A model generated the notes under the pieces. The model searched no databases. It was not told where the DNA came from and saw nothing but the letters and a program-made list of their open reading frames with translations. The translations under genes were made by a program, and so were the position numbers. A stretch of 64,000 nt of DNA from a virus: positions 124,001-188,000 of IMG/VR virus record IMGVR_UViG_3300027793_000052. One strand, written 5' to 3'. This document shows positions 1-64,000 of the stretch, piece by piece; position 1 is the stretch's first letter, and each line of letters opens with the position of its first letter.

Positions 1-2478
1 AGTCCAATCGCTAAGGAATTTCAAAAAATATATAAATCACCAAAAGATATAAATCAATATACGGATTGGGTTTTATTTGTTGAGGTAGTAAAATTCATTG
101 ATGAATTACTAACTAAATCTGACGTTAAAAAATTAGAAACTAAAACATTATATAATGATGATAATTTATTAATATTAATACCTTTATCACATAAAGCGTC
201 TTGTTTTTATGGTTCTGGCACTAAATGGTGTACAACAAATAAGGAATCTGACAATTATTTTAAAAGTTACAGTTCAAAAGGCACCCTATTCTATATAATA
301 AACAAAAAAGAACCTCAATCAAACCCTTGGTATAAAGCGGCCATTTTTTTCAACAATGACGGCAATGCTGAAGCTTATGATGCTCCAGATAAACCAACAT
401 CTATTAAAGTAGCTAAAGATAGTATACCTAATTGGGATACTGTTCGTGATGTTATTGTGGATTACTTATCATCTAACAACAAAAAAGGTATTGATAAGTT
501 ATATTTCGGTGATGAACTAATAACTTGGGTTGATTCATTAGGTTTGGATCCATTAAAAACTTTATCTTATGATAGATTTATTAAAGAATTAGGGGTTGAT
601 AAGGCATATGAATATATGGTTAAAAAACAAGTTGATCCTATAGATTACATTGAAGGTGCTGATAATATATTTTATTTTTACTCACAATTAATTAAGGATG
701 AACTTAAAACTGTTAAAACCTTATGGGAATTAGCCAAAAAAAGAAATTACAACCCTTTTGATTTTTTAGATTTTTCTTCTTCTAGTGTTAAATCATTATT
801 AAATGCAATAATAGAAAATATTATAAGTTTAGATGATTTTTTAAACGAAATCATGAAACATAAATACAGTATAAATAACCTTTTCGGTCATCTTAGTAAT
901 GCTACCACCGCTGAATATATTATTAAACTTTTTAAAACAAATAATACTGATAGTAATAAAGAGGCTGTTAATTTATTTTTTAATTTTTGTTTTGAGGCTG
1001 ATATAAACCCTTTTAATAATTTAAACCAAAGAGTTATAAAAATTATTTTAGATGTTTATAGTATTGAGGAAAAAATAGATTTTATTTTAAAAAATATTAA
1101 TTTAGTACCAAATGACGTTGAATTATACAAATACGGTATAGATGATGGACAAATATTTGCTTATTGTGATGAAGAAGAAATTAAACTAATATTATCAAAG
1201 AATTTACTTAGTGATATTAATTTAGATTTGTACATAAAAGTTTTTGGTAATTCACCAGAAACTTATTGGAGGTATATTTCACATATAACAGGGTTACATA
1301 TTGATATTATAAAATATAGATTAATTAATACTAGAGATTTTGTTGAAACTTATTTATTTGTAACAGGGGTTAGAAAAATATTCCCAACACTTGATGATTT
1401 ACAAAAATCTATAAACGACTTAGTTGGTTTGGACGAAGATGGTGATAATATAGTTGATGTGTTGTACAACGTCTCAACTCAAGTTGTTGTGGATGATTTT
1501 TTTAACAAAAATTATTATGAAGCTTATTTAAATTATAAAAAATTAGATATCTTGGATGATTTTGATGATTTATTTAAAATTTGTGCTTACAATTCCGCAC
1601 CACCAGAAGATAAAGAAATTAAAGAAGAAGTTCTATCTATTATTGAACATAGTTTTGGGGGTTACCGTAACGGTCAAATTAGGGAAGAGGGTGGAAGTTT
1701 TTATTTAACAATCGATGATTTATGTTATTTAGAAGATTTGTATACTGAAGTTTCTGGTAAAATTGTCTGTGGTGAAGATATTATAGATTGGTATGGTTAT
1801 GATGCTGATGAAGCTGTCCCAAGTGTTTTAGAAGTAAAGGGTGTTTCCGAATTAATTAGAGACTATTTGATGGAAGAAATGCGTAATAAAAAAATAACTT
1901 TAAAAGACTATTATATTGACGATTTTGAAAGTTGGGTGGAGGATTACGATGAAGATAACGGTAAATTTTCAATTACGTTATATGATGAAAGAATTGTGGG
2001 AATGTCTAATGATAATTTATTAACATTAATAATGAATGGTGATGAGTTAATTAAACTTAAAAGAGAAATAAGCTGGTCTTTTAATGATGCTGTAAATGGT
2101 TTATTGTCCGATAAATTATATAAAAAGGCTAAAAATTCAATTGAAGAAATTTTTGGTAGTAAGGGTGAGTGGCAAGATGTGACAATGAAGTATGGTAATG
2201 ATAATACCATGAAAGAAAAAAATGTATTTGTTATAAAATTAAATTATATTGTGGACGATGTTATAGATTACGCTTTAGAAAAAGTTAATCGTGAATCCAA
2301 TATACCTACGGCGACTTATGTAAGTTTAATAGAAGAAATGATGGAAGAGGGTATTGGTAGATTTGATGGTAAGGTAGATTTAAATGTTGATTATACTGTG
2401 GAAACTTTTTATCCATATACGGAAGACTTAAAACCAGTTCTTATAGATATTTTAAAAGACAGAATTTATGGTTTGTAA
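1..2478 (+). CDS. KWC-motif protein, 5' end outside window
   Basis: The reading frame is open from base 1, so the gene starts upstream and 825 residues are visible. An in-frame GTG at 457 is only an internal codon. Visible residues 50-130 carry a domain seen in two other genes here (21827-22672 and 23606-24367): a DDN-hydrophobic strand, a PLSHKA-type segment, then GTKWC at residues 73-77 and a following hydrophobic strand. The remaining ~690 residues are acidic and rich in Asp, Asn, Ile and Tyr, with no domain I recognise. Its place directly before terminase suggests a virion or late protein. Function unknown. The coding call is certain; the family link rests on the shared motif. Confidence 0.85.
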   Translation, partial: SPIAKEFQKIYKSPKDINQYTDWVLFVEVVKFIDELLTKSDVKKLETKTLYNDDNLLILIPLSHKASCFYGSGTKWCTTNKESDNYFKSYSSKGTLFYIINKKEPQSNPWYKAAIFFNNDGNAEAYDAPDKPTSIKVAKDSIPNWDTVRDVIVDYLSSNNKKGIDKLYFGDELITWVDSLGLDPLKTLSYDRFIKELGVDKAYEYMVKKQVDPIDYIEGADNIFYFYSQLIKDELKTVKTLWELAKKRNYNPFDFLDFSSSSVKSLLNAIIENIISLDDFLNEIMKHKYSINNLFGHLSNATTAEYIIKLFKTNNTDSNKEAVNLFFNFCFEADINPFNNLNQRVIKIILDVYSIEEKIDFILKNINLVPNDVELYKYGIDDGQIFAYCDEEEIKLILSKNLLSDINLDLYIKVFGNSPETYWRYISHITGLHIDIIKYRLINTRDFVETYLFVTGVRKIFPTLDDLQKSINDLVGLDEDGDNIVDVLYNVSTQVVVDDFFNKNYYEAYLNYKKLDILDDFDDLFKICAYNSAPPEDKEIKEEVLSIIEHSFGGYRNGQIREEGGSFYLTIDDLCYLEDLYTEVSGKIVCGEDIIDWYGYDADEAVPSVLEVKGVSELIRDYLMEEMRNKKITLKDYYIDDFESWVEDYDEDNGKFSITLYDERIVGMSNDNLLTLIMNGDELIKLKREISWSFNDAVNGLLSDKLYKKAKNSIEEIFGSKGEWQDVTMKYGNDNTMKEKNVFVIKLNYIVDDVIDYALEKVNRESNIPTATYVSLIEEMMEEGIGRFDGKVDLNVDYTVETFYPYTEDLKPVLIDILKDRIYGL

Positions 2479-2518
2479 TTACGTAAAATAAAGAATAAAT
2501 GATTTAAATAATGTTCTC

Positions 2519-2530
2519 GATATTTATATA
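2519..2530 (+). promoter_or_regulatory. ATATTTAT element before terminase
   Basis: GATATTTATATA lies 18 bases before the terminase ATG. The same core (A/G)ATATTTAT sits close upstream of many starts in this window and always in the sense orientation of the gene. I infer a phage late-promoter -10-like element; this is not proven. Confidence 0.45.
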
Positions 2531-2548
2531 TTAAAAGAACATTATTTC

Positions 2549-5500
2549 ATGTCTAATATACAACAAAATAAAACACAAAAACTTCTTGAACTTGCCAAAT
2601 GTATAAAAGATCCTATTTATACAATAGAAAACTATTTAACCACATTTGACCAAACACAAAAAGGATTTGTTAGTTTTAAATTATTCCCCAAACAAAAGGA
2701 ATTAATTAAAGCATACAAGAAAGAACAGTTTAATATAGTGATGAAACCCCGTCAGGCGGGTGTTTCCACAACAACGGCGGCTTATATAGCTGTCATGACA
2801 GCACTGGCTGACCCACAAAGCCCTCAAAGGGTTCTAATTTTAGCTAATAAACAGGAAACAGCTATAGAATTCCTTAAAAAAGTTAAAGACTTTACTTCAC
2901 AATTACCATCATGGATGAATGTTTGGGCACCACCTACTAAACCAGGTGATGAACCTTCATGGTATGATGCCGAAAAGAATTCAGCTAAACATTATAGATT
3001 AACAAACGGTTCAGAGGTTAAAGCCGTAGCTACATCAATGGATGCATTACGTGGTTATACACCTACATTACTAGTCATGGATGAGGCGGCGTATATTGAA
3101 GGCGGTGAAGAGGTTTATGCGGCGGCTCAACCAGCTTTATCAACAGGTGGTGGAGCTATTTTAATTTCTTGTGTAACAAAAGACACTTTTGTATTTACTA
3201 ATAAAGGTATTAGAGAGGTTGGTGATTTCGTTGATGAAAATAGAAAAGGTGGGTACAACATAGATAATTATGAAGTTTTAGGTTACGGTGGTTTACGAGG
3301 TTCTAATATTATGTTTAACAACGGTAATGTAGATACTAAAATAATAAAAACTAAAATAACCAATTTAGAAGGGAGTTTAAATCATAAACTTTACGTGTAT
3401 TCGGATAAAAACAAATCTTTTGGGTGGTATCAATTGAAAGATTTGTCTGTTGGTGATTATGTGCCTGTTGTTTATAACCAAAACATATGGGGTGATAATG
3501 ATGATTGTTCTGATTTCATTATTACCGAAAACAAAAGAAATAGGAACAAATTTAAAATAAATAAAATAACCGAAGATGTTAGTTATTTTATGGGTTTATT
3601 TTTAGCAGAAGGTAGTTCATATAAATCAATAAAAAACGGTAAACATGTAGGTACTTCAATAACTATTAGTTGTGGTGATGACATATCCGGTATATTCAAA
3701 AAATTAGGTTTAAAATATAGTTTCGACGGTAAATTTCATTACACCACATCATCCAAAGAATTAGGTGGATTTTTAGAATACATGGGTTTTGATTTAGCTC
3801 TAAAAGCTAAACTAAAAACAATACCTAAACGTATTTTTTCTTTGTCTAAAAAAAATGTGATATCTTTTATCAGAGGGTTTATGGACGGTGACGGTTATAG
3901 TAGGTCTGATAACGGTAATGTAGGTCTTTGTTCGTCTTCTAAAAGATTGGTGGAACAGTTTAGGGTGTTATTTATGAACTTGGGTATACTATGTGAATAC
4001 CAAGAAAAATTAACACCACCAACCAAAAGGGTTAAGGTTGAGTCTATGAATTATAGATTACATATGAACAGTAAAAATTCTAAACTTTTTTACGATTTAA
4101 TAGGTTTTAATTTAAAACGTAAAGATGTAAAAAAACATAACTTAGTAATGTATAAAATACATGAACCACATGACGTTGTACCAATGGGTGGTGATATAAT
4201 CCGTAATAATTACCATAAAAATGGGTTAGGTTTAAAATATTTTTCGGATAGAGGTTGTAAAATAAGTCACATAACTAGAACAAACAGTAAAGTAAATCAC
4301 GTTAGTAGAGGATTATTATTAAGTTATTTGGATATCGTAAACGAATCCTATAATAACATATCTCACAATATTATGTGGGTTGAGGTTAAATCTATAGAAG
4401 ATGGTAAAAACGATACCTACGATTTCTCATTACCTAATAATGATGATGATATGTGGTGTCACAGTGTTTTATATAACGGTATATTAGGTCACCAAACACC
4501 AAACGGTATGGACGCCTTATATTATAAAACATATATGGCGGCCAAAACAAAAGAAAAAACTAACAATCCATTTAATATTGTTGAAATGAGATGGTTTCAA
4601 GATCCACGTTACAACAAAGATATGAAATGGTTAAAATTTAATGATGCCGGAGAAGTGATAGAAGAAATTGTTGATATGAATTATGACAATTTCGATAGGT
4701 TAGAGTCTGAAGGTTGGCAACCAATTTCACCTTGGTATGAAAAAATGTGTGCCCAACTTAACCATAATCAACGTAAGATTGCACAAGAGTTGAACTGTAC
4801 GTTTAACGGTTCAGGTGATAACGTAATTAATGAAAAATATATAGATTACCACAGAAAGAATAATATACAAGATCCGGTTAGAATGGAGTGGTTGGATGGT
4901 GGTATGTGGATATGGGAAGACCCACAATTAGGTCATGAATATATAATGGCTATAGATGCCTCTTCAGGTTCAGCAGATGACTTTTCTACTATTTGTATAA
5001 TGGATTTCACCACAGGTAATCAAGTTGCTGAATACCACGGTAAGGTGGCCCCAGATATATTAGGTGAAATAGCTGTAGAATATGGTAATAGATATGAGGC
5101 TTTCGCTGTTGTCGATATTACAGGTGGTTATGGTGTTTCTTCCGTATTAAAAATGATAGAACTTAGTTATCCGGTTAAAAGAATGTACTATGACCAAATC
5201 ATAGGTATAGATGCCGTAACTAACAATAAAACGTTAGAAAAACACATGAGGGATGGTAAATTACCAGGTCTTAATTTTCAAAAAAATAGAAATACTATAG
5301 TTACAAAATTAGAGGAATCTGTACGTTTAAATTCTTTTAAAGTTAGGTCTATTAGAGCTTTGGCTGAAATGGATACTTTTGTGTTTAAAGGTGGCCGTGC
5401 TGACCATATGAAAGGTTATCATGATGATTTGTTGATGGGTATTGCGATGTGCTGTTACGTTGCACAAACATCATTTAAAGACTTACAAAAAAGTCAGGGG

Positions 5501-5707
5501 CAAACTAAAGCTATGTTGGATTCTTGGGTTGTTTCTACAAACACAACTGATACAATACAAGAGTTAAATGTTACGGAAAATAACCATATGAATTCGCGTG
5601 GTGATTTATCCAAACAAGTTCAATATGCCAACTCTGAACATAATTGGGTATTTTTTGGTATGGCGGGATTTACCGATAAAAACAGTAATAAAAAATTAAT
5701 AAAATAA
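2549..5707 (+). CDS. Terminase large subunit with in-frame intein
   Basis: ATPase-nuclease motor that packages DNA into the prohead through the portal. Without the intein (residues 208-649) the extein is 610 residues, the length of T4 gp17. The ATPase half shows a deviant Walker A (KPRQAGVST, residues 66-74, lacking the usual GK) and Walker B LLVMDEA (174-180). Motif III (AILIS + TPNG) is reconstituted only after splicing. The nuclease half has the expected acidic triad: D803 in AIDASSG, D856 in VVDITGG and D959/D960 in YHDDL. No small subunit is visible next to it. The stop codon overlaps the next ATG (TAATG). The call is very secure. Confidence 0.97.
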   Translation: MSNIQQNKTQKLLELAKCIKDPIYTIENYLTTFDQTQKGFVSFKLFPKQKELIKAYKKEQFNIVMKPRQAGVSTTTAAYIAVMTALADPQSPQRVLILANKQETAIEFLKKVKDFTSQLPSWMNVWAPPTKPGDEPSWYDAEKNSAKHYRLTNGSEVKAVATSMDALRGYTPTLLVMDEAAYIEGGEEVYAAAQPALSTGGGAILISCVTKDTFVFTNKGIREVGDFVDENRKGGYNIDNYEVLGYGGLRGSNIMFNNGNVDTKIIKTKITNLEGSLNHKLYVYSDKNKSFGWYQLKDLSVGDYVPVVYNQNIWGDNDDCSDFIITENKRNRNKFKINKITEDVSYFMGLFLAEGSSYKSIKNGKHVGTSITISCGDDISGIFKKLGLKYSFDGKFHYTTSSKELGGFLEYMGFDLALKAKLKTIPKRIFSLSKKNVISFIRGFMDGDGYSRSDNGNVGLCSSSKRLVEQFRVLFMNLGILCEYQEKLTPPTKRVKVESMNYRLHMNSKNSKLFYDLIGFNLKRKDVKKHNLVMYKIHEPHDVVPMGGDIIRNNYHKNGLGLKYFSDRGCKISHITRTNSKVNHVSRGLLLSYLDIVNESYNNISHNIMWVEVKSIEDGKNDTYDFSLPNNDDDMWCHSVLYNGILGHQTPNGMDALYYKTYMAAKTKEKTNNPFNIVEMRWFQDPRYNKDMKWLKFNDAGEVIEEIVDMNYDNFDRLESEGWQPISPWYEKMCAQLNHNQRKIAQELNCTFNGSGDNVINEKYIDYHRKNNIQDPVRMEWLDGGMWIWEDPQLGHEYIMAIDASSGSADDFSTICIMDFTTGNQVAEYHGKVAPDILGEIAVEYGNRYEAFAVVDITGGYGVSSVLKMIELSYPVKRMYYDQIIGIDAVTNNKTLEKHMRDGKLPGLNFQKNRNTIVTKLEESVRLNSFKVRSIRALAEMDTFVFKGGRADHMKGYHDDLLMGIAMCCYVAQTSFKDLQKSQGQTKAMLDSWVVSTNTTDTIQELNVTENNHMNSRGDLSKQVQYANSEHNWVFFGMAGFTDKNSNKKLIK
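3170..4495 (+). mobile_element. Intein with LAGLIDADG endonuclease in terminase
   Basis: A 442-residue insert splits the terminase. It begins with Cys208 (block A, CVTKDTFVF, then GIREVGDFV) and has a block-B-like GSLNHKLYV. Two LAGLIDADG helices are present: MGLFLAEGS and FIRGFMDGDG. It ends NGILGHQ, followed by Thr as the +1 extein residue. The last intein residue is Gln, not the usual Asn; Gln-ending inteins are known to be able to splice. The joined extein ILIS-TPNG matches the ATPase coupling motif of T4 gp17 (TTTPNG), so the insertion hits an essential conserved site, as is typical for inteins. Both endonuclease motifs keep acidic residues, so homing may still be active. Confidence 0.95.
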
Positions 5708-5952
5708 TGGCAACAGGAAGAAATATTTCACAAAACCAACCATTTAAAGGTCAACCCAATATGAGAAGAGGTGCTGGACCAGTTTATTATAAATGGAAAC
5801 CTTTACCGTTTGAAAAGGGTGGTAATTTAAAACAAACTGGTTTAAAATTAATTTGTGATAATGTTGTCGATAACATTACAACATATGTTTATGATATAGA
5901 TCCGGCTAACGGTAATCATTTGGCTTATGTTAATTGTGATTATGTTGAGTAA
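5707..5952 (+). CDS. Small hypothetical protein between terminase and portal
   Basis: 81 residues, basic N-terminal half, no membrane segment and no motif I recognise. The ATG shares its A with the terminase stop codon, so the two are probably translationally coupled. In T4 the sheath and tube genes lie between terminase and portal; this protein is far too short to be either. A virion or packaging accessory role is only a guess from position. Confidence 0.75.
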   Translation: MATGRNISQNQPFKGQPNMRRGAGPVYYKWKPLPFEKGGNLKQTGLKLICDNVVDNITTYVYDIDPANGNHLAYVNCDYVE

Positions 5953-5988
5953 CATTCACATTTAAACATGTTGGTTTAGATTTAAACT

Positions 5989-5998
5989 GAATATTTAT
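5989..5998 (+). promoter_or_regulatory. ATATTTAT element before portal
   Basis: GAATATTTAT lies 33 bases before the portal ATG in the 79-base gap after the small gene. It matches the recurrent candidate late-promoter core. Confidence 0.35.
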
Positions 5999-6031
5999 GT
6001 TAAAAATAACAAGTTTTGGAAAAATTCATTA

Positions 6032-7993
6032 ATGGCAGACAATAAAAATCTAACAGTCTATCAAAAGTTATTCTATATGTTTGGGCAAAATAAACCCGAA
6101 CAAAGAAATACTACCCCTAAATACACTTTTAGTGATGGTGACTTAATTACCACGCAATCTCAACAAGATTATAATAAACAAAAATTAGAGTTACAACAAC
6201 AAAATTATCTTGAGGCACAATGGGCAAGAGTAGATAGTGAGTTATATCAAAAGGCTGTTTATTATGAAACATCCAGAATAGCGTCTTATATGGATTATGA
6301 GGCAATGGAATTTTCACCTGAAATTGCAGCTGCTTTAGATATAATGTCAGAGGAATCTTGTACACCTAGTGAACAAGGTAAAATATTAACAATACAATCT
6401 AATTCTAAACGTGTTAAAAATATATTGGAGGATTTATTCTACAACATATTAGACATTCAAACTAATTTACCAATGTGGACACGTAATACGTGTAAGTATG
6501 GTGATAATTTTGTTTACTTAAAAATAGATAGACAAAAGGGTATTATTGGTTCTGCTCAATTAACTAATATAGAAATTGAACGTAAGGAAGAAGGTTTATT
6601 TGGTACCACACCATCATCTAATAAAGGTGACGGAGTTACTCAATTACCTGAAAAGAAAAAACAAGTTATGTTTCATTGGAGGGACAAATCTATGGATTTT
6701 AATCCTTGGGAAGTTGCTCATTTTCGTTTATTAGGTGATGATAGACGTTTACCTTATGGTACTTCAATATTAGAAAAAGCTAGACGTATTTGGAAACAAT
6801 TATTATTATCTGAGGATGCAATGTTAGTATATCGTGTTGTTAGAGCACCGGAAAGACGTGTATTTAAAATATATGTTGGTAATATAGATGATAAGGATGT
6901 TGATGCATATGTACAAAAAGTTGCTAATAAATTTAAAAGAAACCAAATAGTAGACCAAAAAACAGGTCAAGTAGATTTGCGTTATAATACATTGGCGGTA
7001 GACCAAGATTATTTTGTACCAGTTCGTGACCCTAACGCACCAAACCCAATAGATACTTTGGCGGGTGCTTCAAATTTGGACCAAATTGCTGATATTGAAT
7101 ACATACAAAGAAAACTATTAACAGCATTACGCGTTCCTAAACCTTTCTTAGGGTTTGACGAAGCGGCTGGTGACGGTAAAAGTTTAGCTTTATTGGATAT
7201 TAGATTTGCACGTACTATTAATCGTATACAACAATCAATGATACAAGAACTTAATAAGTTGGCTATTATACATTTATATGTTCTTGGTTTTCACGATGAT
7301 TTAAATAACTTTACACTTAATTTAACCAACCCTTCAACTCAAGGTGAAATGTTAAAGGTTGAACAGTGGAAAGAAAAAGTTCTTCTTTATAAGGATCTTG
7401 TTTCACAAATAGACGGCGGTATTGCCCCAACATCTCATACTTGGGCAAAAAAGAATATTTTTAATTGGACTGATGACGATATTAAAATTGACCTTGAACA
7501 ACAACGTATGGAAAGGGCTGCAGCTAAAGAGTTAGAAAACACGCCTGAAACAATTAAAAAGACAGGTTATTTTGAAAGAGTTGATAAACTATACGGTGAA
7601 ATTGGTTCTCCGGCTAAAACTGAGACTGGTGCTGAAGGTACTTCAGGTGATGAAGAAACAGGAGGCGGTGGAGGCTTTGGTGGTGGAGGCTTTGGTGGTG
7701 GAGGCGGAGGCTTCGGAGGTGGAGACCTTGGTGGAGACCTTGGCGGTGATTTAGGCGGTGGAGAAGGTGGTGAAGGTGAAACAGGCGGTGGAGAGGCTGG
7801 CACAGAAGAAGCTGGTGGTGGTGGATTTGGTGAAAGTTTTAGATATAAGGATAAATCTATAATAGACAAACTACTTATGGAAGGTATTCGTAAAAATGAA
7901 GATATAATGATGATGACAGATGGTATTAAAGATTTAATTGGTGAGGAAGAAATAGATGAAGATGATGATGAATTAGATTTATTACAATCATAA
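6032..7993 (+). CDS. Portal protein (gp20-like)
   Basis: Forms the dodecameric ring at the head vertex through which terminase packages DNA. The 653 residues fit T4-type portals (gp20, 524) with an extended C-terminus. Recognisable segments are the N-terminal YYETSRIASYMDYEAME region, the FNPWEVAHFRLLGD block near residue 230, the RIWKQLLLSEDAMLVYRVVR block, and LRVPKPFLGFDEAAGDGKSL near residue 365. Residues ~544-600 form an extremely Gly-rich, low-complexity linker, followed by an acidic helical tail ending in LDLLQS. It sits between the terminase module and the head-maturation genes. The linker is unusual for portals and may have grown by repeat expansion. Confidence 0.93.
   Translation: MADNKNLTVYQKLFYMFGQNKPEQRNTTPKYTFSDGDLITTQSQQDYNKQKLELQQQNYLEAQWARVDSELYQKAVYYETSRIASYMDYEAMEFSPEIAAALDIMSEESCTPSEQGKILTIQSNSKRVKNILEDLFYNILDIQTNLPMWTRNTCKYGDNFVYLKIDRQKGIIGSAQLTNIEIERKEEGLFGTTPSSNKGDGVTQLPEKKKQVMFHWRDKSMDFNPWEVAHFRLLGDDRRLPYGTSILEKARRIWKQLLLSEDAMLVYRVVRAPERRVFKIYVGNIDDKDVDAYVQKVANKFKRNQIVDQKTGQVDLRYNTLAVDQDYFVPVRDPNAPNPIDTLAGASNLDQIADIEYIQRKLLTALRVPKPFLGFDEAAGDGKSLALLDIRFARTINRIQQSMIQELNKLAIIHLYVLGFHDDLNNFTLNLTNPSTQGEMLKVEQWKEKVLLYKDLVSQIDGGIAPTSHTWAKKNIFNWTDDDIKIDLEQQRMERAAAKELENTPETIKKTGYFERVDKLYGEIGSPAKTETGAEGTSGDEETGGGGGFGGGGFGGGGGGFGGGDLGGDLGGDLGGGEGGEGETGGGEAGTEEAGGGGFGESFRYKDKSIIDKLLMEGIRKNEDIMMMTDGIKDLIGEEEIDEDDDELDLLQS
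7663..7830 (+). repeat. GGN-repeat low-complexity tract in portal gene
   Basis: About 170 bases of imperfect GGTGGAGGC-type repeats encode a poly-Gly/Phe/Asp linker near the portal C-terminus (units such as GGGGFGG and LGGD). It is the most G-rich stretch of the window and a likely site for replication slippage, so repeat number may vary between isolates. On the opposite strand it gives a long proline-rich open frame that I regard as spurious. Confidence 0.85.
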
Positions 7994-7994
7994 C

Positions 7995-8004
7995 GATATT
8001 TATA
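7995..8004 (+). promoter_or_regulatory. ATATTTAT element before 8019 gene
   Basis: GATATTTATA immediately follows the portal stop and lies 14 bases before the next ATG; same core as at the other candidate late promoters. Confidence 0.45.
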
Positions 8005-8018
8005 ATTAAAAAATAAAG

Positions 8019-9026
8019 ATGGATTTTGGAACAATAAAAAATACATTCACAGAGATTTTAATTGAATCTCACATTAAAGGTGATGACAAAGGTAAAAACT
8101 TATATAAAAAATTTTTAAGAACACTTAAAGAAAGTGAGACGTTAAAAACATATTTTGTTGCTTACAAAAATTTAGAAGATAAAACTTTTAATACAGAAAA
8201 TGAGGCCACCGAGTACATTAAAGAACATGTAAGTATTTTAAAAAAATATAAAGGTCAAAAAAGTATTTTTAATGAAAATAAAAAACTTATTAACTTATTA
8301 GAAAGTAATGGTTATAAAATTACACAAAAACCAAACGATTTACATAAAGCTTTAAATAATTTAATTCGCACGAATAAAGATGTTACAACAATTGATACTA
8401 TTATAGAATCCACAAATATTCTTAAAAAACATTTAATTACCCCCAAAACAAAATTAAATGAAAACCTATACTCTAAAACTAAATTTTTTAAAGAGGGTGA
8501 TAAAATAAAAGTAACTAGATTACCAGAAGAAAAACCTAATGACAGACTACCTAGAGGTTATGAAAATCTTAAAATAGGTGATGTATTGACAGTTAATAAA
8601 ATATGGAGTAACACTGAAGGTGTGATTTACGGTACAGATTTTAGTGATAATTATGGTTTATCTAATTATGACGTAGAAAATTTAACTGGTAAAAAATTAA
8701 AAGAAAATAAAGTAAACCCAAACAAATTTTTAAATATTGTAGTTGAAAAATACAATGAAAAATACTCCAACATGGATGAACAAGATAAAAAAATCATTAA
8801 AACAATTTTATCTAGTAATGAAAAAGAAAAAGAAACATTATTAAATAATTTAAAAAAGGAGTCTATTAATTTAATCACTAAATTAGTAAAAGAATATGAT
8901 AATAATTTAGAGGTTAAAGTTAAGTTATTGGAATCAAAAGATTTTATTTATAATATGGGTTTTAATAAAGAAACTTTTAAAGATGATGTTGTTAAAATAT
9001 ACGATTTAATGAAAAATTTAAGTTAA
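8019..9026 (+). CDS. Hypothetical protein downstream of portal
   Basis: 335 residues, lysine-rich. The N-terminus (helix ending ILIE before Ser-His) resembles the short helical tags on other proteins here that may be capsid-targeting sequences. Residues ~155-225 read as a beta-rich segment (GDKIKVTRLP, then IGDVLTVNKIW and VIYGTDF), reminiscent of a small SH3-like barrel. The rest is predicted helical. It has its own upstream element and is followed by a strong terminator. Possible virion component; no family recognised. Confidence 0.75.
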   Translation: MDFGTIKNTFTEILIESHIKGDDKGKNLYKKFLRTLKESETLKTYFVAYKNLEDKTFNTENEATEYIKEHVSILKKYKGQKSIFNENKKLINLLESNGYKITQKPNDLHKALNNLIRTNKDVTTIDTIIESTNILKKHLITPKTKLNENLYSKTKFFKEGDKIKVTRLPEEKPNDRLPRGYENLKIGDVLTVNKIWSNTEGVIYGTDFSDNYGLSNYDVENLTGKKLKENKVNPNKFLNIVVEKYNEKYSNMDEQDKKIIKTILSSNEKEKETLLNNLKKESINLITKLVKEYDNNLEVKVKLLESKDFIYNMGFNKETFKDDVVKIYDLMKNLS

Positions 9027-9045
9027 TTAAAAATAATTTAAAAAA

Positions 9046-9088
9046 GTAAAGGGTCTGAAATAAAAAATTCAGACCTTTTTTATTTTTT
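9046..9088 (+). terminator. Rho-independent terminator after 8019 gene
   Basis: Stem GGTCTGAA (9052-9059) pairs with TTCAGACC (9068-9075), loop of 8, followed by a T-rich run. It ends the portal-8019 transcription unit. Confidence 0.88.
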
Positions 9089-9090
9089 CT

Positions 9091-9100
9091 TAATATTTAT
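9091..9100 (+). promoter_or_regulatory. ATATTTAT element before 9137 gene
   Basis: TAATATTTAT follows the terminator and lies 36 bases before the first ATG of the next three-gene unit, as expected for a new promoter. Confidence 0.4.
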
Positions 9101-9136
9101 TAAAATAAATATAACCTACAAAAAAAAGTTTACATA

Positions 9137-9361
9137 ATGATGGAATCCGAAAATATCGTACAACTTAGACATTTAATAGATGAGTTGGACAAACAAGATA
9201 GAATGAGTGATGAATATCATAAAATATTAAATAGTATAGTTCAAATTATAAACGAAGAACAAAATATTATATGTGGGTTAAAAGGTAATGAAATTAAAAT
9301 AAAACATTACGAAAGTATTTGTAAGAATATACTTTCGATTATTTCATCAGTTAAAGTATGA
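9137..9361 (+). CDS. Small helical protein
   Basis: 74 residues, charged and predicted helical (a heptad-like pattern through the first 60 residues), with no membrane segment or known motif. Two consecutive ATG codons could start it (9137 or 9140). Its stop overlaps the start of the next gene (ATGA), so it heads a coupled three-gene unit with two small membrane proteins and may share their role. Function unknown. Confidence 0.7.
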   Translation: MMESENIVQLRHLIDELDKQDRMSDEYHKILNSIVQIINEEQNIICGLKGNEIKIKHYESICKNILSIISSVKV

Positions 9362-9711
9362 GTTTAGATGACGAAAACATATCAAAAAATGGTTGGTCTG
9401 AGTATGGTCGTTTGGTTCTTAAAGAATTAGAAAGACTAAATGCCGGACAAGAAGAAATTAAAAGAGATTTAGATAAAAAATTTCAAGAATTAAACCAAAA
9501 AATGTCAGATTTTAAAAACACTGAAAAGGATGTTGAGGACCTTAAAAAATGGAAAGAGAGTGTTATAGAAGTATGGTCAGTAACACAAATGCAACAAGGT
9601 AAGAATGAAATTTATAAACAAAAAAATGAATGGCAAAAAGTTATTGGTATTGTTATTGCATCACAAGTTGTTGTGGGTTTATTATTAGCTTTTAAAGATA
9701 AATTATTTTAA
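9358..9711 (+). CDS. Small coiled-coil membrane protein
   Basis: 117 residues: a charged coiled-coil region (residues ~15-60), then a single hydrophobic segment near the C-terminus (VIGIVIASQVVVGLLLAF) followed by KDKLF. This topology, with a long soluble N-terminal part and a C-terminal anchor, is seen in some lysis-module and tail-anchored phage proteins. Coupled by ATGA overlap to the gene before and one base from the holin-like gene after. Could be a lysis accessory protein; I do not recognise the family. Confidence 0.72.
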   Translation: MSLDDENISKNGWSEYGRLVLKELERLNAGQEEIKRDLDKKFQELNQKMSDFKNTEKDVEDLKKWKESVIEVWSVTQMQQGKNEIYKQKNEWQKVIGIVIASQVVVGLLLAFKDKLF

Positions 9712-9712
9712 T

Positions 9713-9985
9713 ATGTTAAAAGAAATTTTAAAAGAAAAAGGTAAATGGTCACAAGGGCGTGTTTATTTATTTTTATCAATAGTATCTTATTATATAACTT
9801 TAGGTATATTAACTTATGTTGGTTTTAAAAAAAGTGAAGTTGATATGGATAAGTTTAAAATGATTGTGGATGCATTAGAATACGCTATGACACTATTTGG
9901 TGGGTATGTCTTTGGTGGTAAATTTATTGATGCTTACAAATCAATATCCGAAAGTAAAAAAACTGATAAACAAGAAGAAACTTAA
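9713..9985 (+). CDS. Holin-like small membrane protein
   Basis: 90 residues with two hydrophobic segments (VYLFLSIVSYYITLGILTYV, ~17-36; and ~58-77 with MTLFGGYVFGG) and a charged C-terminal tail ending in DKQEET. Two membrane spans plus a charged tail in under 100 residues is the usual plan of a holin, which times membrane permeabilisation at lysis. No endolysin gene lies beside it in this window, which weakens the assignment. Followed directly by a terminator. Confidence 0.6.
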   Translation: MLKEILKEKGKWSQGRVYLFLSIVSYYITLGILTYVGFKKSEVDMDKFKMIVDALEYAMTLFGGYVFGGKFIDAYKSISESKKTDKQEET

Positions 9986-10010
9986 AAAAACCCCTAAAGG
10001 GGTTTTTTTA
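9984..10010 (+). terminator. Rho-independent terminator after holin-like gene
   Basis: AAAAAACCCC pairs with GGGGTTTTTT around a TAAA loop; the T-run follows directly. It starts just after the stop codon of the 9713 gene. Confidence 0.9.
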
Positions 10011-10083
10011 TTTTAAATAGTTTCCAACATAATAAATTTTTATTATACTTGTTTTAATAATAAAAAATAAAATAACAAAATTT

Positions 10084-11220
10084 ATGAATGACAAAGTTTT
10101 CTTAGAGTACATTTGGTTAGATGGTAATGTACCACAAAAACTTCGTAGTAAAACTAAAGTTGTGGACGCTCAAGATATTGTAACTTCAGAAGGTACAAAA
10201 AATCAGGGTTATCCAGAAGCTTACCCACTATGGAGTTTTGATGGTAGTTCCACTAAACAAGCTGGCAAAGAATTTGATTTTAAAGGTACTGATTGTGTAC
10301 TTAAACCCGTCTATGTGGTAGATGACCCTTTAAGAGGGTCTCCACACAAATTAGTTCTATGTGAGGTATATAACCCAGACGGTAAAACACCTCATAAAAC
10401 AAACACAAGATCCAAACTTACTAAATTATTAAAAGAACTTAAGTTTAAGGAGTACGATGCCAATCACAATGAAGTACCTTGGTTTGGTTGGGAACAAGAG
10501 TATATAATAACTCATCCGGCAAATGAAAGTAGTCCATTTCAATATGATGGTGGTATACCTTTAGGTTTTAATAAAGATGCTGATAAACCTAGACCTCAAG
10601 GTGATTATTATTGTGGTATTGGAGGGTTGAATGTCATTGGTAGAGATATTGTTGAGGATCATCTTAACAAATGTTCTCAAATAGGTTTATCTATTGGTGG
10701 TATTAACGCTGAAGTATTGATAGGTCAGTGGGAATACCAAATAGGTCCTGTGACAGCATTAAACGGTTCAGACCAATTATGGATTTCTAGATACATTTTA
10801 CAAAGAGTTGCTGAAAATTATGGCTATGATATTAGTTTACACCCTAAACCTGTAAAAGGTGATTGGAATGGTAGTGGGTGTCATGTTAATTTTTCAACAA
10901 AAGAAATGAGAGATTATAGAGGTTTAGATGTTATATTAAAGGCTTGTGAAAAATTAAAAGTTAGACACAAAGAACATATTGAAGTCTATGGTGAACATAA
11001 TGAATTACGTTTAACAGGTAATCATGAAACATCTAGTATTAATGATTTTAGTTTTGGTAATAGTGACCGTGGTTCTAGTATAAGAATTCCCGTACAAACA
11101 TATAACGATAAAAAGGGTTATTTCGAAGACAGACGACCAGCAGCAAACTGTGACCCATACAAAGTTTCTTTAGTTATGATTGAAACTGTTTTTGATAAAG
11201 CTGCAATAACAGTTGAGTAA
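10084..11220 (+). CDS. glnA: Glutamine synthetase, type II
   Basis: Makes glutamine from glutamate, ammonia and ATP in the cytoplasm. 378 residues, close to the short GSII enzymes of Bacteroidota and eukaryotes and shorter than GSI or GSIII. The beta-grasp N-terminus is present (EYIWLDG; WSFDGSST at 50-57). All key active-site motifs are visible: WFGWEQEY (133-140), NAEVLIGQWEYQIGP (208-222), NGSGCHVNFS (262-271), DRGSSIRIP (328-336) and EDRRPAANCDPY (348-359). It seems fully catalytic. It sits between a holin-like gene and head-maturation genes in an intact phage context, so it is a phage-carried metabolic gene. The ATG is preceded only by A-rich sequence. Confidence 0.96.
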   Translation: MNDKVFLEYIWLDGNVPQKLRSKTKVVDAQDIVTSEGTKNQGYPEAYPLWSFDGSSTKQAGKEFDFKGTDCVLKPVYVVDDPLRGSPHKLVLCEVYNPDGKTPHKTNTRSKLTKLLKELKFKEYDANHNEVPWFGWEQEYIITHPANESSPFQYDGGIPLGFNKDADKPRPQGDYYCGIGGLNVIGRDIVEDHLNKCSQIGLSIGGINAEVLIGQWEYQIGPVTALNGSDQLWISRYILQRVAENYGYDISLHPKPVKGDWNGSGCHVNFSTKEMRDYRGLDVILKACEKLKVRHKEHIEVYGEHNELRLTGNHETSSINDFSFGNSDRGSSIRIPVQTYNDKKGYFEDRRPAANCDPYKVSLVMIETVFDKAAITVE

Positions 11221-11231
11221 CTAATAGTTTT

Positions 11232-11663
11232 ATGAAAAGAGGAAAAGAAATTAAACTTAACCTACCTTATAATTACAATGTTATATCAGGTGCGGTTGAT
11301 AATAGAAACCCAGAATCTATATACATACAGATATCTGCTTGGGGTAAACCAAAAAATAAAGAAGAAGAAAATTTTGACACGATTATTAAACAAAAATCAA
11401 AAAAAGTAAAACGTAAGTTGTTTGAGGTTTTAGATACCGAACAATTTTTACCAAAAGCAATTGTGGATTTTAATATGGCATCATCGGGTATTTCTTATGA
11501 TAAAAGAAGTTTTATGTCGGTAGAATTGACTTTATTTCAAAAGATACCACTACCAGTTAATTCAGAAGAATTAATACCTAAATTAAATAAAATATCTGAA
11601 ATAATTATAAAAGATATTTTTGAAAAGGATGAAGATTTTAAATTTTACAAAAAAAAGAGTTAA
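11232..11663 (+). CDS. Hypothetical protein after glutamine synthetase
   Basis: 143 residues, basic, mixed alpha/beta, no recognised motif. Starts 11 bases after the glutamine synthetase stop and ends at a bidirectional terminator, so it is probably co-transcribed with that enzyme. The beta-rich middle (residues ~20-100) and helical C-terminus would fit a small structural protein. No evidence links it functionally to nitrogen metabolism. Confidence 0.72.
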   Translation: MKRGKEIKLNLPYNYNVISGAVDNRNPESIYIQISAWGKPKNKEEENFDTIIKQKSKKVKRKLFEVLDTEQFLPKAIVDFNMASSGISYDKRSFMSVELTLFQKIPLPVNSEELIPKLNKISEIIIKDIFEKDEDFKFYKKKS

Positions 11664-11665
11664 CA

Positions 11666-11691
11666 AAAAACCCCGAAATTTCGGGGTTTTT
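11666..11691. terminator. Bidirectional terminator
   Basis: Perfect 26-base palindrome (AAAAACCCCGAAA plus its complement) with T-runs on both strands. It lies between the convergent 11232 gene and the leftward tRNA-nucleotidyltransferase fusion and can serve both. Confidence 0.9.
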
Positions 11692-11695
11692 ATTT

Positions 11696-14005
11696 TTAAA
11701 AATAAATTTCTTTAATTATACCTTCTAATTCTAAAGGCGGTACACCAATCCAATCTTTTATATTATTAGACATAACAGGTTTACCACCCTTACTTCTATC
11801 TACAGCGATTGTTATATGTGGTGTTGTTGTTTTTGTAACTAATTCCGTATCTACTTTGACTGCCATTACATTATCTAACTCACCTACATGTGTCACAACT
11901 AAGTCAATTGATTGACCTAACAGTGGTTTATAAACTTCTTTTATAGGACCCATGTTTATTGTCATATGGTGTGCAATAACTTCCCAACCCTTAGGTATGT
12001 TTAAAGATTTAATCAACCTAATTCTAGATTCTTCTGTTAATACAACAGCAGAATAAGATACTTTTTTAACTTCTTCTTTTATTAACTTTTTGAAAATCTC
12101 CCTCTCAATTCTATCTTTCTCAACACCTATTTCCCTACCTTTAAAACCTTGTTTTATTAATTCTTCACCAGATGTTGTTACTTTATAATTTATGAATGCT
12201 TCAACTGATTTTGGGTTTATGTTGTTCATTTGACCAAAAATTCTTAACGTATCGTCATCCATTTTTATAGCGTCATATCTTTCTCTAAGTTTATATAAAT
12301 CACCACTATTAGTCTTAAAAAATTGTATTAAGAAGGCAATCTTTTTACCTTCTTCAGACGTATACTTAAGTGTGTCAACCAAGTACTTTTCAACCAACTT
12401 AGGTTCATTACTTACAAGTAAAGTAGCTATAAGTACCAATGGATTTCTAGTTTCTATTAATGGATCCGTAGTCACTACAAGTCTACCGAATATCCAATCC
12501 CATAGGTTTAGGTTGGTTATCATTTGTGTGAAATAACCAACAGACTGTGATTGTTTAACACCTTTTAAGAATTCATCCCTAATTCTTTCCTGTGATAGTG
12601 GTAAACCGTTACCACTTATTGGTGTTTTATCTTTAGTTATAGCGTCAACAATATCCTTATCTAATTGTGAACCAACTCTAGACGCAAATCTAATTGCTCT
12701 AAGTATACGTAATTTATCCTCATCAAAACGTTCTGAGGCTGAACCAACTGTTCTAACCACATTACCTTCTATATCACCAATACCACCAACTAAATCCACA
12801 ACCTCCCCTTTATCTATATCATAAAATAAAGCGTTAATGGTTAAGTCACGTCTTTTAACATCTTGGTCTATTGTTGTAAACTCAACAGAGTCTGGTCTAC
12901 GTCCTTTTCCCACATCTTTCCGGAACGAAGCGAGTTCAAACTCACCATCAGGTGTTATAACATTAACTACACCAAATTGTTCACCAACTTCAATTGTTCT
13001 AAACATGTTTAACATGGATTTAACAACTTCAGGTGTGGCATTTGTGGCCAAATCAAAATCCTTAGGTTCCTGACCTAATAATAAATCTCTAACAGCACCA
13101 CCAACAACATATAACTCATAACCGTTATCTTTAAAGATTTGGTTCATTTGTTTTACCGAGTTAGGTAAATCCATATTTATCTTTTTCCTTACAACATTTT
13201 CATTTATGTTAGGTTTTTTATATAAAGGATTTTTTATATATATTGTTAAATCTTGTTCGTTTGATTTATAGTATCTAAAATCTTTAAAAAAAGACCAACA
13301 TTTATTATCATAACACTCACTATTATCATGGTTGTTATAACCCACCCGACCTAAGTAATCAGAACCCAAATCATCTTTATTATAAAATTTAACTAAAATT
13401 AAATCTTTACCAAGAGTTGTTATACCTTCATCTATTATGACCCCCAAATCCATATTAAACTCAGCATCAATATCATCACCGTTAATTAATACCTCCATAC
13501 CTTTTTTTAACAAACCAATTGTGGGTATGATAAATTCTTTATCAGTTTCATCATCACCAATAACATCTTCCACCCAACTATATTCATCATATTCTTTTAC
13601 TATACTTTCATTTATTTTGGTTGAAACTAATATTTTTAAATGTTCAGAATCCTCAAATTTTGTATAATCTCTCATAAATGACCAACATTTTTTACCACGA
13701 CAATCTTCTTTGTAGCTATCCCACATAGGTGTTGACATGTTGATTACATTCTCGTCAAATTTTTTATCGTTAAATTTAACTAAAATAACATCGTTACCCA
13801 CATGCTGTCTAATACCGATAATAAAACCAATATCATCATTAAAAATAACATCTTCATCTTGTAAATCATAACCATTTACCAAAACAGTATCATTAATATT
13901 TAACATTTCTTTTGATACTGCAGGGACAAACCCACTACCTAGTGTATCATTAACCCATTCAAAATCATCAAATTCTTTTAACATTTTTTTAATAAGATCT
14001 TTCAT
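11696..14005 (-). CDS. Tag + duplicated domain + tRNA nucleotidyltransferase + 2H phosphoesterase fusion
   Basis: 769 residues in four parts. (1) N-terminal helix MKDLIKKMLKE, matching tags on other proteins here. (2) Two copies of a ~120-residue domain of unknown role (about 12-128 and 139-258), each running from WVxD to KCWSF. (3) A class II CCA-adding/poly(A)-polymerase core: GGAVRD at 302-307, metal ligands DFD at 316-318, RRD at 385-387, the RFDEDKLRILRA motif at 426-437 and FKGREIG at 621-627. (4) A C-terminal domain from ~650 with H-M-T (680-682) and H-I-T (730-732), the paired HxT signature of 2H phosphoesterases. Together the parts suggest 3'-end tRNA healing. Divergent from the prohead protease gene. 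Confidence 0.9.
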   Translation of the reverse strand: MKDLIKKMLKEFDDFEWVNDTLGSGFVPAVSKEMLNINDTVLVNGYDLQDEDVIFNDDIGFIIGIRQHVGNDVILVKFNDKKFDENVINMSTPMWDSYKEDCRGKKCWSFMRDYTKFEDSEHLKILVSTKINESIVKEYDEYSWVEDVIGDDETDKEFIIPTIGLLKKGMEVLINGDDIDAEFNMDLGVIIDEGITTLGKDLILVKFYNKDDLGSDYLGRVGYNNHDNSECYDNKCWSFFKDFRYYKSNEQDLTIYIKNPLYKKPNINENVVRKKINMDLPNSVKQMNQIFKDNGYELYVVGGAVRDLLLGQEPKDFDLATNATPEVVKSMLNMFRTIEVGEQFGVVNVITPDGEFELASFRKDVGKGRRPDSVEFTTIDQDVKRRDLTINALFYDIDKGEVVDLVGGIGDIEGNVVRTVGSASERFDEDKLRILRAIRFASRVGSQLDKDIVDAITKDKTPISGNGLPLSQERIRDEFLKGVKQSQSVGYFTQMITNLNLWDWIFGRLVVTTDPLIETRNPLVLIATLLVSNEPKLVEKYLVDTLKYTSEEGKKIAFLIQFFKTNSGDLYKLRERYDAIKMDDDTLRIFGQMNNINPKSVEAFINYKVTTSGEELIKQGFKGREIGVEKDRIEREIFKKLIKEEVKKVSYSAVVLTEESRIRLIKSLNIPKGWEVIAHHMTINMGPIKEVYKPLLGQSIDLVVTHVGELDNVMAVKVDTELVTKTTTPHITIAVDRSKGGKPVMSNNIKDWIGVPPLELEGIIKEIYF

Positions 14006-14010
14006 ATATA

Positions 14011-14019
14011 GTAAATATC
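14011..14019 (-). promoter_or_regulatory. ATATTTA element before nucleotidyltransferase fusion
   Basis: Sense-strand GATATTTAC lies 5 bases before the leftward ATG at 14005, in a 50-base divergent intergenic region. It is a weaker match to the window-wide element. Confidence 0.3.
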
Positions 14020-14030
14020 TACAACTACTG

Positions 14031-14042
14031 CATATTTATATA
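14031..14042 (+). promoter_or_regulatory. ATATTTAT element before prohead protease
   Basis: CATATTTATATA lies 13 bases before the protease ATG, in the divergent intergenic region shared with the leftward fusion gene. Confidence 0.45.
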
Positions 14043-14055
14043 ATAAACTTTAAAA

Positions 14056-14868
14056 ATGAAAATTTTAAAACCAGGTGAAACAAATACTAGGGGATTTTTA
14101 GTTGAATATGATTCCGGATTTGTGGCCTCTAATTTATCTTATAAAGGTAAAACAAATTCTGATTTAATTAAAGAACACCTACAATATTTAAACGAGTTTA
14201 AATCGGGTACAAACATAGGGAAAGATGGTAGTTTACCAGAAACAATCATAGTATACGCTGTATTACAAAAATGGGGAATTGAAAATAAAAACGGTAGAAT
14301 TTACCCTAAAGAAATTCTAGAAAGAGAAAACAAAAGATATCAGGAATATATAAAAATGGGTACATCTTTAGGTGAGTTAAACCACCCAGAGTCTTCAATC
14401 ATTGACGCCGATAGAGTATCACATAGAATTACTGAAACATGGTGGGATGGTAAAACTTTAATGGGTAAATTAGAACTTGACACAACACCGGGTTACCACA
14501 AAATGGGTATTATATCTTCTGTTGGTGATAAAGTGGTTAACATGATTAGAAAAGGTTGGACAGTTGGTATTTCATCTCGTGGTGTTGGATCCCTTAAACA
14601 AGAAGGTGGTAAAAATGTTGTACAAGATGATTTCGAATTAATATGTTGGGATATTGTTACATCACCGTCTACCCCAGGTTCTTGGATATCTTCTGAGGAA
14701 GGTGATTTAAAACAGTTTACAGAATCTTATATAAAAGATAACGGTTGTAATGGTTACACATGTCAATGGAATTTAATGGAAGAAAATGAACCAACCGAAA
14801 TCCATTTTAATTCAATACCTACATCAAATAATAAAATATTAAATAGCTTAAATAAATTTTTAAAATGA
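14056..14868 (+). CDS. Prohead maturation protease (gp21-like)
   Basis: Serine protease of the T4 gp21/herpes assemblin type; it matures the prohead by cleaving scaffold, capsid and internal proteins after Glu. 270 residues. Visible motifs: NKNGRIYP (78-84), catalytic-His region GELNHP (106-111), Ser region GISSRGVGS (171-179) and DIVTSPSTPG (199-208). A C-terminal ~60-residue tail follows. It precedes tagged small proteins, scaffold and capsid genes, the order expected of a head-maturation module. Its stop overlaps the next start (ATGA). Its presence makes the tag-cleavage model for this phage plausible. Confidence 0.93.
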   Translation: MKILKPGETNTRGFLVEYDSGFVASNLSYKGKTNSDLIKEHLQYLNEFKSGTNIGKDGSLPETIIVYAVLQKWGIENKNGRIYPKEILERENKRYQEYIKMGTSLGELNHPESSIIDADRVSHRITETWWDGKTLMGKLELDTTPGYHKMGIISSVGDKVVNMIRKGWTVGISSRGVGSLKQEGGKNVVQDDFELICWDIVTSPSTPGSWISSEEGDLKQFTESYIKDNGCNGYTCQWNLMEENEPTEIHFNSIPTSNNKILNSLNKFLK

Positions 14869-15254
14869 AAAAAGTAATTAAATTAACAGAAAACGATATT
14901 GAAAAGTTGGTTAAAAAAATAATCAACGAAGGTAAAACTATCAATGAAGATTTACCAGAAAGAGAACAGGAAAGAAAAGATACTAGTTTCCGTAGAAGAG
15001 AATTTCAACCTTATAACAGAGAAAAACAAATTCAAAAACTTTTTGGTAAATACGCTGAAGATGTACCACCTCAAGTAATCCAATATTTAAGAAAAATACC
15101 TGGAACAATAGTTAAGAGGTTAGTTGATATCTATGGTTATGACAGGATACAAGGTTATTTGGATAAGGCTTCAGTAAATCAAGTTCAAGAGAATTATAAC
15201 TTTGATGAAATAATTTCAGAAAAAAATAAATCTAACAAAAAATTAGATATTTAA
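14865..15254 (+). CDS. Tagged small protein, candidate internal head protein
   Basis: 129 residues. The N-terminal ~22 residues (MKKVIKLTENDIEKLVKKI, then INE) recur almost unchanged inside the 24836 gene. They form an amphipathic helix ending in Glu, like the capsid-targeting sequences of T4 internal proteins. The rest is charged, with an Arg-rich stretch (RKDTSFRRREFQPYNREK) and a helical segment from ~65. Coupled by ATGA to the protease gene, whose product would be expected to cut after INE. No enzymatic motif seen; DNA binding inside the head is possible from the basic charge. Confidence 0.78.
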   Translation: MKKVIKLTENDIEKLVKKIINEGKTINEDLPEREQERKDTSFRRREFQPYNREKQIQKLFGKYAEDVPPQVIQYLRKIPGTIVKRLVDIYGYDRIQGYLDKASVNQVQENYNFDEIISEKNKSNKKLDI

Positions 15255-15257
15255 TTT

Positions 15258-15305
15258 GCGCAGCTGCGCTTTTGCAAAAGCAGCTTTGCAAAGATCAAAA
15301 AGATC
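15258..15305. repeat. Cluster of short perfect palindromes
   Basis: In 48 bases lie GCGCAGCTGCGC (15258-15269), TTTTGCAAAA (15270-15279), CTTTGCAAAG (15284-15293) and the gapped GATCAAAAAGATC (15293-15305). It is far richer in GC than its surroundings and sits between two tagged genes. It lacks the T-run of a terminator. It could be an RNA structure, a protein-binding site or a remnant of a mobile element. Confidence 0.6.
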
Positions 15306-15332
15306 CTAAGCAGCAAGAAAAAATTTTTAAAA

Positions 15333-15818
15333 ATGAATTTTATAGACAGAGTAATATTAGAGGCCAAGAAAAAAGGTAAGAAAGTAAATCCTTGGTCTGT
15401 TTGTACAAAATCAGTTGGTGATAAAATAGGTACTACAGAAAGAAGTAAATGGACCAAAGCACAAAAAGAAAGATATGAAAGATGTGTTAAGGATGTTAAG
15501 AAAAAATCACCAATAAAAGAAGATTATATAAATGAATATGGTGGTTATGATGATCCAAGTATGTTTGCCACACACGCTGGTGGATATATGGGAACTATCA
15601 AACATCATTATAATACCATAGTTAGTTCTTTAAATGAATTAAATGATTTATCACCTGAGGTTTTAGATGACCAACTTAGGGTGGCTTTAGAAAATTTTTT
15701 AACTAAGATGGAAGGTTCTGTTAGAAATTTAGGTAAAGAAGCTATTGAGGCAGAAAAAAGACATTTAGGAAGTCTTAGAGGTGGAAGACCTTCACCAAGA
15801 GATTTTGACGAAGAATAA
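15333..15818 (+). CDS. Tagged hypothetical protein, candidate head protein
   Basis: 161 residues. The N-terminus MNFIDRVILE before AKKKGKK fits the helix-ending-in-Glu tag with a Lys-rich segment after it. Residues ~20-55 contain NPWSVCTK and a KERYERCVKDVKKK segment with two Cys; this resembles small basic phage proteins that I cannot name with certainty. The C-terminal half is helical and acidic, ending DFDEE. It ends at a terminator and lies between the protease and scaffold genes, where T4 encodes small prohead-core proteins. Confidence 0.75.
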   Translation: MNFIDRVILEAKKKGKKVNPWSVCTKSVGDKIGTTERSKWTKAQKERYERCVKDVKKKSPIKEDYINEYGGYDDPSMFATHAGGYMGTIKHHYNTIVSSLNELNDLSPEVLDDQLRVALENFLTKMEGSVRNLGKEAIEAEKRHLGSLRGGRPSPRDFDEE

Positions 15819-15840
15819 TCAATATAATATTTTAATATAA

Positions 15841-15877
15841 ATAAGGGATATGTGGTTTACATATCCCTTATTTTTTT
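15841..15877 (+). terminator. Rho-independent terminator after 15333 gene
   Basis: A 13-bp stem (ATAAGGGATATGT with its complement) around a GGTTT loop, followed by seven Ts. Confidence 0.9.
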
Positions 15878-15912
15878 GTAGAATTGTTGTATAAATATAA
15901 AAAATTAAAACA

Positions 15913-16173
15913 ATGAATGATAATGTAGCAAAATACTTCTTAGTGAAAGTAGAATTTGAAACCATCAACGAAAATAATGGTAAACCAAAAAAGATTAGAA
16001 CACAGTATCTTGTTGATGCTATGACATGTACTGAGGCTGAGGCACGTACACGTGTTTATTTAAAAGATTCTGTAATGGATTATGAAATTGTTAGTACAAC
16101 TAAGAGCCCTATTGAGGATATTATCTTAGTACCAGATCCTGAATTACAACCGAAAGTTGTAAGTAAAAATTAA
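15913..16173 (+). CDS. DUF4494-like small protein
   Basis: 86 residues: a beta-rich start (YFLVKVEFETINENNGKPKK), then QYLVDAMTCTEAEARTRVY at ~32-50 and a C-terminal DPELQPKVV tail. The VDA-x-TEAEAR core matches my recollection of DUF4494, a small protein found in Bacteroidota and their phages; function unknown. It ends 4 bases into the convergent metalloprotein gene. TATAAATA stands 16 bases before its ATG. Confidence 0.7.
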   Translation: MNDNVAKYFLVKVEFETINENNGKPKKIRTQYLVDAMTCTEAEARTRVYLKDSVMDYEIVSTTKSPIEDIILVPDPELQPKVVSKN

Positions 16174-16643
16174 TGTCTATATTTTTTAGGTAGACCAACA
16201 CGATCTGCCAAATCTTGAAATATACCTTTATGATTTCTGGCTTCAGTGTTTTTATGTCCATGTGAAGCGTGTATTAATTCATGTTTCAGAATATCTTCAA
16301 CATATTCTTTATCTTCTAAGGCTTTGGGATGAATTTTCATAATTCCAAGGTCTTTTTCGTTTTCAGGGTGTTTAAATGATCCAATTTTACCAGCTTTAAT
16401 ATTGTCATCAACTTTTACCACAATATTATCATCACTAACTGGTTCTTCACCAGTTATATCTTTATAAGCATTTTTTACTTTTTTACCAATCTCATCTTTC
16501 ATATGACTAATTTTTTTAGTCTCAGCAGGATATTTTGACTTTTTAATAATTTTTTTTTGCATATAATCTGCTTTATCAGAAACGTCGTTTTTTGATTGAT
16601 TTTCTACAAATTCCCTTAAAATAAGTCTGATTTTATCTTTCAT
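16170..16643 (-). CDS. Tagged SprT-like zinc metalloprotein
   Basis: 157 residues. The N-terminus MKDKIRLILRE is another copy of the helix-ending-in-Glu tag. The C-terminal part has HELIHASHGHKN (~125-136) followed by NHKGIFQDLADRVGLP. This HExxH with a downstream His and hydrophobic helix is the layout of SprT-like and related metallopeptidases. The catalytic Glu is present. The substrate is unknown; cleaving DNA-bound or capsid proteins, or a host target after injection, would fit. The tag plus peptidase arrangement suggests packaging in the head. The gene is leftward among rightward head genes. Confidence 0.8.
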   Translation of the reverse strand: MKDKIRLILREFVENQSKNDVSDKADYMQKKIIKKSKYPAETKKISHMKDEIGKKVKNAYKDITGEEPVSDDNIVVKVDDNIKAGKIGSFKHPENEKDLGIMKIHPKALEDKEYVEDILKHELIHASHGHKNTEARNHKGIFQDLADRVGLPKKYRH

Positions 16644-16647
16644 ATTT

Positions 16648-16657
16648 AATAAATATC
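16648..16657 (-). promoter_or_regulatory. ATATTTAT element before SprT-like gene
   Basis: Sense-strand GATATTTATT lies 4 bases before the leftward ATG at 16643. If it acts as a -10 box the transcript would be nearly leaderless. Confidence 0.35.
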
Positions 16658-16721
16658 ACAATTTTTTATAAAAATTTTTAACTTTTTTATTATCAAGTTA
16701 TTGCACTTTGCCGTCTTAATA

Positions 16722-16753
16722 CATATTTATTTATAAATCTCGTGTAAGCGAGA
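16722..16753 (+). promoter_or_regulatory. Element and small hairpin before scaffold gene
   Basis: CATATTTATTTATAAAT holds the window-wide core and its T4-like complement TATAAAT. It overlaps the start of ATCTCG-TGTAAG-CGAGAT, a 6-bp hairpin. Both lie in the leader of the scaffold gene (ATG at 16787). The hairpin may protect or regulate this mRNA, which should be made in large amounts. Confidence 0.35.
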
Positions 16754-16786
16754 TAATATAACCATTAAAAACAATAAAAAAAGAAA

Positions 16787-18268
16787 ATGGCAAACGAAAA
16801 GAAATCAATTATTGAGGAAGCTCTTCTTGAGGCACAAGAAATTGACGCCACTTTCAAATCAAACGCAAAAGAAATACTGTCTCAGACGATGAGTTCAGAA
16901 ATTGAAGAAATGGTAAAGGAATCATTAACTGGTTCGAAAAAAAGATTGAAAGAGGATGAAGAAGAGGAAGAAGAATTAGACCTTGACTTAGACACTGAAG
17001 AAGAAGAGGAAGAATTAGACTTGGGTTTAGACACTGAAGAAGAAGGTGAAGACGAGACTGAAGAAACCGAAATGGATCTTGACTTAGGTGGTGAAGAAGA
17101 GGAAACTGAGATTGAAGATTTAGACCTTGACTTTGAAACCGAAGAAGGTGAAGAAGAGGGGGAAATGGATTTAGATCTTGGTGATGAAACTGAAGAAGTT
17201 ATGGGTGACGTTGAAACTGTGGATCTTACACAAGAACCATTATCAGACGTAATCTCAGTATTCAAAAAAATGGGTCCTGAAGATGAAATCGAAGTTGTTA
17301 ACGACAACGGTATCGTAACTCTTAAAGACAACAAATCTGGTTCTGAATACAGAATCGAAATGAACCCGGCAGGTGAAGTTGCTAGCGTTGAAGCTGGTGA
17401 AATTGAACTTGGTGAGGGTGAAGAAGGTTCTGATAACGTTATCTACGAAATAGTTGTGGATGATGGTGAGGAAGAAATGGAAGACGAAATGTCTTACATG
17501 GATTATGCCGAAGACGAAATGTCTTACATGGGTGATAAAATGTCTTATATGAACTATAAGAAAAGTGGTTTAAAAAATCCTGAAAAGGCTGATTTAGACA
17601 AAGACCACGATATTACACCTTATGAAAAGAAAAGAGGTATGGCTATCGAAAAATCTATGGAAGACGAGGGTGAAGACCATATGGATTATATGAAACATGA
17701 TGATGAAGATCACATGGATTATATGTCACGTACTTTAGGTGCTGGCAGAAGATTTGGACGTAATGGTTTAGACAAACCAAAAGCTGCTCCAAGACATCTT
17801 TATGTTGGTGAATCTAAAACTCCACAGATTTCAAAACTCATCAAAGAAAACACAAACTTAAATACCAGAAATTCTGAACTTGAAGTAGAAAATAAGGAAC
17901 TAAAAGAAAACTACGAAAAAATGGTAGACGCTCTTAAACAGTTCAGAACAAAACTTCAAGAAGTGGCTGTGTTCAACAGCAATCTTACTTACGCAGTAAG
18001 ATTATTCACTGAAAATACAACTACTAAAGAAGAAAAGAATGACATATTAAAAAGATTGGATTCGGCTAAATCTTTAAAAGAATCTCAATCAATTTATAAA
18101 CAACTTGTTAAAGAAATTTCTAACAGTAAGGCACCTATAAAGGAAACTATTGAAGAAAAAATCAATAACACTTCTTCTAGTGGAGCATTAATCAGTGAAC
18201 AAAGTGTTTTTGTACACCCAGAGATTGAAAAAATGAAAAAACTTTGGGGTTACAGTTACAAAAAATAA
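16787..18268 (+). CDS. Prohead scaffold core protein (gp22-like)
   Basis: 493 residues by position and composition the prohead core protein, degraded by the maturation protease before DNA packaging. A basic/helical start (1-50) is followed by a very acidic Glu/Asp tract (56-140), a small beta-like segment (~145-230), a region of repeated SYM/DYM units (233-313), an EF-hand-like stretch LDKDHDITPYEKKRG (270-284) and a long coiled coil (~345-400). T4 gp22 is 269 residues, so this one is much expanded. It lies directly before the capsid gene, as in T4. Function is inferred from location and the coiled-coil/acidic build. Confidence 0.85.
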   Translation: MANEKKSIIEEALLEAQEIDATFKSNAKEILSQTMSSEIEEMVKESLTGSKKRLKEDEEEEEELDLDLDTEEEEEELDLGLDTEEEGEDETEETEMDLDLGGEEEETEIEDLDLDFETEEGEEEGEMDLDLGDETEEVMGDVETVDLTQEPLSDVISVFKKMGPEDEIEVVNDNGIVTLKDNKSGSEYRIEMNPAGEVASVEAGEIELGEGEEGSDNVIYEIVVDDGEEEMEDEMSYMDYAEDEMSYMGDKMSYMNYKKSGLKNPEKADLDKDHDITPYEKKRGMAIEKSMEDEGEDHMDYMKHDDEDHMDYMSRTLGAGRRFGRNGLDKPKAAPRHLYVGESKTPQISKLIKENTNLNTRNSELEVENKELKENYEKMVDALKQFRTKLQEVAVFNSNLTYAVRLFTENTTTKEEKNDILKRLDSAKSLKESQSIYKQLVKEISNSKAPIKETIEEKINNTSSSGALISEQSVFVHPEIEKMKKLWGYSYKK

Positions 18269-18299
18269 TAACAAATAACAATTAAAAAACCAATAAAAA

Positions 18300-20069
18300 A
18301 TGGGATATTTATTAAAATCAGGTGAGGTTGGTAATATCGGATTAAAGCATCAAAAAGCAATCCGTGAGGCAACTGTAAACAAATGGGAATCTTTAGGGTT
18401 CTTAGAGGGTCTTGAAGGCCACATCAGAGAAAACATCGCTTTGTTATATGAAAACCAAGCATCAACTCTTATCAGTGAAACATCTACTGCAGGTGGAGGA
18501 TCTACTGGATCTTTTGAAACTGTAGTGTTTCCAATCGTAAGACGTGTATTCTCTAAATTATTAGCTAACGATATCGTATCGGTTCAAGCTTTAAATTTAC
18601 CAATCGGTAAATTATTCTACTTCGTTCCAAAAACGTCTGATAGAGTTGATGACGCAGCTTTCTTAGCTGGTACAAACGGTGGTACATCTAAACATAGAGG
18701 TTTAGCTATCGCTAGTTGTGTTAACTGTCCTGAATCTACATTTAGTGGTTGTACTAAAAACCTTTATGATATTTTCTATAACGATGGATTATACGATCAA
18801 TCAAAAGGTGAAATTACTCTTAAAGTTGTTTCTGGTACAGCAGTTGTATTAACAGCTTGTACAAGTGGAAGTGAATATGTAGCAGGAAAAACTCCAGCAG
18901 CTTCTGATGGTTCATTACGTTACCAAAAATTTGAAGTTAAAGGTTTTAGCAGTACAGCTCCTGGACGTTTAGTAGGTCCTGATGGAAATGAAATGGATAC
19001 AGAATCTTTCTTAGCTTCATTAACAGTTGTAGCTGGTACTCAAGTATTAGATCCTTCTGGAAATGTAATTTTCAATCAAGGTGACCAAATTCCTTTCCGT
19101 TTAGTAACTCAAAAATACGGTAGAGGTATTGTTGACTACGGTGATATTTGTTCAGCAGATGGTAAATTGTATATTGAATTAGATTTCACAAGTCCAAATT
19201 GTGTTTCTTGTTCAACTAAAACATTTGATGGATATATCGGGGCTAATTATACAGGAACTTCTGTAACATCAGCATCTTTCGTAGCTATCGCTTGGAGACA
19301 ATACGCTGATTTAGAAGCTGAATCTAACATGGGTGAAGTTTCTTTTGAACTTGAATCTGTAACTGTATCGGTTACTGAACGTAAGTTAAGAGCTACTTGG
19401 ACTCCTGAATTAGCACAAGACGTTAGTGCATTCCACAACATCGATGCTGAAGCTGAATTAACAGCATTATTATCTGAGCAAGTTGCGGCTGAAATTGACC
19501 GTGAAATCTTAATGGATTTACGTAAAGGTGCAGCATGGCAATTACGTTGGGATTACAACGGATGGAAGCGTTTACCAAACAACAATGGTTACACTCAAAA
19601 AGATTGGAACCAAACTTTGATGACGGCTGTCAACCAAATCTCAGCTCAAATCCACAAATCTACGTTAAGAGGTGGAGCTAACTTCGTTGTTGTATCTTCT
19701 GAGGTATCAGCAGTATTAGACGATTTAGAATACTTCCACGTATCTAACGCAGCTCCTGAGCAAGACCAATATAACATGGGTATTGAAAGAGTAGGTTCAT
19801 TAAATGGTCGTTACACTGTTTACCGTGACCCATACGCTCCAGCGTACTCTGTTATCATCGGACATAAAGGTAAGTCATTACTTGACACTGGTTACATCTA
19901 CGCTCCGTATGTACCAATGCAGTTGACTCCTACAATGTACAATCCGTTCAACTTCGTACCAGTAAAGGGTATAATGACACGTTACGCCAAAAAAATGGTT
20001 AATAATCGCTTCTATGGCCATATTCGTGTAGATGGATTACGTACATTCGACGTAAGAGAATTACGTTAA
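18300..20069 (+). CDS. Major capsid protein (gp23-like)
   Basis: 589 residues, HK97-fold capsid protein of the T4 type (T4 gp23 has 521). The N-terminal ~60 residues are probably removed by the prohead protease: STLISE-TSTAGG gives a Glu-x cut after residue 60, matching the T4 cut after residue 65. After it come FPIVRRVFSKLLANDIVSVQALN (the conserved gp23 entry), an inserted Cys-containing beta domain (~120-330), and the C-terminal MTRYAKKMVNNRFYG and DVRELR segments. Codon use is more GC-rich than in neighbouring genes, as often seen for highly expressed genes. A strong terminator follows. Confidence 0.95.
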   Translation: MGYLLKSGEVGNIGLKHQKAIREATVNKWESLGFLEGLEGHIRENIALLYENQASTLISETSTAGGGSTGSFETVVFPIVRRVFSKLLANDIVSVQALNLPIGKLFYFVPKTSDRVDDAAFLAGTNGGTSKHRGLAIASCVNCPESTFSGCTKNLYDIFYNDGLYDQSKGEITLKVVSGTAVVLTACTSGSEYVAGKTPAASDGSLRYQKFEVKGFSSTAPGRLVGPDGNEMDTESFLASLTVVAGTQVLDPSGNVIFNQGDQIPFRLVTQKYGRGIVDYGDICSADGKLYIELDFTSPNCVSCSTKTFDGYIGANYTGTSVTSASFVAIAWRQYADLEAESNMGEVSFELESVTVSVTERKLRATWTPELAQDVSAFHNIDAEAELTALLSEQVAAEIDREILMDLRKGAAWQLRWDYNGWKRLPNNNGYTQKDWNQTLMTAVNQISAQIHKSTLRGGANFVVVSSEVSAVLDDLEYFHVSNAAPEQDQYNMGIERVGSLNGRYTVYRDPYAPAYSVIIGHKGKSLLDTGYIYAPYVPMQLTPTMYNPFNFVPVKGIMTRYAKKMVNNRFYGHIRVDGLRTFDVRELR

Positions 20070-20100
20070 TTAGTGTAAAAAACTAATATTCTAATATAAA

Positions 20101-20127
20101 AGAGGGACAATTGTCCCTCTTTTTTTA
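20101..20127 (+). terminator. Rho-independent terminator after capsid gene
   Basis: A perfect 20-base palindrome (AGAGGGACAA plus its complement) is followed by seven Ts. Confidence 0.93.
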
Positions 20128-20188
20128 TGTCTTATTAATACCATATAACCTATTTACTTTAATACCTAATTATGGTATAATTATATTT

Positions 20189-21793
20189 ATGGAACAAGAT
20201 ATAGTCAAATTATATACAGAAGAAAAATTATCAATTAATCAAATATGTGAGTTATTACACGTAGGTAAACTAAAAGTTAAATCCATTTTAAGTAATAATG
20301 GTGTAAGTTTAAACAAAAAAGGCGGTAAGGTTAAACACGTATTGGTGGATGTTGATTACACTAAATATGATAATAAAATACTTAAATGTAAGAAAACAGG
20401 TAAAATCATAAAAGATGTTTTAAATAGATCGGGGTTTGTTGTTATACATTTAAAAAATGTCTACAACATTGAATTACCGTCCACCTTCAAAAGGAATATG
20501 GTAACAAAAACCACTGGTAAATTATGGTATGAAGATTATTTTGATGTAATGGATGATGTCACAGTTGAGAAAGAAAAATGGAATTGCCCTCTATGTGAAT
20601 GGTCTACTAATGACACTGAAAATAAAGGTGGTTTTATTACTAAACACATAAGACAACATGATTATAATAACATAAGAGAGTTTTTTGAATACCACCCAAA
20701 TGTACGTATTAATTTAAAAGAGGAAAAAATATTTTTAGATAACCCAAAGTCTTTTATAAATTGTAAAATATGTAACCAACCTTTTAGATCTATATCTAAT
20801 ACTCATTTAAAATCACATAACATTAGTTTAGAAGAATATAAAACTAAATACGGTGAGGTTTTTTCAGAAGATTTTAAAACCGAATGTAAAACATATTTAG
20901 ATGTCGGTAGAAATAATATAGAGAATAATTTCACCTCAAAACATCAAAAAGAAATATCGGAATACATACAAAGTTTAGGTGTTACTGTTATAAATAACCA
21001 CAAAAAATCTTTAAACGGTGTTGAAATAGATATATATGTTCCGGAACTAAAGATAGGTTTCGAGTATAACGGTTTATTTTGGCATTCAGAAAAAATGGGT
21101 AAAGACAAAAACTATCATTTAGATAAACAAAAACTAGCCAAAAGTCACGGTATAAAACTATATCACATTTTTTCTGATGAGTGGATTAAAAATTGTGATA
21201 TTGTTAAGAAAAAAATTAAACATATATTAAAGTTATCTGAAGAAAAATTATACGCAAGAAACTGTGTAATAAAAGAAATTAACTCAAAAGAAAAAGAGGA
21301 TTTTCTAAATAAAAATCACATACAGGGTGGTGATAAATCTAAATATAAGTTAGGTGCTTTCCATAAAGATGAATTAGTGGCTGTTATGACATTTTCTGAC
21401 TTAAGGAATGTTTTAGGTTCTAAAAAGGAAGATGGTGTTTATGAATTGGTAAGGTTTTCTTCTAAAAACGTGGTAGGTGTAGCCTCTAAAATGTTAAAAT
21501 ATTTTATTAGAAAACAACAACCTAAAAAAATAGTAAGTTATGCGGATAAAAGATGGACTTTAGATGGTAATTTATACGAAAAAATAGGGTTTAAGTTGGT
21601 ATCAGAGACAAAACCTAACTATTGGTACACAATAGGTGATAGTAAAAGATATCACAGGTATAATTTTAGAAAGGATATTTTGGTTAAAGAGGGGTATGAT
21701 AAGAATAAAACTGAAAAACAAATTATGATAGATATGGGGTATCTGTCAGTTTGGGATTGTGGTAACTACAAATACGAATTAAATATAGATTAA
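20189..21793 (+). CDS. Hef-like homing endonuclease
   Basis: 534 residues from the ATG at 20189. An in-frame ATG at 20111 is rejected because it lies in the T-run of the capsid terminator. Order: a short HTH-like start (LSINQICELLHVGKLKVKSI), two zinc-finger-like CxxC modules (CPLCEWS, with HIRQHD; CKICNQPF, with HLKSHN), and a Vsr-like nuclease domain with EIDIYVPELKIGFEYNGLFW. A C-terminal GNAT-like region follows (VSYADKRW, YEKIGFKLV, then RYHRYNFRK). This build matches the Hef-type homing enzymes of T4-like phages. It is inserted between the capsid gene and a tagged gene. It is probably a selfish element rather than a head-assembly gene. Confidence 0.88.
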   Translation: MEQDIVKLYTEEKLSINQICELLHVGKLKVKSILSNNGVSLNKKGGKVKHVLVDVDYTKYDNKILKCKKTGKIIKDVLNRSGFVVIHLKNVYNIELPSTFKRNMVTKTTGKLWYEDYFDVMDDVTVEKEKWNCPLCEWSTNDTENKGGFITKHIRQHDYNNIREFFEYHPNVRINLKEEKIFLDNPKSFINCKICNQPFRSISNTHLKSHNISLEEYKTKYGEVFSEDFKTECKTYLDVGRNNIENNFTSKHQKEISEYIQSLGVTVINNHKKSLNGVEIDIYVPELKIGFEYNGLFWHSEKMGKDKNYHLDKQKLAKSHGIKLYHIFSDEWIKNCDIVKKKIKHILKLSEEKLYARNCVIKEINSKEKEDFLNKNHIQGGDKSKYKLGAFHKDELVAVMTFSDLRNVLGSKKEDGVYELVRFSSKNVVGVASKMLKYFIRKQQPKKIVSYADKRWTLDGNLYEKIGFKLVSETKPNYWYTIGDSKRYHRYNFRKDILVKEGYDKNKTEKQIMIDMGYLSVWDCGNYKYELNID

Positions 21794-21809
21794 AGAATAC
21801 CCAAAAAGA

Positions 21810-21820
21810 TAATATTTATA
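21810..21820 (+). promoter_or_regulatory. ATATTTAT element before 21827 gene
   Basis: TAATATTTATA ends only 6 bases before the ATG. If it acts as a -10 box, transcription would begin at or next to the start codon. Confidence 0.42.
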
Positions 21821-21826
21821 TAACAC

Positions 21827-22672
21827 ATGAGAGAATTAATTAAGAAAATATTAAAAGAGGCACGTGTACCTAGGGAAGAAAGGGTGGAACTATATAAGGA
21901 CGATAATATAATTGTTGTTGTTCCACTAACTCATAAAGCCTTACAAAAGTACGCAAACCAATGTCAATGGTGTATTAATAGTGATTTAGGTGAATGGGAA
22001 GATTACCATAAAGGAATGCATGCTATAATCATCCAAAGAAATCCAAAAAAAGATAAAATCGGTATAACAGGACATCGTGTGGCTGAAGAGATTTTACTTA
22101 TGGGCAGGTGGGATGAAGGTGGTTACACTTTTAAAGATGTTTGTGATATATTAGGTTATCAATTTAAAAATGAAACCGATATGGGTGATTATTATGTAAC
22201 AGTTACAAATGACATAAATAACTTCGCGACCAATATAGTTTATTACTCACCAGAAAATGGTATATACGACCAAGAAGATAATTTCTTATGGAACTTTCAT
22301 TACGAAATATCTGATATACCAAACGTAACACCAAATGTTGTCCATATTATGGATGATTATCTTTGGAGAAGTTCCTCATTAAAAGAATCAGAAGACGGTT
22401 TTGATTGGGCTAAAGAATTAATTGATGCTGATGGTATTAATACTGAGGTTTTAAATTATTTAAAAACAAATTATCCAAAAAAAACCGAATCAACGCCTTA
22501 TTTTGGGTTAAAATCTTTTATCATAATTGATGATAAACCATATTATTTTGATTATAGCTCCAAAAAATTAATATTAAATAAAATATATTGGGAGATTGAG
22601 GATGAATTTAACCATGTAGTTAAAAGTGTTTTAAGACGTACAATTAGACATTATATCAATAGTCTAATCTAA
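21827..22672 (+). CDS. Tagged KWC-motif protein
   Basis: 281 residues. The N-terminal MRELIKKILKE-AR is one of the clearest capsid-targeting-like tags, and the Ala after Glu fits the T4 protease preference. Residues 21-70 carry the KWC-type domain: KDDNIIVVVPLTHKA, then QWC at 47-49 and a strand HAIIIQ. The C-terminal 90 residues (from ~190) are a second alpha/beta part with the YFGLKSFIIIDDKPYYFDY segment. Convergent with the next gene, overlapping by 9 bases. Candidate injected protein of unknown function. Confidence 0.8.
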   Translation: MRELIKKILKEARVPREERVELYKDDNIIVVVPLTHKALQKYANQCQWCINSDLGEWEDYHKGMHAIIIQRNPKKDKIGITGHRVAEEILLMGRWDEGGYTFKDVCDILGYQFKNETDMGDYYVTVTNDINNFATNIVYYSPENGIYDQEDNFLWNFHYEISDIPNVTPNVVHIMDDYLWRSSSLKESEDGFDWAKELIDADGINTEVLNYLKTNYPKKTESTPYFGLKSFIIIDDKPYYFDYSSKKLILNKIYWEIEDEFNHVVKSVLRRTIRHYINSLI

Positions 22673-22924
22673 GAAATCATCATCATAATCATCATTCCAT
22701 TTATCACGTTGAATATCATCTCTATATGATTTCATGTTTGCCAAATCAACTGATACCCTTCTTAATTCATCATTAAGAATTTTAATATCTTCCATTTTTT
22801 CTGAAAAAAGTTCATAACCAAAATCAATTAATTCTTTTTCGGTTTGGGATAAATCTTCTATGCTAATAGATATTTTATCCGCCATTAATTTTATATATTG
22901 TTCCTTAAGTGATTTGATTTCCAT
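22664..22924 (-). CDS. Small coiled-coil protein
   Basis: 86 residues, almost entirely helical and charged, with a heptad pattern over residues ~15-65 and an Asp-rich tail (DDYDDDFLD). No motif recognised. It is the last gene of a leftward group and overlaps the end of the rightward 21827 gene by 9 bases. Could be a structural or regulatory dimer; function unknown. Confidence 0.68.
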   Translation of the reverse strand: MEIKSLKEQYIKLMADKISISIEDLSQTEKELIDFGYELFSEKMEDIKILNDELRRVSVDLANMKSYRDDIQRDKWNDDYDDDFLD

Positions 22925-22943
22925 AAAACAAAGGTAATAAAAA

Positions 22944-23258
22944 TTATTTTAAGAAATTAAATTTGTTTAAACCTTTTTTAATATCTAAAGGATTTCTCTG
23001 TAGGTCCAAAAGAATTTCATCCAATTCTTCTATTGTTAAATAAATTATGGGTTCTTCCCATAAATTTATGGCCCATATTTCATAAGTACCAATTTTATCA
23101 TCCATTGGATTGATGTTGTAAGGGTTTTTATATGGTCCCACAATAGAAACGGTACCGACTTTATCGATAAAAATTTTAGCATGACCACCAAAAAACATTG
23201 ATACCGGATGTGGTTCAAATTTTAAATCTTTAAATGTTATTGGTTTATTTCTATCCAT
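22944..23258 (-). CDS. Hypothetical protein
   Basis: 104 residues from the ATG at 23258. An upstream TTG at 23273 would extend it by five residues but is less likely. Beta-rich middle (AKIFIDKVGTVSIVGPY) and an acidic helix near the end (TIEELDEILLDLQ). It overlaps the preceding leftward gene by 22 bases, so the two are likely co-translated. No family recognised. Confidence 0.68.
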   Translation of the reverse strand: MDRNKPITFKDLKFEPHPVSMFFGGHAKIFIDKVGTVSIVGPYKNPYNINPMDDKIGTYEIWAINLWEEPIIYLTIEELDEILLDLQRNPLDIKKGLNKFNFLK

Positions 23259-23545
23259 TCGTTTCCGTCCCAATAATTTAACCTTCTTGTTTCTATATTA
23301 AATATTACCGAACCTAAAGCTCTAATTTGACCTTGTGTAAAAATATTACCACCATTACCCACAATCATAGTGGTGGTTAATCCGTCATTAATGGTAAAAG
23401 CATTGCCCATATTGTGGTTTAATATCTGACCTTCAGTCGCTAAACCTACAGCTACCAAATCATCAAATAGATTGTTAGTTTCTTCAAACTCAAAAATACT
23501 GTTTTTTTTAATAAAATGGAATTTTTTTAATTTCTTATTTACCAT
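23237..23545 (-). CDS. Hypothetical protein, possible virion component
   Basis: 102 residues. A basic start (MVNKKLKKFHFIKK) leads to a beta/Gly-rich part (MIVGNGGNIFTQGQIRALG) and an end with RRLNYWDGNEWIEI. The closing YWDG-x-W-type motif is common in phage fibre and decoration proteins, where it caps a beta-strand repeat. This suggests, weakly, a small structural role. First gene of a leftward pair, preceded by a terminator of the upstream unit. Confidence 0.65.
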   Translation of the reverse strand: MVNKKLKKFHFIKKNSIFEFEETNNLFDDLVAVGLATEGQILNHNMGNAFTINDGLTTTMIVGNGGNIFTQGQIRALGSVIFNIETRRLNYWDGNEWIEINQ

Positions 23546-23559
23546 GTTTTAACAATAAA

Positions 23560-23593
23560 AAAGGTGATGTTAATGTAAACACCACCTTTTTAA
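23560..23593 (-). terminator. Rho-independent terminator, leftward
   Basis: A stem built on AAAAAGGTG (+ strand) pairing with CACCTTTTT, with inner TGTT/AACA pairs. It gives a T-run on the minus strand just after the stop of the 23606 gene. Confidence 0.75.
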
Positions 23594-23605
23594 AACACAT
23601 AAAGA

Positions 23606-24367
23606 TTATCCATTATATACGTCATCTTTAATACCTTTTTCACGGGCCAATTCTTTGTTAGATTTACCTTTTAGGGTTGTATTAATAACTGTCATAACTT
23701 CAGATGGTATAATTGTCATTAAGTCCATCATGTTGACAGCATTAAGTTTAATATCTTTGGAATCCCATATAGTTGTAGCCTCATTACTTGTGGATTTAGA
23801 TTTGTCATGATGAAAAGCCACCTTGGAATAAATTTTATCACGAGTTTCTTCTTCTTTAACACGTTTATCAATGAAAAATACTAAAACACCATTTTCAGTA
23901 TATTGATTAAAATACTTTTTAAAATCATTTTGATCTGAAGAAACACACCATTTTGTTGATTTACCGTAAATATTAGAAGAACGAGAAGTTAATGGTTGTA
24001 ACACTAAAAAGTTATCATCTTCAAACAAAGATAATGTTTCATGTTTTTTAACATGACTTTTTGTTACTTTTTCACGAGCCAATTTAATAGTGTCAACAAT
24101 TTCTTGATTGGACGGATAAGAATAAATGTCTTTATTTTCCAATAAATTTTTATTGGATAATTCTTCGAATTCTTTTACAATATCAAACATTTCTTTGAAT
24201 GTATTGTTTTTTAATTCTTCTTTTAACCAATCAACCCAATTTTCAGTTTGTTTAACCATAAAAGGTAAATACTTATTTGTAGAAGAAGGATCGTTTTCAG
24301 CCAAAAGTTCAATCAAATCGATTGTAAATTTAGGATTTTGTTCTTTAAGGTCTTTTTTCTTAGCCAT
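23606..24367 (-). CDS. KWC-motif protein
   Basis: 253 residues from the ATG at 24367; an upstream TTG at 24430 gives a longer frame but is less likely. Helical N-terminal half; then from ~110 the KWC domain: LFEDDNFLVLQPLTSRSS, STKWC at 137-141, then FFIDK and a KVAFHHD strand. This third copy in the window lacks the N-terminal helix tag of the 21827 copy. The pattern (acidic-DDN, PLT, KWC, hydrophobic strand) is conserved enough to call one family. Cys and Trp may form an active or metal site. Role unknown. Confidence 0.78.
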   Translation of the reverse strand: MAKKKDLKEQNPKFTIDLIELLAENDPSSTNKYLPFMVKQTENWVDWLKEELKNNTFKEMFDIVKEFEELSNKNLLENKDIYSYPSNQEIVDTIKLAREKVTKSHVKKHETLSLFEDDNFLVLQPLTSRSSNIYGKSTKWCVSSDQNDFKKYFNQYTENGVLVFFIDKRVKEEETRDKIYSKVAFHHDKSKSTSNEATTIWDSKDIKLNAVNMMDLMTIIPSEVMTVINTTLKGKSNKELAREKGIKDDVYNG

Positions 24368-24422
24368 ATTTAAACTATTTAATATCTTTAATTGTTTTGT
24401 AAAATTAATAATTTTTTTAAAA

Positions 24423-24773
24423 TCAATCAACTTTTATGAAAAAAATTTCATCAGGAAAACCACCAAAAATAAATTTAGTTACATCACATAACCAAAGTTC
24501 TTTATCCAAATCAACACCCATATGAGATTTTAAAAAATAAAATGAACCATTACCATATTCTGTGGCTTCTCTAATTAATTTTAATTTACTACCACCTTCT
24601 ATTTCTTTAACAGATAAAAGTAAACTAACACTGTCATTACCTTCTGATATGTAATCCAACATGTCATCAGCACCCTCAACCATTTCCAAATCTGCTTTAT
24701 CACCCGGCCATTCAGGTAAATCAATATACCACCTATTACTTGGTTCTTTATAAAATCTGAATATCTTTTCCAT
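24423..24773 (-). CDS. DUF6717-like protein
   Basis: 116 residues from the ATG at 24773; an ATG 33 bases further upstream would add a hydrophobic stub overlapping the divergent promoter region. The sequence begins EKIFRFYKEPSNRWYIDLPE, followed by KADLEMVEGADDMLD. I associate this RWYIDLPEW-ADLEMV-GAD pattern with DUF6717, a family of unknown function; the match is from memory. Acidic, soluble, no membrane segment. Divergent from the rightward 24836 gene. Confidence 0.68.
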   Translation of the reverse strand: MEKIFRFYKEPSNRWYIDLPEWPGDKADLEMVEGADDMLDYISEGNDSVSLLLSVKEIEGGSKLKLIREATEYGNGSFYFLKSHMGVDLDKELWLCDVTKFIFGGFPDEIFFIKVD

Positions 24774-24809
24774 AATGACACAAAGATACAGATTTTTTCT
24801 TAACATACA

Positions 24810-24820
24810 AATATTTATAT
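24810..24820 (+). promoter_or_regulatory. ATATTTAT element before 24836 gene
   Basis: AATATTTATAT lies 15 bases before the ATG; good match to the recurrent element. Confidence 0.43.
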
Positions 24821-24835
24821 AAAAAACATTTTATT

Positions 24836-25780
24836 ATGAATAACACATTAACTTTAAAAGAACAAAAATTATTTGAGTCTTTAGTGTTGGAAACTAATGG
24901 TTTACTAACTGAAAATATATTTCATGAAATTACTAATTTAATCAAAAAAAAGATATCACCTGAAAAGGCTGAAACAATTAAACAAGAGTTATCAGATGGT
25001 CTGGGTATTGATGAAAATTCTTCTAAAGAAGATATTCAGGATATTCTTATTAAAAAAACTGGTGGTGATGCTAGTTTATTAAAGAAAATTTTAAGAGAAT
25101 TCCTTAGTTTAACAACATCTATTTTATTATCGGATTTAATGAGATATATTGAAGCAGTTACCATTTATTTAACCGACTTTAATCCATTTGTTATTTTAGC
25201 TGTAATCATATCTTGGATTTTTAGTAGTACTAAAACTTACGAAAAGTATCGTAGAAAAGTTTTAGGACCAAAAATAGATAAATTTTTAAATGGCAAAAAA
25301 GTTTATTTAGGTGATTATGATGATAAAGATAATAAAGGTATGAAAGAAAATATGAAACTAAAAAAGGTGATCAAATTAACAGAGAACGATATAGAAAAAT
25401 TAGTAAAGAAAATTATTAAGGAAGAAGAGAATAATCAACCTGAACAAAAACAGGAAAAACAAGTTTCCTTATTAAGAACAAATAATGGTGAGTTATCAAC
25501 AATAGATGGTATTGTTAGGTCTATTCAACAAGCTAAGATGGCTTTTGAAGATTTATGTAACTCTAAGTTAACAGGGCAAGATGGTTACTCTAAAGAGATT
25601 GATGGGATAGTTAATGATTTCACTAAGTTGGAGGATAAGGTTAGAAAATCTAAAGAAACTGTTGGTAAATTTGTTCAACAAAAAAGTAAAGAAGACCATA
25701 TGAGACATCAAAAACAGAAACAGATGGATTATATGAGGAAGAAAGAAGAAGCTGTTGAAAAAGGTAGATTCTACGCATAA
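24836..25780 (+). CDS. Membrane-segment protein with internal head-targeting tag
   Basis: 314 residues, apparently two proteins joined. Part 1 (1-172) has a helical start, LLKKILREFLS and a strongly hydrophobic stretch (FVILAVIISWIFSS, ~118-131). Part 2 begins at Met173 (base 25352) with MKLKKVIKLTENDIEKLVKK, nearly identical to the N-terminus of the 14865 gene. A charged coiled coil with a QMDYMRKKEE segment near the end follows. The internal Met could be a second start, giving an independent tagged protein. A stop-loss fusion or overlapping translation are both possible. Ends at a bidirectional terminator. Confidence 0.78.
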   Translation: MNNTLTLKEQKLFESLVLETNGLLTENIFHEITNLIKKKISPEKAETIKQELSDGLGIDENSSKEDIQDILIKKTGGDASLLKKILREFLSLTTSILLSDLMRYIEAVTIYLTDFNPFVILAVIISWIFSSTKTYEKYRRKVLGPKIDKFLNGKKVYLGDYDDKDNKGMKENMKLKKVIKLTENDIEKLVKKIIKEEENNQPEQKQEKQVSLLRTNNGELSTIDGIVRSIQQAKMAFEDLCNSKLTGQDGYSKEIDGIVNDFTKLEDKVRKSKETVGKFVQQKSKEDHMRHQKQKQMDYMRKKEEAVEKGRFYA

Positions 25781-25784
25781 AATT

Positions 25785-25810
25785 AAAAACCCCGAGAAAT
25801 CGGGGTTTTT
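25785..25810. terminator. Bidirectional terminator
   Basis: AAAAACCCCG pairs with CGGGGTTTTT around AGAAAT, with T-runs on both sides. It separates the convergent 24836 and 25811 genes. Confidence 0.9.
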
Positions 25811-26089
25811 TTATTTATTAAATTTCTTTTCTAAAAACTTATAGATAACACCTTTATTGTGTTTTTCGATTAAATTTGTTTTATGTACATGTAAATCGTA
25901 CAACTCCTTACAATTATCATTAAGTTGTTTAATGGTTTCATATTCTTCATCAGTTAACATGATGTTAGTATTTATTTGTTCAGGATAAAATTTATCAGTG
26001 GATGGTACTAAATAACCACCCTTTGTAAATTTATATGGTTTTGTTTTAACCACATCTTCTTTTAATATTTTCTTAATTAAATCTTTCAT
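25811..26089 (-). CDS. Tagged small protein, candidate head protein
   Basis: 92 residues from the ATG at 26089; it shares bases with the preceding stop (TAATG). Begins MKDLIKKILKE, which differs at one residue from the tag of the tRNA nucleotidyltransferase fusion. After the tag come a short basic part, a Pro/Tyr-containing stretch and a helical C-terminal half (TDEEYETIKQLNDNCKELYD). No enzyme motif. Last gene of the baseplate operon, so it is made with virion proteins. Confidence 0.76.
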   Translation of the reverse strand: MKDLIKKILKEDVVKTKPYKFTKGGYLVPSTDKFYPEQINTNIMLTDEEYETIKQLNDNCKELYDLHVHKTNLIEKHNKGVIYKFLEKKFNK

Positions 26090-27636
26090 TAACACCAATC
26101 TTTTTCTGAAACTACCTCAAAAGGTATTATATCACCATAAGTCCTAACTTCCCCACCAGATTCTATCTTAATTTCTATAAAATAATCATTAGGTATGAAC
26201 CAAGACGTATCAACTAAGAAGAAATTACCATCAGGTGTTCTACTAACTTCTTGCCAATCTATGTAATCTATTTGTATGTGACCACCTTCTTTGATGAATA
26301 TTCTATAATAAACCTTATCTAATAAAGCTGTTTGGTCGTATGTATAAGGTATACGTACATTAACGTTTACACGTCTAGTGTCACCTCTTTTGATTTTTTC
26401 TTTTCTTTTTATTCCAACAACATTAAAGTCGTAATCATATATTGACATGTTACTTGCTGAACCCACACCTAACCCATTGGCATTTGCACTGTTAGTGGAT
26501 CCAATTCTATAGTAATCTGTATCGTCTAATACAATAAAATCTAATTCTACGTTGCCTAAATTCTTAGTACCAACGGTAACGTCTTTCCATACATCACGGA
26601 ATTGTATGTTACCACAATATCCTGATGTCGGGTTATCGTCAACCGTTAAATTAATACAATAAACACCCCTAGTTATTTGGGTAATACCTGATGAAGGTAT
26701 TGTTGTAAATAAGTCGTCGTTTTGGTCATAGACATCTACACCACTAAACGTTGCATTAGTGTTTTGTCCACCAGCGTTAACATATAAACAAATATTGTTT
26801 GATTTATTTAAATAAAATTTATTTCTATCATCACTAATTCTATCATTCCATTTAGTTTCTAAGAACGGTTCAAACACCGTATTAGTTTCCCTACTAAAGA
26901 AACCTACATATTCAGCGTCTTCTAATGGAGCCTGTTCTAAAGATGGTTTAAATGCTAAACCTAAACCATAAGTTAAACCTGTATAACCACTTAAAATTAA
27001 ACCGTTAATATAATCTGTAATATCAATACATACATTTTCGTTACCAAAATTAAAATGTTGTGTCGCAATAATTAAATTTGTACCACCGCTACATATTGTA
27101 GTACCAGAGGTACCACTAGTGGTTGCTGACGCACACCAATTACTTGGGTCTGTGGCATAAACACCTTCATTGGACCAACATGTTGTAACGTCACCCCTAA
27201 CAAACCAATTTGCAGGTCCTTCACAATATACCTTATCACCTTCAGCACAAGAAACAATAGTTTGTGTATAATCATAACCATTTCCTTCACACCATGATTC
27301 TGGAACTTCAAACAATATTAACTCGAAACAAGTGGCTCTTTTAATGTCACCTACGCATGACGAAACTGTTTTACACAATTGTTCTTGGTCAAAACAAGAT
27401 GTGTTGGTCATTTTTAAAGTATGGGTCATTCCACTTACGTAAGGTATATCTTTAGAATTAACCCTTTTTAATATCTCATTAAAATTTAAATCAAATATAT
27501 ATCTTGAATATTTTACTTCCTCCGCTTTTAATGATCCACCATGAAATAATTCTACAATAGGGTTTCTACCTGTGTTAACATAAGAATCCCTAATTAAAGT
27601 GGTGTCTTTATCGAAATATGTTCTTAAAATTCCCAT
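26089..27636 (-). CDS. Cys-rich virion protein, probably tail/baseplate or fibre
   Basis: 515 residues, beta-rich, with many Cys (about 18) clustered in residues ~75-190 and paired around short loops (CVGDIKRATC, SWCEGNG, CAEGDKVYC). The N-terminal part (TTLIRDSYVNTGRNPIVELFHGG) and later regions resemble DNRLR-type or fibre beta-sandwich repeats; the C-terminal part has YYRIFIKEGGHIQIDYIDW. Placed directly downstream of the baseplate hub gene, so a tail tip, fibre or spike-associated role is likely. The Cys content may stabilise an extracellular protein or bind metal. Exact role unknown. Confidence 0.7.
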   Translation of the reverse strand: MGILRTYFDKDTTLIRDSYVNTGRNPIVELFHGGSLKAEEVKYSRYIFDLNFNEILKRVNSKDIPYVSGMTHTLKMTNTSCFDQEQLCKTVSSCVGDIKRATCFELILFEVPESWCEGNGYDYTQTIVSCAEGDKVYCEGPANWFVRGDVTTCWSNEGVYATDPSNWCASATTSGTSGTTICSGGTNLIIATQHFNFGNENVCIDITDYINGLILSGYTGLTYGLGLAFKPSLEQAPLEDAEYVGFFSRETNTVFEPFLETKWNDRISDDRNKFYLNKSNNICLYVNAGGQNTNATFSGVDVYDQNDDLFTTIPSSGITQITRGVYCINLTVDDNPTSGYCGNIQFRDVWKDVTVGTKNLGNVELDFIVLDDTDYYRIGSTNSANANGLGVGSASNMSIYDYDFNVVGIKRKEKIKRGDTRRVNVNVRIPYTYDQTALLDKVYYRIFIKEGGHIQIDYIDWQEVSRTPDGNFFLVDTSWFIPNDYFIEIKIESGGEVRTYGDIIPFEVVSEKDWC

Positions 27637-27650
27637 TAATCTTTTTTACT

Positions 27651-27660
27651 ATAAATATCA
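27651..27660 (-). promoter_or_regulatory. ATATTTAT element before Cys-rich virion gene
   Basis: Sense-strand TGATATTTAT lies 14 bases before the leftward ATG at 27636, in the 31-base gap after the hub gene. Confidence 0.43.
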
Positions 27661-27667
27661 TCGGGAA

Positions 27668-28759
27668 TTAATTTGTTTTAACACCTTTACTTAAGAACTT
27701 ACAGTTTTCATAATCTATATAAGAGGTACCATCTGGGTTTAACTTTGTTTTTCTTGTACCCATGTTTTGGTTAAACCATTTTATTAAATCGTTTTTTGTT
27801 TTATCACCATCAGGTTCTCTCCTAGAAGCTTTATGAATGTGACCCTCAACATAAGCCCTTAATTTTTCCAACATATCCCAAATAAGGTCACCATAGATAA
27901 CTGGGTGTAATTTACTGTTTTCGGTAATAATTTGTAAATCTATGTTATCACCATTTAATATAGCCGGAGATTTACCTTTAGAAGATGATCCCATATGACT
28001 TATTAAATTTAATTTATCAGCAACTAAATTAACATGTGTCCTATCATCATTCAAACCTAATCCTATTTGTGTTGTTGTTTTATTTTTTTTAGGAAAAGTA
28101 TGGTTAATTGTTACATAAGCAGGGTTTTTTTTGTTTAAACTTACCGGATAAGGTTGATTTAAATTTCTATAATCAATCTTACCTGATCTTAATATTATTT
28201 CATCATAATTAGATTTATTTCTTAATATTAAATCAGTATTTCTTCTACCTAATAAAGCTATATCACTTTTATTAGGATATACCCCCCAAACACCTTGTTT
28301 AGAATCTGGCCATTTACTTATAGCAGGGTTATAACCAGAATTTTCTACTTGTATTTTAGCTACATTGTAATTACTTTGTTGGTAATCTAAAGGGTTTTCT
28401 TGTCCAATAACAGGACCAATATATTGCCTTCTTTGTTGTTTATTACGATAATCAAAAACAGCCACCTTAACCATTTCACCGACTTTAGGTATCATGTTAA
28501 GAAATTTAGGTAATAAAGGTTCACACCAAGGCAAATAAGCATCAGTTTCGTTATTACCCAAGTTTTGATTTTGTTGTTTACTATTGCCACCACCTTGTAA
28601 AACAATGTTTTTATCAACACCCTCAAGTCTAACCTTAATACGTCCCGCATCGTAAGGATCATCAATTCTTATTACTACACCGTAATACCATAACGGAAAT
28701 GACATTTTATCCAATCTTGAATCCGCATAACCAAGGTCGTATCTTCTTTCGTCACTCAT
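27668..28759 (-). CDS. Baseplate hub protein with gp5-type OB fold
   Basis: 363 residues. The N-terminal 125 residues carry the OB-fold seen in T4 gp5 and VgrG: YYGVVIRIDDPYDAGRIKVR, then AYLPWCEPLLP and GEMVKVAVFDYRNKQQRRQYIGP. The middle shows beta-rich repeats (SDIALLGRRNTDLILR, then EIILRSGKIDY) like the spike stalk. No lysozyme motif is visible, unlike T4 gp5. It would sit at the hub below the tail tube and help pierce the envelope. It overlaps the next gene by 4 bases. A gp5-like hub assignment is more secure than any enzymatic role. Confidence 0.82.
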   Translation of the reverse strand: MSDERRYDLGYADSRLDKMSFPLWYYGVVIRIDDPYDAGRIKVRLEGVDKNIVLQGGGNSKQQNQNLGNNETDAYLPWCEPLLPKFLNMIPKVGEMVKVAVFDYRNKQQRRQYIGPVIGQENPLDYQQSNYNVAKIQVENSGYNPAISKWPDSKQGVWGVYPNKSDIALLGRRNTDLILRNKSNYDEIILRSGKIDYRNLNQPYPVSLNKKNPAYVTINHTFPKKNKTTTQIGLGLNDDRTHVNLVADKLNLISHMGSSSKGKSPAILNGDNIDLQIITENSKLHPVIYGDLIWDMLEKLRAYVEGHIHKASRREPDGDKTKNDLIKWFNQNMGTRKTKLNPDGTSYIDYENCKFLSKGVKTN

Positions 28760-28938
28760 TTGTTGTTAATTCCAAATCTATCGTTTAATTCATTATTTAT
28801 TTCATTATATTTTTTTTCGATTAAAGACCAATAATCATAGATTTTGACCAAATCAATTCTAACTTTTTCAAACTCATCTTTTAATTTTTTTTGCATTTCA
28901 ATAAGTTCGGCATTACTTTTATTTTTAATTTTTTCCAT
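28756..28938 (-). CDS. Small coiled-coil protein in baseplate operon
   Basis: 60 residues, nearly all helical heptads (AELIEMQKKLKDEFEKVRID), no membrane segment. It overlaps the hub gene by 4 bases and follows the 28941 gene by 2, so it belongs to the baseplate operon. A small chaperone or structural linker is possible; nothing specific is recognisable. Confidence 0.7.
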   Translation of the reverse strand: MEKIKNKSNAELIEMQKKLKDEFEKVRIDLVKIYDYWSLIEKKYNEINNELNDRFGINNK

Positions 28939-28940
28939 AA

Positions 28941-29369
28941 CTATCTAGCTGTAGCGTTACCAGAAGCTATACCAACAACAGTACCGGCAACTTGTACCGG
29001 CCCCCCTGCATTACCACCAGTACCTTGTATAATAGTACCTGGTTGTATGGCAACATCTATCACCATTTCTGATGTTATAGCATTGACTATTTCTTCTACT
29101 CTAATTTTTTCCATAATTTCGTCAGGTGAAATTTCACCACTCGGTAATGGACCTACTGGTATACCGGCTTCAGCTTGTCTTTGTATTATTTTTGCTGCAA
29201 TTTTTGAAGGGCTTAATCCTGGTCTGGCTTTTGAGGCCAGTATTAAAGGGTTGGGGATGGCTCTTGATCTAGTAGAGGCTATTTTAAATAAATTTAAAAG
29301 TGAGTTTAAAACCGAGTTGGGATTTTTAAAGTCGGTTTTGTTTGGATCTATATCTTTACACTTTGCCAT
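28941..29369 (-). CDS. Hypothetical baseplate-region protein
   Basis: 142 residues. Basic/helical N-terminal half (NSLLNLFKIASTRSRAIPN and SKIAAKIIQRQAEAG), then a Gly/Val/Thr-rich C-terminal beta part (GTIIQGTGGNAGGPVQVAG). The end resembles short trimeric beta-tips of tail proteins. It lies 1 base from the 29371 gene and immediately before the small coiled-coil gene. Structural role inferred only from position and composition. Confidence 0.7.
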   Translation of the reverse strand: MAKCKDIDPNKTDFKNPNSVLNSLLNLFKIASTRSRAIPNPLILASKARPGLSPSKIAAKIIQRQAEAGIPVGPLPSGEISPDEIMEKIRVEEIVNAITSEMVIDVAIQPGTIIQGTGGNAGGPVQVAGTVVGIASGNATAR

Positions 29370-29370
29370 A

Positions 29371-30816
29371 TTAAATATATTTTGATGAGTTGGGTGTTGG
29401 TATGGTATTTAATAAACCATTTGAAGCCCCTGATATTATACTATTTATTGATTTTATTCTTATTTTAACTTTTTCCTTAACTATTTTTAAAGTTATTTCT
29501 TCAACTAAGGCTAATATTTCTTTTTTAACTCTTTTAAAAACAATCTCAACTAAGGCAGCTAGACTTTCTCTAGTTACGTATTCAAAAAAAACTCTAGTTA
29601 TTTTAACAAAATCAAAACCATTTGTTTCATCTACTGTTGTATCGTTAACAGTTTTTGAAGATAGTTGATATAGTGATACTATTTTAGGTTCCAAAATAAC
29701 ACTAGTAAATACTTTAGGTAAAGATTCAATCATTTTTAAATTTAATGATTGTTTAGCTACAGTTCTATCCTCATCTGGGACGTTAATAGTCAAATTATCG
29801 TTCATTAAATTAATTGATTGTTTTATTACGACATCTACTTTAGAAACTGGTGTATTTAATATGTTGTCAGAAATATTTTTCATAACATCTGGTGAAGATG
29901 TTACTGGTAAGGTACCACAACCCAAATCCAAGTAAACAACACCAACTTTTTTTTGGTTTGACGTATTTTCCACTTCAAAATTTTCTTCATTCGTAAATGA
30001 AAAATAACTATCATCGTAAGTATATTCCTCTTTACAAGGATCTGAATTATTTATTTTATCTTGTAAAACATTAATTTTTTCAATACTAATTAATTTATCC
30101 AAACTAAAATTTATACCTTCCAAATTTGATGTTAGTGATCCTGTCATCATATCATTAATTTTAGGTAACATGTTTTGTAATGGTATTAAATCGATAGAGT
30201 TTGTATAATCAAACAAAAATTTATTAAAAGATTTGCCATGATAAGGTTGACTGACAGACATTTCAAATTCTTGACTGGTATTAAAATAAGTAACATCTAC
30301 AATATTAACACCGTCAATATTTTTCCAACTACCAGAACCACCTGTTTGTATTAAATTATATAAAAACCAATTAAAATCTTCATTAGGACTTTTATTATAA
30401 AACATAGAACCTATTTTACTATTTGGGTTAATTTTTAATAAATCACCAAAATCAATATTATTTACTTTAACCCTAATAGATGGTGGATTATTGCTTGGTA
30501 TTTTAAAATCTACACCACAGGCTAAACAAGATTTTATACCTTTATTAATACCATCTTTTAGAATTCTAATTAACACCGGATAAAATTCAACCAAAATATC
30601 AGTTAATATACTTGTTGCCTCACATTTTGCTCTATTATTTTTATCTTTATCTTTACAAGTAGTACTTAATAAATCTAATAAAAAAGGTAATAAATTTTTA
30701 CTTTTTGAGTTCACAGACTCCAATGAAGATGTTACTTTACTTTTTGGCAAGTTGTTTAACACTTCTAATAAAGCCACATTATTAATAGATTGTGTTTTAT
30801 CGTCAATAAACCCCAT
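29371..30816 (-). CDS. Hypothetical baseplate-region protein
   Basis: 481 residues, Ser/Asn/Lys-rich. N-terminal ~100 residues helical with a CxxC (SCLACG, ~97-102); the middle is mixed (NIDFGDLLKINP, FNWFLYNLIQTGG); the C-terminal ~100 residues form charged helices (ALVEIVFKRVKKEILALVEE). No known domain recognised. It shares one base with the stop of the 30816 gene (TAATG overlap) and begins the baseplate-side genes, so a baseplate wedge or tail-completion role is likely but unproven. Confidence 0.72.
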   Translation of the reverse strand: MGFIDDKTQSINNVALLEVLNNLPKSKVTSSLESVNSKSKNLLPFLLDLLSTTCKDKDKNNRAKCEATSILTDILVEFYPVLIRILKDGINKGIKSCLACGVDFKIPSNNPPSIRVKVNNIDFGDLLKINPNSKIGSMFYNKSPNEDFNWFLYNLIQTGGSGSWKNIDGVNIVDVTYFNTSQEFEMSVSQPYHGKSFNKFLFDYTNSIDLIPLQNMLPKINDMMTGSLTSNLEGINFSLDKLISIEKINVLQDKINNSDPCKEEYTYDDSYFSFTNEENFEVENTSNQKKVGVVYLDLGCGTLPVTSSPDVMKNISDNILNTPVSKVDVVIKQSINLMNDNLTINVPDEDRTVAKQSLNLKMIESLPKVFTSVILEPKIVSLYQLSSKTVNDTTVDETNGFDFVKITRVFFEYVTRESLAALVEIVFKRVKKEILALVEEITLKIVKEKVKIRIKSINSIISGASNGLLNTIPTPNSSKYI

Positions 30817-31211
30817 TATTTAATGTTATAGTTTTTTTTATCATTCCCACCCTCTTTATCGTCACCTTCATTAAAAATATTACGTAATAAAGCCATATCT
30901 TCAGGTGTTAAAGAACCATTTCCATTTCCACCAGTATCGGATTCACCACCTTTAAAAATTAGTTGGCTCATTAGTTTAACCAAGGATATTTTTTTATCAA
31001 TGGTAGAATCAATAATTTTAAGAAGGTCAGTATTAGCTTTGTTTAAATTGGTTAAATCATGCATATCTTCAACATTAACTTTGTTTTTGTTTTCGTTAAT
31101 TGTCCTAATACATGTACTTCTTTGTTCTACAAGTTCATTGTAGGCCTCCTGAGCCACAATTTGAAAACTTTGTTTAGTTAACTCTATTTTTTTCTTAGTT
31201 GGTCTAGCCAT
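30816..31211 (-). CDS. Small helical protein, target of adjacent homing-endonuclease insertion
   Basis: 131 residues: MARPTKKKIELTKQSFQIV start, long helical/coiled-coil middle and an acidic Gly-rich tail. The first ~22 codons are echoed by a truncated copy at 32116-32217 (MGRPQKKQVKLNTESFLGI), on the other side of the homing endonuclease. The endonuclease frame overlaps this gene's start by 28 bases. It is therefore likely a conserved virion gene whose 5' end was the insertion site. Function unknown; it precedes the baseplate genes. Confidence 0.75.
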   Translation of the reverse strand: MARPTKKKIELTKQSFQIVAQEAYNELVEQRSTCIRTINENKNKVNVEDMHDLTNLNKANTDLLKIIDSTIDKKISLVKLMSQLIFKGGESDTGGNGNGSLTPEDMALLRNIFNEGDDKEGGNDKKNYNIK

Positions 31212-32086
31212 AATTCGTTATTTATATTCGTATCAGTAATTCTAATTAATTTAATATTATTTTCTGTACAGTATTTATTTTTAATTTCATCCCTTTCTTT
31301 GGTTTTAATAAAATTTTTACCACTATGATCACCCCAATGAGGTTGAAAATGTTGATACCCATCATATTCAATACATACGTTGAGTTTTGGTAGATAAAAA
31401 TCGAACTTTAGAGGGAATTTATTTTTACAATCAGGAAAACTGTGTTGTTGTATATATTTAATTTTTTCTTCTTCTAAAATTTTTTTAATCCTCAGTTCAC
31501 CCTTAGATACATTACACATTTTACATCCAAAACCCTGTAAATGGCTATATGGTTTTTGTTCAAAAATACCATGATTTGGGCATATAATAAATACTTTTTT
31601 ATGTGAATTCACATAATCCACTAATGAATAGTCAAATTTATTATTATGTATTTTATTTGCTCTATCTATGAAAATATTAGTTGTTAGTTTTTGGTTATTA
31701 CTACAATGTGGGCACCCACATTTTTTCAATAGATGATCACACGATCTTTGTTCAAAAATACCATGATTTGGGCATATAATTTTTATTTTAGTAGAACAAC
31801 AATCAACATATTCAGATAAAGAATAATCGTACTTATTTTTATGTATTTTTTTAGCCTCACGGATAAAAACCTCTGTAGATAACTTTTTATTTTTAGCACA
31901 ATAAGGACATCCGTGTTTTTGTTTTATATGTGAACATGGACGTTGTTCGAAAACACCATGAATGTTACATATTATTTTAACTTTAGTATTTGTGTTAACG
32001 TAATCAACTAAAGAATAATCATACACATTATGGTGTATTTTATTTGCCTTATTTATGAAATCATATGTTGTTAATTTTTTAGGCAT
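31184..32086 (-). CDS. Free-standing homing endonuclease with zinc repeats and Vsr-like domain
   Basis: 300 residues from the ATG at 32086 (MPKKLTTYDF); a longer frame begins at 32125, inside the neighbouring gene fragment, and is unlikely. Three repeats each carry C-x-x-HG-x-F-x-Q and a second C-x-x-C (first: IICNIHGVFEQRP, GCPYC), a zinc-ribbon-like module. They are followed by a C-terminal Vsr/EDxHD-type nuclease: KFDFYLPKLNVCIEYDGYQH and DEIKNKYCTENNIKLIRI. A paralog sits at 57967-59070. It lies between two similar gene starts, as expected of a homing gene. Its frame ends 28 bases inside the next gene. Confidence 0.88.
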   Translation of the reverse strand: MPKKLTTYDFINKANKIHHNVYDYSLVDYVNTNTKVKIICNIHGVFEQRPCSHIKQKHGCPYCAKNKKLSTEVFIREAKKIHKNKYDYSLSEYVDCCSTKIKIICPNHGIFEQRSCDHLLKKCGCPHCSNNQKLTTNIFIDRANKIHNNKFDYSLVDYVNSHKKVFIICPNHGIFEQKPYSHLQGFGCKMCNVSKGELRIKKILEEEKIKYIQQHSFPDCKNKFPLKFDFYLPKLNVCIEYDGYQHFQPHWGDHSGKNFIKTKERDEIKNKYCTENNIKLIRITDTNINNELWLDQLRKK

Positions 32087-32090
32087 ATAC

Positions 32091-32102
32091 ATATAAATAT
32101 AA
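32091..32102 (-). promoter_or_regulatory. ATATTTAT element before homing endonuclease
   Basis: Sense-strand TTATATTTATAT lies 4 bases before the preferred ATG at 32086. Confidence 0.35.
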
Positions 32103-32115
32103 GGTAAATGGTTTT

Positions 32116-32217
32116 TTACCACCATAACCCAATTTTATTTGTACTATAACTTTCCTGAGTTATGCCTAAAAAACTTTCGGTATTTAATTTAACTTGTTTT
32201 TTTTGTGGTCTTCCCAT
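32116..32217 (-). pseudogene. Truncated copy of the 30816 gene start
   Basis: 33 codons from an ATG with an upstream element (32231-32240) to a stop just inside the homing-endonuclease region. The first residues, MGRPQKKQVKLNTESFLGI, align with MARPTKKKIELTKQSFQIV of the intact gene at 31211, and TQES aligns with AQEA. It then diverges. I read it as the 5' remnant left when the endonuclease region was acquired together with the start of a related gene. It may still be translated as a short peptide. Confidence 0.6.
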
Positions 32218-32230
32218 GATTTCTTTTATT

Positions 32231-32240
32231 TATAAATATC
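32231..32240 (-). promoter_or_regulatory. ATATTTAT element after sigma-factor gene
   Basis: Sense-strand GATATTTATA lies 13 bases before the fragment ATG at 32217 and directly after the terminator-like hairpin of the sigma-factor gene. It probably once drove the 30816 gene. Confidence 0.42.
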
Positions 32241-32243
32241 AAA

Positions 32244-32267
32244 ATGGTGGTTTTTACAAACCACCAT
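32244..32267 (-). terminator. Hairpin overlapping end of sigma-factor gene
   Basis: ATGGTGGTTT pairs with AAACCACCAT around TTAC. The stop codon of the sigma-factor gene lies in the loop. Only a short T-run follows on the minus strand, so this is a weak terminator or a structure protecting the mRNA 3' end. Confidence 0.55.
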
Positions 32268-33027
32268 CTTTTATAAACTTATAAATACCACGATATCTTT
32301 TCATTGCGTTTCTAATATCTTTGGTACTTAGTGATGTCATTTCTCTCATATAATAAAGAATTAAATTTTTATTATACTTATTAGTCGCTTCCTTACCCTC
32401 AAAAACATTTTCCCAATTTTCCAAAATAGAAACCAAAGCGTTACCAACTTTTATTTCATTTTCGGTTAAAATTTTATTTTGTAATTCTTCTTTAATTGAA
32501 GTTGATATTTCATCTATTAATAAAGTTAAATCTAGTTCTTGATTATCTATCTCATAAGAGTATTCTTCATTTTCTTCTAAATCTGGGGCGATATCTTCAT
32601 ATGATATCAAAGTTTTTAGTTTTTTATCATCTTTTATTAGTTTACCTAATAAATAATGTTTACAAACAGTACCATAATAAGAATATGATTTTTTACCTTT
32701 TGATGGTTTAAATTTATGAAATTTCATCATTAAAAATGATAGTGTATCAGAATGTAAATCTTCAAAAGTCATACTTTTAGAATATAACTTATATCTTCTA
32801 ATGATACTTTCTATCATTTTATTTAATGGAGCTTGTAAGTGTTGGCGATAAATTTCATTTCTTCTAAATTCATCTTTTGTACTACCAGTCCATCTGTATC
32901 CCTCTAATGATTTTGAATCATGTATTAAACTACCTAAAGATAAAAATTCTTTAACAGCTAATTCTTCTACATGTCCAAAATAAGGATCTTTTGACGGTTT
33001 TCTTCCTCTTTTTCTTTCTGTGGACAT
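32254..33027 (-). CDS. gp55-like late sigma factor
   Basis: 257 residues. The segment at ~66-136 reads as a sigma-70 region 2-like block: KMIESIIRRYKLYSKSMTFE, then DLHSDTLSFLMMKFHKF, GKKSYSYYGTVCKHYLL and KLIKDDKKL. The YxYxGxxCxxxL-KDDKK pattern parallels T4 gp55, the sigma that directs late transcription together with phage co-activators. Canonical regions 3 and 4 are absent, as in gp55. A basic C-terminal helix (IRNAMKRYRGIYKF) could contact DNA or RNA polymerase. It heads the long leftward glycan block and overlaps the glycosyltransferase gene by 1 base. Assignment by motif pattern; moderate certainty. Confidence 0.68.
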   Translation of the reverse strand: MSTERKRGRKPSKDPYFGHVEELAVKEFLSLGSLIHDSKSLEGYRWTGSTKDEFRRNEIYRQHLQAPLNKMIESIIRRYKLYSKSMTFEDLHSDTLSFLMMKFHKFKPSKGKKSYSYYGTVCKHYLLGKLIKDDKKLKTLISYEDIAPDLEENEEYSYEIDNQELDLTLLIDEISTSIKEELQNKILTENEIKVGNALVSILENWENVFEGKEATNKYNKNLILYYMREMTSLSTKDIRNAMKRYRGIYKFIKDGGL

Positions 33028-33827
33028 TATACTATTGTAGAAATCTCTCTATCAAACTTTATGTTTCTATCGGCTTTAAAATAACATTCCTTACGGGAAG
33101 TACTAAACCAAAATCTGGCCTCAATAACATCGATTTTATCCGTTTCTTTATTTTGATAATTAAAAAATAAAGAATCTGGTCTCATATTAACTTTTTTATA
33201 CCCTAATTTAGGGATGGTCATTATTTTTTTATCATAATAAGTCATTCTTAATAAAAACTCATATATAAAGTGAAGTTTAATACTAGGTTTTAAACCACCC
33301 ACGGCTTTGAAAGCGTCTACCTTAATAACAGCACCCGACAATTGAAAGTTGGGGAAGTTCAATAAAGCATCATTGTCTAAAAACCCTAATTTATCAGAAA
33401 AGTCTTTAGCCCATACAGGTTCATTACTAAAATGTAAAAAACGACCTTCAGGACTTACATCTAAAACAATTGGTAAGAAAACATCTGTTTCATCGTAAGC
33501 CTCTACATATTTGTTAACATTATCAAACCATATTTTTGAATACTCGTCATCAACTTCTAATATAGAAAAGAAAGTGGTTTTAACTTGTTCAACACCAAAA
33601 TTAATTTGTGAACAAAAATCAGTATTACCTTCATTAACTACTATTCTATAATTTACGTTTTTTAAATATTCTTCATTAATTTTAACACCTTTTGCTGTTA
33701 CAATAATAACTTCTTCTGGGTTAATTTTTTGATTTTCAACACTTTTTATAGCCTTTTCAAAATAAGAACTTAGAGTGTCATCCATTTTATGGATTGGAAT
33801 TATAATTGTTGTTTTATTTTCTGCCAT
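33027..33827 (-). CDS. Family 2-like glycosyltransferase
   Basis: 266 residues with a GT-A start: TTIIIPIHKMDDTL, EEVIIVTAKG, then ILEVDDEYSKIWF, where VDD is the metal-binding DxD equivalent. The acceptor-binding half follows with PNFQLSGAVIKVDAFKAVGG. It adds a sugar from a nucleotide donor to a growing glycan or protein. It is the first gene of the glycan block, next to the sigma-factor gene. Substrate cannot be read from sequence. Confidence 0.82.
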   Translation of the reverse strand: MAENKTTIIIPIHKMDDTLSSYFEKAIKSVENQKINPEEVIIVTAKGVKINEEYLKNVNYRIVVNEGNTDFCSQINFGVEQVKTTFFSILEVDDEYSKIWFDNVNKYVEAYDETDVFLPIVLDVSPEGRFLHFSNEPVWAKDFSDKLGFLDNDALLNFPNFQLSGAVIKVDAFKAVGGLKPSIKLHFIYEFLLRMTYYDKKIMTIPKLGYKKVNMRPDSLFFNYQNKETDKIDVIEARFWFSTSRKECYFKADRNIKFDREISTIV

Positions 33828-33835
33828 TTTTTAAA

Positions 33836-34909
33836 TTATTTTTCTGTTTCTACATTATTTTCCACTTCTAACGGTAGTGAAGATTTTAATTCATTAATTC
33901 TATTTGTAAAGAATTTTTCATAAACTTCTTTTATTTTTGATTTTTGTTCTTCATAAGAGTAAGTATCTTTTTGTTTAGACATTTCTTCATATAATTCAGA
34001 AGGTTCACCATCTTCTAACCAAGCTTGAAAATAGTTAGCTATTAAATCAACAATCATCAATGGGTCATGTGTCCAAAGACCGTTTTTATCTGACATCCAT
34101 TCAGGTACCATGTTTGGTACTAACCCTAAAACGGGTACATTACATTTCATAGCTTCTAACGGAAATGTACCAAAAGAGGAATCCTTATCAATCCAAATAG
34201 CTAAACAGGATTCTGATAAAGATTTAGCAAAAGTTTCTCTAGGTAAACCTCTCATGTCGCGGAAAGAAACCCATTTTAAATGAGGGTATTTTAAATAAAA
34301 TGCCTTGTAAAGTTTAACTAAATCCCTTTGGTCACGAGTTGAAATCGCTATTATTGGTTTTTTTGGTTTATCTGAGGGTTTGAAGTATTTTGGTATACTT
34401 ACAGGAACTACTTCGGCTTTAATTTTTTTAGAAAACAAATTTTCAAGATATTCTTTTTGTTTCTCACTTGTTGTAATAACTTCTGTAATACCGTAATCAG
34501 ACCAACTTTTACCTGGCATTAACATTTCAAAAATGTAATCGTAAGATTGTGAAAATACTATTCTCTTAGAAGGTAAATTTAAAGTTTGTTCCATTACATT
34601 TGAAAATACTTCAGGTATGATTATAAAATCTTGTGGATTAACTTTTAATTGTTGAGCTTCAATTGACACGTGTGGTATTTCAGCGTAAACTTCACCTAAT
34701 GTGTTGGCTACTGAAACGTAATCATTTTTTTCATGTAAAATTTGAGCGTCATAACCTAAATCACGTAATATTTTAGCATGATCATAAATGTTGGCCAAAC
34801 TAGCGATTGGATTACCTTTGGTGTCCATTGTAAAAAAATAAATTTTAAATTGTTTGTTCTCTAAATTAGAGATTGCGTTCTTAACGACTTGTTTAGTGTT
34901 ATCTTCCAT
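33836..34909 (-). CDS. GT-B glycosyltransferase
   Basis: 357 residues, GT-B layout. An N-terminal Rossmann half (MDTKGNPIASLANIYDHAKI, then RDLGYDAQILHE) is followed by the C-terminal donor half: RDQRDLVKLYKAFYLKYP, SCLAIWIDKDSSFGTFPLE and AMKCNVPVLGLVPNMVPEW. The SFGTFPLEA segment is the EX7E-like donor-sugar motif. Cytoplasmic, retaining type likely (GT4-like). It overlaps the upstream 34899 gene by 11 bases, consistent with an operon. Confidence 0.8.
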   Translation of the reverse strand: MEDNTKQVVKNAISNLENKQFKIYFFTMDTKGNPIASLANIYDHAKILRDLGYDAQILHEKNDYVSVANTLGEVYAEIPHVSIEAQQLKVNPQDFIIIPEVFSNVMEQTLNLPSKRIVFSQSYDYIFEMLMPGKSWSDYGITEVITTSEKQKEYLENLFSKKIKAEVVPVSIPKYFKPSDKPKKPIIAISTRDQRDLVKLYKAFYLKYPHLKWVSFRDMRGLPRETFAKSLSESCLAIWIDKDSSFGTFPLEAMKCNVPVLGLVPNMVPEWMSDKNGLWTHDPLMIVDLIANYFQAWLEDGEPSELYEEMSKQKDTYSYEEQKSKIKEVYEKFFTNRINELKSSLPLEVENNVETEK

Positions 34910-35282
34910 TGTTTTCTTTTATTATATTATGTTTTAATAATGTGTTAAATGATAATCTAAAGGGTATTGATAATTGTTCACCTAATTTAGTTCTACCCAT
35001 AGCTTCATCAACGATTGAATTTTCGTTTAAAATTACATCCATTAAAGCTTTGGTAGTTTCCCATTTGGTTAAATCTACTATTTGAGTGTAATCTACAACA
35101 TCATCCGTTTCATTGTTTTTTTCGGATTCCATTTCTTTTTTGGCCTCACCTAAAATATCTTCTATACTTTCAGAATTATCTAAACGTACAAATTGACTTA
35201 AAGTTTCTAAATCAAAATAAAATTCATTTCCGGCTATCGCAAACAATGAAGATTTATTATCCGTATTTTTAAATTTGTTCAT
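34899..35282 (-). CDS. Hypothetical protein in glycan block
   Basis: 127 residues, acidic in the middle (ESEKNNETDDVVDY) with helices before and after. Starts MNKFKNTDNKSSLF, includes AGNEFYFDLETLSQFVRLDN and ends LLKHNIIKENNGR. Its C-terminus overlaps the GT-B glycosyltransferase start. No motif recognised; could be a partner of that enzyme, or an unrelated small protein. Confidence 0.7.
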   Translation of the reverse strand: MNKFKNTDNKSSLFAIAGNEFYFDLETLSQFVRLDNSESIEDILGEAKKEMESEKNNETDDVVDYTQIVDLTKWETTKALMDVILNENSIVDEAMGRTKLGEQLSIPFRLSFNTLLKHNIIKENNGR

Positions 35283-35326
35283 AAAATAGATTTAATTAAT
35301 AATTGTAATAAGTAAACTTTAAAAGA

Positions 35327-35992
35327 TTAATTAAATAAATCTAATCCTATAAGTTCTTTAACTGTTTTGATTGTATATTCTGAAGGTATATCTTTGTTAT
35401 ATGTTTTTTCGATTTTAATAACAATTTTACCTTTAGGTTTGGAGTTTAAAATTTCTGGGTGATCTGTAATCATACAATCAACATGTTGCCAACAGTCTGT
35501 TGTATTTACCGTAAATTTAATGTCTTGTATCATACAACCTGTTTTAGATAGGAAAAATAGTGTGGCAGGAATACTCCTACCCACTTCACGACTTGTTATA
35601 ATAATATCATGTTTTTTTCCATTATCTTTTAAATGTAAATTTAAATCATTTATAGATTGTACAGCACCGTCTATAACTTCGTCAGAATAACCAAAAATCT
35701 CTAAACAACATTTATCGTATATAAATTCTTCTACAGTAATTGGTTCTTCCTTAACCTCAGTAAGTTCGAATGTTGCTTCAGATTTTACAAACTCCTTTTC
35801 ATTGAAGTTGGGGTTGAATTCTATTTCATTCCTTACAATTTCTTCTTCAGGGAACTTAATCCATTTTTCTAAATCGTAGTCTTGTATGAATATTTCTTCA
35901 CCATCCTTTGGATTAAAATATTTTGTATGTGTTTTCTCAATCTTCCCGAAAAAATCACGTAAAACCCCATTAATTGAAACACCTATTTTCAT
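35327..35992 (-). CDS. HAD-like protein lacking catalytic aspartates
   Basis: 221 residues. The start MKIGVSINGVLRDFFGKIE occupies the place of the HAD nucleophile motif D-x-D-G-x-L, but the two Asp are replaced by Ser and Asn. The later HAD-like motifs IIITSREVG (threonine/serine motif II) and CMITDHPEIL remain. A ~60-residue acidic insertion sits in between. Probably a phosphatase-fold protein turned into a binding or regulatory module. It lies just downstream of phoH, 4 bases apart. HAD membership is a fold inference from motif order. Confidence 0.66.
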   Translation of the reverse strand: MKIGVSINGVLRDFFGKIEKTHTKYFNPKDGEEIFIQDYDLEKWIKFPEEEIVRNEIEFNPNFNEKEFVKSEATFELTEVKEEPITVEEFIYDKCCLEIFGYSDEVIDGAVQSINDLNLHLKDNGKKHDIIITSREVGRSIPATLFFLSKTGCMIQDIKFTVNTTDCWQHVDCMITDHPEILNSKPKGKIVIKIEKTYNKDIPSEYTIKTVKELIGLDLFN

Positions 35993-35996
35993 ATTT

Positions 35997-36785
35997 TTAG
36001 TCTTTTAGAATTTGTTTTTTACCGTTATTAGATTTCTCTTCCTCTAGTTGGTCAAATATATCCTCTATTACCTTAATAATTGGGTTTCTAACGATATCTT
36101 CTTCATTTCTTAATTCTACAGTACCGAAACCTTTTTTATCTTTAAAACGTTCTATGACAACTTCTAAAGAACTTTCTTTTTTATTACGTATGTCTTTCTG
36201 TTTAACATCACCTAATATTATTAGTTTTGAATTTTCACCGATACGTGTCATTAGCGTCCTCATATTATCCAAGGATATGTTTTGAGCCTCATCAATGATG
36301 ATAATGGATTTATCAATACTCCTACCACGAACATAAGCTATAGGCTTAATTTCAATCAACTTCATTTCTTTAAGTCTGTTAGTTAAACCTTCTCCTATAA
36401 TTTTACTAAAATTATCAATAAAAGAATCCATAAAAGGTTCCATTTTTTCTTCCATAGTACCTTTTAAAAAACCTATTTCCTCATCTTTTAATGTGGTTAC
36501 AGATTTAACTAATATGATTTTTTGATAGGCAGTTTCAGGGTTTTTTAGTAGTTTTAAAGCTTCGGCACAGGCCAAGAAAGTTTTTCCGGTTCCTGGTAGC
36601 CCAGAAGCTATGGTAATTTCATTTTCTTTTATTGCTTGTAAAAGTTTTTTTTGATTTTCAGTTTTTGGTTTTACGTCAACCTTAATTTGTGTAAAAAAAT
36701 TATCACCATTTCGATTATAGTTGGTGCTATTTTCTACTTCTAATATTTCTTCTTCTGAAAGTTTTTTAGTTCTTCTTTTAGTCAT
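35997..36785 (-). CDS. phoH: PhoH-like ATPase
   Basis: 262 residues. Walker A GLPGTGKT (~59-66), Walker B IIIIDEAQN (~157-165) and a third motif ILGDVKQKD match PhoH-type P-loop ATPases. The N-terminal ~30 residues are basic and lysine/glutamate-rich. PhoH family proteins are common in T4-like and other large phages; proposed roles in RNA metabolism or phosphate-stress response are not settled. It sits between glycan genes and may be co-transcribed with them. Family call secure, biochemical role open. Confidence 0.93.
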   Translation of the reverse strand: MTKRRTKKLSEEEILEVENSTNYNRNGDNFFTQIKVDVKPKTENQKKLLQAIKENEITIASGLPGTGKTFLACAEALKLLKNPETAYQKIILVKSVTTLKDEEIGFLKGTMEEKMEPFMDSFIDNFSKIIGEGLTNRLKEMKLIEIKPIAYVRGRSIDKSIIIIDEAQNISLDNMRTLMTRIGENSKLIILGDVKQKDIRNKKESSLEVVIERFKDKKGFGTVELRNEEDIVRNPIIKVIEDIFDQLEEEKSNNGKKQILKD

Positions 36786-36788
36786 ATT

Positions 36789-38363
36789 TTATTTATTATT
36801 ATTTAAGTGGTAATCTAACCAATAGTTATATGTTTTTAAATCGTTAGGTGTGCCCCAACAAATATAATCCTCAACCTCAAATACTTTTACGTTTAAATTA
36901 TCGTTAATATTTTGGTTCAATATATCGTCAACATAGAACTCACCGTTAGTTCTAACATTTTCTTTATAATTCTTATGTAAACCATCTATAAAATATTTAG
37001 CCTTCCTGAAAAACATAGTACCTATTATAGCGTGTGTTTTTAAAGGATTATCATATATAAATTTTTTACATGACACATGTTTTATATTATTATTATCATC
37101 TACATCCAACCAAGCGTATGCGTTAGGATTTACCTTACTTGTTTGATTGTTTCTAAAAGACCAAACTATAATGTCTATGGTTTCATCTTTTAACATCTCA
37201 TTACATATTTCTGTGTTATAATATATACCATTATCACACGCAGATATTAATATAGGGTTATCTAAATTAACATCTTTAAGACCTATTTCACAAGTACAAG
37301 CCTGACCTTCAGTAACACCATCAATACCTATAACATCAGAATACCTGTTAAAATTTTTCAAAACCTCATCTATACCATATTCTTGTATATGTTCATTTCT
37401 TACTATGAAAACATTTTTATCACAGTTAGGTAAGTTTTCTATTGCCTTTATGACCATAGGTTTATTATCTACAGTTATAAGTGGTTTTGGCAAACCATAA
37501 CCCTCCTCACTGAACCTACTACCGTTACCAGCCATTGGTAATATTAACGTGGTATTCTTTGGACAAGATATGTTTTTCATCTTAGGTTTTTTGAAGAAAT
37601 CGGACCAACTATTATATGTTTCCAAATCATAAGGTGTCCCCCATTGTAACATTTTGTTTATTTCAAATATTAAAACAGATAAACCATCACGAACTAACAG
37701 ATTATAAACCAAACTAACATAGAACTCACCTTTTATATTCACATTTAAATCGACTAATTCTTTGAAATATTTTTTTAAGATATTTAAATTCTTAAAATAA
37801 TAGGTTCCGTTAGAGGCATATTCATTCATTTTATTATTGGTGAATGGTTCCTTTTCTTTTATCTCTAATAATTCATTTTTTTTGTTAGTTTTACAAAAGG
37901 CATAATTATCATTACCTAACATATGTGGGTGAAATCCTGTATAACAAGGTATAGCACCGTCATAGTTGTTATTTCTAACATCATTCAAAAATTTATTATA
38001 ATCCCATACAGTACCGTAATCACAATAACTAACAATTATATCCCTATCATTCTCTAAATGTAAAAAATCCACAATTTGGTTTATAGCATCAACAGGGCCT
38101 TTCCTATCTTCTATAGATACTTCATATATTTTACAATTTGGTGATATGCTCTTAAGTATGTTTGACGTATTAGTTTCAGACAAATGTTTTTTATTACATA
38201 TAAAAATAACATCTTCTGGGTTATCGAATAATTCTACAACATGTTGAATTATTGGTTTACCGTCAACAACTATTAATGGTTTTGGTTCTAAATAACCGGC
38301 CTCAATAAATCTTTTACCAATACCAGACATGGGTATTATTATTTGTGGTTTTTTTGTTAACAT
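36789..38363 (-). CDS. Tandem sugar nucleotidyltransferase
   Basis: 524 residues made of two homologous NTP-transferase domains. Domain 1 (residues ~5-255) starts IIIPMSGIGKRFIEAGY then PKPLI; domain 2 (~270-524) starts LILPMAGNGSRFSEEGYG then PKPLI. Both keep the G-x-G-x-RF and PKPL motifs that bind nucleotide and sugar phosphate, and both end in a WGTPxDL-type segment. Such enzymes make NDP- or CMP-activated sugars. Two active copies in one chain could be a bifunctional enzyme or a regulatory pair. Overlaps the next gene by 7 bases. Confidence 0.86.
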   Translation of the reverse strand: MLTKKPQIIIPMSGIGKRFIEAGYLEPKPLIVVDGKPIIQHVVELFDNPEDVIFICNKKHLSETNTSNILKSISPNCKIYEVSIEDRKGPVDAINQIVDFLHLENDRDIIVSYCDYGTVWDYNKFLNDVRNNNYDGAIPCYTGFHPHMLGNDNYAFCKTNKKNELLEIKEKEPFTNNKMNEYASNGTYYFKNLNILKKYFKELVDLNVNIKGEFYVSLVYNLLVRDGLSVLIFEINKMLQWGTPYDLETYNSWSDFFKKPKMKNISCPKNTTLILPMAGNGSRFSEEGYGLPKPLITVDNKPMVIKAIENLPNCDKNVFIVRNEHIQEYGIDEVLKNFNRYSDVIGIDGVTEGQACTCEIGLKDVNLDNPILISACDNGIYYNTEICNEMLKDETIDIIVWSFRNNQTSKVNPNAYAWLDVDDNNNIKHVSCKKFIYDNPLKTHAIIGTMFFRKAKYFIDGLHKNYKENVRTNGEFYVDDILNQNINDNLNVKVFEVEDYICWGTPNDLKTYNYWLDYHLNNNK

Positions 38364-38833
38364 AACCCCTTCTTTTTTAATTGATTTTCAGCATGTAATA
38401 CATAATCGGAACAAACAGCGTATACAACATCTTTGTTATAATCATCTATGTCTTGAATATTTAAAAGTGGTATTATTGTCGATTTACTAGATAAGTTCCT
38501 AGTTAAATCATGTACCCATATAAATTTATTACTAGTCAAAACATAAGGATCTGAATTATGACAAAAAAACATAAAACCACCAATTTCTATTAATTTATTG
38601 GCTGAATCTAAATCTTTACAATGAATCCATAATTTTTCTTTTCTCAATTTCAACCATGTTTCTGACACTTCATAATCTGGGGTGTCATGACCCAAATAAA
38701 ATTTATCACAGATATATCTTAAATCAATTTCAACCTCATAACCAGCAGAAATGGCTGTATCTATATAAGACGGTGAGTTTTCTCTATCTATCTTTGGTCC
38801 TTGTATATTACCCCTATGAGAAATTAACTTCAT
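38357..38833 (-). CDS. Glycerophosphodiester phosphodiesterase-like protein
   Basis: 158 residues with the GDPD-type TIM-barrel beginning: ISHRGNIQGP, ENSPSYIDTAISAG, EVEIDLR, then YLGHD. The HRG and ExD motifs carry the expected catalytic/metal residues; a second His is in the LGHD segment. It is short for a full GDPD (usually ~240), so part of the barrel is missing. A polyol-phosphate or glycan-linked phosphodiester substrate is likely given the neighbours. Overlaps both adjacent genes by a few bases. Confidence 0.78.
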   Translation of the reverse strand: MKLISHRGNIQGPKIDRENSPSYIDTAISAGYEVEIDLRYICDKFYLGHDTPDYEVSETWLKLRKEKLWIHCKDLDSANKLIEIGGFMFFCHNSDPYVLTSNKFIWVHDLTRNLSSKSTIIPLLNIQDIDDYNKDVVYAVCSDYVLHAENQLKKKGLC

Positions 38834-39123
38834 ATTTCTTCTATTCTTAATGTTTTATCATCGATAAACAAATCGTAATAAGGTTTATTAACATTCAATT
38901 CGTGGTGTTTAGCACCCCATTCTAATAATTGTTTTTTAGTTAATTCATACCAATTTATTTGTGTTCTACTACCACGTGCTGTCCAATAAACTATAGTATA
39001 ACCTTTATCATATAATTTATTAATCTTATCTATATTTTCTGTTATTGGTTTTGCGTTGAAATAATTTCTTGGTGAGGGTGTCTCACAAATAGTTTCATCT
39101 ATATCCACGTATATAACTTTCAT
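38830..39123 (-). CDS. HAD-family phosphatase, capsule-biosynthesis type
   Basis: 97 residues, small HAD protein: MKVIYVDIDETICE gives D-x-D-E-T, then TIVYWTARGSRTQINW as motif II, and YYDLFIDDKTLR as the last acidic motif. All HAD catalytic residues are visible. Proteins of this size occur in LPS and capsule loci, where they remove phosphate from sugar intermediates. The product is probably cytosolic. Coupled to the next gene by a 4-base overlap. Confidence 0.85.
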   Translation of the reverse strand: MKVIYVDIDETICETPSPRNYFNAKPITENIDKINKLYDKGYTIVYWTARGSRTQINWYELTKKQLLEWGAKHHELNVNKPYYDLFIDDKTLRIEEI

Positions 39124-39818
39124 GTTAAATTTTCTTGTCTATATTTTTCTTGCTTATCCTTCAATAAATCTATAACCTGTTTTTTTGTTAAAAAATTAGA
39201 ATAATTGGTGTTTTGTATAAAAACCTCGGCAGATTTTTCACAAATTTCTGATGATATTAAACACTCTTCGATGTTTTTACCACAAGTGATTATGCCGTGA
39301 TTTTGTAACAATATGAGTTTTGGGAAATATCCCTCCTTTTTAATGAAGTTCTCGACATATTTTTTAACCATTATGGTTAATTCATCACCAGGTTTAACGT
39401 ATGGTATTAAACAAGATTTACCACCGTTAAATACTACCTGATCTGGAAATAATCTATATTTAGCAAATGTTTCAGAGTGTGTACTACATAATATTTTTAA
39501 TGTATTTACCGGGTGAGTGTGTGATACAAAATTAATATCATCAAAACTCAACAAGTATGTATGGAAACCTAACTCCATACTACCTTTTTTATTTAAATTA
39601 GATATTTGTTTACCTTCTGAGTCGAAATCAACTAAATCATCCTCAGACAAATTAGATAGTTTAGTGCCACTAGCTTTTATCACTATCAAATAATTTTGTG
39701 GTGTTTTTATCTTGGTTGAAACGTTTCCTTCGACACCTACACAAAACTTAGATACTTTTTTAGACAATTCTAACAATTTTATTTTATTCTCAAACATACC
39801 AAATATTACCAATTTCAT
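39120..39818 (-). CDS. Class II aldolase/adducin family protein
   Basis: 232 residues. Zn-binding SHTHP (~98-102) and QNHGIIT (~169-175) are the metal-ligand motifs of L-fuculose- and L-rhamnulose-phosphate aldolases. GNVS (~31-34) and ASGTKLS (~49-55) fit the phosphate-binding loop. Such enzymes split or make ketose phosphates; here one could form an unusual sugar precursor for the glycan. Overlaps its neighbours by 4 bases on both sides, so it is firmly in the operon. Confidence 0.87.
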   Translation of the reverse strand: MKLVIFGMFENKIKLLELSKKVSKFCVGVEGNVSTKIKTPQNYLIVIKASGTKLSNLSEDDLVDFDSEGKQISNLNKKGSMELGFHTYLLSFDDINFVSHTHPVNTLKILCSTHSETFAKYRLFPDQVVFNGGKSCLIPYVKPGDELTIMVKKYVENFIKKEGYFPKLILLQNHGIITCGKNIEECLISSEICEKSAEVFIQNTNYSNFLTKKQVIDLLKDKQEKYRQENLT

Positions 39819-41038
39819 TCACCATTGTAAATAGTTGTGATTAAATCTTTAACATTAAGAGTCCATTCAGAATTTAAACCGTTATCTAATGGTTTACAAT
39901 ATTTTTTATTTAAAATTTTATTTTCATATTTTGTTTGATTATTCCACCCTGCTACAAAATTTTTAGAATAACTTATAGTTAGTTCATCTTCAGATACATC
40001 AATAATTTCACCAATAACATCATTACACTTAACTCTCATATATTTTTTAAATAAATCGTTAGATACATGTGATGTTTCTGTGAAATATGACACATTAACA
40101 TTACTGAATGAGTATTTAAACCTGTTATTAACGTCTAAGAATGTTGGTGATATTATTGATAATACTTTTGTTTGTGGTTTAGAAAATAGAACGTTACACA
40201 TACCACCACCAATTGAACCAACCACATATTCTACTTGTGAAAATAACAATATCTTCTCAACGGTAGTTAAATTTTCGGTGAAAACCTCTACAAATCCTTG
40301 TTTAACTAGAGACTCTACTAACTCATCCTCATTGATTAATTTCCTTCTTGTGGTATAATTAGTACCTATATTGGTGAAGTCGTTATGCATCCAACTTCTT
40401 CTAGATACATATATTTTTTTAGGTTGATTATTATAATCCACAACGGATTTGGTGACTTTACCTACTATGTGTTTATATAATTGGTAAACTTCATACCTTG
40501 GTGGTAGATTTGAATCTATACCGTGAGTATATGAATTTGATATGTAAATTTCTTTATAGACAGTGTTTGAATCACAAATAACTACATCCCCCACAACATC
40601 AATATCTAATAAATTTAAAAATTCTAAAACAAATGGGTAAAATTTATTATTATTTTCAGCGGGGTAGTTCATTAATAATTTTATACTGGGTATTTCTTTT
40701 TTAATAAATTTATAACTCATTAAATAAGGTAAAGTATCATATATAAAATGGTAGTAATTATCTGTATTATATACAAAATAAAAAACAGGTGTATTAAGTA
40801 CGGTGGTTTTTACGGTGTCATTTATACTGTAGTTCTCTTGGGTGGTAACATCTTTTAGAGACATTATCTTCTCATCCATTGGGTTTATTACATTACTTTC
40901 TTTTTTTAATAAACAATTAGGGTAGTAAAGGTTTTGTCCGATTAAACTTACATCCGTTATTTTATATAAATTAATTTCCCTATTGTTACGGTCTTTTTTG
41001 TGAATGTTTTTATATAAAAAATTACTATCTAAAAACAT
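39815..41038 (-). CDS. Family 61-like glycosyltransferase
   Basis: 407 residues. The C-terminal half has the GT61 (DUF563) signature: KKIYVSRRSWMHNDFTNIG, LINEDELVESLVKQGF, then EYVVGSIGGGMCNVLFS. The N-terminal half (VFYFVYNTDNYYHFIYDTLPY) fits the same family, which includes xylosyl- and other inverting transferases. It would transfer one sugar to a glycan in the cytoplasm. Overlaps the 41038 methyltransferase gene by one base. Confidence 0.85.
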   Translation of the reverse strand: MFLDSNFLYKNIHKKDRNNREINLYKITDVSLIGQNLYYPNCLLKKESNVINPMDEKIMSLKDVTTQENYSINDTVKTTVLNTPVFYFVYNTDNYYHFIYDTLPYLMSYKFIKKEIPSIKLLMNYPAENNNKFYPFVLEFLNLLDIDVVGDVVICDSNTVYKEIYISNSYTHGIDSNLPPRYEVYQLYKHIVGKVTKSVVDYNNQPKKIYVSRRSWMHNDFTNIGTNYTTRRKLINEDELVESLVKQGFVEVFTENLTTVEKILLFSQVEYVVGSIGGGMCNVLFSKPQTKVLSIISPTFLDVNNRFKYSFSNVNVSYFTETSHVSNDLFKKYMRVKCNDVIGEIIDVSEDELTISYSKNFVAGWNNQTKYENKILNKKYCKPLDNGLNSEWTLNVKDLITTIYNGE

Positions 41039-41766
41039 TAGAAACCCTTTTTATACATATAAGCTGTGGGTGCAATCCAGTTTGTACTTTTTAAACTAAA
41101 ATCTATACCTTTTTCTTTTAAAAACTTCTCTACACCTTTACTTTCCGTGAATTTATGGTATTCAAATTCATCAAACAAAATTACGCCACCAGGTAAAATT
41201 CTGTCCCAAAGATATTTTAAAGCAAAATAAGTGGGTCTATCTAAATCAACATCTATATATAACATTGAAATTCTAAAACCAGGATTTTCTTCTAAAAATC
41301 TTGGTATTGATGTCTCTACATCACCTTTTATTAATTCGTATTTATCGGTAGATATTTTAGTACCCAATAATCTACCTTTCACTGATTCCAAAGATAGGTC
41401 ATCTACATTAACTCTATTGTATACTATATTCATAGATTCTTTATCTAATTTACTATCTTTATTTAAAATTTCATCGGCCTCAACAGTACCAAAAATATCA
41501 AATCCTAATACTTTTTTATTTGAGTTTGGGCAATAAACTTCTATAAATTTTGAAAATGTGGCAATACCCGAACCTTTAAACACCCCTACCTCTACTATAT
41601 CACCAGGAATATCTTTAATATTTAAAAAGTGTTGGAATCTATGTAACAGTTTACCAACTAGCTTAGTATCTTCTGAAAATATAAAATCATTAAATGATTT
41701 ATAAATTTCATCTTTTGGGTTATTTTTTGTATTCTTATTTGTTATATCTATTATCGTATTTTTCAT
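41038..41766 (-). CDS. TylF/MycF-like sugar O-methyltransferase
   Basis: 242 residues. It shows PGDIVEVGVFKGSGIATFSK (SAM-binding loop), LGFDIFGT, MLYIDVDLDRPTYFALK and LPGGVILFDEFEYHKF. The Asp and the acidic DEFEYH segment bind metal in the TylF/macrocin O-methyltransferase family, which methylates sugar hydroxyls. In a phage glycan locus it would cap or modify a sugar residue. SAM-dependent; cytoplasmic. Confidence 0.85.
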   Translation of the reverse strand: MKNTIIDITNKNTKNNPKDEIYKSFNDFIFSEDTKLVGKLLHRFQHFLNIKDIPGDIVEVGVFKGSGIATFSKFIEVYCPNSNKKVLGFDIFGTVEADEILNKDSKLDKESMNIVYNRVNVDDLSLESVKGRLLGTKISTDKYELIKGDVETSIPRFLEENPGFRISMLYIDVDLDRPTYFALKYLWDRILPGGVILFDEFEYHKFTESKGVEKFLKEKGIDFSLKSTNWIAPTAYMYKKGF

Positions 41767-41767
41767 A

Positions 41768-42493
41768 TTATTTTTTTATAATAAAAATTATTTCTGAATA
41801 TCGACCTTTTTCTAAATTAAATTCTAATATGTTATCATTTAAATATTCGATCTCATCTTTTGCCATAAAATCTGATTCTATCTTACCAGTCTTTAGGTAA
41901 TTTTCTGCCATCCATAAAGTAGTTTTATCTGTACTAGGACCCTGATTATACCTTCCATCTCTTGATGTAAATAAATCTTCAATTACAAATAATCCACCAG
42001 ATTTTAAATGTTTAAACATAAAACCTAAAAAAATTTGTTGCCCTGCCATAGTATGTGGACCGTCATCAATTATAATATCATAGTCAGAGCCAAATGTATT
42101 TATTACATGGTCTAACCCTATTTTTCCCCCTTCCATGTTGGTGTGGATATTTTTTAAAAAAGTATTTTCATAGTTTTGAAAATCACTGCTTGTTCTTATT
42201 TCACAATTACAACAAGTAGTTTTTATATTTTTATAATGTCTATCCAAAACAGTGTGGTCTACTAAATCTAACCCATATATTGTTGCATCGGGGTAATATT
42301 CCGACCAAGTTCTTAATGAGGCACCACAAGTATCTATTTGTGGAACTGCTGTAGTAGAATAAATTCCAAGTTCTAATATTTTATTTGGGGACTTAATATA
42401 CTTATCAAAATATTTTTGATAATGTTGGGTATACTGATGATCTAAACTACTTTTATCAGTATTGTGTTTAACAGCTAATTCGTCTATTGTCAT
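41768..42493 (-). CDS. SAM-dependent methyltransferase
   Basis: 241 residues of a Rossmann methyltransferase. It starts MTIDELAVKHNTDKSSLDH, then ILELGIYSTTAVPQ (SAM loop), IYGLDLVD, YDIIIDDGPHTM and LKSGGLFVIEDLFTS. The DDGPH-type motif is shared with sugar- and antibiotic-modifying methyltransferases (rhamnose-type). It lies 1 base from the TylF-like gene. Together they suggest at least two methyl groups on the product. Confidence 0.82.
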   Translation of the reverse strand: MTIDELAVKHNTDKSSLDHQYTQHYQKYFDKYIKSPNKILELGIYSTTAVPQIDTCGASLRTWSEYYPDATIYGLDLVDHTVLDRHYKNIKTTCCNCEIRTSSDFQNYENTFLKNIHTNMEGGKIGLDHVINTFGSDYDIIIDDGPHTMAGQQIFLGFMFKHLKSGGLFVIEDLFTSRDGRYNQGPSTDKTTLWMAENYLKTGKIESDFMAKDEIEYLNDNILEFNLEKGRYSEIIFIIKK

Positions 42494-42506
42494 ATTGTTT
42501 TTTTTA

Positions 42507-43241
42507 TTAAGAGTGTTCGTATTTTAAAGCCCAAGAATGATCGTTTGGGTATGACGTATAACCATATTTCTCTACAATCATAGGGAAATCACGTTCAAAA
42601 AAATATAAATCAAATTTATGTTCAACACCTAATGTAAGTAGATTTTTTTGAAAAAAGTCTTCAATAACATCATTTAGGAAATTTTTTATAATAGAACCTT
42701 TTATTGTGTAAAAAGTATAATGACCAGTTAAATCTGAACATCTATTAAAATGATTACCAATTAATATGTGTTTTAAATTATTTTCAACATAATCTTTATT
42801 CTTAGGTAGTTGCCTTATCATCCAAGGCATAAATAAACCTAAACGATCATTATTATCAAATAAAGTTTCTATATCCTTTCTTTTTGAGTGGAATATTTTA
42901 TATACTGAACTTCTTAACGTACTACCAGATGTGACACCTTTTGTATGCATAAACCATAATAATTTATGTTCTAAACCAATTTTTTTGTATAATTTTAAAG
43001 CCGTTTGATATGCGGAGGCGTCTGATTTGATCACCTTATCATCTTCTGTGATTTCATAATATATATTCAATCTATCTTTATAAGATTCTATGGTTTCAAC
43101 CCACTCTCTACAAGATGGATTAATCCCTATGAAAATATCACAATCTTTAAAATGTTCACATATTTTATCTAACATTTCTATACCAATGTGTAACCTATCA
43201 ACTGTAGGTACATAGGTCGCGAATATTACGGCATCTTTCAT
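42507..43241 (-). CDS. Glycosyltransferase-like protein
   Basis: 244 residues. LLWFMHTKGVTSG resembles the short HxHTKG-type motif of rhamnan-synthesis-F and related glycosyltransferases. Other segments are CDIFIGINPSCREWVE near the start and SCxDLTGHYTFYT-like RCSDLTGHYTFY in the middle. No clear DxD is seen. Probably a GT-A-like sugar transferase of a poorly described family. Assignment is by motif and neighbourhood. Confidence 0.65.
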   Translation of the reverse strand: MKDAVIFATYVPTVDRLHIGIEMLDKICEHFKDCDIFIGINPSCREWVETIESYKDRLNIYYEITEDDKVIKSDASAYQTALKLYKKIGLEHKLLWFMHTKGVTSGSTLRSSVYKIFHSKRKDIETLFDNNDRLGLFMPWMIRQLPKNKDYVENNLKHILIGNHFNRCSDLTGHYTFYTIKGSIIKNFLNDVIEDFFQKNLLTLGVEHKFDLYFFERDFPMIVEKYGYTSYPNDHSWALKYEHS

Positions 43242-43244
43242 ACT

Positions 43245-44663
43245 CTAATTATAATTAACGTTCATTATAAAATAAAGTATATAATCGTAGTAATTACCGA
43301 CCTTAAAATGTGGTTTTAAGTTTTTAAACCCACAATAAGTATCGAATGTTAGTACATTAAATTTAATATTTGTTTCCCTAATAAATGGTATACCATCACC
43401 CATCAATTCATCTACCACTTTATCTATGTTGTATTTTTTATTTATACATAATTTCAATTTCAGACCATCATTTTCATGAAAATTTATTATAATATCAGAT
43501 AAATCTTTCTGTGGTAGAATGTATTTTTCATAATCTACACGTCTACCCTCAATCTGTTTTAAAACTTTATCCATACTATAACCACGTTCTACAACATCTC
43601 TTTGTATTTTCCACTTTTTTTTAAGTTCACTATCAGTATCTATGAATATTTTTAAATTGTATATACTATCATTTTGTACATATAAACTGTGTAAACCACA
43701 AACTATTATATTATCGGATGATTCTATATACTCTTTTTCTGTAAACTTACCTGTTTTGTGATCATAATCAACTTGATATATGTCTTTACCTATTTTTAAA
43801 TCAAAGATGTCGTCGTTCATTTTGGTGATGAAATTAGCTTCTGGGTTTAAATGTGTTAAGTCTTTCCATTTATCATGACCCCTTTCCCATTTATGATATC
43901 TATCACACTCCAACATTAGAGAATTTGAAAAATATTTTTTTAGTAAATTACCTAGTGTAGTCTTACCAGAACCAGAATCACCAGCAATGGCGAAAACATT
44001 ACACATAGATAAAATAACCATATAATCTATATGTAATTCTTTGTACTTTATACCATATTCCACCAAATACCAATATAATAATGTTTCAGACACATTACCA
44101 TATTTTTTTGTCATATAATCTAAATGAGTATATAAAGAAAAATATTCATTCATAACTTTAGAGTTACCGTAAGCTATTATATCACATAGATATTTGTCAT
44201 CTATTTTAGTTAATTTATTTTTATCTATCTTACTGTCCTTAGGTATGTAAACAACATCTTTCAATGGATCATCTATTATTAATCCATCAGATATTAAATC
44301 CAAATCTGGTCTATATTTTATAACCAAATCATAGTCACCAAATTTAGTTTCATTATCTATTTTAATTTGGTTAAGTTTGAAAAATTTGAACCACTTATTA
44401 TATAAACTATTTTTCTCTTTATCTTCAAACCATTCTATATTTGGTTCATATATTAAAGCTATAGGGTTCAACATTTTAGAAATGTAACCTATCTCTTGTG
44501 ATTCGTTTATGTTGTTTAAATATTTGTCCTCTTCTGATTCATTTTTAGTTATATGCATATAAACATCTACCCTGTCAAATTTATCAATAATTTTTTCCTT
44601 GATATTGGGTATGTTGTTTTTAAAACTTCTTAAGTATCCAGAAATTAATAGAGCAACTTTCAT
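43245..44663 (-). CDS. Glycan-locus domain fused to uridine kinase/phosphoribulokinase-like kinase
   Basis: 472 residues in two parts. N-terminal ~220: MKVALLISGYLRSFKNNIPN and VIKYRPDLDL, a start typical of small glycan-locus proteins of unknown enzymology. C-terminal ~225-472: a P-loop kinase with FAIAGDSGSGKTTLGNLLKK, ECDRYHKWERGHDKW, an ICxxHxLY-like VCGLHSLYV and lid-type DVVERGYSMDKVLKQIEGR. These match the phosphoribulokinase/uridine kinase group. The substrate may be a sugar or polyol alcohol. Fusion of a sugar-transferase-type domain and a kinase is unusual. Confidence 0.78.
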   Translation of the reverse strand: MKVALLISGYLRSFKNNIPNIKEKIIDKFDRVDVYMHITKNESEEDKYLNNINESQEIGYISKMLNPIALIYEPNIEWFEDKEKNSLYNKWFKFFKLNQIKIDNETKFGDYDLVIKYRPDLDLISDGLIIDDPLKDVVYIPKDSKIDKNKLTKIDDKYLCDIIAYGNSKVMNEYFSLYTHLDYMTKKYGNVSETLLYWYLVEYGIKYKELHIDYMVILSMCNVFAIAGDSGSGKTTLGNLLKKYFSNSLMLECDRYHKWERGHDKWKDLTHLNPEANFITKMNDDIFDLKIGKDIYQVDYDHKTGKFTEKEYIESSDNIIVCGLHSLYVQNDSIYNLKIFIDTDSELKKKWKIQRDVVERGYSMDKVLKQIEGRRVDYEKYILPQKDLSDIIINFHENDGLKLKLCINKKYNIDKVVDELMGDGIPFIRETNIKFNVLTFDTYCGFKNLKPHFKVGNYYDYILYFIMNVNYN

Positions 44664-44666
44664 GTA

Positions 44667-45476
44667 TTAACTAAATGGTCTACCACAATTTCTTAGATTA
44701 TATTTGTTAACTATTTCTGTATACTCTTCAGCTGCATCAATATATGTGTGACCAAACTCACATTTCCATGTACCATCAAATCTCAACAATCTACGATAAT
44801 GTGTTATGTGTATGTATTTGTAAAAAGGTAAACTATTCATATAACCACAACGTAATGTGTGGTTTACTGAATATAAATTATAAATCTTAAATTTTGTACA
44901 ATAATTTTGTACATCACCATATTCTATATCTCTATAAGTCCTACCCTTAAATGTTTCAAATACTTCAATAAGTGAATTTCTATTCCATATAGATGGGTTA
45001 ACATTATAAATATAAGTATCGGGATTTGTATGTAACCCTAAACACATATCATCATTATCTATTTCATTAAACTCAATATGAGGCCATTCTTCAACTTTTT
45101 TATCTTTTAAAATTTTTATAAACCTACCTGATTGACCCCCATTTGGTTGTAAATCAATCCTATCAATAGATTCTAATTCCATTAATTGGATAAATTTATC
45201 TAAAATAGATTCGTCACGTTTTAAAGGGACATCAACTTCATGTGTGAATAATATATATTTAGAGTCTATTTTACTTAAAGCCTCAGAAACTTTATTGGTG
45301 TAAGGCAGAGAATCGTCATAAAATAAAACTTTTTTAAATTTAGAATATATATCATGTTCATGATTACTTTTATTTATCAAAAGTATTTTATTATCAACAT
45401 TTTCTAAATAGTCGTAAGTTATTTTTAGTAAATCTAAAAACTCTGTGTGTGAGTATATTACATAAGTTAACTCCAT
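44667..45476 (-). CDS. Glycosyltransferase-like protein
   Basis: 269 residues from the ATG at 45476, one base after the preceding stop. A longer start at 45536 would overlap that gene. The fold reads as GT-A-like: LTYVIYSHTEFLDLLKITYD, NKILLINKSNH, KYILFTHEVDVPLKRDE, where the EVD is the probable metal site. The C-terminal half has SIWNRNSLIEVFETFKG and KYIHITHYRRLLRFDG. Sugar donor and acceptor unknown. Part of the continuous leftward operon. Confidence 0.7.
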   Translation of the reverse strand: MELTYVIYSHTEFLDLLKITYDYLENVDNKILLINKSNHEHDIYSKFKKVLFYDDSLPYTNKVSEALSKIDSKYILFTHEVDVPLKRDESILDKFIQLMELESIDRIDLQPNGGQSGRFIKILKDKKVEEWPHIEFNEIDNDDMCLGLHTNPDTYIYNVNPSIWNRNSLIEVFETFKGRTYRDIEYGDVQNYCTKFKIYNLYSVNHTLRCGYMNSLPFYKYIHITHYRRLLRFDGTWKCEFGHTYIDAAEEYTEIVNKYNLRNCGRPFS

Positions 45477-45477
45477 A

Positions 45478-46203
45478 TTATTTATATTTTTCTTTTGTAG
45501 GTAATCTTTGTAAAGGAGCATCTCTAGATTCATCATTTATATCTATAGATTCACCAATAAAAGCAAAATCACAAGATTTTCTGTCATGATTTAGTTTTAC
45601 ACAATTTGGTTCGTATCTAAAATACTCGTCGTGTATTAACGCATCATTTACAATATTTGGATAAATAACCTGACCAAGAAATATTTGGTCTTGGTTTCTT
45701 ATACTATCTTTTTTTGATTCTGGTGTGTTATAAATATGATTAAATTTATTTTTTAAAAATTCATCAATGTAAACATTTATTTTTTTTATAAATTCGGTTT
45801 TTTTTGCCCCCCACATACCACCATTAATTCTGTAATGATGACCTATAGGGTGGTCTCTAATTATAGAGTAATTATAATTTGAATTTTCAAACTCTCTTAT
45901 TGCTATAACATCTCTTTCAAAAACTCTAGAATCACAATCTCTAGACATCATTATAGATACGTTATCATAAGATATTGGTAAAAACCTCCAAAACATCCCT
46001 GTAAAGCTCTCATTATGGTCCATAATTTTTATTATGCCACCGTTTTTTTCTATTTGTTCAATAATATTTTTATTAACATTATCAGCACAAAAAAACATAG
46101 AATTCCAATCAGGTAAAAGTTCTTTTACCGCTTTCGCATTTTTAATGGCCCCAACAGAATATAAAGGGTCATCACCATATAAACAAAAAGATATTATTTT
46201 CAT
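45478..46203 (-). CDS. Glycosyltransferase-like protein
   Basis: 241 residues. MKIISFCLYGDDPLYSVGAI at the start and SIMMSRDCDSRVFERDV with a D-x-D-like DCD are typical of a GT-A transferase. YRINGGMWGAKK and KDSIRNQDQIFLGQVIYP follow. Similar proteins occur in capsule and LPS clusters. It ends 1 base before the next gene's start, implying coupled translation. Confidence 0.72.
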   Translation of the reverse strand: MKIISFCLYGDDPLYSVGAIKNAKAVKELLPDWNSMFFCADNVNKNIIEQIEKNGGIIKIMDHNESFTGMFWRFLPISYDNVSIMMSRDCDSRVFERDVIAIREFENSNYNYSIIRDHPIGHHYRINGGMWGAKKTEFIKKINVYIDEFLKNKFNHIYNTPESKKDSIRNQDQIFLGQVIYPNIVNDALIHDEYFRYEPNCVKLNHDRKSCDFAFIGESIDINDESRDAPLQRLPTKEKYK

Positions 46204-46215
46204 AGTAAATAATTT

Positions 46216-47322
46216 TTAAGTATGTGTGTTAATTAGTAAATATTTTAAAATTTTATTTGAAATAAAATCAATTTGACCATCTTTTAAGTCTGGAAAACTA
46301 GGTAGTATTAGACATTCTTTTTGTAAAATGTCTGCATTAATGTTTGATGAGTCAATATTTTTTAAATATTCATGTTTATTTATATTGTAAAACATAGGTC
46401 TTGTGTCAATACCGTTTTGAAACAAATAATTTTCTAAATTTTTTTTCATCTCAACTGAAATACCTTCAAACCTAATACCAAACATCCAATTAGAATGTTT
46501 AGTATTTTTTTCTATTTTTTGTGTTAAAATATTTTTATTTGTATTAAAAATTTCTTTATATCTCATAAAAACCCTATTTTTATTTTTGATTATAAAATCA
46601 TAATCTTTTATTTGACCATACAATAATGCCGCTTGTATATTAGTCATTCTATAATTATAACCTAAAAATTTATGGATAAATTTTACGTCAGATTGTCCTT
46701 GATTTTTAACACAATTTATGTATTCGAACACTTCATCATCGTTAGTTATAAAAGCACCACCTTCCCCACTTGTTAGTGTTTTATTACCGAAAAAAGATAT
46801 AGAAGAAGCAAAACTTTCTGTTCCAGTAGGTTTATCTTCATATTGACCTAAAAACCCCTCACAATTATCTTCTAAAATAACTGTGTTTGGGAACTTTCTT
46901 TTCAATTTAGGTACATTTACAACATTACCGATATTATGTACAACTAATATTGCCGTATTTTCATCTAAATTTTCTTTAATTTTATCAATATCAAAATTCC
47001 AAGTGTTTAAATCACAATCTATAGGTATCAAACGGTAGTTCTTATCAAATAAAAAAGAGTTCCAAGCTGCAACATATACGTTATTTGGTACTATAATTTT
47101 ATTGATATTTGGGTGCTTAAATTTTAGAGCTAAGGATAACAAATGTGTCGCGGTGGTACCATTGTTAGTTAAAATTATTTTTTTACAATCCAACATTGTT
47201 TTTAACTCATTTTTAACTAAATCCAAATACTCACCTTGTGATGAGACCCAACCTGAATCAATTGCTTCATGTGCGTAACTTAAATTTTGTTTATTAAAAT
47301 ATGGTTTATAAATAGGTATCAT
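46216..47322 (-). CDS. DegT/DnrJ/EryC1/StrS sugar aminotransferase
   Basis: 368 residues, PLP enzyme that turns a keto-sugar nucleotide into an amino sugar. Visible: PYFNKQNLSYAHEAIDSGWV, NNGTTATHL (cofactor phosphate site), ILEDNCEGFLGQ, SFFGNKTLTSGEGG with the PLP-binding Lys, NYRMTNIQAALLYGQ. Glycine-rich and active-site motifs are intact. It is 460 bases upstream of a NeuD-type acyltransferase gene; together they would make an N-acylated amino sugar (bacillosamine- or perosamine-like). Confidence 0.94.
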   Translation of the reverse strand: MIPIYKPYFNKQNLSYAHEAIDSGWVSSQGEYLDLVKNELKTMLDCKKIILTNNGTTATHLLSLALKFKHPNINKIIVPNNVYVAAWNSFLFDKNYRLIPIDCDLNTWNFDIDKIKENLDENTAILVVHNIGNVVNVPKLKRKFPNTVILEDNCEGFLGQYEDKPTGTESFASSISFFGNKTLTSGEGGAFITNDDEVFEYINCVKNQGQSDVKFIHKFLGYNYRMTNIQAALLYGQIKDYDFIIKNKNRVFMRYKEIFNTNKNILTQKIEKNTKHSNWMFGIRFEGISVEMKKNLENYLFQNGIDTRPMFYNINKHEYLKNIDSSNINADILQKECLILPSFPDLKDGQIDFISNKILKYLLINTHT

Positions 47323-47458
47323 TTAATTTTTTTTTTAATTGAGCAAACCCAGTAGATTCTTCTATAACATTAATAATCTCAAAGTTTTTATTATTCGTAT
47401 CTTCTAAATACATTTTAATGAAACTACCACTACCACCAACAACTGACCAATCATTCAT
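47306..47458 (-). CDS. Short frame before aminotransferase, possible remnant
   Basis: 50 codons starting NDWSVVGGSGSFIKMYLED and ending at a stop 17 bases inside the aminotransferase gene. The GGSGSFI opening recalls the dinucleotide-binding start of sugar epimerases or dehydratases, but the frame ends too early. A run of ten As (+ strand T at 47327-47336) lies near its end and could cause frameshifting. It may be a remnant of a lost sugar enzyme or a small coupled ORF. Confidence 0.4.
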   Translation of the reverse strand: MNDWSVVGGSGSFIKMYLEDTNNKNFEIINVIEESTGFAQLKKKLNDTYL

Positions 47459-47460
47459 AA

Positions 47461-47769
47461 TTAATACGTTTTATGAGTTCTTTGTAGAAATTTACCATTA
47501 TCCAAGTCTTCACCATTCAATTTGGCGTTAACAATTTCTATTATTTTTTCATCGATTTCATTTATCAAATGATTTCTTTGTACGTTTAAGTCACAAGCCT
47601 TTTTTAAACAGTCCCAAAGTCTTTCCGCACCATCTGTGGTGTCAAAATATTTTTCTTTATATTCCTCAAAGCTCATTCTTCTGATTTCATAAAGAAGTTC
47701 TTGATTATTCCACATTTTTAAATCAACCGTTGTTAATTTATCGACTAAAGTTCCTAGTGTATCTGCCAT
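47461..47769 (-). CDS. Small helical protein in glycan block
   Basis: 102 residues, nearly all helical: TLGTLVDKLTTVDLKMWNNQ, EIRRMSFEEYKEKY, NHLINEIDEKIIEIVNAKL. Proteins with an ETLGSLVDKLTIVNLKLWH-like start are found in LPS and capsule gene clusters, and I think this is that family; its role there is not known to me. It lies between the aminotransferase and acyltransferase genes. Confidence 0.7.
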   Translation of the reverse strand: MADTLGTLVDKLTTVDLKMWNNQELLYEIRRMSFEEYKEKYFDTTDGAERLWDCLKKACDLNVQRNHLINEIDEKIIEIVNAKLNGEDLDNGKFLQRTHKTY

Positions 47770-47783
47770 TTTTTTGTTTTTTG

Positions 47784-48416
47784 TTAATTGTTATTTTTCA
47801 TTATTTTAGCTGGGATACCTACGTATACACCATCATTGTTTATATTTTTAGTTAAAAGAGCTGAAGCACCAATAACGTTGTTATTACCTATTTCCATGTT
47901 TTCTAAACTAATAGAACCAACACCAAATAAATTACCATTACCTATCTTGTTGTTTCCAGATATATTTGTAGATGGGTTAAAAACATTATGGTTACCTATC
48001 ATTGAATCATGTCCTATTGTCATGTTTAAATTAAAAACATTGAAGGACCCTATTGTTATATTTGTTGTAAAAATAACACCAGCGGTTATTATGTTACCAA
48101 CACCCATTATTATATTTTTACTATCTGAAATAAAGCTAGGGTGAATTATATTTGGTTTGTTAAAATTTTTAAATTTTTCTGACAACATTTTTAATAAATG
48201 TGGTCGTCCAACACCTATGACTATATTTGACGATTCATACCCGTTTAAAAACTCATCTTCATCAATAATTGGAAATGATTCCACACCTATTGTTAAGGTA
48301 GTGTTTTTTGGTTTATAATCAACGAATCCTTTAAATTCATAGAGATTAGTTTCTTTAATTAGAAAATAAACTTCTTTAGCAAAACCACCAGAACCTATTA
48401 TGTAAATATCTTCCAT
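47784..48416 (-). CDS. NeuD/PglD-like sugar O/N-acyltransferase
   Basis: 210 residues. An N-terminal Rossmann-like part (EDIYIIGSGGFAKEVYFLIK) with IVIGVGRP is followed from ~95 by left-handed beta-helix hexapeptide repeats (IIMGVGNIITAGVI, IGSFNVFNLNMTIGHDSMIG and IGNGNLFGVGSI). The NMTIGHD motif holds the catalytic His. Family members acetylate amino sugars such as bacillosamine or sialic acid precursors. Works after the DegT aminotransferase encoded just downstream. Confidence 0.92.
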   Translation of the reverse strand: MEDIYIIGSGGFAKEVYFLIKETNLYEFKGFVDYKPKNTTLTIGVESFPIIDEDEFLNGYESSNIVIGVGRPHLLKMLSEKFKNFNKPNIIHPSFISDSKNIIMGVGNIITAGVIFTTNITIGSFNVFNLNMTIGHDSMIGNHNVFNPSTNISGNNKIGNGNLFGVGSISLENMEIGNNNVIGASALLTKNINNDGVYVGIPAKIMKNNN

Positions 48417-48417
48417 A

Positions 48418-49110
48418 TTATACTATAATATTTATACCATTCTGTGATATGTAATTAGTTAACTCCATTCTACCACTATACATGTGTGCAAAAGTGTTTT
48501 CATTAAATTTTTTACACATAGATAATGATAAAAATGAACTACTTATTATATGAAACTCACTACACATTTCTATAGTATATAATAAATCAAAAAAATTGAA
48601 GTCTTTGGTTATTACGAAATTTGGTAAATTATTAGATATTTTACCTCTATCTATAACCCTATTGGTCTCTACATCCTCATGTATCAGGTTAAACTTTTCT
48701 GACCCCACAATACTAATTATTTTTTCATAAACAATATTTTCTTTAATAAGATCACGTTCTATTTTAAAAAATTCTTTTTTAACTTTAGGATCCATACCCA
48801 CTTTTAAATAAAAAGTATCATCAAAATACTGTCCGTAATCAAACTGGGTTTGACCTATCAGATATGAAGATACTACATGGTCATAATGATTTTGCTCTAT
48901 ATGGTTAAACATACCTTCATCGTTAATAATATCCACAACTTTAATTTTTTCGGTATCTCTAAACATAAATTTAACGTTATTAAAATTATGTGTTTTAGAA
49001 GGTACATATATATCATAGTTTGGGTTATCCAATGACAGTTTTCTAATCATACCATTATGGACTATATTATCACCCATACCCAAGTGTTGTTTTATAAAAA
49101 ATTTTCCCAT
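48418..49110 (-). CDS. GT-B-like glycosyltransferase
   Basis: 230 residues. It starts FFIKQHLGMGDNIVHNGMIR, the GMGD-type loop of GT9 and similar heptosyltransferase-like proteins. Later FDLLYTIEMCSEFHIISSSFL gives the second half. It is short for a full GT-B enzyme and has no obvious DxD. Probably transfers a sugar in the same pathway; could also be a non-catalytic glycan-binding protein. Ends on the start of the 49110 gene. Confidence 0.66.
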   Translation of the reverse strand: MGKFFIKQHLGMGDNIVHNGMIRKLSLDNPNYDIYVPSKTHNFNNVKFMFRDTEKIKVVDIINDEGMFNHIEQNHYDHVVSSYLIGQTQFDYGQYFDDTFYLKVGMDPKVKKEFFKIERDLIKENIVYEKIISIVGSEKFNLIHEDVETNRVIDRGKISNNLPNFVITKDFNFFDLLYTIEMCSEFHIISSSFLSLSMCKKFNENTFAHMYSGRMELTNYISQNGINIIV

Positions 49111-49847
49111 TAACCGTAATAGTAGTATATTTTAGAATCTATAATCATAGATTTATTATAGTTTTTTAGACATTCAACACAAAACTCATAATCTTCAGCG
49201 CCTTTATAAGATGAATCGAACCATCTAGGTGAAAACCTTAATTCATCTCTATTCTTCCATTTTATATCATTTAAAACCTCTTTTTTAATACTAACAGCTC
49301 CGGCATGTGTAGGATATTTAAGACCATAATGATTACTTAATCGTATACATTCATTTAAATCATTATTGGGTAACATAAATTTACGTATTTCTTCATTATA
49401 CACATAATTTATATTACTTAAATCTATAAAATCGTTTCCCATCAAATTTTCTATGTCTAAAGAATTGATGTTGGTGTTTAGATTTTGATATGAATGATTT
49501 AAATGTACAATATCGTTATTTTTAAACACATGTAGAATGACTTCAATCCTCTGTTTATGTGGTAAATCGTCTGAGTCTTGGTATATTATTATATCAGAAT
49601 GACAATAGTCTTTTGATACCTGCCTGTTAGGTCCTGCTAATAATATATTTTCATGTATTACAAATTCAACATCCTTAAATTTTTCACGTAAAATATTTAA
49701 TTCTGTATGGTTAATATTTTTACCGTCAGAAATTGATACCACAATTTGGTTAGGTTTTATTGTAGATTTATTTAAAAATAAATTTAATATATTATCTAAA
49801 AAAAATAAATGACTTGGTGTGGTAGGTATAAAAACGGATGTCGTCAT
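49110..49847 (-). CDS. Family 2 glycosyltransferase
   Basis: 245 residues. TTSVFIPTTPSHLFFLDNIL, IVVSISDGKNINHTE, then IIIYQDSDDLPHKQRIEVIL with the SDD metal-binding motif. The acceptor side has RWFDSSYKGAEDYEFCVECL, where ED is the likely catalytic base region. Standard inverting GT2 arrangement; sugar specificity unknown. Operon overlap with the 48418 gene by one base. Confidence 0.87.
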   Translation of the reverse strand: MTTSVFIPTTPSHLFFLDNILNLFLNKSTIKPNQIVVSISDGKNINHTELNILREKFKDVEFVIHENILLAGPNRQVSKDYCHSDIIIYQDSDDLPHKQRIEVILHVFKNNDIVHLNHSYQNLNTNINSLDIENLMGNDFIDLSNINYVYNEEIRKFMLPNNDLNECIRLSNHYGLKYPTHAGAVSIKKEVLNDIKWKNRDELRFSPRWFDSSYKGAEDYEFCVECLKNYNKSMIIDSKIYYYYG

Positions 49848-49850
49848 AAA

Positions 49851-50666
49851 TTAAAATATGTTATAATTTATTAAATAGTCTTCAGCTGTTTTATATTTCA
49901 TAGAAATGTTGAAGTTATTTTCTACGGATTTTATCATTTTTAAATATGTTTCTTCTGTTATATTATTTAATATATCATTTAAATCATCCATATTATTAAA
50001 AGAAATAATACCATTTTTATCAAAAAATTTATCAATAGAGGGACATCCCCAGTAAATTGGTACTGTACCTGTCACAAAACAGTCTAATAATTTTTCGGTA
50101 AAATAAAAATTTTGTTTAGTGTTTTCTATCACAATAGAAAATCTATAATCACTTAATCCCGTAAGTTTATTTTCAATAGCTCTATAACCGTTTCCATAAA
50201 CATCCATTTTATCATTAAAAGCATGTATAACATTGTGTCTTAATCTATGACCTTCTGTTTGTCTTTTAAAGGATGCTATTATTGAGATTGTTTTGTTTTT
50301 TTTATATATTTTTCTTTCTTTTTCAGATATCCATGTACACCAAACAGGTAAAAATTTAAATTTAGGTGAAAAATTTAAAAAATCCTCTCTACATGTGTAC
50401 ACCTCATCAAAATAATCAATATAGTCAAATATTTTATTTTGATTTATAATAGCGGGTGATTCTAATAACCAACCTACACATTTAATATTTTTGTCTTTAT
50501 AGTTTAAAACTTTTTCTAAATCATGTTCAGTAAAAAAGACAGTATCCCCATCTTTTATTTCTGTTGGGTTAACGTCCCATTCCATATAGTCAGAATCACA
50601 GTTAAAACAACTGTATGGATTGTGTGAAAAAATACTATCAAAAATTTTTATTTTTTTTCTTTTCAT
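49851..50666 (-). CDS. Family 10-like fucosyltransferase
   Basis: 271 residues. The C-terminal part has DYRFSIVIENTKQNFYFTEK, LLDCFVTGTVPIYWGCPSI and FFDKNGIISF, the donor-binding motif of alpha-1,3-fucosyltransferases (GT10). The N-terminal part includes DYFDEVYTCREDFLNFSPKF. It would move a GDP-linked sugar such as fucose onto the glycan. GDP-fucose synthesis genes are not in this window, so the donor may come from the host. Confidence 0.88.
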   Translation of the reverse strand: MKRKKIKIFDSIFSHNPYSCFNCDSDYMEWDVNPTEIKDGDTVFFTEHDLEKVLNYKDKNIKCVGWLLESPAIINQNKIFDYIDYFDEVYTCREDFLNFSPKFKFLPVWCTWISEKERKIYKKNKTISIIASFKRQTEGHRLRHNVIHAFNDKMDVYGNGYRAIENKLTGLSDYRFSIVIENTKQNFYFTEKLLDCFVTGTVPIYWGCPSIDKFFDKNGIISFNNMDDLNDILNNITEETYLKMIKSVENNFNISMKYKTAEDYLINYNIF

Positions 50667-50672
50667 TTTCTT

Positions 50673-51323
50673 TTATTTTAAAAAATCGTAATTTACCTTA
50701 TTCTTTTGTATATCAGAAAAATCTTCTTTTTGCCAAGCCAGATGTGGTGTAAAACAATACCAATTCAATACTTGTTGTGTATCAGCCATGAAAAAATCTG
50801 CAGCCACAGATGATCTTATCACACCCCTACCTTCTTTTATAACTCTATTTATTTTATGTTCCATGTAGTTAATAATATAGTCATAAGATTTTTCGTTTAA
50901 ACCGTAGGCGTGTAAAGCGTAAGACCTATTAACCTTACTAATGTTAGAAGATATTTGTATTCTACCACCAACATGGTTACCACCAAAAAGGAAACACTCC
51001 CAATTGTCAGGTAATTGTTTAACAAACTCACCAAATAAATAATCCACATCATCATGAAAAACTACATCATCTTCTAAAATAAGAACGTTTTTTAAACCTA
51101 ATTCTTTAGCTTTTTTAATAACGTTTAAATGACTAATAGCACCAGCTAATTCGTTGTCATATGGGTAACCTAAATTGTAATTTTGGGTGTCCCCATCTAC
51201 TGCCGAAAATCTTTCAACAGTAATTCCGTGTTTATCAAATTCTTTTAAACACGAGTCCCATCTATCATTTCTTCTGTCTATATTTATACAATAAACTTTA
51301 TCAAAAAACTCATTTATTTTCAT
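50673..51323 (-). CDS. Family 25 (LOS-type) glycosyltransferase
   Basis: 216 residues: DKVYCINIDRRNDRWDSCLK (RxxR-type GT25 start), ERFSAVDGDTQNYN, GAISHLNVIKKAKELGLKNV, LILEDDVVFH with the EDD metal site, then YALHAYGLNEKSYDYII. GT25 enzymes add galactose or similar sugars to lipooligosaccharide cores or collagen. Overlaps the 51310 gene by 14 bases. Family assignment strong, acceptor unknown. Confidence 0.92.
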   Translation of the reverse strand: MKINEFFDKVYCINIDRRNDRWDSCLKEFDKHGITVERFSAVDGDTQNYNLGYPYDNELAGAISHLNVIKKAKELGLKNVLILEDDVVFHDDVDYLFGEFVKQLPDNWECFLFGGNHVGGRIQISSNISKVNRSYALHAYGLNEKSYDYIINYMEHKINRVIKEGRGVIRSSVAADFFMADTQQVLNWYCFTPHLAWQKEDFSDIQKNKVNYDFLK

Positions 51324-52092
51324 TGAATAGGTTTTTAACTTGTTTTACGTTATGTAATGTACTTGGTAGTCCTCCCCATAATACTTTATTCGGGTAGGAC
51401 CAAGTATTGTAATGTTCAACGATTCTATCAATATCCTTATTAAAGTTGACAGAGGCTGAACTATTTGTTAGTTTTGTTCGTATATTATCTCTAATGTATG
51501 ATCCATGATGCATTTGTATTTCTCCTCTTTTTAATATTAAAGGGTTATTACTAGGTGACATCCTTCTAGTTGGGTCAACTAATACCGGGGCTGGTGCACC
51601 TATAATATAGGAAGAATCTTGTTTAATTTTAAAAATAAGTGAAACATAATATTCTTCAGGTGGGTTCAGAGAGTATTCCCAAGACTTATAGTAAGTCTGC
51701 ATTTGACAATATGATGAATCATAATCACCCTCTATCATTTTATTTTTCATATATTCGAACTCTGACGGTAAATAATACTCATCGGAATCCATAGACATGT
51801 GATGTGTACACCCTGCTCCCTGTGATAAGGCTAAACCTATGTTTCTTTTATGTGTTTCATTAGAGTGACCACCTTTATTAACTTTTGGTGAGTATTCGAA
51901 TAATTCATCGACTAATCCCTCTGATTTTAATCTTTCCAATAATGGTACCAACCCTGAGTCACATGGATTACCAAAGTTAGATGTTGTTTGATATACAACA
52001 CTTACGTAATCTACTAGGTTTCTAATTTGTTTTATTGAACCTTCTAGTAATTCTTCCCCGTCCCAAATATTATACGAAATTCCTAACTTCAT
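51310..52092 (-). CDS. GT-A glycosyltransferase-like protein
   Basis: 260 residues. MKLGISYNIWDGEELLEGSI, YVSVVYQTTSNFGNPCDSGL, then CTHHMSMDSDEYYLPSEFEY, where DSDE is the DxD-type metal site. Later QMHHGSYIRDNIRTKLTNSS. The fold resembles GT2/GT92-type transferases. It overlaps both neighbours by about 14-23 bases, consistent with tight operon packing. Confidence 0.72.
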   Translation of the reverse strand: MKLGISYNIWDGEELLEGSIKQIRNLVDYVSVVYQTTSNFGNPCDSGLVPLLERLKSEGLVDELFEYSPKVNKGGHSNETHKRNIGLALSQGAGCTHHMSMDSDEYYLPSEFEYMKNKMIEGDYDSSYCQMQTYYKSWEYSLNPPEEYYVSLIFKIKQDSSYIIGAPAPVLVDPTRRMSPSNNPLILKRGEIQMHHGSYIRDNIRTKLTNSSASVNFNKDIDRIVEHYNTWSYPNKVLWGGLPSTLHNVKQVKNLFNENK

Positions 52093-53626
52093 TATTTTTC
52101 ATTGCTTGTTGTAACAACATTTCAAAGTCTTTGGCTTTAACGTTGTTAAAATAATTATAACTTTTCTTATTGTTAATAATAAAAGGTATTAACCTTTTTG
52201 TGTAGTCTTCACCTTCTTTTTTAAGTTTTTCTTCACTCTTATTTCTAGTCTGACTTTCATAATGATAACAAACAGCGTCACCAACAAAAATATTTTCTTT
52301 ACCTCTATTAATACACTCTATATTTAATTCAACGTCTTCAAAACATTCCCTATAAGATGTGTTAAAACCACCAATATCGTCAAATAGTTTCTTACTCATC
52401 ATCATAAACGCTGCTGTATTACCAAAAACATCCCTAGTCATTTCTTTATGGTATGAATAATAAGACCTTAATCCATGGTGTGACAATCTTATTTGTCTGT
52501 TTTGGTCTAAGAACATTATTATACCTGAATGTTGTATTGTATTATCACCGAAATGTAACCTAGCACCAATAGTCCCAACAGTTTTTTTATTCTTTAAATA
52601 AACATCAACCATTTTGGATATAGCGTTGTTTATAACCTTTATGTCATTGTTACAGAACAACAACAATTCAGTGTCTTTATCTACGTGGTTTTCCACAACG
52701 TCATTATTGATAACAGCGAAATTATAAAAATCATACTCAATCAATTTTATTTTATTGAAAATACCATAAGTTGATTTTATTTCTTCCTTTTCTTCTGGGG
52801 TAGATCCTGTATCGGCTATATATACTTTTAAATTATCATATGGGTTTTGTTCTACTATAGAATTTATACATTGTTTAAGTAGATGGACATTACCTTTTGT
52901 TGGTATAATAACACTAATCTTAGGTGTTTCTTTTAGTTTTACCTCTTTAAAGTCTACCTTTATTTCAGGTACGATATTGTATGGTAATTTATCCTTATAT
53001 TTTTCAGCAAACTGTAATCTGTTTTTTTCCCACTCATCATTAGTCATACCTATAGATTTATGTGTTATCTTGAAATCAAACATAACACCAACTTTAACAC
53101 CATTTAAGTGGTTATTAAACGTGAAATCTATATCATAAAAATGGAAACCTTTAATATTCTCATCAAATCTTTCCTTAATACGTTCTTTATGTACTACAAA
53201 GAAAAGACCATCTAACATTACAGTTTCTATCACATCACCCTCAAAATTAGAAGAGTATCTATTTTCCCAAGTTCTACCTTCATGTGAGTGTGAAACAATA
53301 CCTATCATTTTAGTCGTATCTTCCCACCACCTACCAATACTAGGTATATCAGTTGTACCTGCTTTACCTAAAATACCGAAATCAGTATTTTCAAAATGTT
53401 TAACCACCTTCTTACCCCAATTATCACTTAATATAATATCATCATGGCAGAATACGGTTATATTATTTTTTGTAACATCTAAACCGTGGTTGTAACATTG
53501 GGTTAGTGATTTTTCACCGTTATTAACAATTTCAACAATCTCATAATCTTTAACACCTATCGTTTTCTTAATATGGTCTTGGAATTGTTTATTTGGGGTC
53601 CTTGTTGAGTATACTATGCTAATCAT
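52070..53626 (-). CDS. Two-domain glycosyltransferase (GT2-type C-terminal half)
   Basis: 518 residues. N-terminal domain (~1-225): ISIVYSTRTPNKQFQDHIKK, NITVFCHDDIILSDNW and GFHFYDIDFTFNNHLNGVK, a GT-A-like fold with a degenerate DDI motif. C-terminal domain (~230-518): ISVIIPTKGNVHLLKQCINS, LLLFCNNDIKVINNAI, FGNTAAFMMMSKKLFDDIGG, ECFEDVELNIECINRG, a standard GT2 transferase with NND as the DxD equivalent. The first half could add a second sugar or bind acceptor. First gene of this glycosyltransferase group on its 5' side. Confidence 0.83.
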   Translation of the reverse strand: MISIVYSTRTPNKQFQDHIKKTIGVKDYEIVEIVNNGEKSLTQCYNHGLDVTKNNITVFCHDDIILSDNWGKKVVKHFENTDFGILGKAGTTDIPSIGRWWEDTTKMIGIVSHSHEGRTWENRYSSNFEGDVIETVMLDGLFFVVHKERIKERFDENIKGFHFYDIDFTFNNHLNGVKVGVMFDFKITHKSIGMTNDEWEKNRLQFAEKYKDKLPYNIVPEIKVDFKEVKLKETPKISVIIPTKGNVHLLKQCINSIVEQNPYDNLKVYIADTGSTPEEKEEIKSTYGIFNKIKLIEYDFYNFAVINNDVVENHVDKDTELLLFCNNDIKVINNAISKMVDVYLKNKKTVGTIGARLHFGDNTIQHSGIIMFLDQNRQIRLSHHGLRSYYSYHKEMTRDVFGNTAAFMMMSKKLFDDIGGFNTSYRECFEDVELNIECINRGKENIFVGDAVCYHYESQTRNKSEEKLKKEGEDYTKRLIPFIINNKKSYNYFNNVKAKDFEMLLQQAMKNNEVRNFV

Positions 53627-54117
53627 TTCTTTTCTACTTCTATTATGTTTATTGGTTCTTCACAAAGTATTGATAAATGACATGCTGTTTTAATGGCGTC
53701 ACTAACTGAAGAACCTAAATATAAAGCGGCCAAAGCAAAATCCATACCCGCACCAATTGCGGCATAATCTGTTATTTCTTTAACATAAAAACCTTCTACT
53801 AAAAATGCCTTACTTTCAAATATAATAATATAACTATTTTCTAATTTATCGGCATCAGTTTTTTCCCTTTTCCATTGAAAAAAATCGAATAAATATTCTG
53901 TTATAGCTTCTACCGAGGCCTCCCTAGGTTTCCTTGTCTTAGAAAAAATTTGGAATAAAGCTCCTTCTTGTGCTTCACCAACATCACCAACCACCATCCA
54001 TTCGTTTTTGAAAAGTTTGGCTAGTTTATCTTTTTCCTGTGTATAACCATTAACTAATATACTATCAGCACCTATGGTTATTTTATTTTTACCTATTTTT
54101 ACCGCTACTACCGACAT
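53623..54117 (-). CDS. HslV/proteasome-like Ntn hydrolase
   Basis: 164 residues. It begins MSVVAVKIGKNKITIGADSI, then KDKLAKLFKNEWMVVGDVGE. After Met removal, Ser1, Asp17 (in GADS) and Lys30 or Lys33 line up with the Thr1-Asp17-Lys33 catalytic set of HslV and proteasome beta subunits; the GDVGEAQEG segment matches HslV GFAGG. Use of Ser instead of Thr is possible in Ntn hydrolases. It has no HslU or regulatory ATPase gene nearby. May be a self-processing phage peptidase. Last gene before the dUTPase/exonuclease group. Confidence 0.82.
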   Translation of the reverse strand: MSVVAVKIGKNKITIGADSILVNGYTQEKDKLAKLFKNEWMVVGDVGEAQEGALFQIFSKTRKPREASVEAITEYLFDFFQWKREKTDADKLENSYIIIFESKAFLVEGFYVKEITDYAAIGAGMDFALAALYLGSSVSDAIKTACHLSILCEEPINIIEVEKK

Positions 54118-54120
54118 ATT

Positions 54121-54768
54121 TTATTTATTACCTGTTGAGCCAAAACCACTTACACCACGATCAGTTTCACTTAATTGTTCCACCGATGTTAATTTAACTA
54201 ACTTACCTAATTCTGTACTAACTCTAGGCGCTACAACTCCTTGGGCTATTCTTTCACCATGTTCTATCGTAACGTCTTTATCAGATAAATTAATAAGTAT
54301 AACTTTTACCTCACCTCTATAATCACGGTCTACAGTACCTAGAATTGCCATTAAACCAGTCTTAAATGAATGACCACTTCTTGGTCTAATTTGTAATTCA
54401 TAACCGTAAGGTAACTCAAAAAACAAACCTGTAGGTATTAAAGACCTCTCAAAAGGTTTCATAACATATTCGTGATTAACCTCTATATTTTGACCATTTT
54501 TAAAAATGGTTCTAGTAAAGTTAGCTCTTAAATCAAAACCAGAATCACCGTCTTTTGCGTAAACAGGATCAGGATTATTAGATGTATTAACAAATTTTAT
54601 TGGTATGTTAAATTCCTGATTGTTGGGGTTTAAATTTTCTTCATCGACATCTATATGGTTTAATTTTTCTATTAAACCATCTAATTCTTCAGCATCTTCA
54701 CCAACTACCAAACCTAAACTTTTAAGGTGTAATAATTCTTTAATGTAATTTTCAATTTCGTTACTCAT
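54121..54768 (-). CDS. dut: dUTPase
   Basis: 215 residues. Cleaves dUTP to dUMP and keeps uracil out of phage DNA. The five trimeric-dUTPase motifs are visible: GDSGFDLRA (1), RPRSGHS (2), GTVDRDYRGEV (3), ERIAQGV (4) and RGVSGFGSTG (5). A ~50-residue acidic N-terminal extension precedes the catalytic part. Located between the Ntn hydrolase and an exonuclease gene, overlapping the latter by one base. Confidence 0.96.
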   Translation of the reverse strand: MSNEIENYIKELLHLKSLGLVVGEDAEELDGLIEKLNHIDVDEENLNPNNQEFNIPIKFVNTSNNPDPVYAKDGDSGFDLRANFTRTIFKNGQNIEVNHEYVMKPFERSLIPTGLFFELPYGYELQIRPRSGHSFKTGLMAILGTVDRDYRGEVKVILINLSDKDVTIEHGERIAQGVVAPRVSTELGKLVKLTSVEQLSETDRGVSGFGSTGNK

Positions 54769-55478
54769 TATTGTAAATTGTTTAATTTCGTAATAATATC
54801 TACCAAAGATTTGGTATCTCTTTCACAATATTCTTTTATTTCTTCATGTTTATCAAGCCAATAGCTTGATGTTACATTGTCACCTTTAACATCACCATTT
54901 TTTGGTGACTCTATATTAAGTGCTGAACATATTAAATCTAAAGAACCTAAGGACCAATTATTGCCAAATTGCCAAATATCCTTAGTATCTAAAACTTTAA
55001 GTTCCCAAGGTTTAGTATCATGATTAGGGAATATTGTGGGTGGTCTTAAACCGTTTATGAAATATCTTTTACCTAAAAACGGTATATCAAAAACTTTAAT
55101 ACTATGACCACAAAGTGAGAAATCTAATTTATCTACTTTGTCAAATATATTTCTAACATTTTTTAATATTTCTAATTCATCCTTACCGTAATAAGAATCA
55201 AATTTAGTTTTACCTTTATTTACGAAAGCCATTGACACACAGGCAACCTTCCCAAATTCTGGGAAGAATGCCGCTGTTTGTCTGTAAACTTCATTGTAAT
55301 ACTCTTTTGAACCTTCTTTTAAACCATCTAGTTTAGTCTCATCTGTAACTTTTTTTCTAGATGACTCATAATATCTCATCCACATGTCCAATTCAATATC
55401 TATCATGTCATAAAGACTTTGATATTTGGATACAGTTTCAACATCAAAGAATAATAGTTTTTCAATGTTAAATTTCAT
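54768..55478 (-). CDS. DEDDy 3'-5' exonuclease
   Basis: 236 residues. LLFFDVETVSK gives the D-x-E (motif I), SLCGHSIKVFDIPFLGKRYF the second acidic motif, and EYCERDTKSLVDII the third with Tyr before the Asp, the DEDDy pattern of predicted PolB-like proofreading exonucleases. Acts on single-stranded 3' ends, probably aiding DNA replication or repair. Overlaps the 55468 glycosyltransferase gene by 11 bases, so it is part of the same transcript. Confidence 0.9.
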   Translation of the reverse strand: MKFNIEKLLFFDVETVSKYQSLYDMIDIELDMWMRYYESSRKKVTDETKLDGLKEGSKEYYNEVYRQTAAFFPEFGKVACVSMAFVNKGKTKFDSYYGKDELEILKNVRNIFDKVDKLDFSLCGHSIKVFDIPFLGKRYFINGLRPPTIFPNHDTKPWELKVLDTKDIWQFGNNWSLGSLDLICSALNIESPKNGDVKGDNVTSSYWLDKHEEIKEYCERDTKSLVDIITKLNNLQ

Positions 55479-56790
55479 TTGTTTCTTTTACTAATTGTTT
55501 AACTTCTTTTTCTTTACCATTCACTATTGAGGAATAAAATTCAGCTCTCAACTTTGTAACAACATCGATATGGTATCTTTTTACAACTGTATTATAAAGG
55601 TTTTCACCCATTTTATCAACCATTTCTGGGTTATTGTATAAAAATTTAATAGCTTTTAACCAATCCTTATGGTTTTTGTTGGAGTCGATTAATATAGCGT
55701 TTCCATTTTCATTAATTTTCCCACCATATTCAATTACATTAACCAAGTCAATTGTGTAAGGACCAAAATTTTGAGCTATCAAAGCCTTTTTATGAAAACC
55801 AGCTTCAATAACCTTTAATTGTGATTTTACTTTATTAAATAAAGTTTCTTTTAAAGGAGCCAAAGACACATCAAACATGTTATAATTAGAGGCATATGTG
55901 GTAATAGGTTTGGTCCATACTCTTCTGTAAGTTTCATTACTATCTGAATAATCATTATCCTCATCTTGATTATATTTTAATAAATGTTTTTTATAATCAT
56001 TAGATAATGAATTATAATGATTTGTAAAAATTTCTTCATATCTGCACCATACACTTTCATGTGGTAAAATTTTTCTTGTTTTTTGTTCACCTGTATTAGG
56101 GTTTGTTTCTGTAACATTACCACGTAAATCAAAACCACATAAAACTAATTGAGAATTTTTTCCTTCTTCACTGCCAGTCCAAATATTTAAACCTTGTCTA
56201 AGAATTTCTAAATCATGTAAATGAGAAGAACCACCTAACCAACCAAATCTAAGTTTTTTATCGGATTTAATTTTTTTCTTTTGAAATTGTGGTTCTGAAG
56301 GGTCTATAGCGTTTGGTAAAACAACAACATTTTTGTTGTATTTTTTAATTTCTTCGGCAAATATTGATGTTGTGGTTGTAACATAATCTACTACGGCAAA
56401 ATTGGATTTTATTAATTCGTCCATTTTCATTTGTTTTAACATAACGTGTACTGGGTGTTCTGGACCTGGCATCCAATAATCATCTAAATCCATTATGGTT
56501 ATAATGCCATATTTTTTTAACCTATCAAAAACGTTTTTAACTTTTTCACCGTAAACAGGTTGTAACCTACCATCAACAACATCACTAATTGTTCTATGAA
56601 AATGTATTATGTTAAATTGTTTGAGATAATTTTCATCGTTCCAGTCGATACCGTCAGTACCAGCTGTTACAATATCAACAAAAAATTCTTTAGGGAATAA
56701 TTCTTGTAATTTTATGTGTGGATCCACTGAACGAAATTTACTAACACCTGAACGGTCCGAAGGTATTACCAGTACTTTAATTTGACTCAT
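55468..56790 (-). CDS. GT4-like glycosyltransferase
   Basis: 440 residues. It starts IKVLVIPSDRSGVSKFRSVD, then IIHFHRTISDVVDG, TIMDLDDYWMPGPEHPVH, TTTTSIFAEEIKKYNKNVVV and a Rossmann half with RFGWLGGSSHLHDLEIL. KALIAQNFGPY and GNAILIDS complete the donor half. GT-B retaining type. First gene transcribed in the long leftward glycan block; a terminator and a 20-codon gene lie upstream. Confidence 0.87.
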   Translation of the reverse strand: MSQIKVLVIPSDRSGVSKFRSVDPHIKLQELFPKEFFVDIVTAGTDGIDWNDENYLKQFNIIHFHRTISDVVDGRLQPVYGEKVKNVFDRLKKYGIITIMDLDDYWMPGPEHPVHVMLKQMKMDELIKSNFAVVDYVTTTTSIFAEEIKKYNKNVVVLPNAIDPSEPQFQKKKIKSDKKLRFGWLGGSSHLHDLEILRQGLNIWTGSEEGKNSQLVLCGFDLRGNVTETNPNTGEQKTRKILPHESVWCRYEEIFTNHYNSLSNDYKKHLLKYNQDEDNDYSDSNETYRRVWTKPITTYASNYNMFDVSLAPLKETLFNKVKSQLKVIEAGFHKKALIAQNFGPYTIDLVNVIEYGGKINENGNAILIDSNKNHKDWLKAIKFLYNNPEMVDKMGENLYNTVVKRYHIDVVTKLRAEFYSSIVNGKEKEVKQLVKETNEI

Positions 56791-56823
56791 TATGTATATA
56801 TTAAAAATATTATGGGTATAAAA

Positions 56824-56851
56824 TAAAAAACCCCATATAATAATGGGGTTT
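56824..56851 (-). terminator. Rho-independent terminator, leftward
   Basis: AAACCCCAT (56828-56836) pairs with ATGGGGTTT (56843-56851) and gives a T-run on the minus strand. It separates the micro-ORF unit from the glycan block. Confidence 0.85.
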
Positions 56852-56877
56852 CAATCACTTTTTGTAAAGGTTACGAA

Positions 56878-56940
56878 TTACTTCTTATTACCTTTTGGTG
56901 TACCTTTGTTGCCTTTACAACCACATCCTTTAGTCGTCAT
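56878..56940 (-). CDS. 20-codon Cys/Gly/Lys micro-ORF
   Basis: ATG at 56940, stop at 56878, giving MTTKGCGCKGNKGTPKG then NKK: four Gly-Lys or Gly-Cys pairs and two Cys. It is isolated between genes, directly upstream of a terminator and after an A-rich leader. The clear composition bias, start and stop, plus own terminator argue for a translated microprotein, possibly zinc-binding. Too short for statistical proof. Confidence 0.5.
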   Translation of the reverse strand: MTTKGCGCKGNKGTPKGNKK

Positions 56941-56958
56941 GTTGTATTTTTTTTAATG

Positions 56959-57585
56959 TTAAATGTTATTCTTTCCTTTTAACTTTGGCATTGGCATTAC
57001 GGTACCGGAAAAGATAGTGTTACCTGCCTTAAATTGCACGTTTTCTTTAACTAAACGTTTATCAAAATAATCTTCAACTATTTTAGGTAAAGCTTTTGAT
57101 ATTTCAGAAGCTATTAATTTACGTAAATAAGATTCATTAATATCTACAGATTTAGATTCCACATTTTCTTTGATTGGTCTCTTTTGTTGAGTTTCGTACC
57201 TTCTTACCGGTTTTTCATACATATCAATTTCATCTTCTTCACTATATGTATTTACAGGTTCATCCATTTCTCTAAGTTGTCTAATAGCCTCTTGATCCAC
57301 ACTAACAAACTCGGCTTGTGGTATTGGATTTTCCAACATAGCTTTTTGTATTGCTGGTGGTAGTTTAGAGTTCGTCACAGCTTGTCTGTAATTTTCACTA
57401 CCAATATCTTTTTTAATTGATGGTGTGGATTCACTCATCATCGTTGTGTCACCATAACCACCCATCTGATCCAACAAACCGCCAGATTGTGGTTTTTTTG
57501 GTGCACCAGTATCAAATTTTCTTGCTGCTTTATCGATAGCTTTAGCCTTTTTCAAGATTTCTATCATTTGTGGGTTCATTTCCAT
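56959..57585 (-). CDS. Hypothetical virion-associated protein
   Basis: 208 residues. Basic/helical start (MNPQMIEILKKAKAIDKAAR), a flexible Gly/Ser/Pro middle, an acidic YSEEDEIDMYEKPVRRYE part and a C-terminal ~85 residues with LRKLIASEISKALPKIVEDY and a final beta hairpin (GNTIFSGTVMPMPK). It starts 2 bases after the WYL protein gene stops (57587). Composition and neighbourhood suggest a virion or prohead-associated protein; no family recognised. Confidence 0.7.
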   Translation of the reverse strand: MEMNPQMIEILKKAKAIDKAARKFDTGAPKKPQSGGLLDQMGGYGDTTMMSESTPSIKKDIGSENYRQAVTNSKLPPAIQKAMLENPIPQAEFVSVDQEAIRQLREMDEPVNTYSEEDEIDMYEKPVRRYETQQKRPIKENVESKSVDINESYLRKLIASEISKALPKIVEDYFDKRLVKENVQFKAGNTIFSGTVMPMPKLKGKNNI

Positions 57586-57586
57586 A

Positions 57587-57970
57587 TTAAAATTTTGCCT
57601 GTTTAAATATTGTTATCATACTTCTATCCCCATTAGGGTTATATTTTGGTATATTTGAAATTCTATCTGAAATTGGTGTGTTAAAAGTTCGACCCAATTC
57701 TTGCCAATCTCTTATTTTATCCAATCTAAAAGTTTTCCAACCTGGTTGTTCGGTATCAGTAACACCTGCATATTGATATGCACGTAATATTAAATTTTCT
57801 CTAGGAGAGACACCTAACACGTAAGGTTCAATACTACGTCGACCTGGGTTGATTGTTTCATCACCCTCATAATAAATTTCAATTAAATCATGATTTGTGA
57901 TAGCCTTTTCAACTTCATTCCTACTAGCTTCTTCTACAATAATTTCTTTTAGGAGATTGTAAAGCTTCAT
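57587..57970 (-). CDS. Tagged WYL-domain protein
   Basis: 127 residues. The N-terminal MKLYNLLKEIIVE-EA matches the head-targeting-like tags. Residues ~27-90 look like a WYL domain: LIEIYYEGDETINPGRRSIE, YVLGVSPRENLILRAYQ, TFRLDKIRDW. WYL domains sense nucleic acid or small molecules in bacterial regulators and defence proteins; here there is no DNA-binding domain. A head-packaged WYL protein might act on a host regulator after injection. Overlaps the homing endonuclease gene by 4 bases. Confidence 0.8.
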   Translation of the reverse strand: MKLYNLLKEIIVEEASRNEVEKAITNHDLIEIYYEGDETINPGRRSIEPYVLGVSPRENLILRAYQYAGVTDTEQPGWKTFRLDKIRDWQELGRTFNTPISDRISNIPKYNPNGDRSMITIFKQAKF

Positions 57971-59070
57971 CTTACCGATATATTGTTTTTAATAAATAGT
58001 TCATATAAATCATAATTATCATTATATTTAATACGTATCAGTTTTATATTATTTTTTTTACAATAATTATCTTTAATTTCGTCACATTTTTTAGTCCTTT
58101 CGAACTCGATACCACTTTTATCTAAGTTATGTGGTCTAAAGTGTTGTACACCATCGTATTCAATACATGTATTATAATCCGGTAAGTAAAAATCAAATTT
58201 TAAAGGTAATTTATACCTACAATTAGGAAAACTGTGTTGTTGTATATAATTAATCAAATTATCATCTAAAAAACCCTTAATCATTAATTCACCTTTAGAT
58301 GTGTTACAACTTGGGCAACCAGAACCGTTTAAATGGTTATTTGGTTTTTGATTGAATTCACCGTGTTTAGGACATGTGATAACCACTTTTGTTTTTGAAT
58401 CCACATATTTAAGGTATTTATAATCGTATTTGTTTTTATGGACTTTTTTGGCTAATTCAATAAAAACTTCTGTAGTATGAAATAAACTTTCTTTATAACA
58501 TATAGGACACCCACAACCGTTTATATGGCTAGTTGGTTTTTGTTTAAAAACACCGTGTTGGTTACATAGTATATCTACTTTGGTGTAGTTGTTCACATAA
58601 TTAACCATTGAATAATCATATCTAGACCCATGTTTTGATGTTGCTTTATTTATAAAAATTTCTTTAGAGGATCTGGTATCTGAACATTTAGGGCATTCAC
58701 AACCTTTTAAATGTAACTTTGGTTTTTGTGAAAATTTACCGTGTATTGGACATATGATATCTACATTTGTGTTTGTGTTTATATAATTAACTAAAGAGTA
58801 ATCATACTTATAACCGTGTATTTTTTTAAACCCGTTTATCACATTTTCTTTACTATTAGCAAATAACTTTGATAATTTATTTTTAGCACAAGATGGACAA
58901 GCACTTTTCTTACTTAAATGATTATTGGGTGTACACTCAAAAACACCGTGACTTGGACATATAATTTTAACTTTAGTATAATTATTATAATATTCTACTA
59001 AAGAATAATCATAACTTGAGTTATGTATTATTTTTGATTTACTAATAAAATCATATGTTTTTGTGTTCAT
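57967..59070 (-). CDS. Free-standing homing endonuclease, four zinc repeats
   Basis: 367 residues from the ATG at 59070 (MNTKTYDF); a longer frame from 59130 overlaps the previous gene and is unlikely. Four zinc-ribbon-like repeats (first: IICPSHGVFECTP with CPSC) are followed by the Vsr-like nuclease: KFDFYLPDYNTCIEYDGVQH, then DEIKDNYCKKNNIKLIRI. Close paralog of the 31184 enzyme, which has three repeats. It sits in a small gap between virion-associated genes and ends inside the WYL gene start, the same arrangement as the other copy. Confidence 0.88.
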   Translation of the reverse strand: MNTKTYDFISKSKIIHNSSYDYSLVEYYNNYTKVKIICPSHGVFECTPNNHLSKKSACPSCAKNKLSKLFANSKENVINGFKKIHGYKYDYSLVNYINTNTNVDIICPIHGKFSQKPKLHLKGCECPKCSDTRSSKEIFINKATSKHGSRYDYSMVNYVNNYTKVDILCNQHGVFKQKPTSHINGCGCPICYKESLFHTTEVFIELAKKVHKNKYDYKYLKYVDSKTKVVITCPKHGEFNQKPNNHLNGSGCPSCNTSKGELMIKGFLDDNLINYIQQHSFPNCRYKLPLKFDFYLPDYNTCIEYDGVQHFRPHNLDKSGIEFERTKKCDEIKDNYCKKNNIKLIRIKYNDNYDLYELFIKNNISVR

Positions 59071-59089
59071 AATTAATTTGGGTGCTATT

Positions 59090-59443
59090 TTACCAATGTT
59101 GCTCTGGGTATGATATGTTATTATACCCATTTCCGTTACCAGGTTTGTACTTATTACCTGATGAGTATAATAAAGTATTTTTGGTCATAATGTCTGTTTT
59201 AGTACCTACTTGGTTGTTAGTTTCACCACGACCTTTTTCATCCATATCACTTAAAGCATTAGGGTGTTGTGCATTATATCTGTCATTATTATTATCTTTG
59301 TAATCATTTAAGACAGTTAATTTTACTCTTTCACTATCAGCTGTAGCTTTTAAACTAGGTAATTGGTTTAAGACACCACCTGGTCCCATATCCTGAACAC
59401 TGTTAGCGTCAGTTAAGATTGGAGAGATTGTTTGTGCTGGCAT
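59090..59443 (-). CDS. Hypothetical virion-associated protein
   Basis: 117 residues, polar, rich in Asn, Asp, Gly and Lys, with little predicted hydrophobic core (VLNQLPSLKATADSERV, then a flexible Asn-rich part). Looks like a linker or disordered virion protein. It overlaps the 59413 gene by 31 bases and is followed by the homing endonuclease gene. No family recognised. Confidence 0.65.
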   Translation of the reverse strand: MPAQTISPILTDANSVQDMGPGGVLNQLPSLKATADSERVKLTVLNDYKDNNNDRYNAQHPNALSDMDEKGRGETNNQVGTKTDIMTKNTLLYSSGNKYKPGNGNGYNNISYPEQHW

Positions 59444-59970
59444 ATTTCTTTGTTTTTATCAAAAATGTTTATCAGAGATTCCATTAAAGCCATCTCCTTC
59501 TTTATATAAATATCTTTATTTATTTGTTTTTGTTCTTTTAATTCTTTATTACCATCAACTTTTGTTGGATTTTTAGATAAACCTTTTGTATGACTAAGTC
59601 TGTCTTTTTGAAACTGGTTCATCATACCAACATCTTTTTTCAACTCTTTAGGGTTTTTAACGCCTGATCTAGCATCTTCCAAAGTTTTATCAACCCAATA
59701 TCTCATTTTAGAACCACCATTTAATATAAATTGTGTATCTTGTTTCTTATCATCCATATAATCAGTATTGGATGTTTGGTGAGTATCAAAAAAGTTTTTA
59801 ATTCTTTTTAATTGTTCATAACTCATTTTAGGGTTTTTAATTAGATTATCCAATCTACCATAACCTTCAACATTCTTATCACCTTTATAGGCCCTATGTA
59901 TCCTTTTAAGATGATTACATAACTCTTGCGGTAAATCCCATGTGTGTCCTTGTAATGAAGAATTTGCCAT
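59413..59970 (-). CDS. Hypothetical virion-associated protein
   Basis: 185 residues, strongly basic. Contains HLKRIHRAYKGDKNVEGYGR, KMSYEQLKRIKNFFDTHQ and TDYMDDKKQDTQFILNGGSK. The TDYMDD pattern recurs (ISYMDD) in the next gene upstream and in the scaffold. The C-terminal third is helical. It shares one base with the stop of the 59970 gene. A structural or DNA-binding virion protein is possible; no motif is diagnostic. Confidence 0.7.
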   Translation of the reverse strand: MANSSLQGHTWDLPQELCNHLKRIHRAYKGDKNVEGYGRLDNLIKNPKMSYEQLKRIKNFFDTHQTSNTDYMDDKKQDTQFILNGGSKMRYWVDKTLEDARSGVKNPKELKKDVGMMNQFQKDRLSHTKGLSKNPTKVDGNKELKEQKQINKDIYIKKEMALMESLINIFDKNKEICQHKQSLQS

Positions 59971-60629
59971 TATCTTAATTTTTTTAACATTTCTTGTTTA
60001 TATTCTGTTGGAATATCCATGGTATCTATATTGGTTATTAAGAAGTTTAATATAACACCTTTTTCTTCACCTGTTGCCAAATTGGTTTTAATGGCGTCAA
60101 TAAGATTTTTGGTTTTTCTAACCAAAACCGGATTTTCTTCCGCAATAATATCAATGTCAGGAATACCATTTTTTCTAATATCTCCGTCTTTTCTAACTTT
60201 ATCTAAAACGTCTTTAGATATTTTTTTAGAAACAATATCCTCAACATATTCTTCCATTTTTTTCTTAGAAGATTCTTTTAGTTTATTTTTTGCACATATT
60301 TTACAACCTTCACCTTTACAATGTTTACAAGTTTTTTCTTTTTCGTCATCCATGTAACTAATATTATCATCAACATCTATACTATTTCTCATAGGTGTTT
60401 TAACAGCAGGCATAGGTACAAGAGAGTACCACCCTCTATAACCTTGTTGTCTTGTACTTTGTATTGATGAGTTTTTTATTTGGTCACCATCTTTAGGATC
60501 AAACATAGGATCCATGGTACTATTGGAGGCCGATTTAGAATTGTCTACACTTAATTTGACATTGTCACTACCTAACTTACCGCCGTCTTTATTAACCAAT
60601 TCTTGTATTATTTTCTTAGATATAAACAT
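59970..60629 (-). CDS. Hypothetical virion-associated protein with CxxC cluster
   Basis: 219 residues. The N-terminal helix MFISKKIIQELV resembles, imperfectly, the targeting tags. A central KTCKHCKGEGCKICAKN (~99-116) forms a DnaJ-like zinc-knuckle pair, followed by helices (EYVEDIVSKKISKDVLDK). It carries ISYMDDEKEK just before the Cys cluster. It lies directly downstream of the DNA polymerase gene and after a hairpin that holds the late-promoter-like element. Role unknown; a zinc-stabilised head protein is plausible. Confidence 0.72.
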   Translation of the reverse strand: MFISKKIIQELVNKDGGKLGSDNVKLSVDNSKSASNSTMDPMFDPKDGDQIKNSSIQSTRQQGYRGWYSLVPMPAVKTPMRNSIDVDDNISYMDDEKEKTCKHCKGEGCKICAKNKLKESSKKKMEEYVEDIVSKKISKDVLDKVRKDGDIRKNGIPDIDIIAEENPVLVRKTKNLIDAIKTNLATGEEKGVILNFLITNIDTMDIPTEYKQEMLKKLR

Positions 60630-60630
60630 T

Positions 60631-60665
60631 TTAAGTTTTCTTTATAAATATCAAAGAAAACTTAA
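60631..60665 (-). promoter_or_regulatory. 13-bp hairpin with ATATTTAT element in loop
   Basis: TTAAGTTTTCTTT (60631-60643) pairs perfectly with 60653-60665; the nine-base loop is the element (sense GATATTTAT). It lies between the polymerase stop and the 60629 start. It may combine an end structure of the polymerase transcript with a promoter. Confidence 0.5.
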
Positions 60666-60671
60666 ATATTC

Positions 60672-63530
60672 CTAATTTTCTTGTAATTCTTCAAAACGAT
60701 CCTTTATCATATAATTTGAAGGTTTACCATTTAAATCCCAAAATTTAATCTCACTATCACTCATAGTCATAAGTTCCTCCAATGTATCTTGGTCTTCAGG
60801 GTTAGTTGCTACACCACCTATTAGTTCTAATTCCTTAGATGTGAAAAATTGTTTATTTTCAGGGTTATCTATAATTAACGACTCTCTAATATGTAATGGG
60901 AATACAACTAAAAGTGGCTCAACTTTTTTATTAAAAGCTTCAATGTATTTTGGTACATTATAATCACCAGTCAAATCGGGATTTTTCTTAATTTGGTCTT
61001 CTGTAATTAAATAACAGTTAAATTTAAGTTCACCTTCAGGTGTTTTTTTAGTCTTACTGAAAGAAATATCGGCATGTGATTTACGACTACCGTTATTAAC
61101 ATAATACAAAGTATCACCTAAATTAACATGAATGTTATCACGAATTATTAATTCCATGTGGGCCTGTCTTGGTAAGTCTCTACCATTTTTATCCAAACCT
61201 CTTTTAAGGTACGATTGAACGGTTTTTTTAACTTTAGATTTGTTAGCTATATCAACTAAAGGTATTTGTTTATTATAAATTTTTTCTAAATACCCATAAT
61301 AAAAATCAACAAATTCTTTACCTTTACCATCCAATAATAATCTAATAGCCTTAGCTAAGAATTTCTCAATATATTTAGGTATTGTTTTACCCTTAATAGT
61401 ATTACCTGTTAATTTAACTTTACCACTTGGTTTTAGAATGGCATAATTCTTTCTAGACAAGTTAATGGTAGCGTCCATAATATCATCGATATCAAGACCC
61501 ATAGCACCAAACATATATCTTTCATTATATTCAGCAACATCTGCATCTATACCTGTATAAACCTCATCTTTTTTAACAAAACGATGTAAACCCTTACCAT
61601 TATACGTTCTATTTTCAACATCTTCAGGACATGAAAAGTTAACACCATCAGTATCTAACACTAAAGGTGTATAACCTCTATCCATGAAAAATTTAATCAT
61701 TAAACGAAGGTATTGTCTACCTGTACAAGTAATCATTTCACCTATATCAATATCACCCCAAGGAAAAATATAAGGTGCTGAAATAGAACCAAAAGCTGAG
61801 TTATTTAAAATTTTAATAGGTAATTGTTTTTTGTCATACATAGATGATAATTTCATATTACCTTTTGCTGCCTCGTCATTCATTAATTTTTTATACTTAT
61901 TACGAGTATCAGAAAGATATTTTAACATGGCTCTCAAAGCTCCTGTAATGTCACAACTTGGGAATACTTCATGTGTTAATTGTATGGACGGATAAAGTGA
62001 TGCGTAGTCAAATTTAGCCACCTTCTTACTATACCCTAAGTGTAATAACCTCGATAAACCACCTGTGAAATCTCTTTTGGGTAGTATATCAGGTAATGCC
62101 AAACCATTTTCATAAGACCAAGACATCATTAATAATTTCCACATTGTTGCCGTACCCATAGTTATTGAACGGTTAAATGTTGTTGGTACTAAAGCTGCCG
62201 TTAAAAAACCTGCTTGTGTGTAAATATCATCTACTTGCTCAGTTTCCAACAAGTCATCCGTAAGATATTCTGTAATTAAAAATCTACCGTCAACCTCTTC
62301 CCACTTATCTTCATAACCATCAATAACAACCATCTCACCTTTTTTATCTTCAAATAATTTAGGTTCAGGTTTAATACCATCTAAATCATACCATTGACCA
62401 CTAGTTGGGTTGTACCAATATTTTTTATTCTGAACCCACATTCTACCTAATTGACCCCCGTCCACATAAACACGATTAGGTCTTTCTACTTTGGCTTCTT
62501 TAGCGATATATTTTAAACCTGCCTCTTTTAAGTTTGAATTTAATGCCTGTGCCTGTCTAACCCTATGTAAAGTATCTAAAATGTTAATACCCCACATAAC
62601 TGTTTGTTCATATTTTTCTAATTCAGCACCTAACTTAAGGGACGCTGTTTTACGATACATAGGTATTTCAGGATGTCTTGTTTTAATAATACCTTTAGTG
62701 TTTATTGTGGTTGTTTTATCACCTATCTTACTAATAACAAAAGCTTCATTACTAATACCTAAGATTCTCATTCTACCTAAGATATACTTCCAGTCAAAGT
62801 TTTCTGAATTATAACCTGTAATAATAGAAGCATTACGTTCATGTAAAATGTTAAAAAATTCTTTTAACATTCTACGTTCAGTTTCTTCACTCCAATTACC
62901 ACTTTCATCATAGGAGTCAATAATCTTACGAAAACCACGATTGTCTTTAATCCCAATCAAAAATATGTGACCATCTTCAGGATCTAATGAGGTGGTCTCA
63001 ATATCAAATACTAACTTATGAACCTCAGTATAATCATCAAAACCTTTAAATAAACGTTTACCCGTTTGTATCATAAACTGTTCGATGGGTTGTACCATTT
63101 GAATTAGGTCTTTTCTTTTCCAAGGGTCTAAACCACCTTTTTTAAAGAAGTTTATTAATTCTCTATATGTACCAGAAGTTTTAACAATAAATTTAAAACC
63201 ATCTTCTAAACGTTCATCACCGTCAGTTCTAAGTTTCTCTGTGAAAATACCGAATTTTTTGGCTTCAGCACGCATTCTATCCATGTCATCACCATAGAAA
63301 CCACTGCCTCTAAGTGATTTTGTCCATAAGAAAGGTGTAAATTTTTGGGTTTTTATCATTTTACCCTTTTTAGGGTCATCGATAAATGTGTAAACTCTAT
63401 CGGTTTCATCTACCGACCAGTCCCCAGTTTGGGGTAACTCTACGGCTACAATATATTTTTCAGGGTCTTGGCCTTCTAGAAACACCTTAATATCTTCGGG
63501 TGTTGCTTGTTTAATTTCTTTTTTACTCAT
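60672..63530 (-). CDS. Family-B DNA polymerase (T4 gp43-like)
   Basis: 952 residues, replicative polymerase with proofreading. Exonuclease motifs: FDIETT (175-180, D176/E178), GYNSENFDW (239-247, D246) and YLTDDLLET (422-430, D426). Polymerase motifs: A KFDYASLYPS (506-515), B KILNNSAFGS (573-582), C LDTDGV (625-630). Catalytic residues are intact. Somewhat longer than T4 gp43 (898). Upstream is a small hairpin; the downstream gap has a 13-bp hairpin. No other replisome gene is in the window. Confidence 0.97.
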   Translation of the reverse strand: MSKKEIKQATPEDIKVFLEGQDPEKYIVAVELPQTGDWSVDETDRVYTFIDDPKKGKMIKTQKFTPFLWTKSLRGSGFYGDDMDRMRAEAKKFGIFTEKLRTDGDERLEDGFKFIVKTSGTYRELINFFKKGGLDPWKRKDLIQMVQPIEQFMIQTGKRLFKGFDDYTEVHKLVFDIETTSLDPEDGHIFLIGIKDNRGFRKIIDSYDESGNWSEETERRMLKEFFNILHERNASIITGYNSENFDWKYILGRMRILGISNEAFVISKIGDKTTTINTKGIIKTRHPEIPMYRKTASLKLGAELEKYEQTVMWGINILDTLHRVRQAQALNSNLKEAGLKYIAKEAKVERPNRVYVDGGQLGRMWVQNKKYWYNPTSGQWYDLDGIKPEPKLFEDKKGEMVVIDGYEDKWEEVDGRFLITEYLTDDLLETEQVDDIYTQAGFLTAALVPTTFNRSITMGTATMWKLLMMSWSYENGLALPDILPKRDFTGGLSRLLHLGYSKKVAKFDYASLYPSIQLTHEVFPSCDITGALRAMLKYLSDTRNKYKKLMNDEAAKGNMKLSSMYDKKQLPIKILNNSAFGSISAPYIFPWGDIDIGEMITCTGRQYLRLMIKFFMDRGYTPLVLDTDGVNFSCPEDVENRTYNGKGLHRFVKKDEVYTGIDADVAEYNERYMFGAMGLDIDDIMDATINLSRKNYAILKPSGKVKLTGNTIKGKTIPKYIEKFLAKAIRLLLDGKGKEFVDFYYGYLEKIYNKQIPLVDIANKSKVKKTVQSYLKRGLDKNGRDLPRQAHMELIIRDNIHVNLGDTLYYVNNGSRKSHADISFSKTKKTPEGELKFNCYLITEDQIKKNPDLTGDYNVPKYIEAFNKKVEPLLVVFPLHIRESLIIDNPENKQFFTSKELELIGGVATNPEDQDTLEELMTMSDSEIKFWDLNGKPSNYMIKDRFEELQEN

Positions 63531-63550
63531 ATAAAACTCTGTTTGGGACG

Positions 63551-63564
63551 GGTTACAGATAACC
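63551..63564 (-). promoter_or_regulatory. Hairpin in leader of DNA polymerase gene
   Basis: GGTTA (63551-63555) pairs with TAACC (63560-63564) around a four-base loop, 20 bases before the polymerase ATG. T4 gp43 represses its own translation by binding a leader hairpin, so this could be a similar operator; the stem here is short. Confidence 0.3.
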
Positions 63565-63622
63565 TCTCGTTTATAAATTAATAACTAATAAAATTTATAT
63601 AAATAAAATGATATTGTGAATA

Positions 63623-63961
63623 TTATTTTTGTTTAATAATTAATTCACCTAAAACTTCTATCAGACCAACCAATTTTTGAAATTCAACTTGTGACATTTC
63701 AACATTTTCAGATAATTCACATAATTGGTCTAATTTTTCTTTAAATTCTTTTTTTGTTTTTTCAATATCTAACTTACCTTCCATAGCTTTTTTATAGTAA
63801 GGAAGTTTAACCCTAAAGTGATGGTAAGTTAACATCGCTGGGCCACCTTTTTCTTTAGCATTGTTTGTGATTTTTTCAGCTCCAGCTAATCTTTTTTCAG
63901 CAAAAGTTTTAAAACTTTCACTATTTTCTAATTCTTCTTTTATTAATTTTCTTATATCCAT
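63623..63961 (-). CDS. Tagged small coiled-coil protein
   Basis: 112 residues from the ATG at 63961; the frame could extend two residues to a TTG. N-terminal MDIRKLIKE-EL is a short form of the head-targeting-like tag. The rest is helical: FAEKRLAGAEKITNNAKEKG, then MLTYHHFRVKLPYYKKAMEG and heptads to the end. No enzyme motif. Its place upstream of the polymerase may be incidental; expression timing is not visible. Confidence 0.74.
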   Translation of the reverse strand: MDIRKLIKEELENSESFKTFAEKRLAGAEKITNNAKEKGGPAMLTYHHFRVKLPYYKKAMEGKLDIEKTKKEFKEKLDQLCELSENVEMSQVEFQKLVGLIEVLGELIIKQK

Positions 63962-64000
63962 TAACAAACTATTTTACTCTTAGTAAAGCTATCCAATACC

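Follow-up and report, generated by a model that had tools for sequence, protein, structure and literature searches.

The large terminase gene (terL) of a large uncultured phage, which lies in the window analysed here (the whole stretch of 64,000 nucleotides from the IMG/VR record IMGVR_UViG_3300027793_000052), carries an insert in its ATPase domain, and raises the question of what this insert is, how it would leave the protein and whether it moves between phages. Comparison of sequences and structure prediction indicate that it is almost certainly a working class 1 intein that contains a LAGLIDADG homing endonuclease and is situated in the coupling motif of a T4-like TerL. Inteins ending in Gln, inteins in terminases and insertion at the coupling motif had each been described before. 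Here, we describe the intein, its relatives at the same site and the traces of its movement.

The insert and its host terminase

The terL gene is read as a single uninterrupted frame of 1052 residues with no stop, in which the insert occupies residues 208-649, starting with CVTKDTF, ending with GILGHQ and flanked by GGAILIS and TPNG (Table 1). The ORF matches T4 gp17 (3ezk; phmmer E 3.6e-16) and PHROG 5989, terminase large subunit (2.6e-29), and the Walker A and B motifs, motif III and nuclease domain of a gp17-like large terminase are all present; we take KPRQAGVSTT in the N-extein to be the Walker A-like motif and TLLVMDEAAY to be Walker B. The portal gene lies downstream of terL at 6032, and no second TerL copy was found in the record, although the record may be a fragment. 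The G+C content is 29.2% in the insert, 36.9 and 34.1% in the two extein parts and 29.2% in the whole window. An alignment of the intein-free relative L017 with T4 gp17 places the junction within ATPase motif III (ILIS/TPNG, corresponding to IITT/TPNG of gp17). An earlier note, made from the sequence alone, had proposed an in-frame insert of 442 residues that interrupts the ILIS/TPNG coupling motif and leaves a spliced protein of about 610 residues. Its coordinates are exact, the insert stands directly before the Thr of TPNG in motif III, and the precursor minus the insert comes to 610 residues.

Table 1. Features of the terL locus (positions in the window)
Feature	Position	Strand	Remarks
TerL (T4 gp17-like large terminase) precursor including intein	2549..5707	+	1052 aa
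N-extein, 207 aa, ends GGAILIS	2549..3169	+	carries KPRQAGVSTT and TLLVMDEAAY
Predicted class 1 intein with LAGLIDADG endonuclease, 442 aa	3170..4495	+	Cys1 to His441-Gln442
Hint splicing domain, N-terminal part, intein residues 1-101	3170..3472	+	AF2 strands; invariant C1, H72
Block B, EGSLNHKLY	3368-3394	+	
LAGLIDADG endonuclease region, intein residues 132-320	3563..4129	+	E147, D241
LAGLIDADG helix 1, FMGLFLAEG	3587..3613	+	TerL 347-355
LAGLIDADG helix 2, IRGFMDGDG	3869..3895	+	TerL 441-449
Blocks F and G, TYDFSLPNNDDDMWCHSVLYNGILGHQ	4415..4495	+	D418, H431, H441, Q442
C-extein, 403 aa, Thr+1 (TPNG) first	4496..5704	+	remaining ATPase motif III and nuclease domain

The AlphaFold2 model of the insert (24 aligned inteins; pLDDT 92.9, pTM 0.92) has the Hint fold. 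The top solved structure in the Foldseek search is the TliVMA intein 7qss (E 1.3e-21, TM 0.70), followed by PI-PfuI 1dq3 (2.1e-19), PI-PkoII 2cw7 and PI-SceI, all of them inteins with endonucleases. These four share with the window intein the Hint fold and the nested LAGLIDADG endonuclease, but are only 10-17% identical to it in the structural alignments and come from archaeal or yeast hosts. The Pfam profile LAGLIDADG_3 (PF14528) scores over its cut-off, with 2e-11 for the whole ORF and 1.5e-12 for the isolated insert. The profiles of the splicing domain remain under theirs, which are score thresholds and do not define an intein: PF14890 reaches 24.5 bits for the ORF and 27.3 for the insert where 35.8 would be required, and TIGR01445 reaches 21.5 where 24.5 would be. 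Their matches fall at the expected places in the insert, the endonuclease splits the PF14890 match, and 8 of 24 scanned family members match PF14890 at E 0.01.

In the proposed mechanism, Cys208 (Cys1 of the intein) would attack the Ser207-Cys208 bond after translation, the chain would be transferred to Thr650, and Gln649 would cyclise to a glutarimide, aided by His648 and the block-F His638. The product would be the 610-residue TerL required for ATPase turnover and DNA packaging. The endonuclease would cut the intein-free terL of co-infecting relatives, and repair would copy the intein plus a few flanking bases into the cut gene. A review (PMC9958956) identifies motif III as the ATPase coupling motif, mutants of which hydrolyse a single ATP without turnover and no longer package DNA. 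Packaging should therefore wait for splicing, and would be off until the intein leaves TerL.

Relatives with and without the insert

The same-site family was gathered by searching IMG/VR with the insert and with its profiles. This gave 68 loci with a full-length intein at the site, the window among them; some of these loci are pieces of one and the same contig or are identical to one another. There are 54 distinct full-length intein proteins at the site, every one in an open frame (single loci are denoted by L numbers). Left out of the 54 were partial inteins (L003, L013, L126, L127, L130, L186, L189, L190 and L202), overlapping cuts of counted contigs (for example L002, L004, L005 and L150-L152), L185 and L194 with internal stops, L132 and L146 from other collections, and inserts in other proteins or at other sites. 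L185 and L194 are site-mates with stop codons within the intein, and are either decayed or mis-sequenced. For the host protein, 568 C-extein relatives were confirmed and the best 80 of these were kept. Among these 80 TerL loci, 73 have an empty site, four are filled and three stop short of the site. Empty sites, for which the earlier note had proposed to search related phages, were thus found, and the closest TerL found, that of L016 (91-92% identical), is itself without the insert.

The residues that splicing would need are kept throughout the family. Cys is the first intein residue and Thr the first C-extein residue in the window and in all 54 proteins, as are the Ser/Thr and His of block B, (T/S)xxH, which reads S69-L-N-H72 in the window intein, and the Asp and His of block F; these blocks, and block G, are what we take them to be from general knowledge of inteins. 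The penultimate His (H441 in the window) is found in 47 of the 54. We regard the insert, with very little doubt, as a splicing-competent intein, and strongly infer both splicing of the window TerL and homing.

Two other identities have to be weighed against a splicing intein. A domain retained in a non-splicing TerL would agree with a frame that is open throughout, but is highly improbable given that the splicing residues are invariant in the whole family, that most of the best TerL relatives do without the insert and that it splits motif III, whose mutants fail to package (PMC9958956). More improbable still is an in-frame group I or group II intron, or a homing-endonuclease gene, in place of an intein. 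Such elements are frequent in phage genes, and a free-standing LAGLIDADG gene is present in the same phage record; however, the insert has 442 codons in frame, its conservation as a protein reaches both ends, and its fold is that of an intein including the Hint part. No Rfam match to an intron was found in the insert.

The earlier note had regarded both the terminal His-Gln and the Thr after it as a less common chemistry. The part concerning Gln stands: the window intein ends in His441-Gln442, and Gln is kept in 41 of its 54 relatives. The part concerning Thr+1 does not, since Thr is an ordinary nucleophile and is found here in every member. By their last two residues, the 54 inteins comprise 37 HQ, 10 HN, 3 SN, 2 YQ, 1 FQ and 1 TQ, so that 13 end in Asn. 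Four of the Asn-ending ones (L197-L200) are in far more distant terminases, without which Gln accounts for 41 of 50; on the intein tree, the Gln/Asn state requires seven changes. Gly stands at the third-last position, residue 647 of the window precursor, in all 41 Gln-ending and in four of the 13 Asn-ending full-length inteins (Fisher 1.3e-7, uncorrected for relatedness). On independent pairs, about four of six go in the same direction and none in the opposite one, a number with which 0.05 is out of reach, and the partial intein L190, ending in Thr-His-Gln, is an exception. The association of Gly with Gln is best treated as a lead, its relatedness-corrected support being insufficient.

Gln-ending inteins are known and able to splice (PMC4031507), and Gln endings are also described in PMC8175363. 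The Gln-ending inteins of the Chilo iridescent virus RNR and of the Pol II of Pyrococcus abyssi and Methanoculleus marisnigri (PMC4031507) use the same cyclisation of Gln in step 3 that we propose for the window intein, but they reside in other host proteins, whereas here Gln is shared by most members at one site, together with the third-last Gly. For the Chilo iridescent virus RNR intein, Gln is reported to be the optimised residue, with faster splicing. Since the Pol II examples splice slowly (PMC4031507), splicing in the window could be inefficient. The same source views variant endings as stages in regaining activity after a key residue was mutated away. In the present family, Gln as the usual state across a deep lineage suggests that the Gln ending works well. 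Close same-site sisters ending in Gly-Tyr-Gln and Thr-His-Asn, endings found for instance in L105 and L107 respectively, beside others ending in Gly-His-Gln, provide a natural experiment on step 3 of splicing: site and host protein are the same and little else differs, so that the contribution of Gln and of the residues next to it is open to test.

No literature on this intein family was found among open-licence papers. A tblastn search of 50,697 phage records with the insert revealed no cultured phage with this intein; 54 records match, all below 60% identity, and at 22-26% among the 30 matches listed. Two candidates were set aside. In Psychrobacillus phage Perkons, the intein of the terminase is located at the P-loop and not at this site. 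The human faecal phage MT835790.1 (L146) has a different insert at the same site, ending in SHN/TPYG, which suggests an independent invasion of the site. The middle of the L146 insert, its letters read by eye, resembles an HNH and not a LAGLIDADG nuclease. Cellular homologues comprise 13 loci in genome contigs, with L132 as the only close one. Its TerL, which has an intein of this family, is encoded on a contig of 7 kb that was assigned to the bin of a Thermoplasmatales archaeon and is probably a phage contig inside that bin. The L132 ORF is without the C-terminal splice junction of the intein, which may reflect a dead intein or an assembly fault.

Endonuclease and movement between phages

Both endonuclease acids are kept in 45 of the 54 site-mates, and one or both are lost in nine, including L096, the nearest intein relative of the window, where they are replaced by K and N. 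In L128, the acids are lost and the intein is shortened to 341 residues. The endonuclease therefore appears dispensable in this lineage, and all nine acid-lacking relatives retain Cys1, Thr+1 and the residues of blocks B and F. A pattern of gain and decay is expected of the homing cycle, and matches the loss of acids in some members of the family. In the three comparisons available for the window, dN/dS is 0.11, 0.17 and 0.15 in the endonuclease and 0.10, 0.20 and 0.17 in the splicing domain, with dS near saturation; judged by these ratios, the endonuclease region is under purifying selection.

In a tree of 65 TerLs (25 filled and 40 empty), the presence of the intein needs nine changes, at least eight of them on well-supported branches. 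The N-flanks of L100, L109 and L124 held a remnant of a second intein, most of which was removed by the alignment filter and trimming, and these three stand outside the AU tests and the Ser-codon pair test described below. The sister of the window in this tree is the empty L016, a well-supported pair that recurs, with 98/89 support, in another tree built from 38 TerLs. The intein tree gives another picture: it pairs the window with L096 as sisters (100/99) and unites L097, L098 and L099 in a clade (100/99), within which L097 and L098 stand together (95/91). AU tests on TerL reject the grouping of the window with L096 (p 7.6e-7), of L097 with L098 and L099 (1.6e-47) and of L097 with L098 (4e-4). 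L006 and L118 have close exteins (dS 0.36 and 0.77) and far more distant inteins (dS 1.25, near saturation), as if one intein allele had been replaced. Patchy presence and absence by itself could also be due to loss; the disagreement between the TerL and intein histories gives clear traces of inteins having moved between phages.

The bases around the site may provide a further record of this movement. The filled L099 and the empty L050 are near-identical over most of about 1.2 kb on each side, with a few clusters of mismatches, and differ in the junction codons (TCT/ACA in L099, AGC/ACG in L050). Among pairs with 0.5-20% flank divergence, to which the footprint test was confined, mismatches are 2.48 times as dense within 15 nt of the site as farther out in four filled/empty pairs, compared with 1.03 times in 37 empty/empty pairs (p 0.0017 for the difference). 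The junction Ser codon is TCN in 28 of 28 filled alleles, and in empty ones is TCN in 40 and AGY in 14 of 54 (Fisher 0.0017, uncorrected), with AGT in L017 as one example of AGY and AGC in L050 as another; on independent pairs, about three of six agree in direction and none opposes (median p 0.25), so that the Ser-codon marker is kept as a possible lead. Co-conversion of flanking bases seems the simplest reading of the junction differences. That empty alleles were instead recoded to resist the endonuclease is a tentative alternative, with some probability but the lesser share of it. It would account for L016, which has 15 mismatches in the 60 nt round the site and TPKG instead of TPNG, and for AGY codons being confined to empty alleles; yet L099 and L050 differ in a few bases exactly at the junction, with 27 unchanged directly upstream, and a short conversion tract fits these equally well. 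Close filled and empty pairs such as L099/L050 and L097/L038 offer material on both homing and target resistance.

We consider the endonuclease of the window likely to be active today, and the intein would then still cut DNA. It is rather unlikely that the intein splices but has an endonuclease that no longer acts, so that any movement would be due to ordinary recombination among phages. The loss of acids in relatives as near as L096 is in line with such a state, and plain recombination could suffice for L006 and L118, whose inteins are more diverged than their exteins. The window, however, keeps both E147 and D241 under low dN/dS (0.11-0.17 against three relatives), and the patchy distribution and the incongruence of intein and TerL also speak against inactivity. 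The suggestions of the earlier note that both LAGLIDADG helices retain acidic residues and that the element may still move are consequently borne out as far as acids, purifying selection, close empty-site relatives and incongruent trees can tell.

Further inteins in TerL and comparison with known systems

In nine of the 54 relatives (L100, L109, L112, L124, L156, L160, L161, L163 and L165), a second intein ends nine TerL residues upstream of the main one, in the pattern HN or SN^TGGxxxxxS^C. In these phages, an essential motor has to shed both inteins from a stretch of nine residues. Two inteins so close in one protein are not known to us from elsewhere, though the distance may not be a record. 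The TerL ORFs of L112 and L124 (1800 and 1675 aa) contain three inteins each, the third being at HDD^C in L112 and at the nuclease Asp in L124. Four close intein sites in archaeal MCM are treated in PMC10643990, and mycobacteriophage inteins include two sites one residue apart, their joint occupation not being stated in the parts of PMC5050341 covered. It is a rather doubtful proposal, taken as a whole, that we see a long-lived lineage in which Gln and Gly were optimised, in place of a decaying Asn, and which spreads among the terminases of distant phages. In some of these, according to this proposal, two or three inteins come to lie in a cluster, and the order in which they splice could set the time at which packaging begins.

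Other arrangements were seen among the relatives. In the nuclease domain of L033 and L112, a further intein occupies the site HDD^C(L/I)MA, and the two copies are 55% identical. In L092/L094, terL is split in two, with putative split-intein halves and a +1 Cys before SFLGSG; from its layout, we judge this split-intein-like piece, with +1 Cys and at another site, to be AceL-like. L123, L125 and L128 have a split terL with putative split-intein pieces at the P-loop (HN^ST or HN^SA), and the ORFs of L107 and L116 end in an apparent split-intein N half.

Several terminase inteins described previously resemble the present one in part. The mycobacteriophage inteins TerL6-f and TerL1-a to -e (PMC5050341) are likewise in TerL, and TerL6-f was assigned to the putative ATPase coupling (C-) motif, where the window intein also lies; their hosts, however, are terminase_1 and terminase_6 proteins of mycobacteriophages, and the window intein is in the gp17-like TerL of an uncultured phage of large size. 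The same source describes cutting by two of the TerL1 inteins at the empty site in partner phages, and splicing was shown for some TerL inteins. AceL-TerL, GOS-TerL and Cat-TerL, named for TerL and obtained from environmental samples (PMC11766414), are split inteins with +1 Cys, in contrast to the contiguous window family with +1 Thr. The TerLs of crAss-like phages also carry inteins, two in one example, but that example is of the Hint-Hop type (PMC7886860).

Some other elements were observed in the same phage record. A second intein (L001, G000:C1:263706-264725) ends in VTGN/C, in a host ORF of 997 aa that is ribonucleotide-reductase-like, a name read from its letters. The free-standing LAGLIDADG gene (L149, G000:C1:26389-26613) encodes 269 aa. 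Of the ten window proteins scanned, six belong to sugar-pathway genes at 33027-53626 on the - strand (family 2 and family 61 glycosyltransferases, a nucleotidyltransferase/IspD-like protein, a DegT aminotransferase and a uridine-kinase-like protein), and the seventh match is a family B DNA polymerase at 60672-63530.
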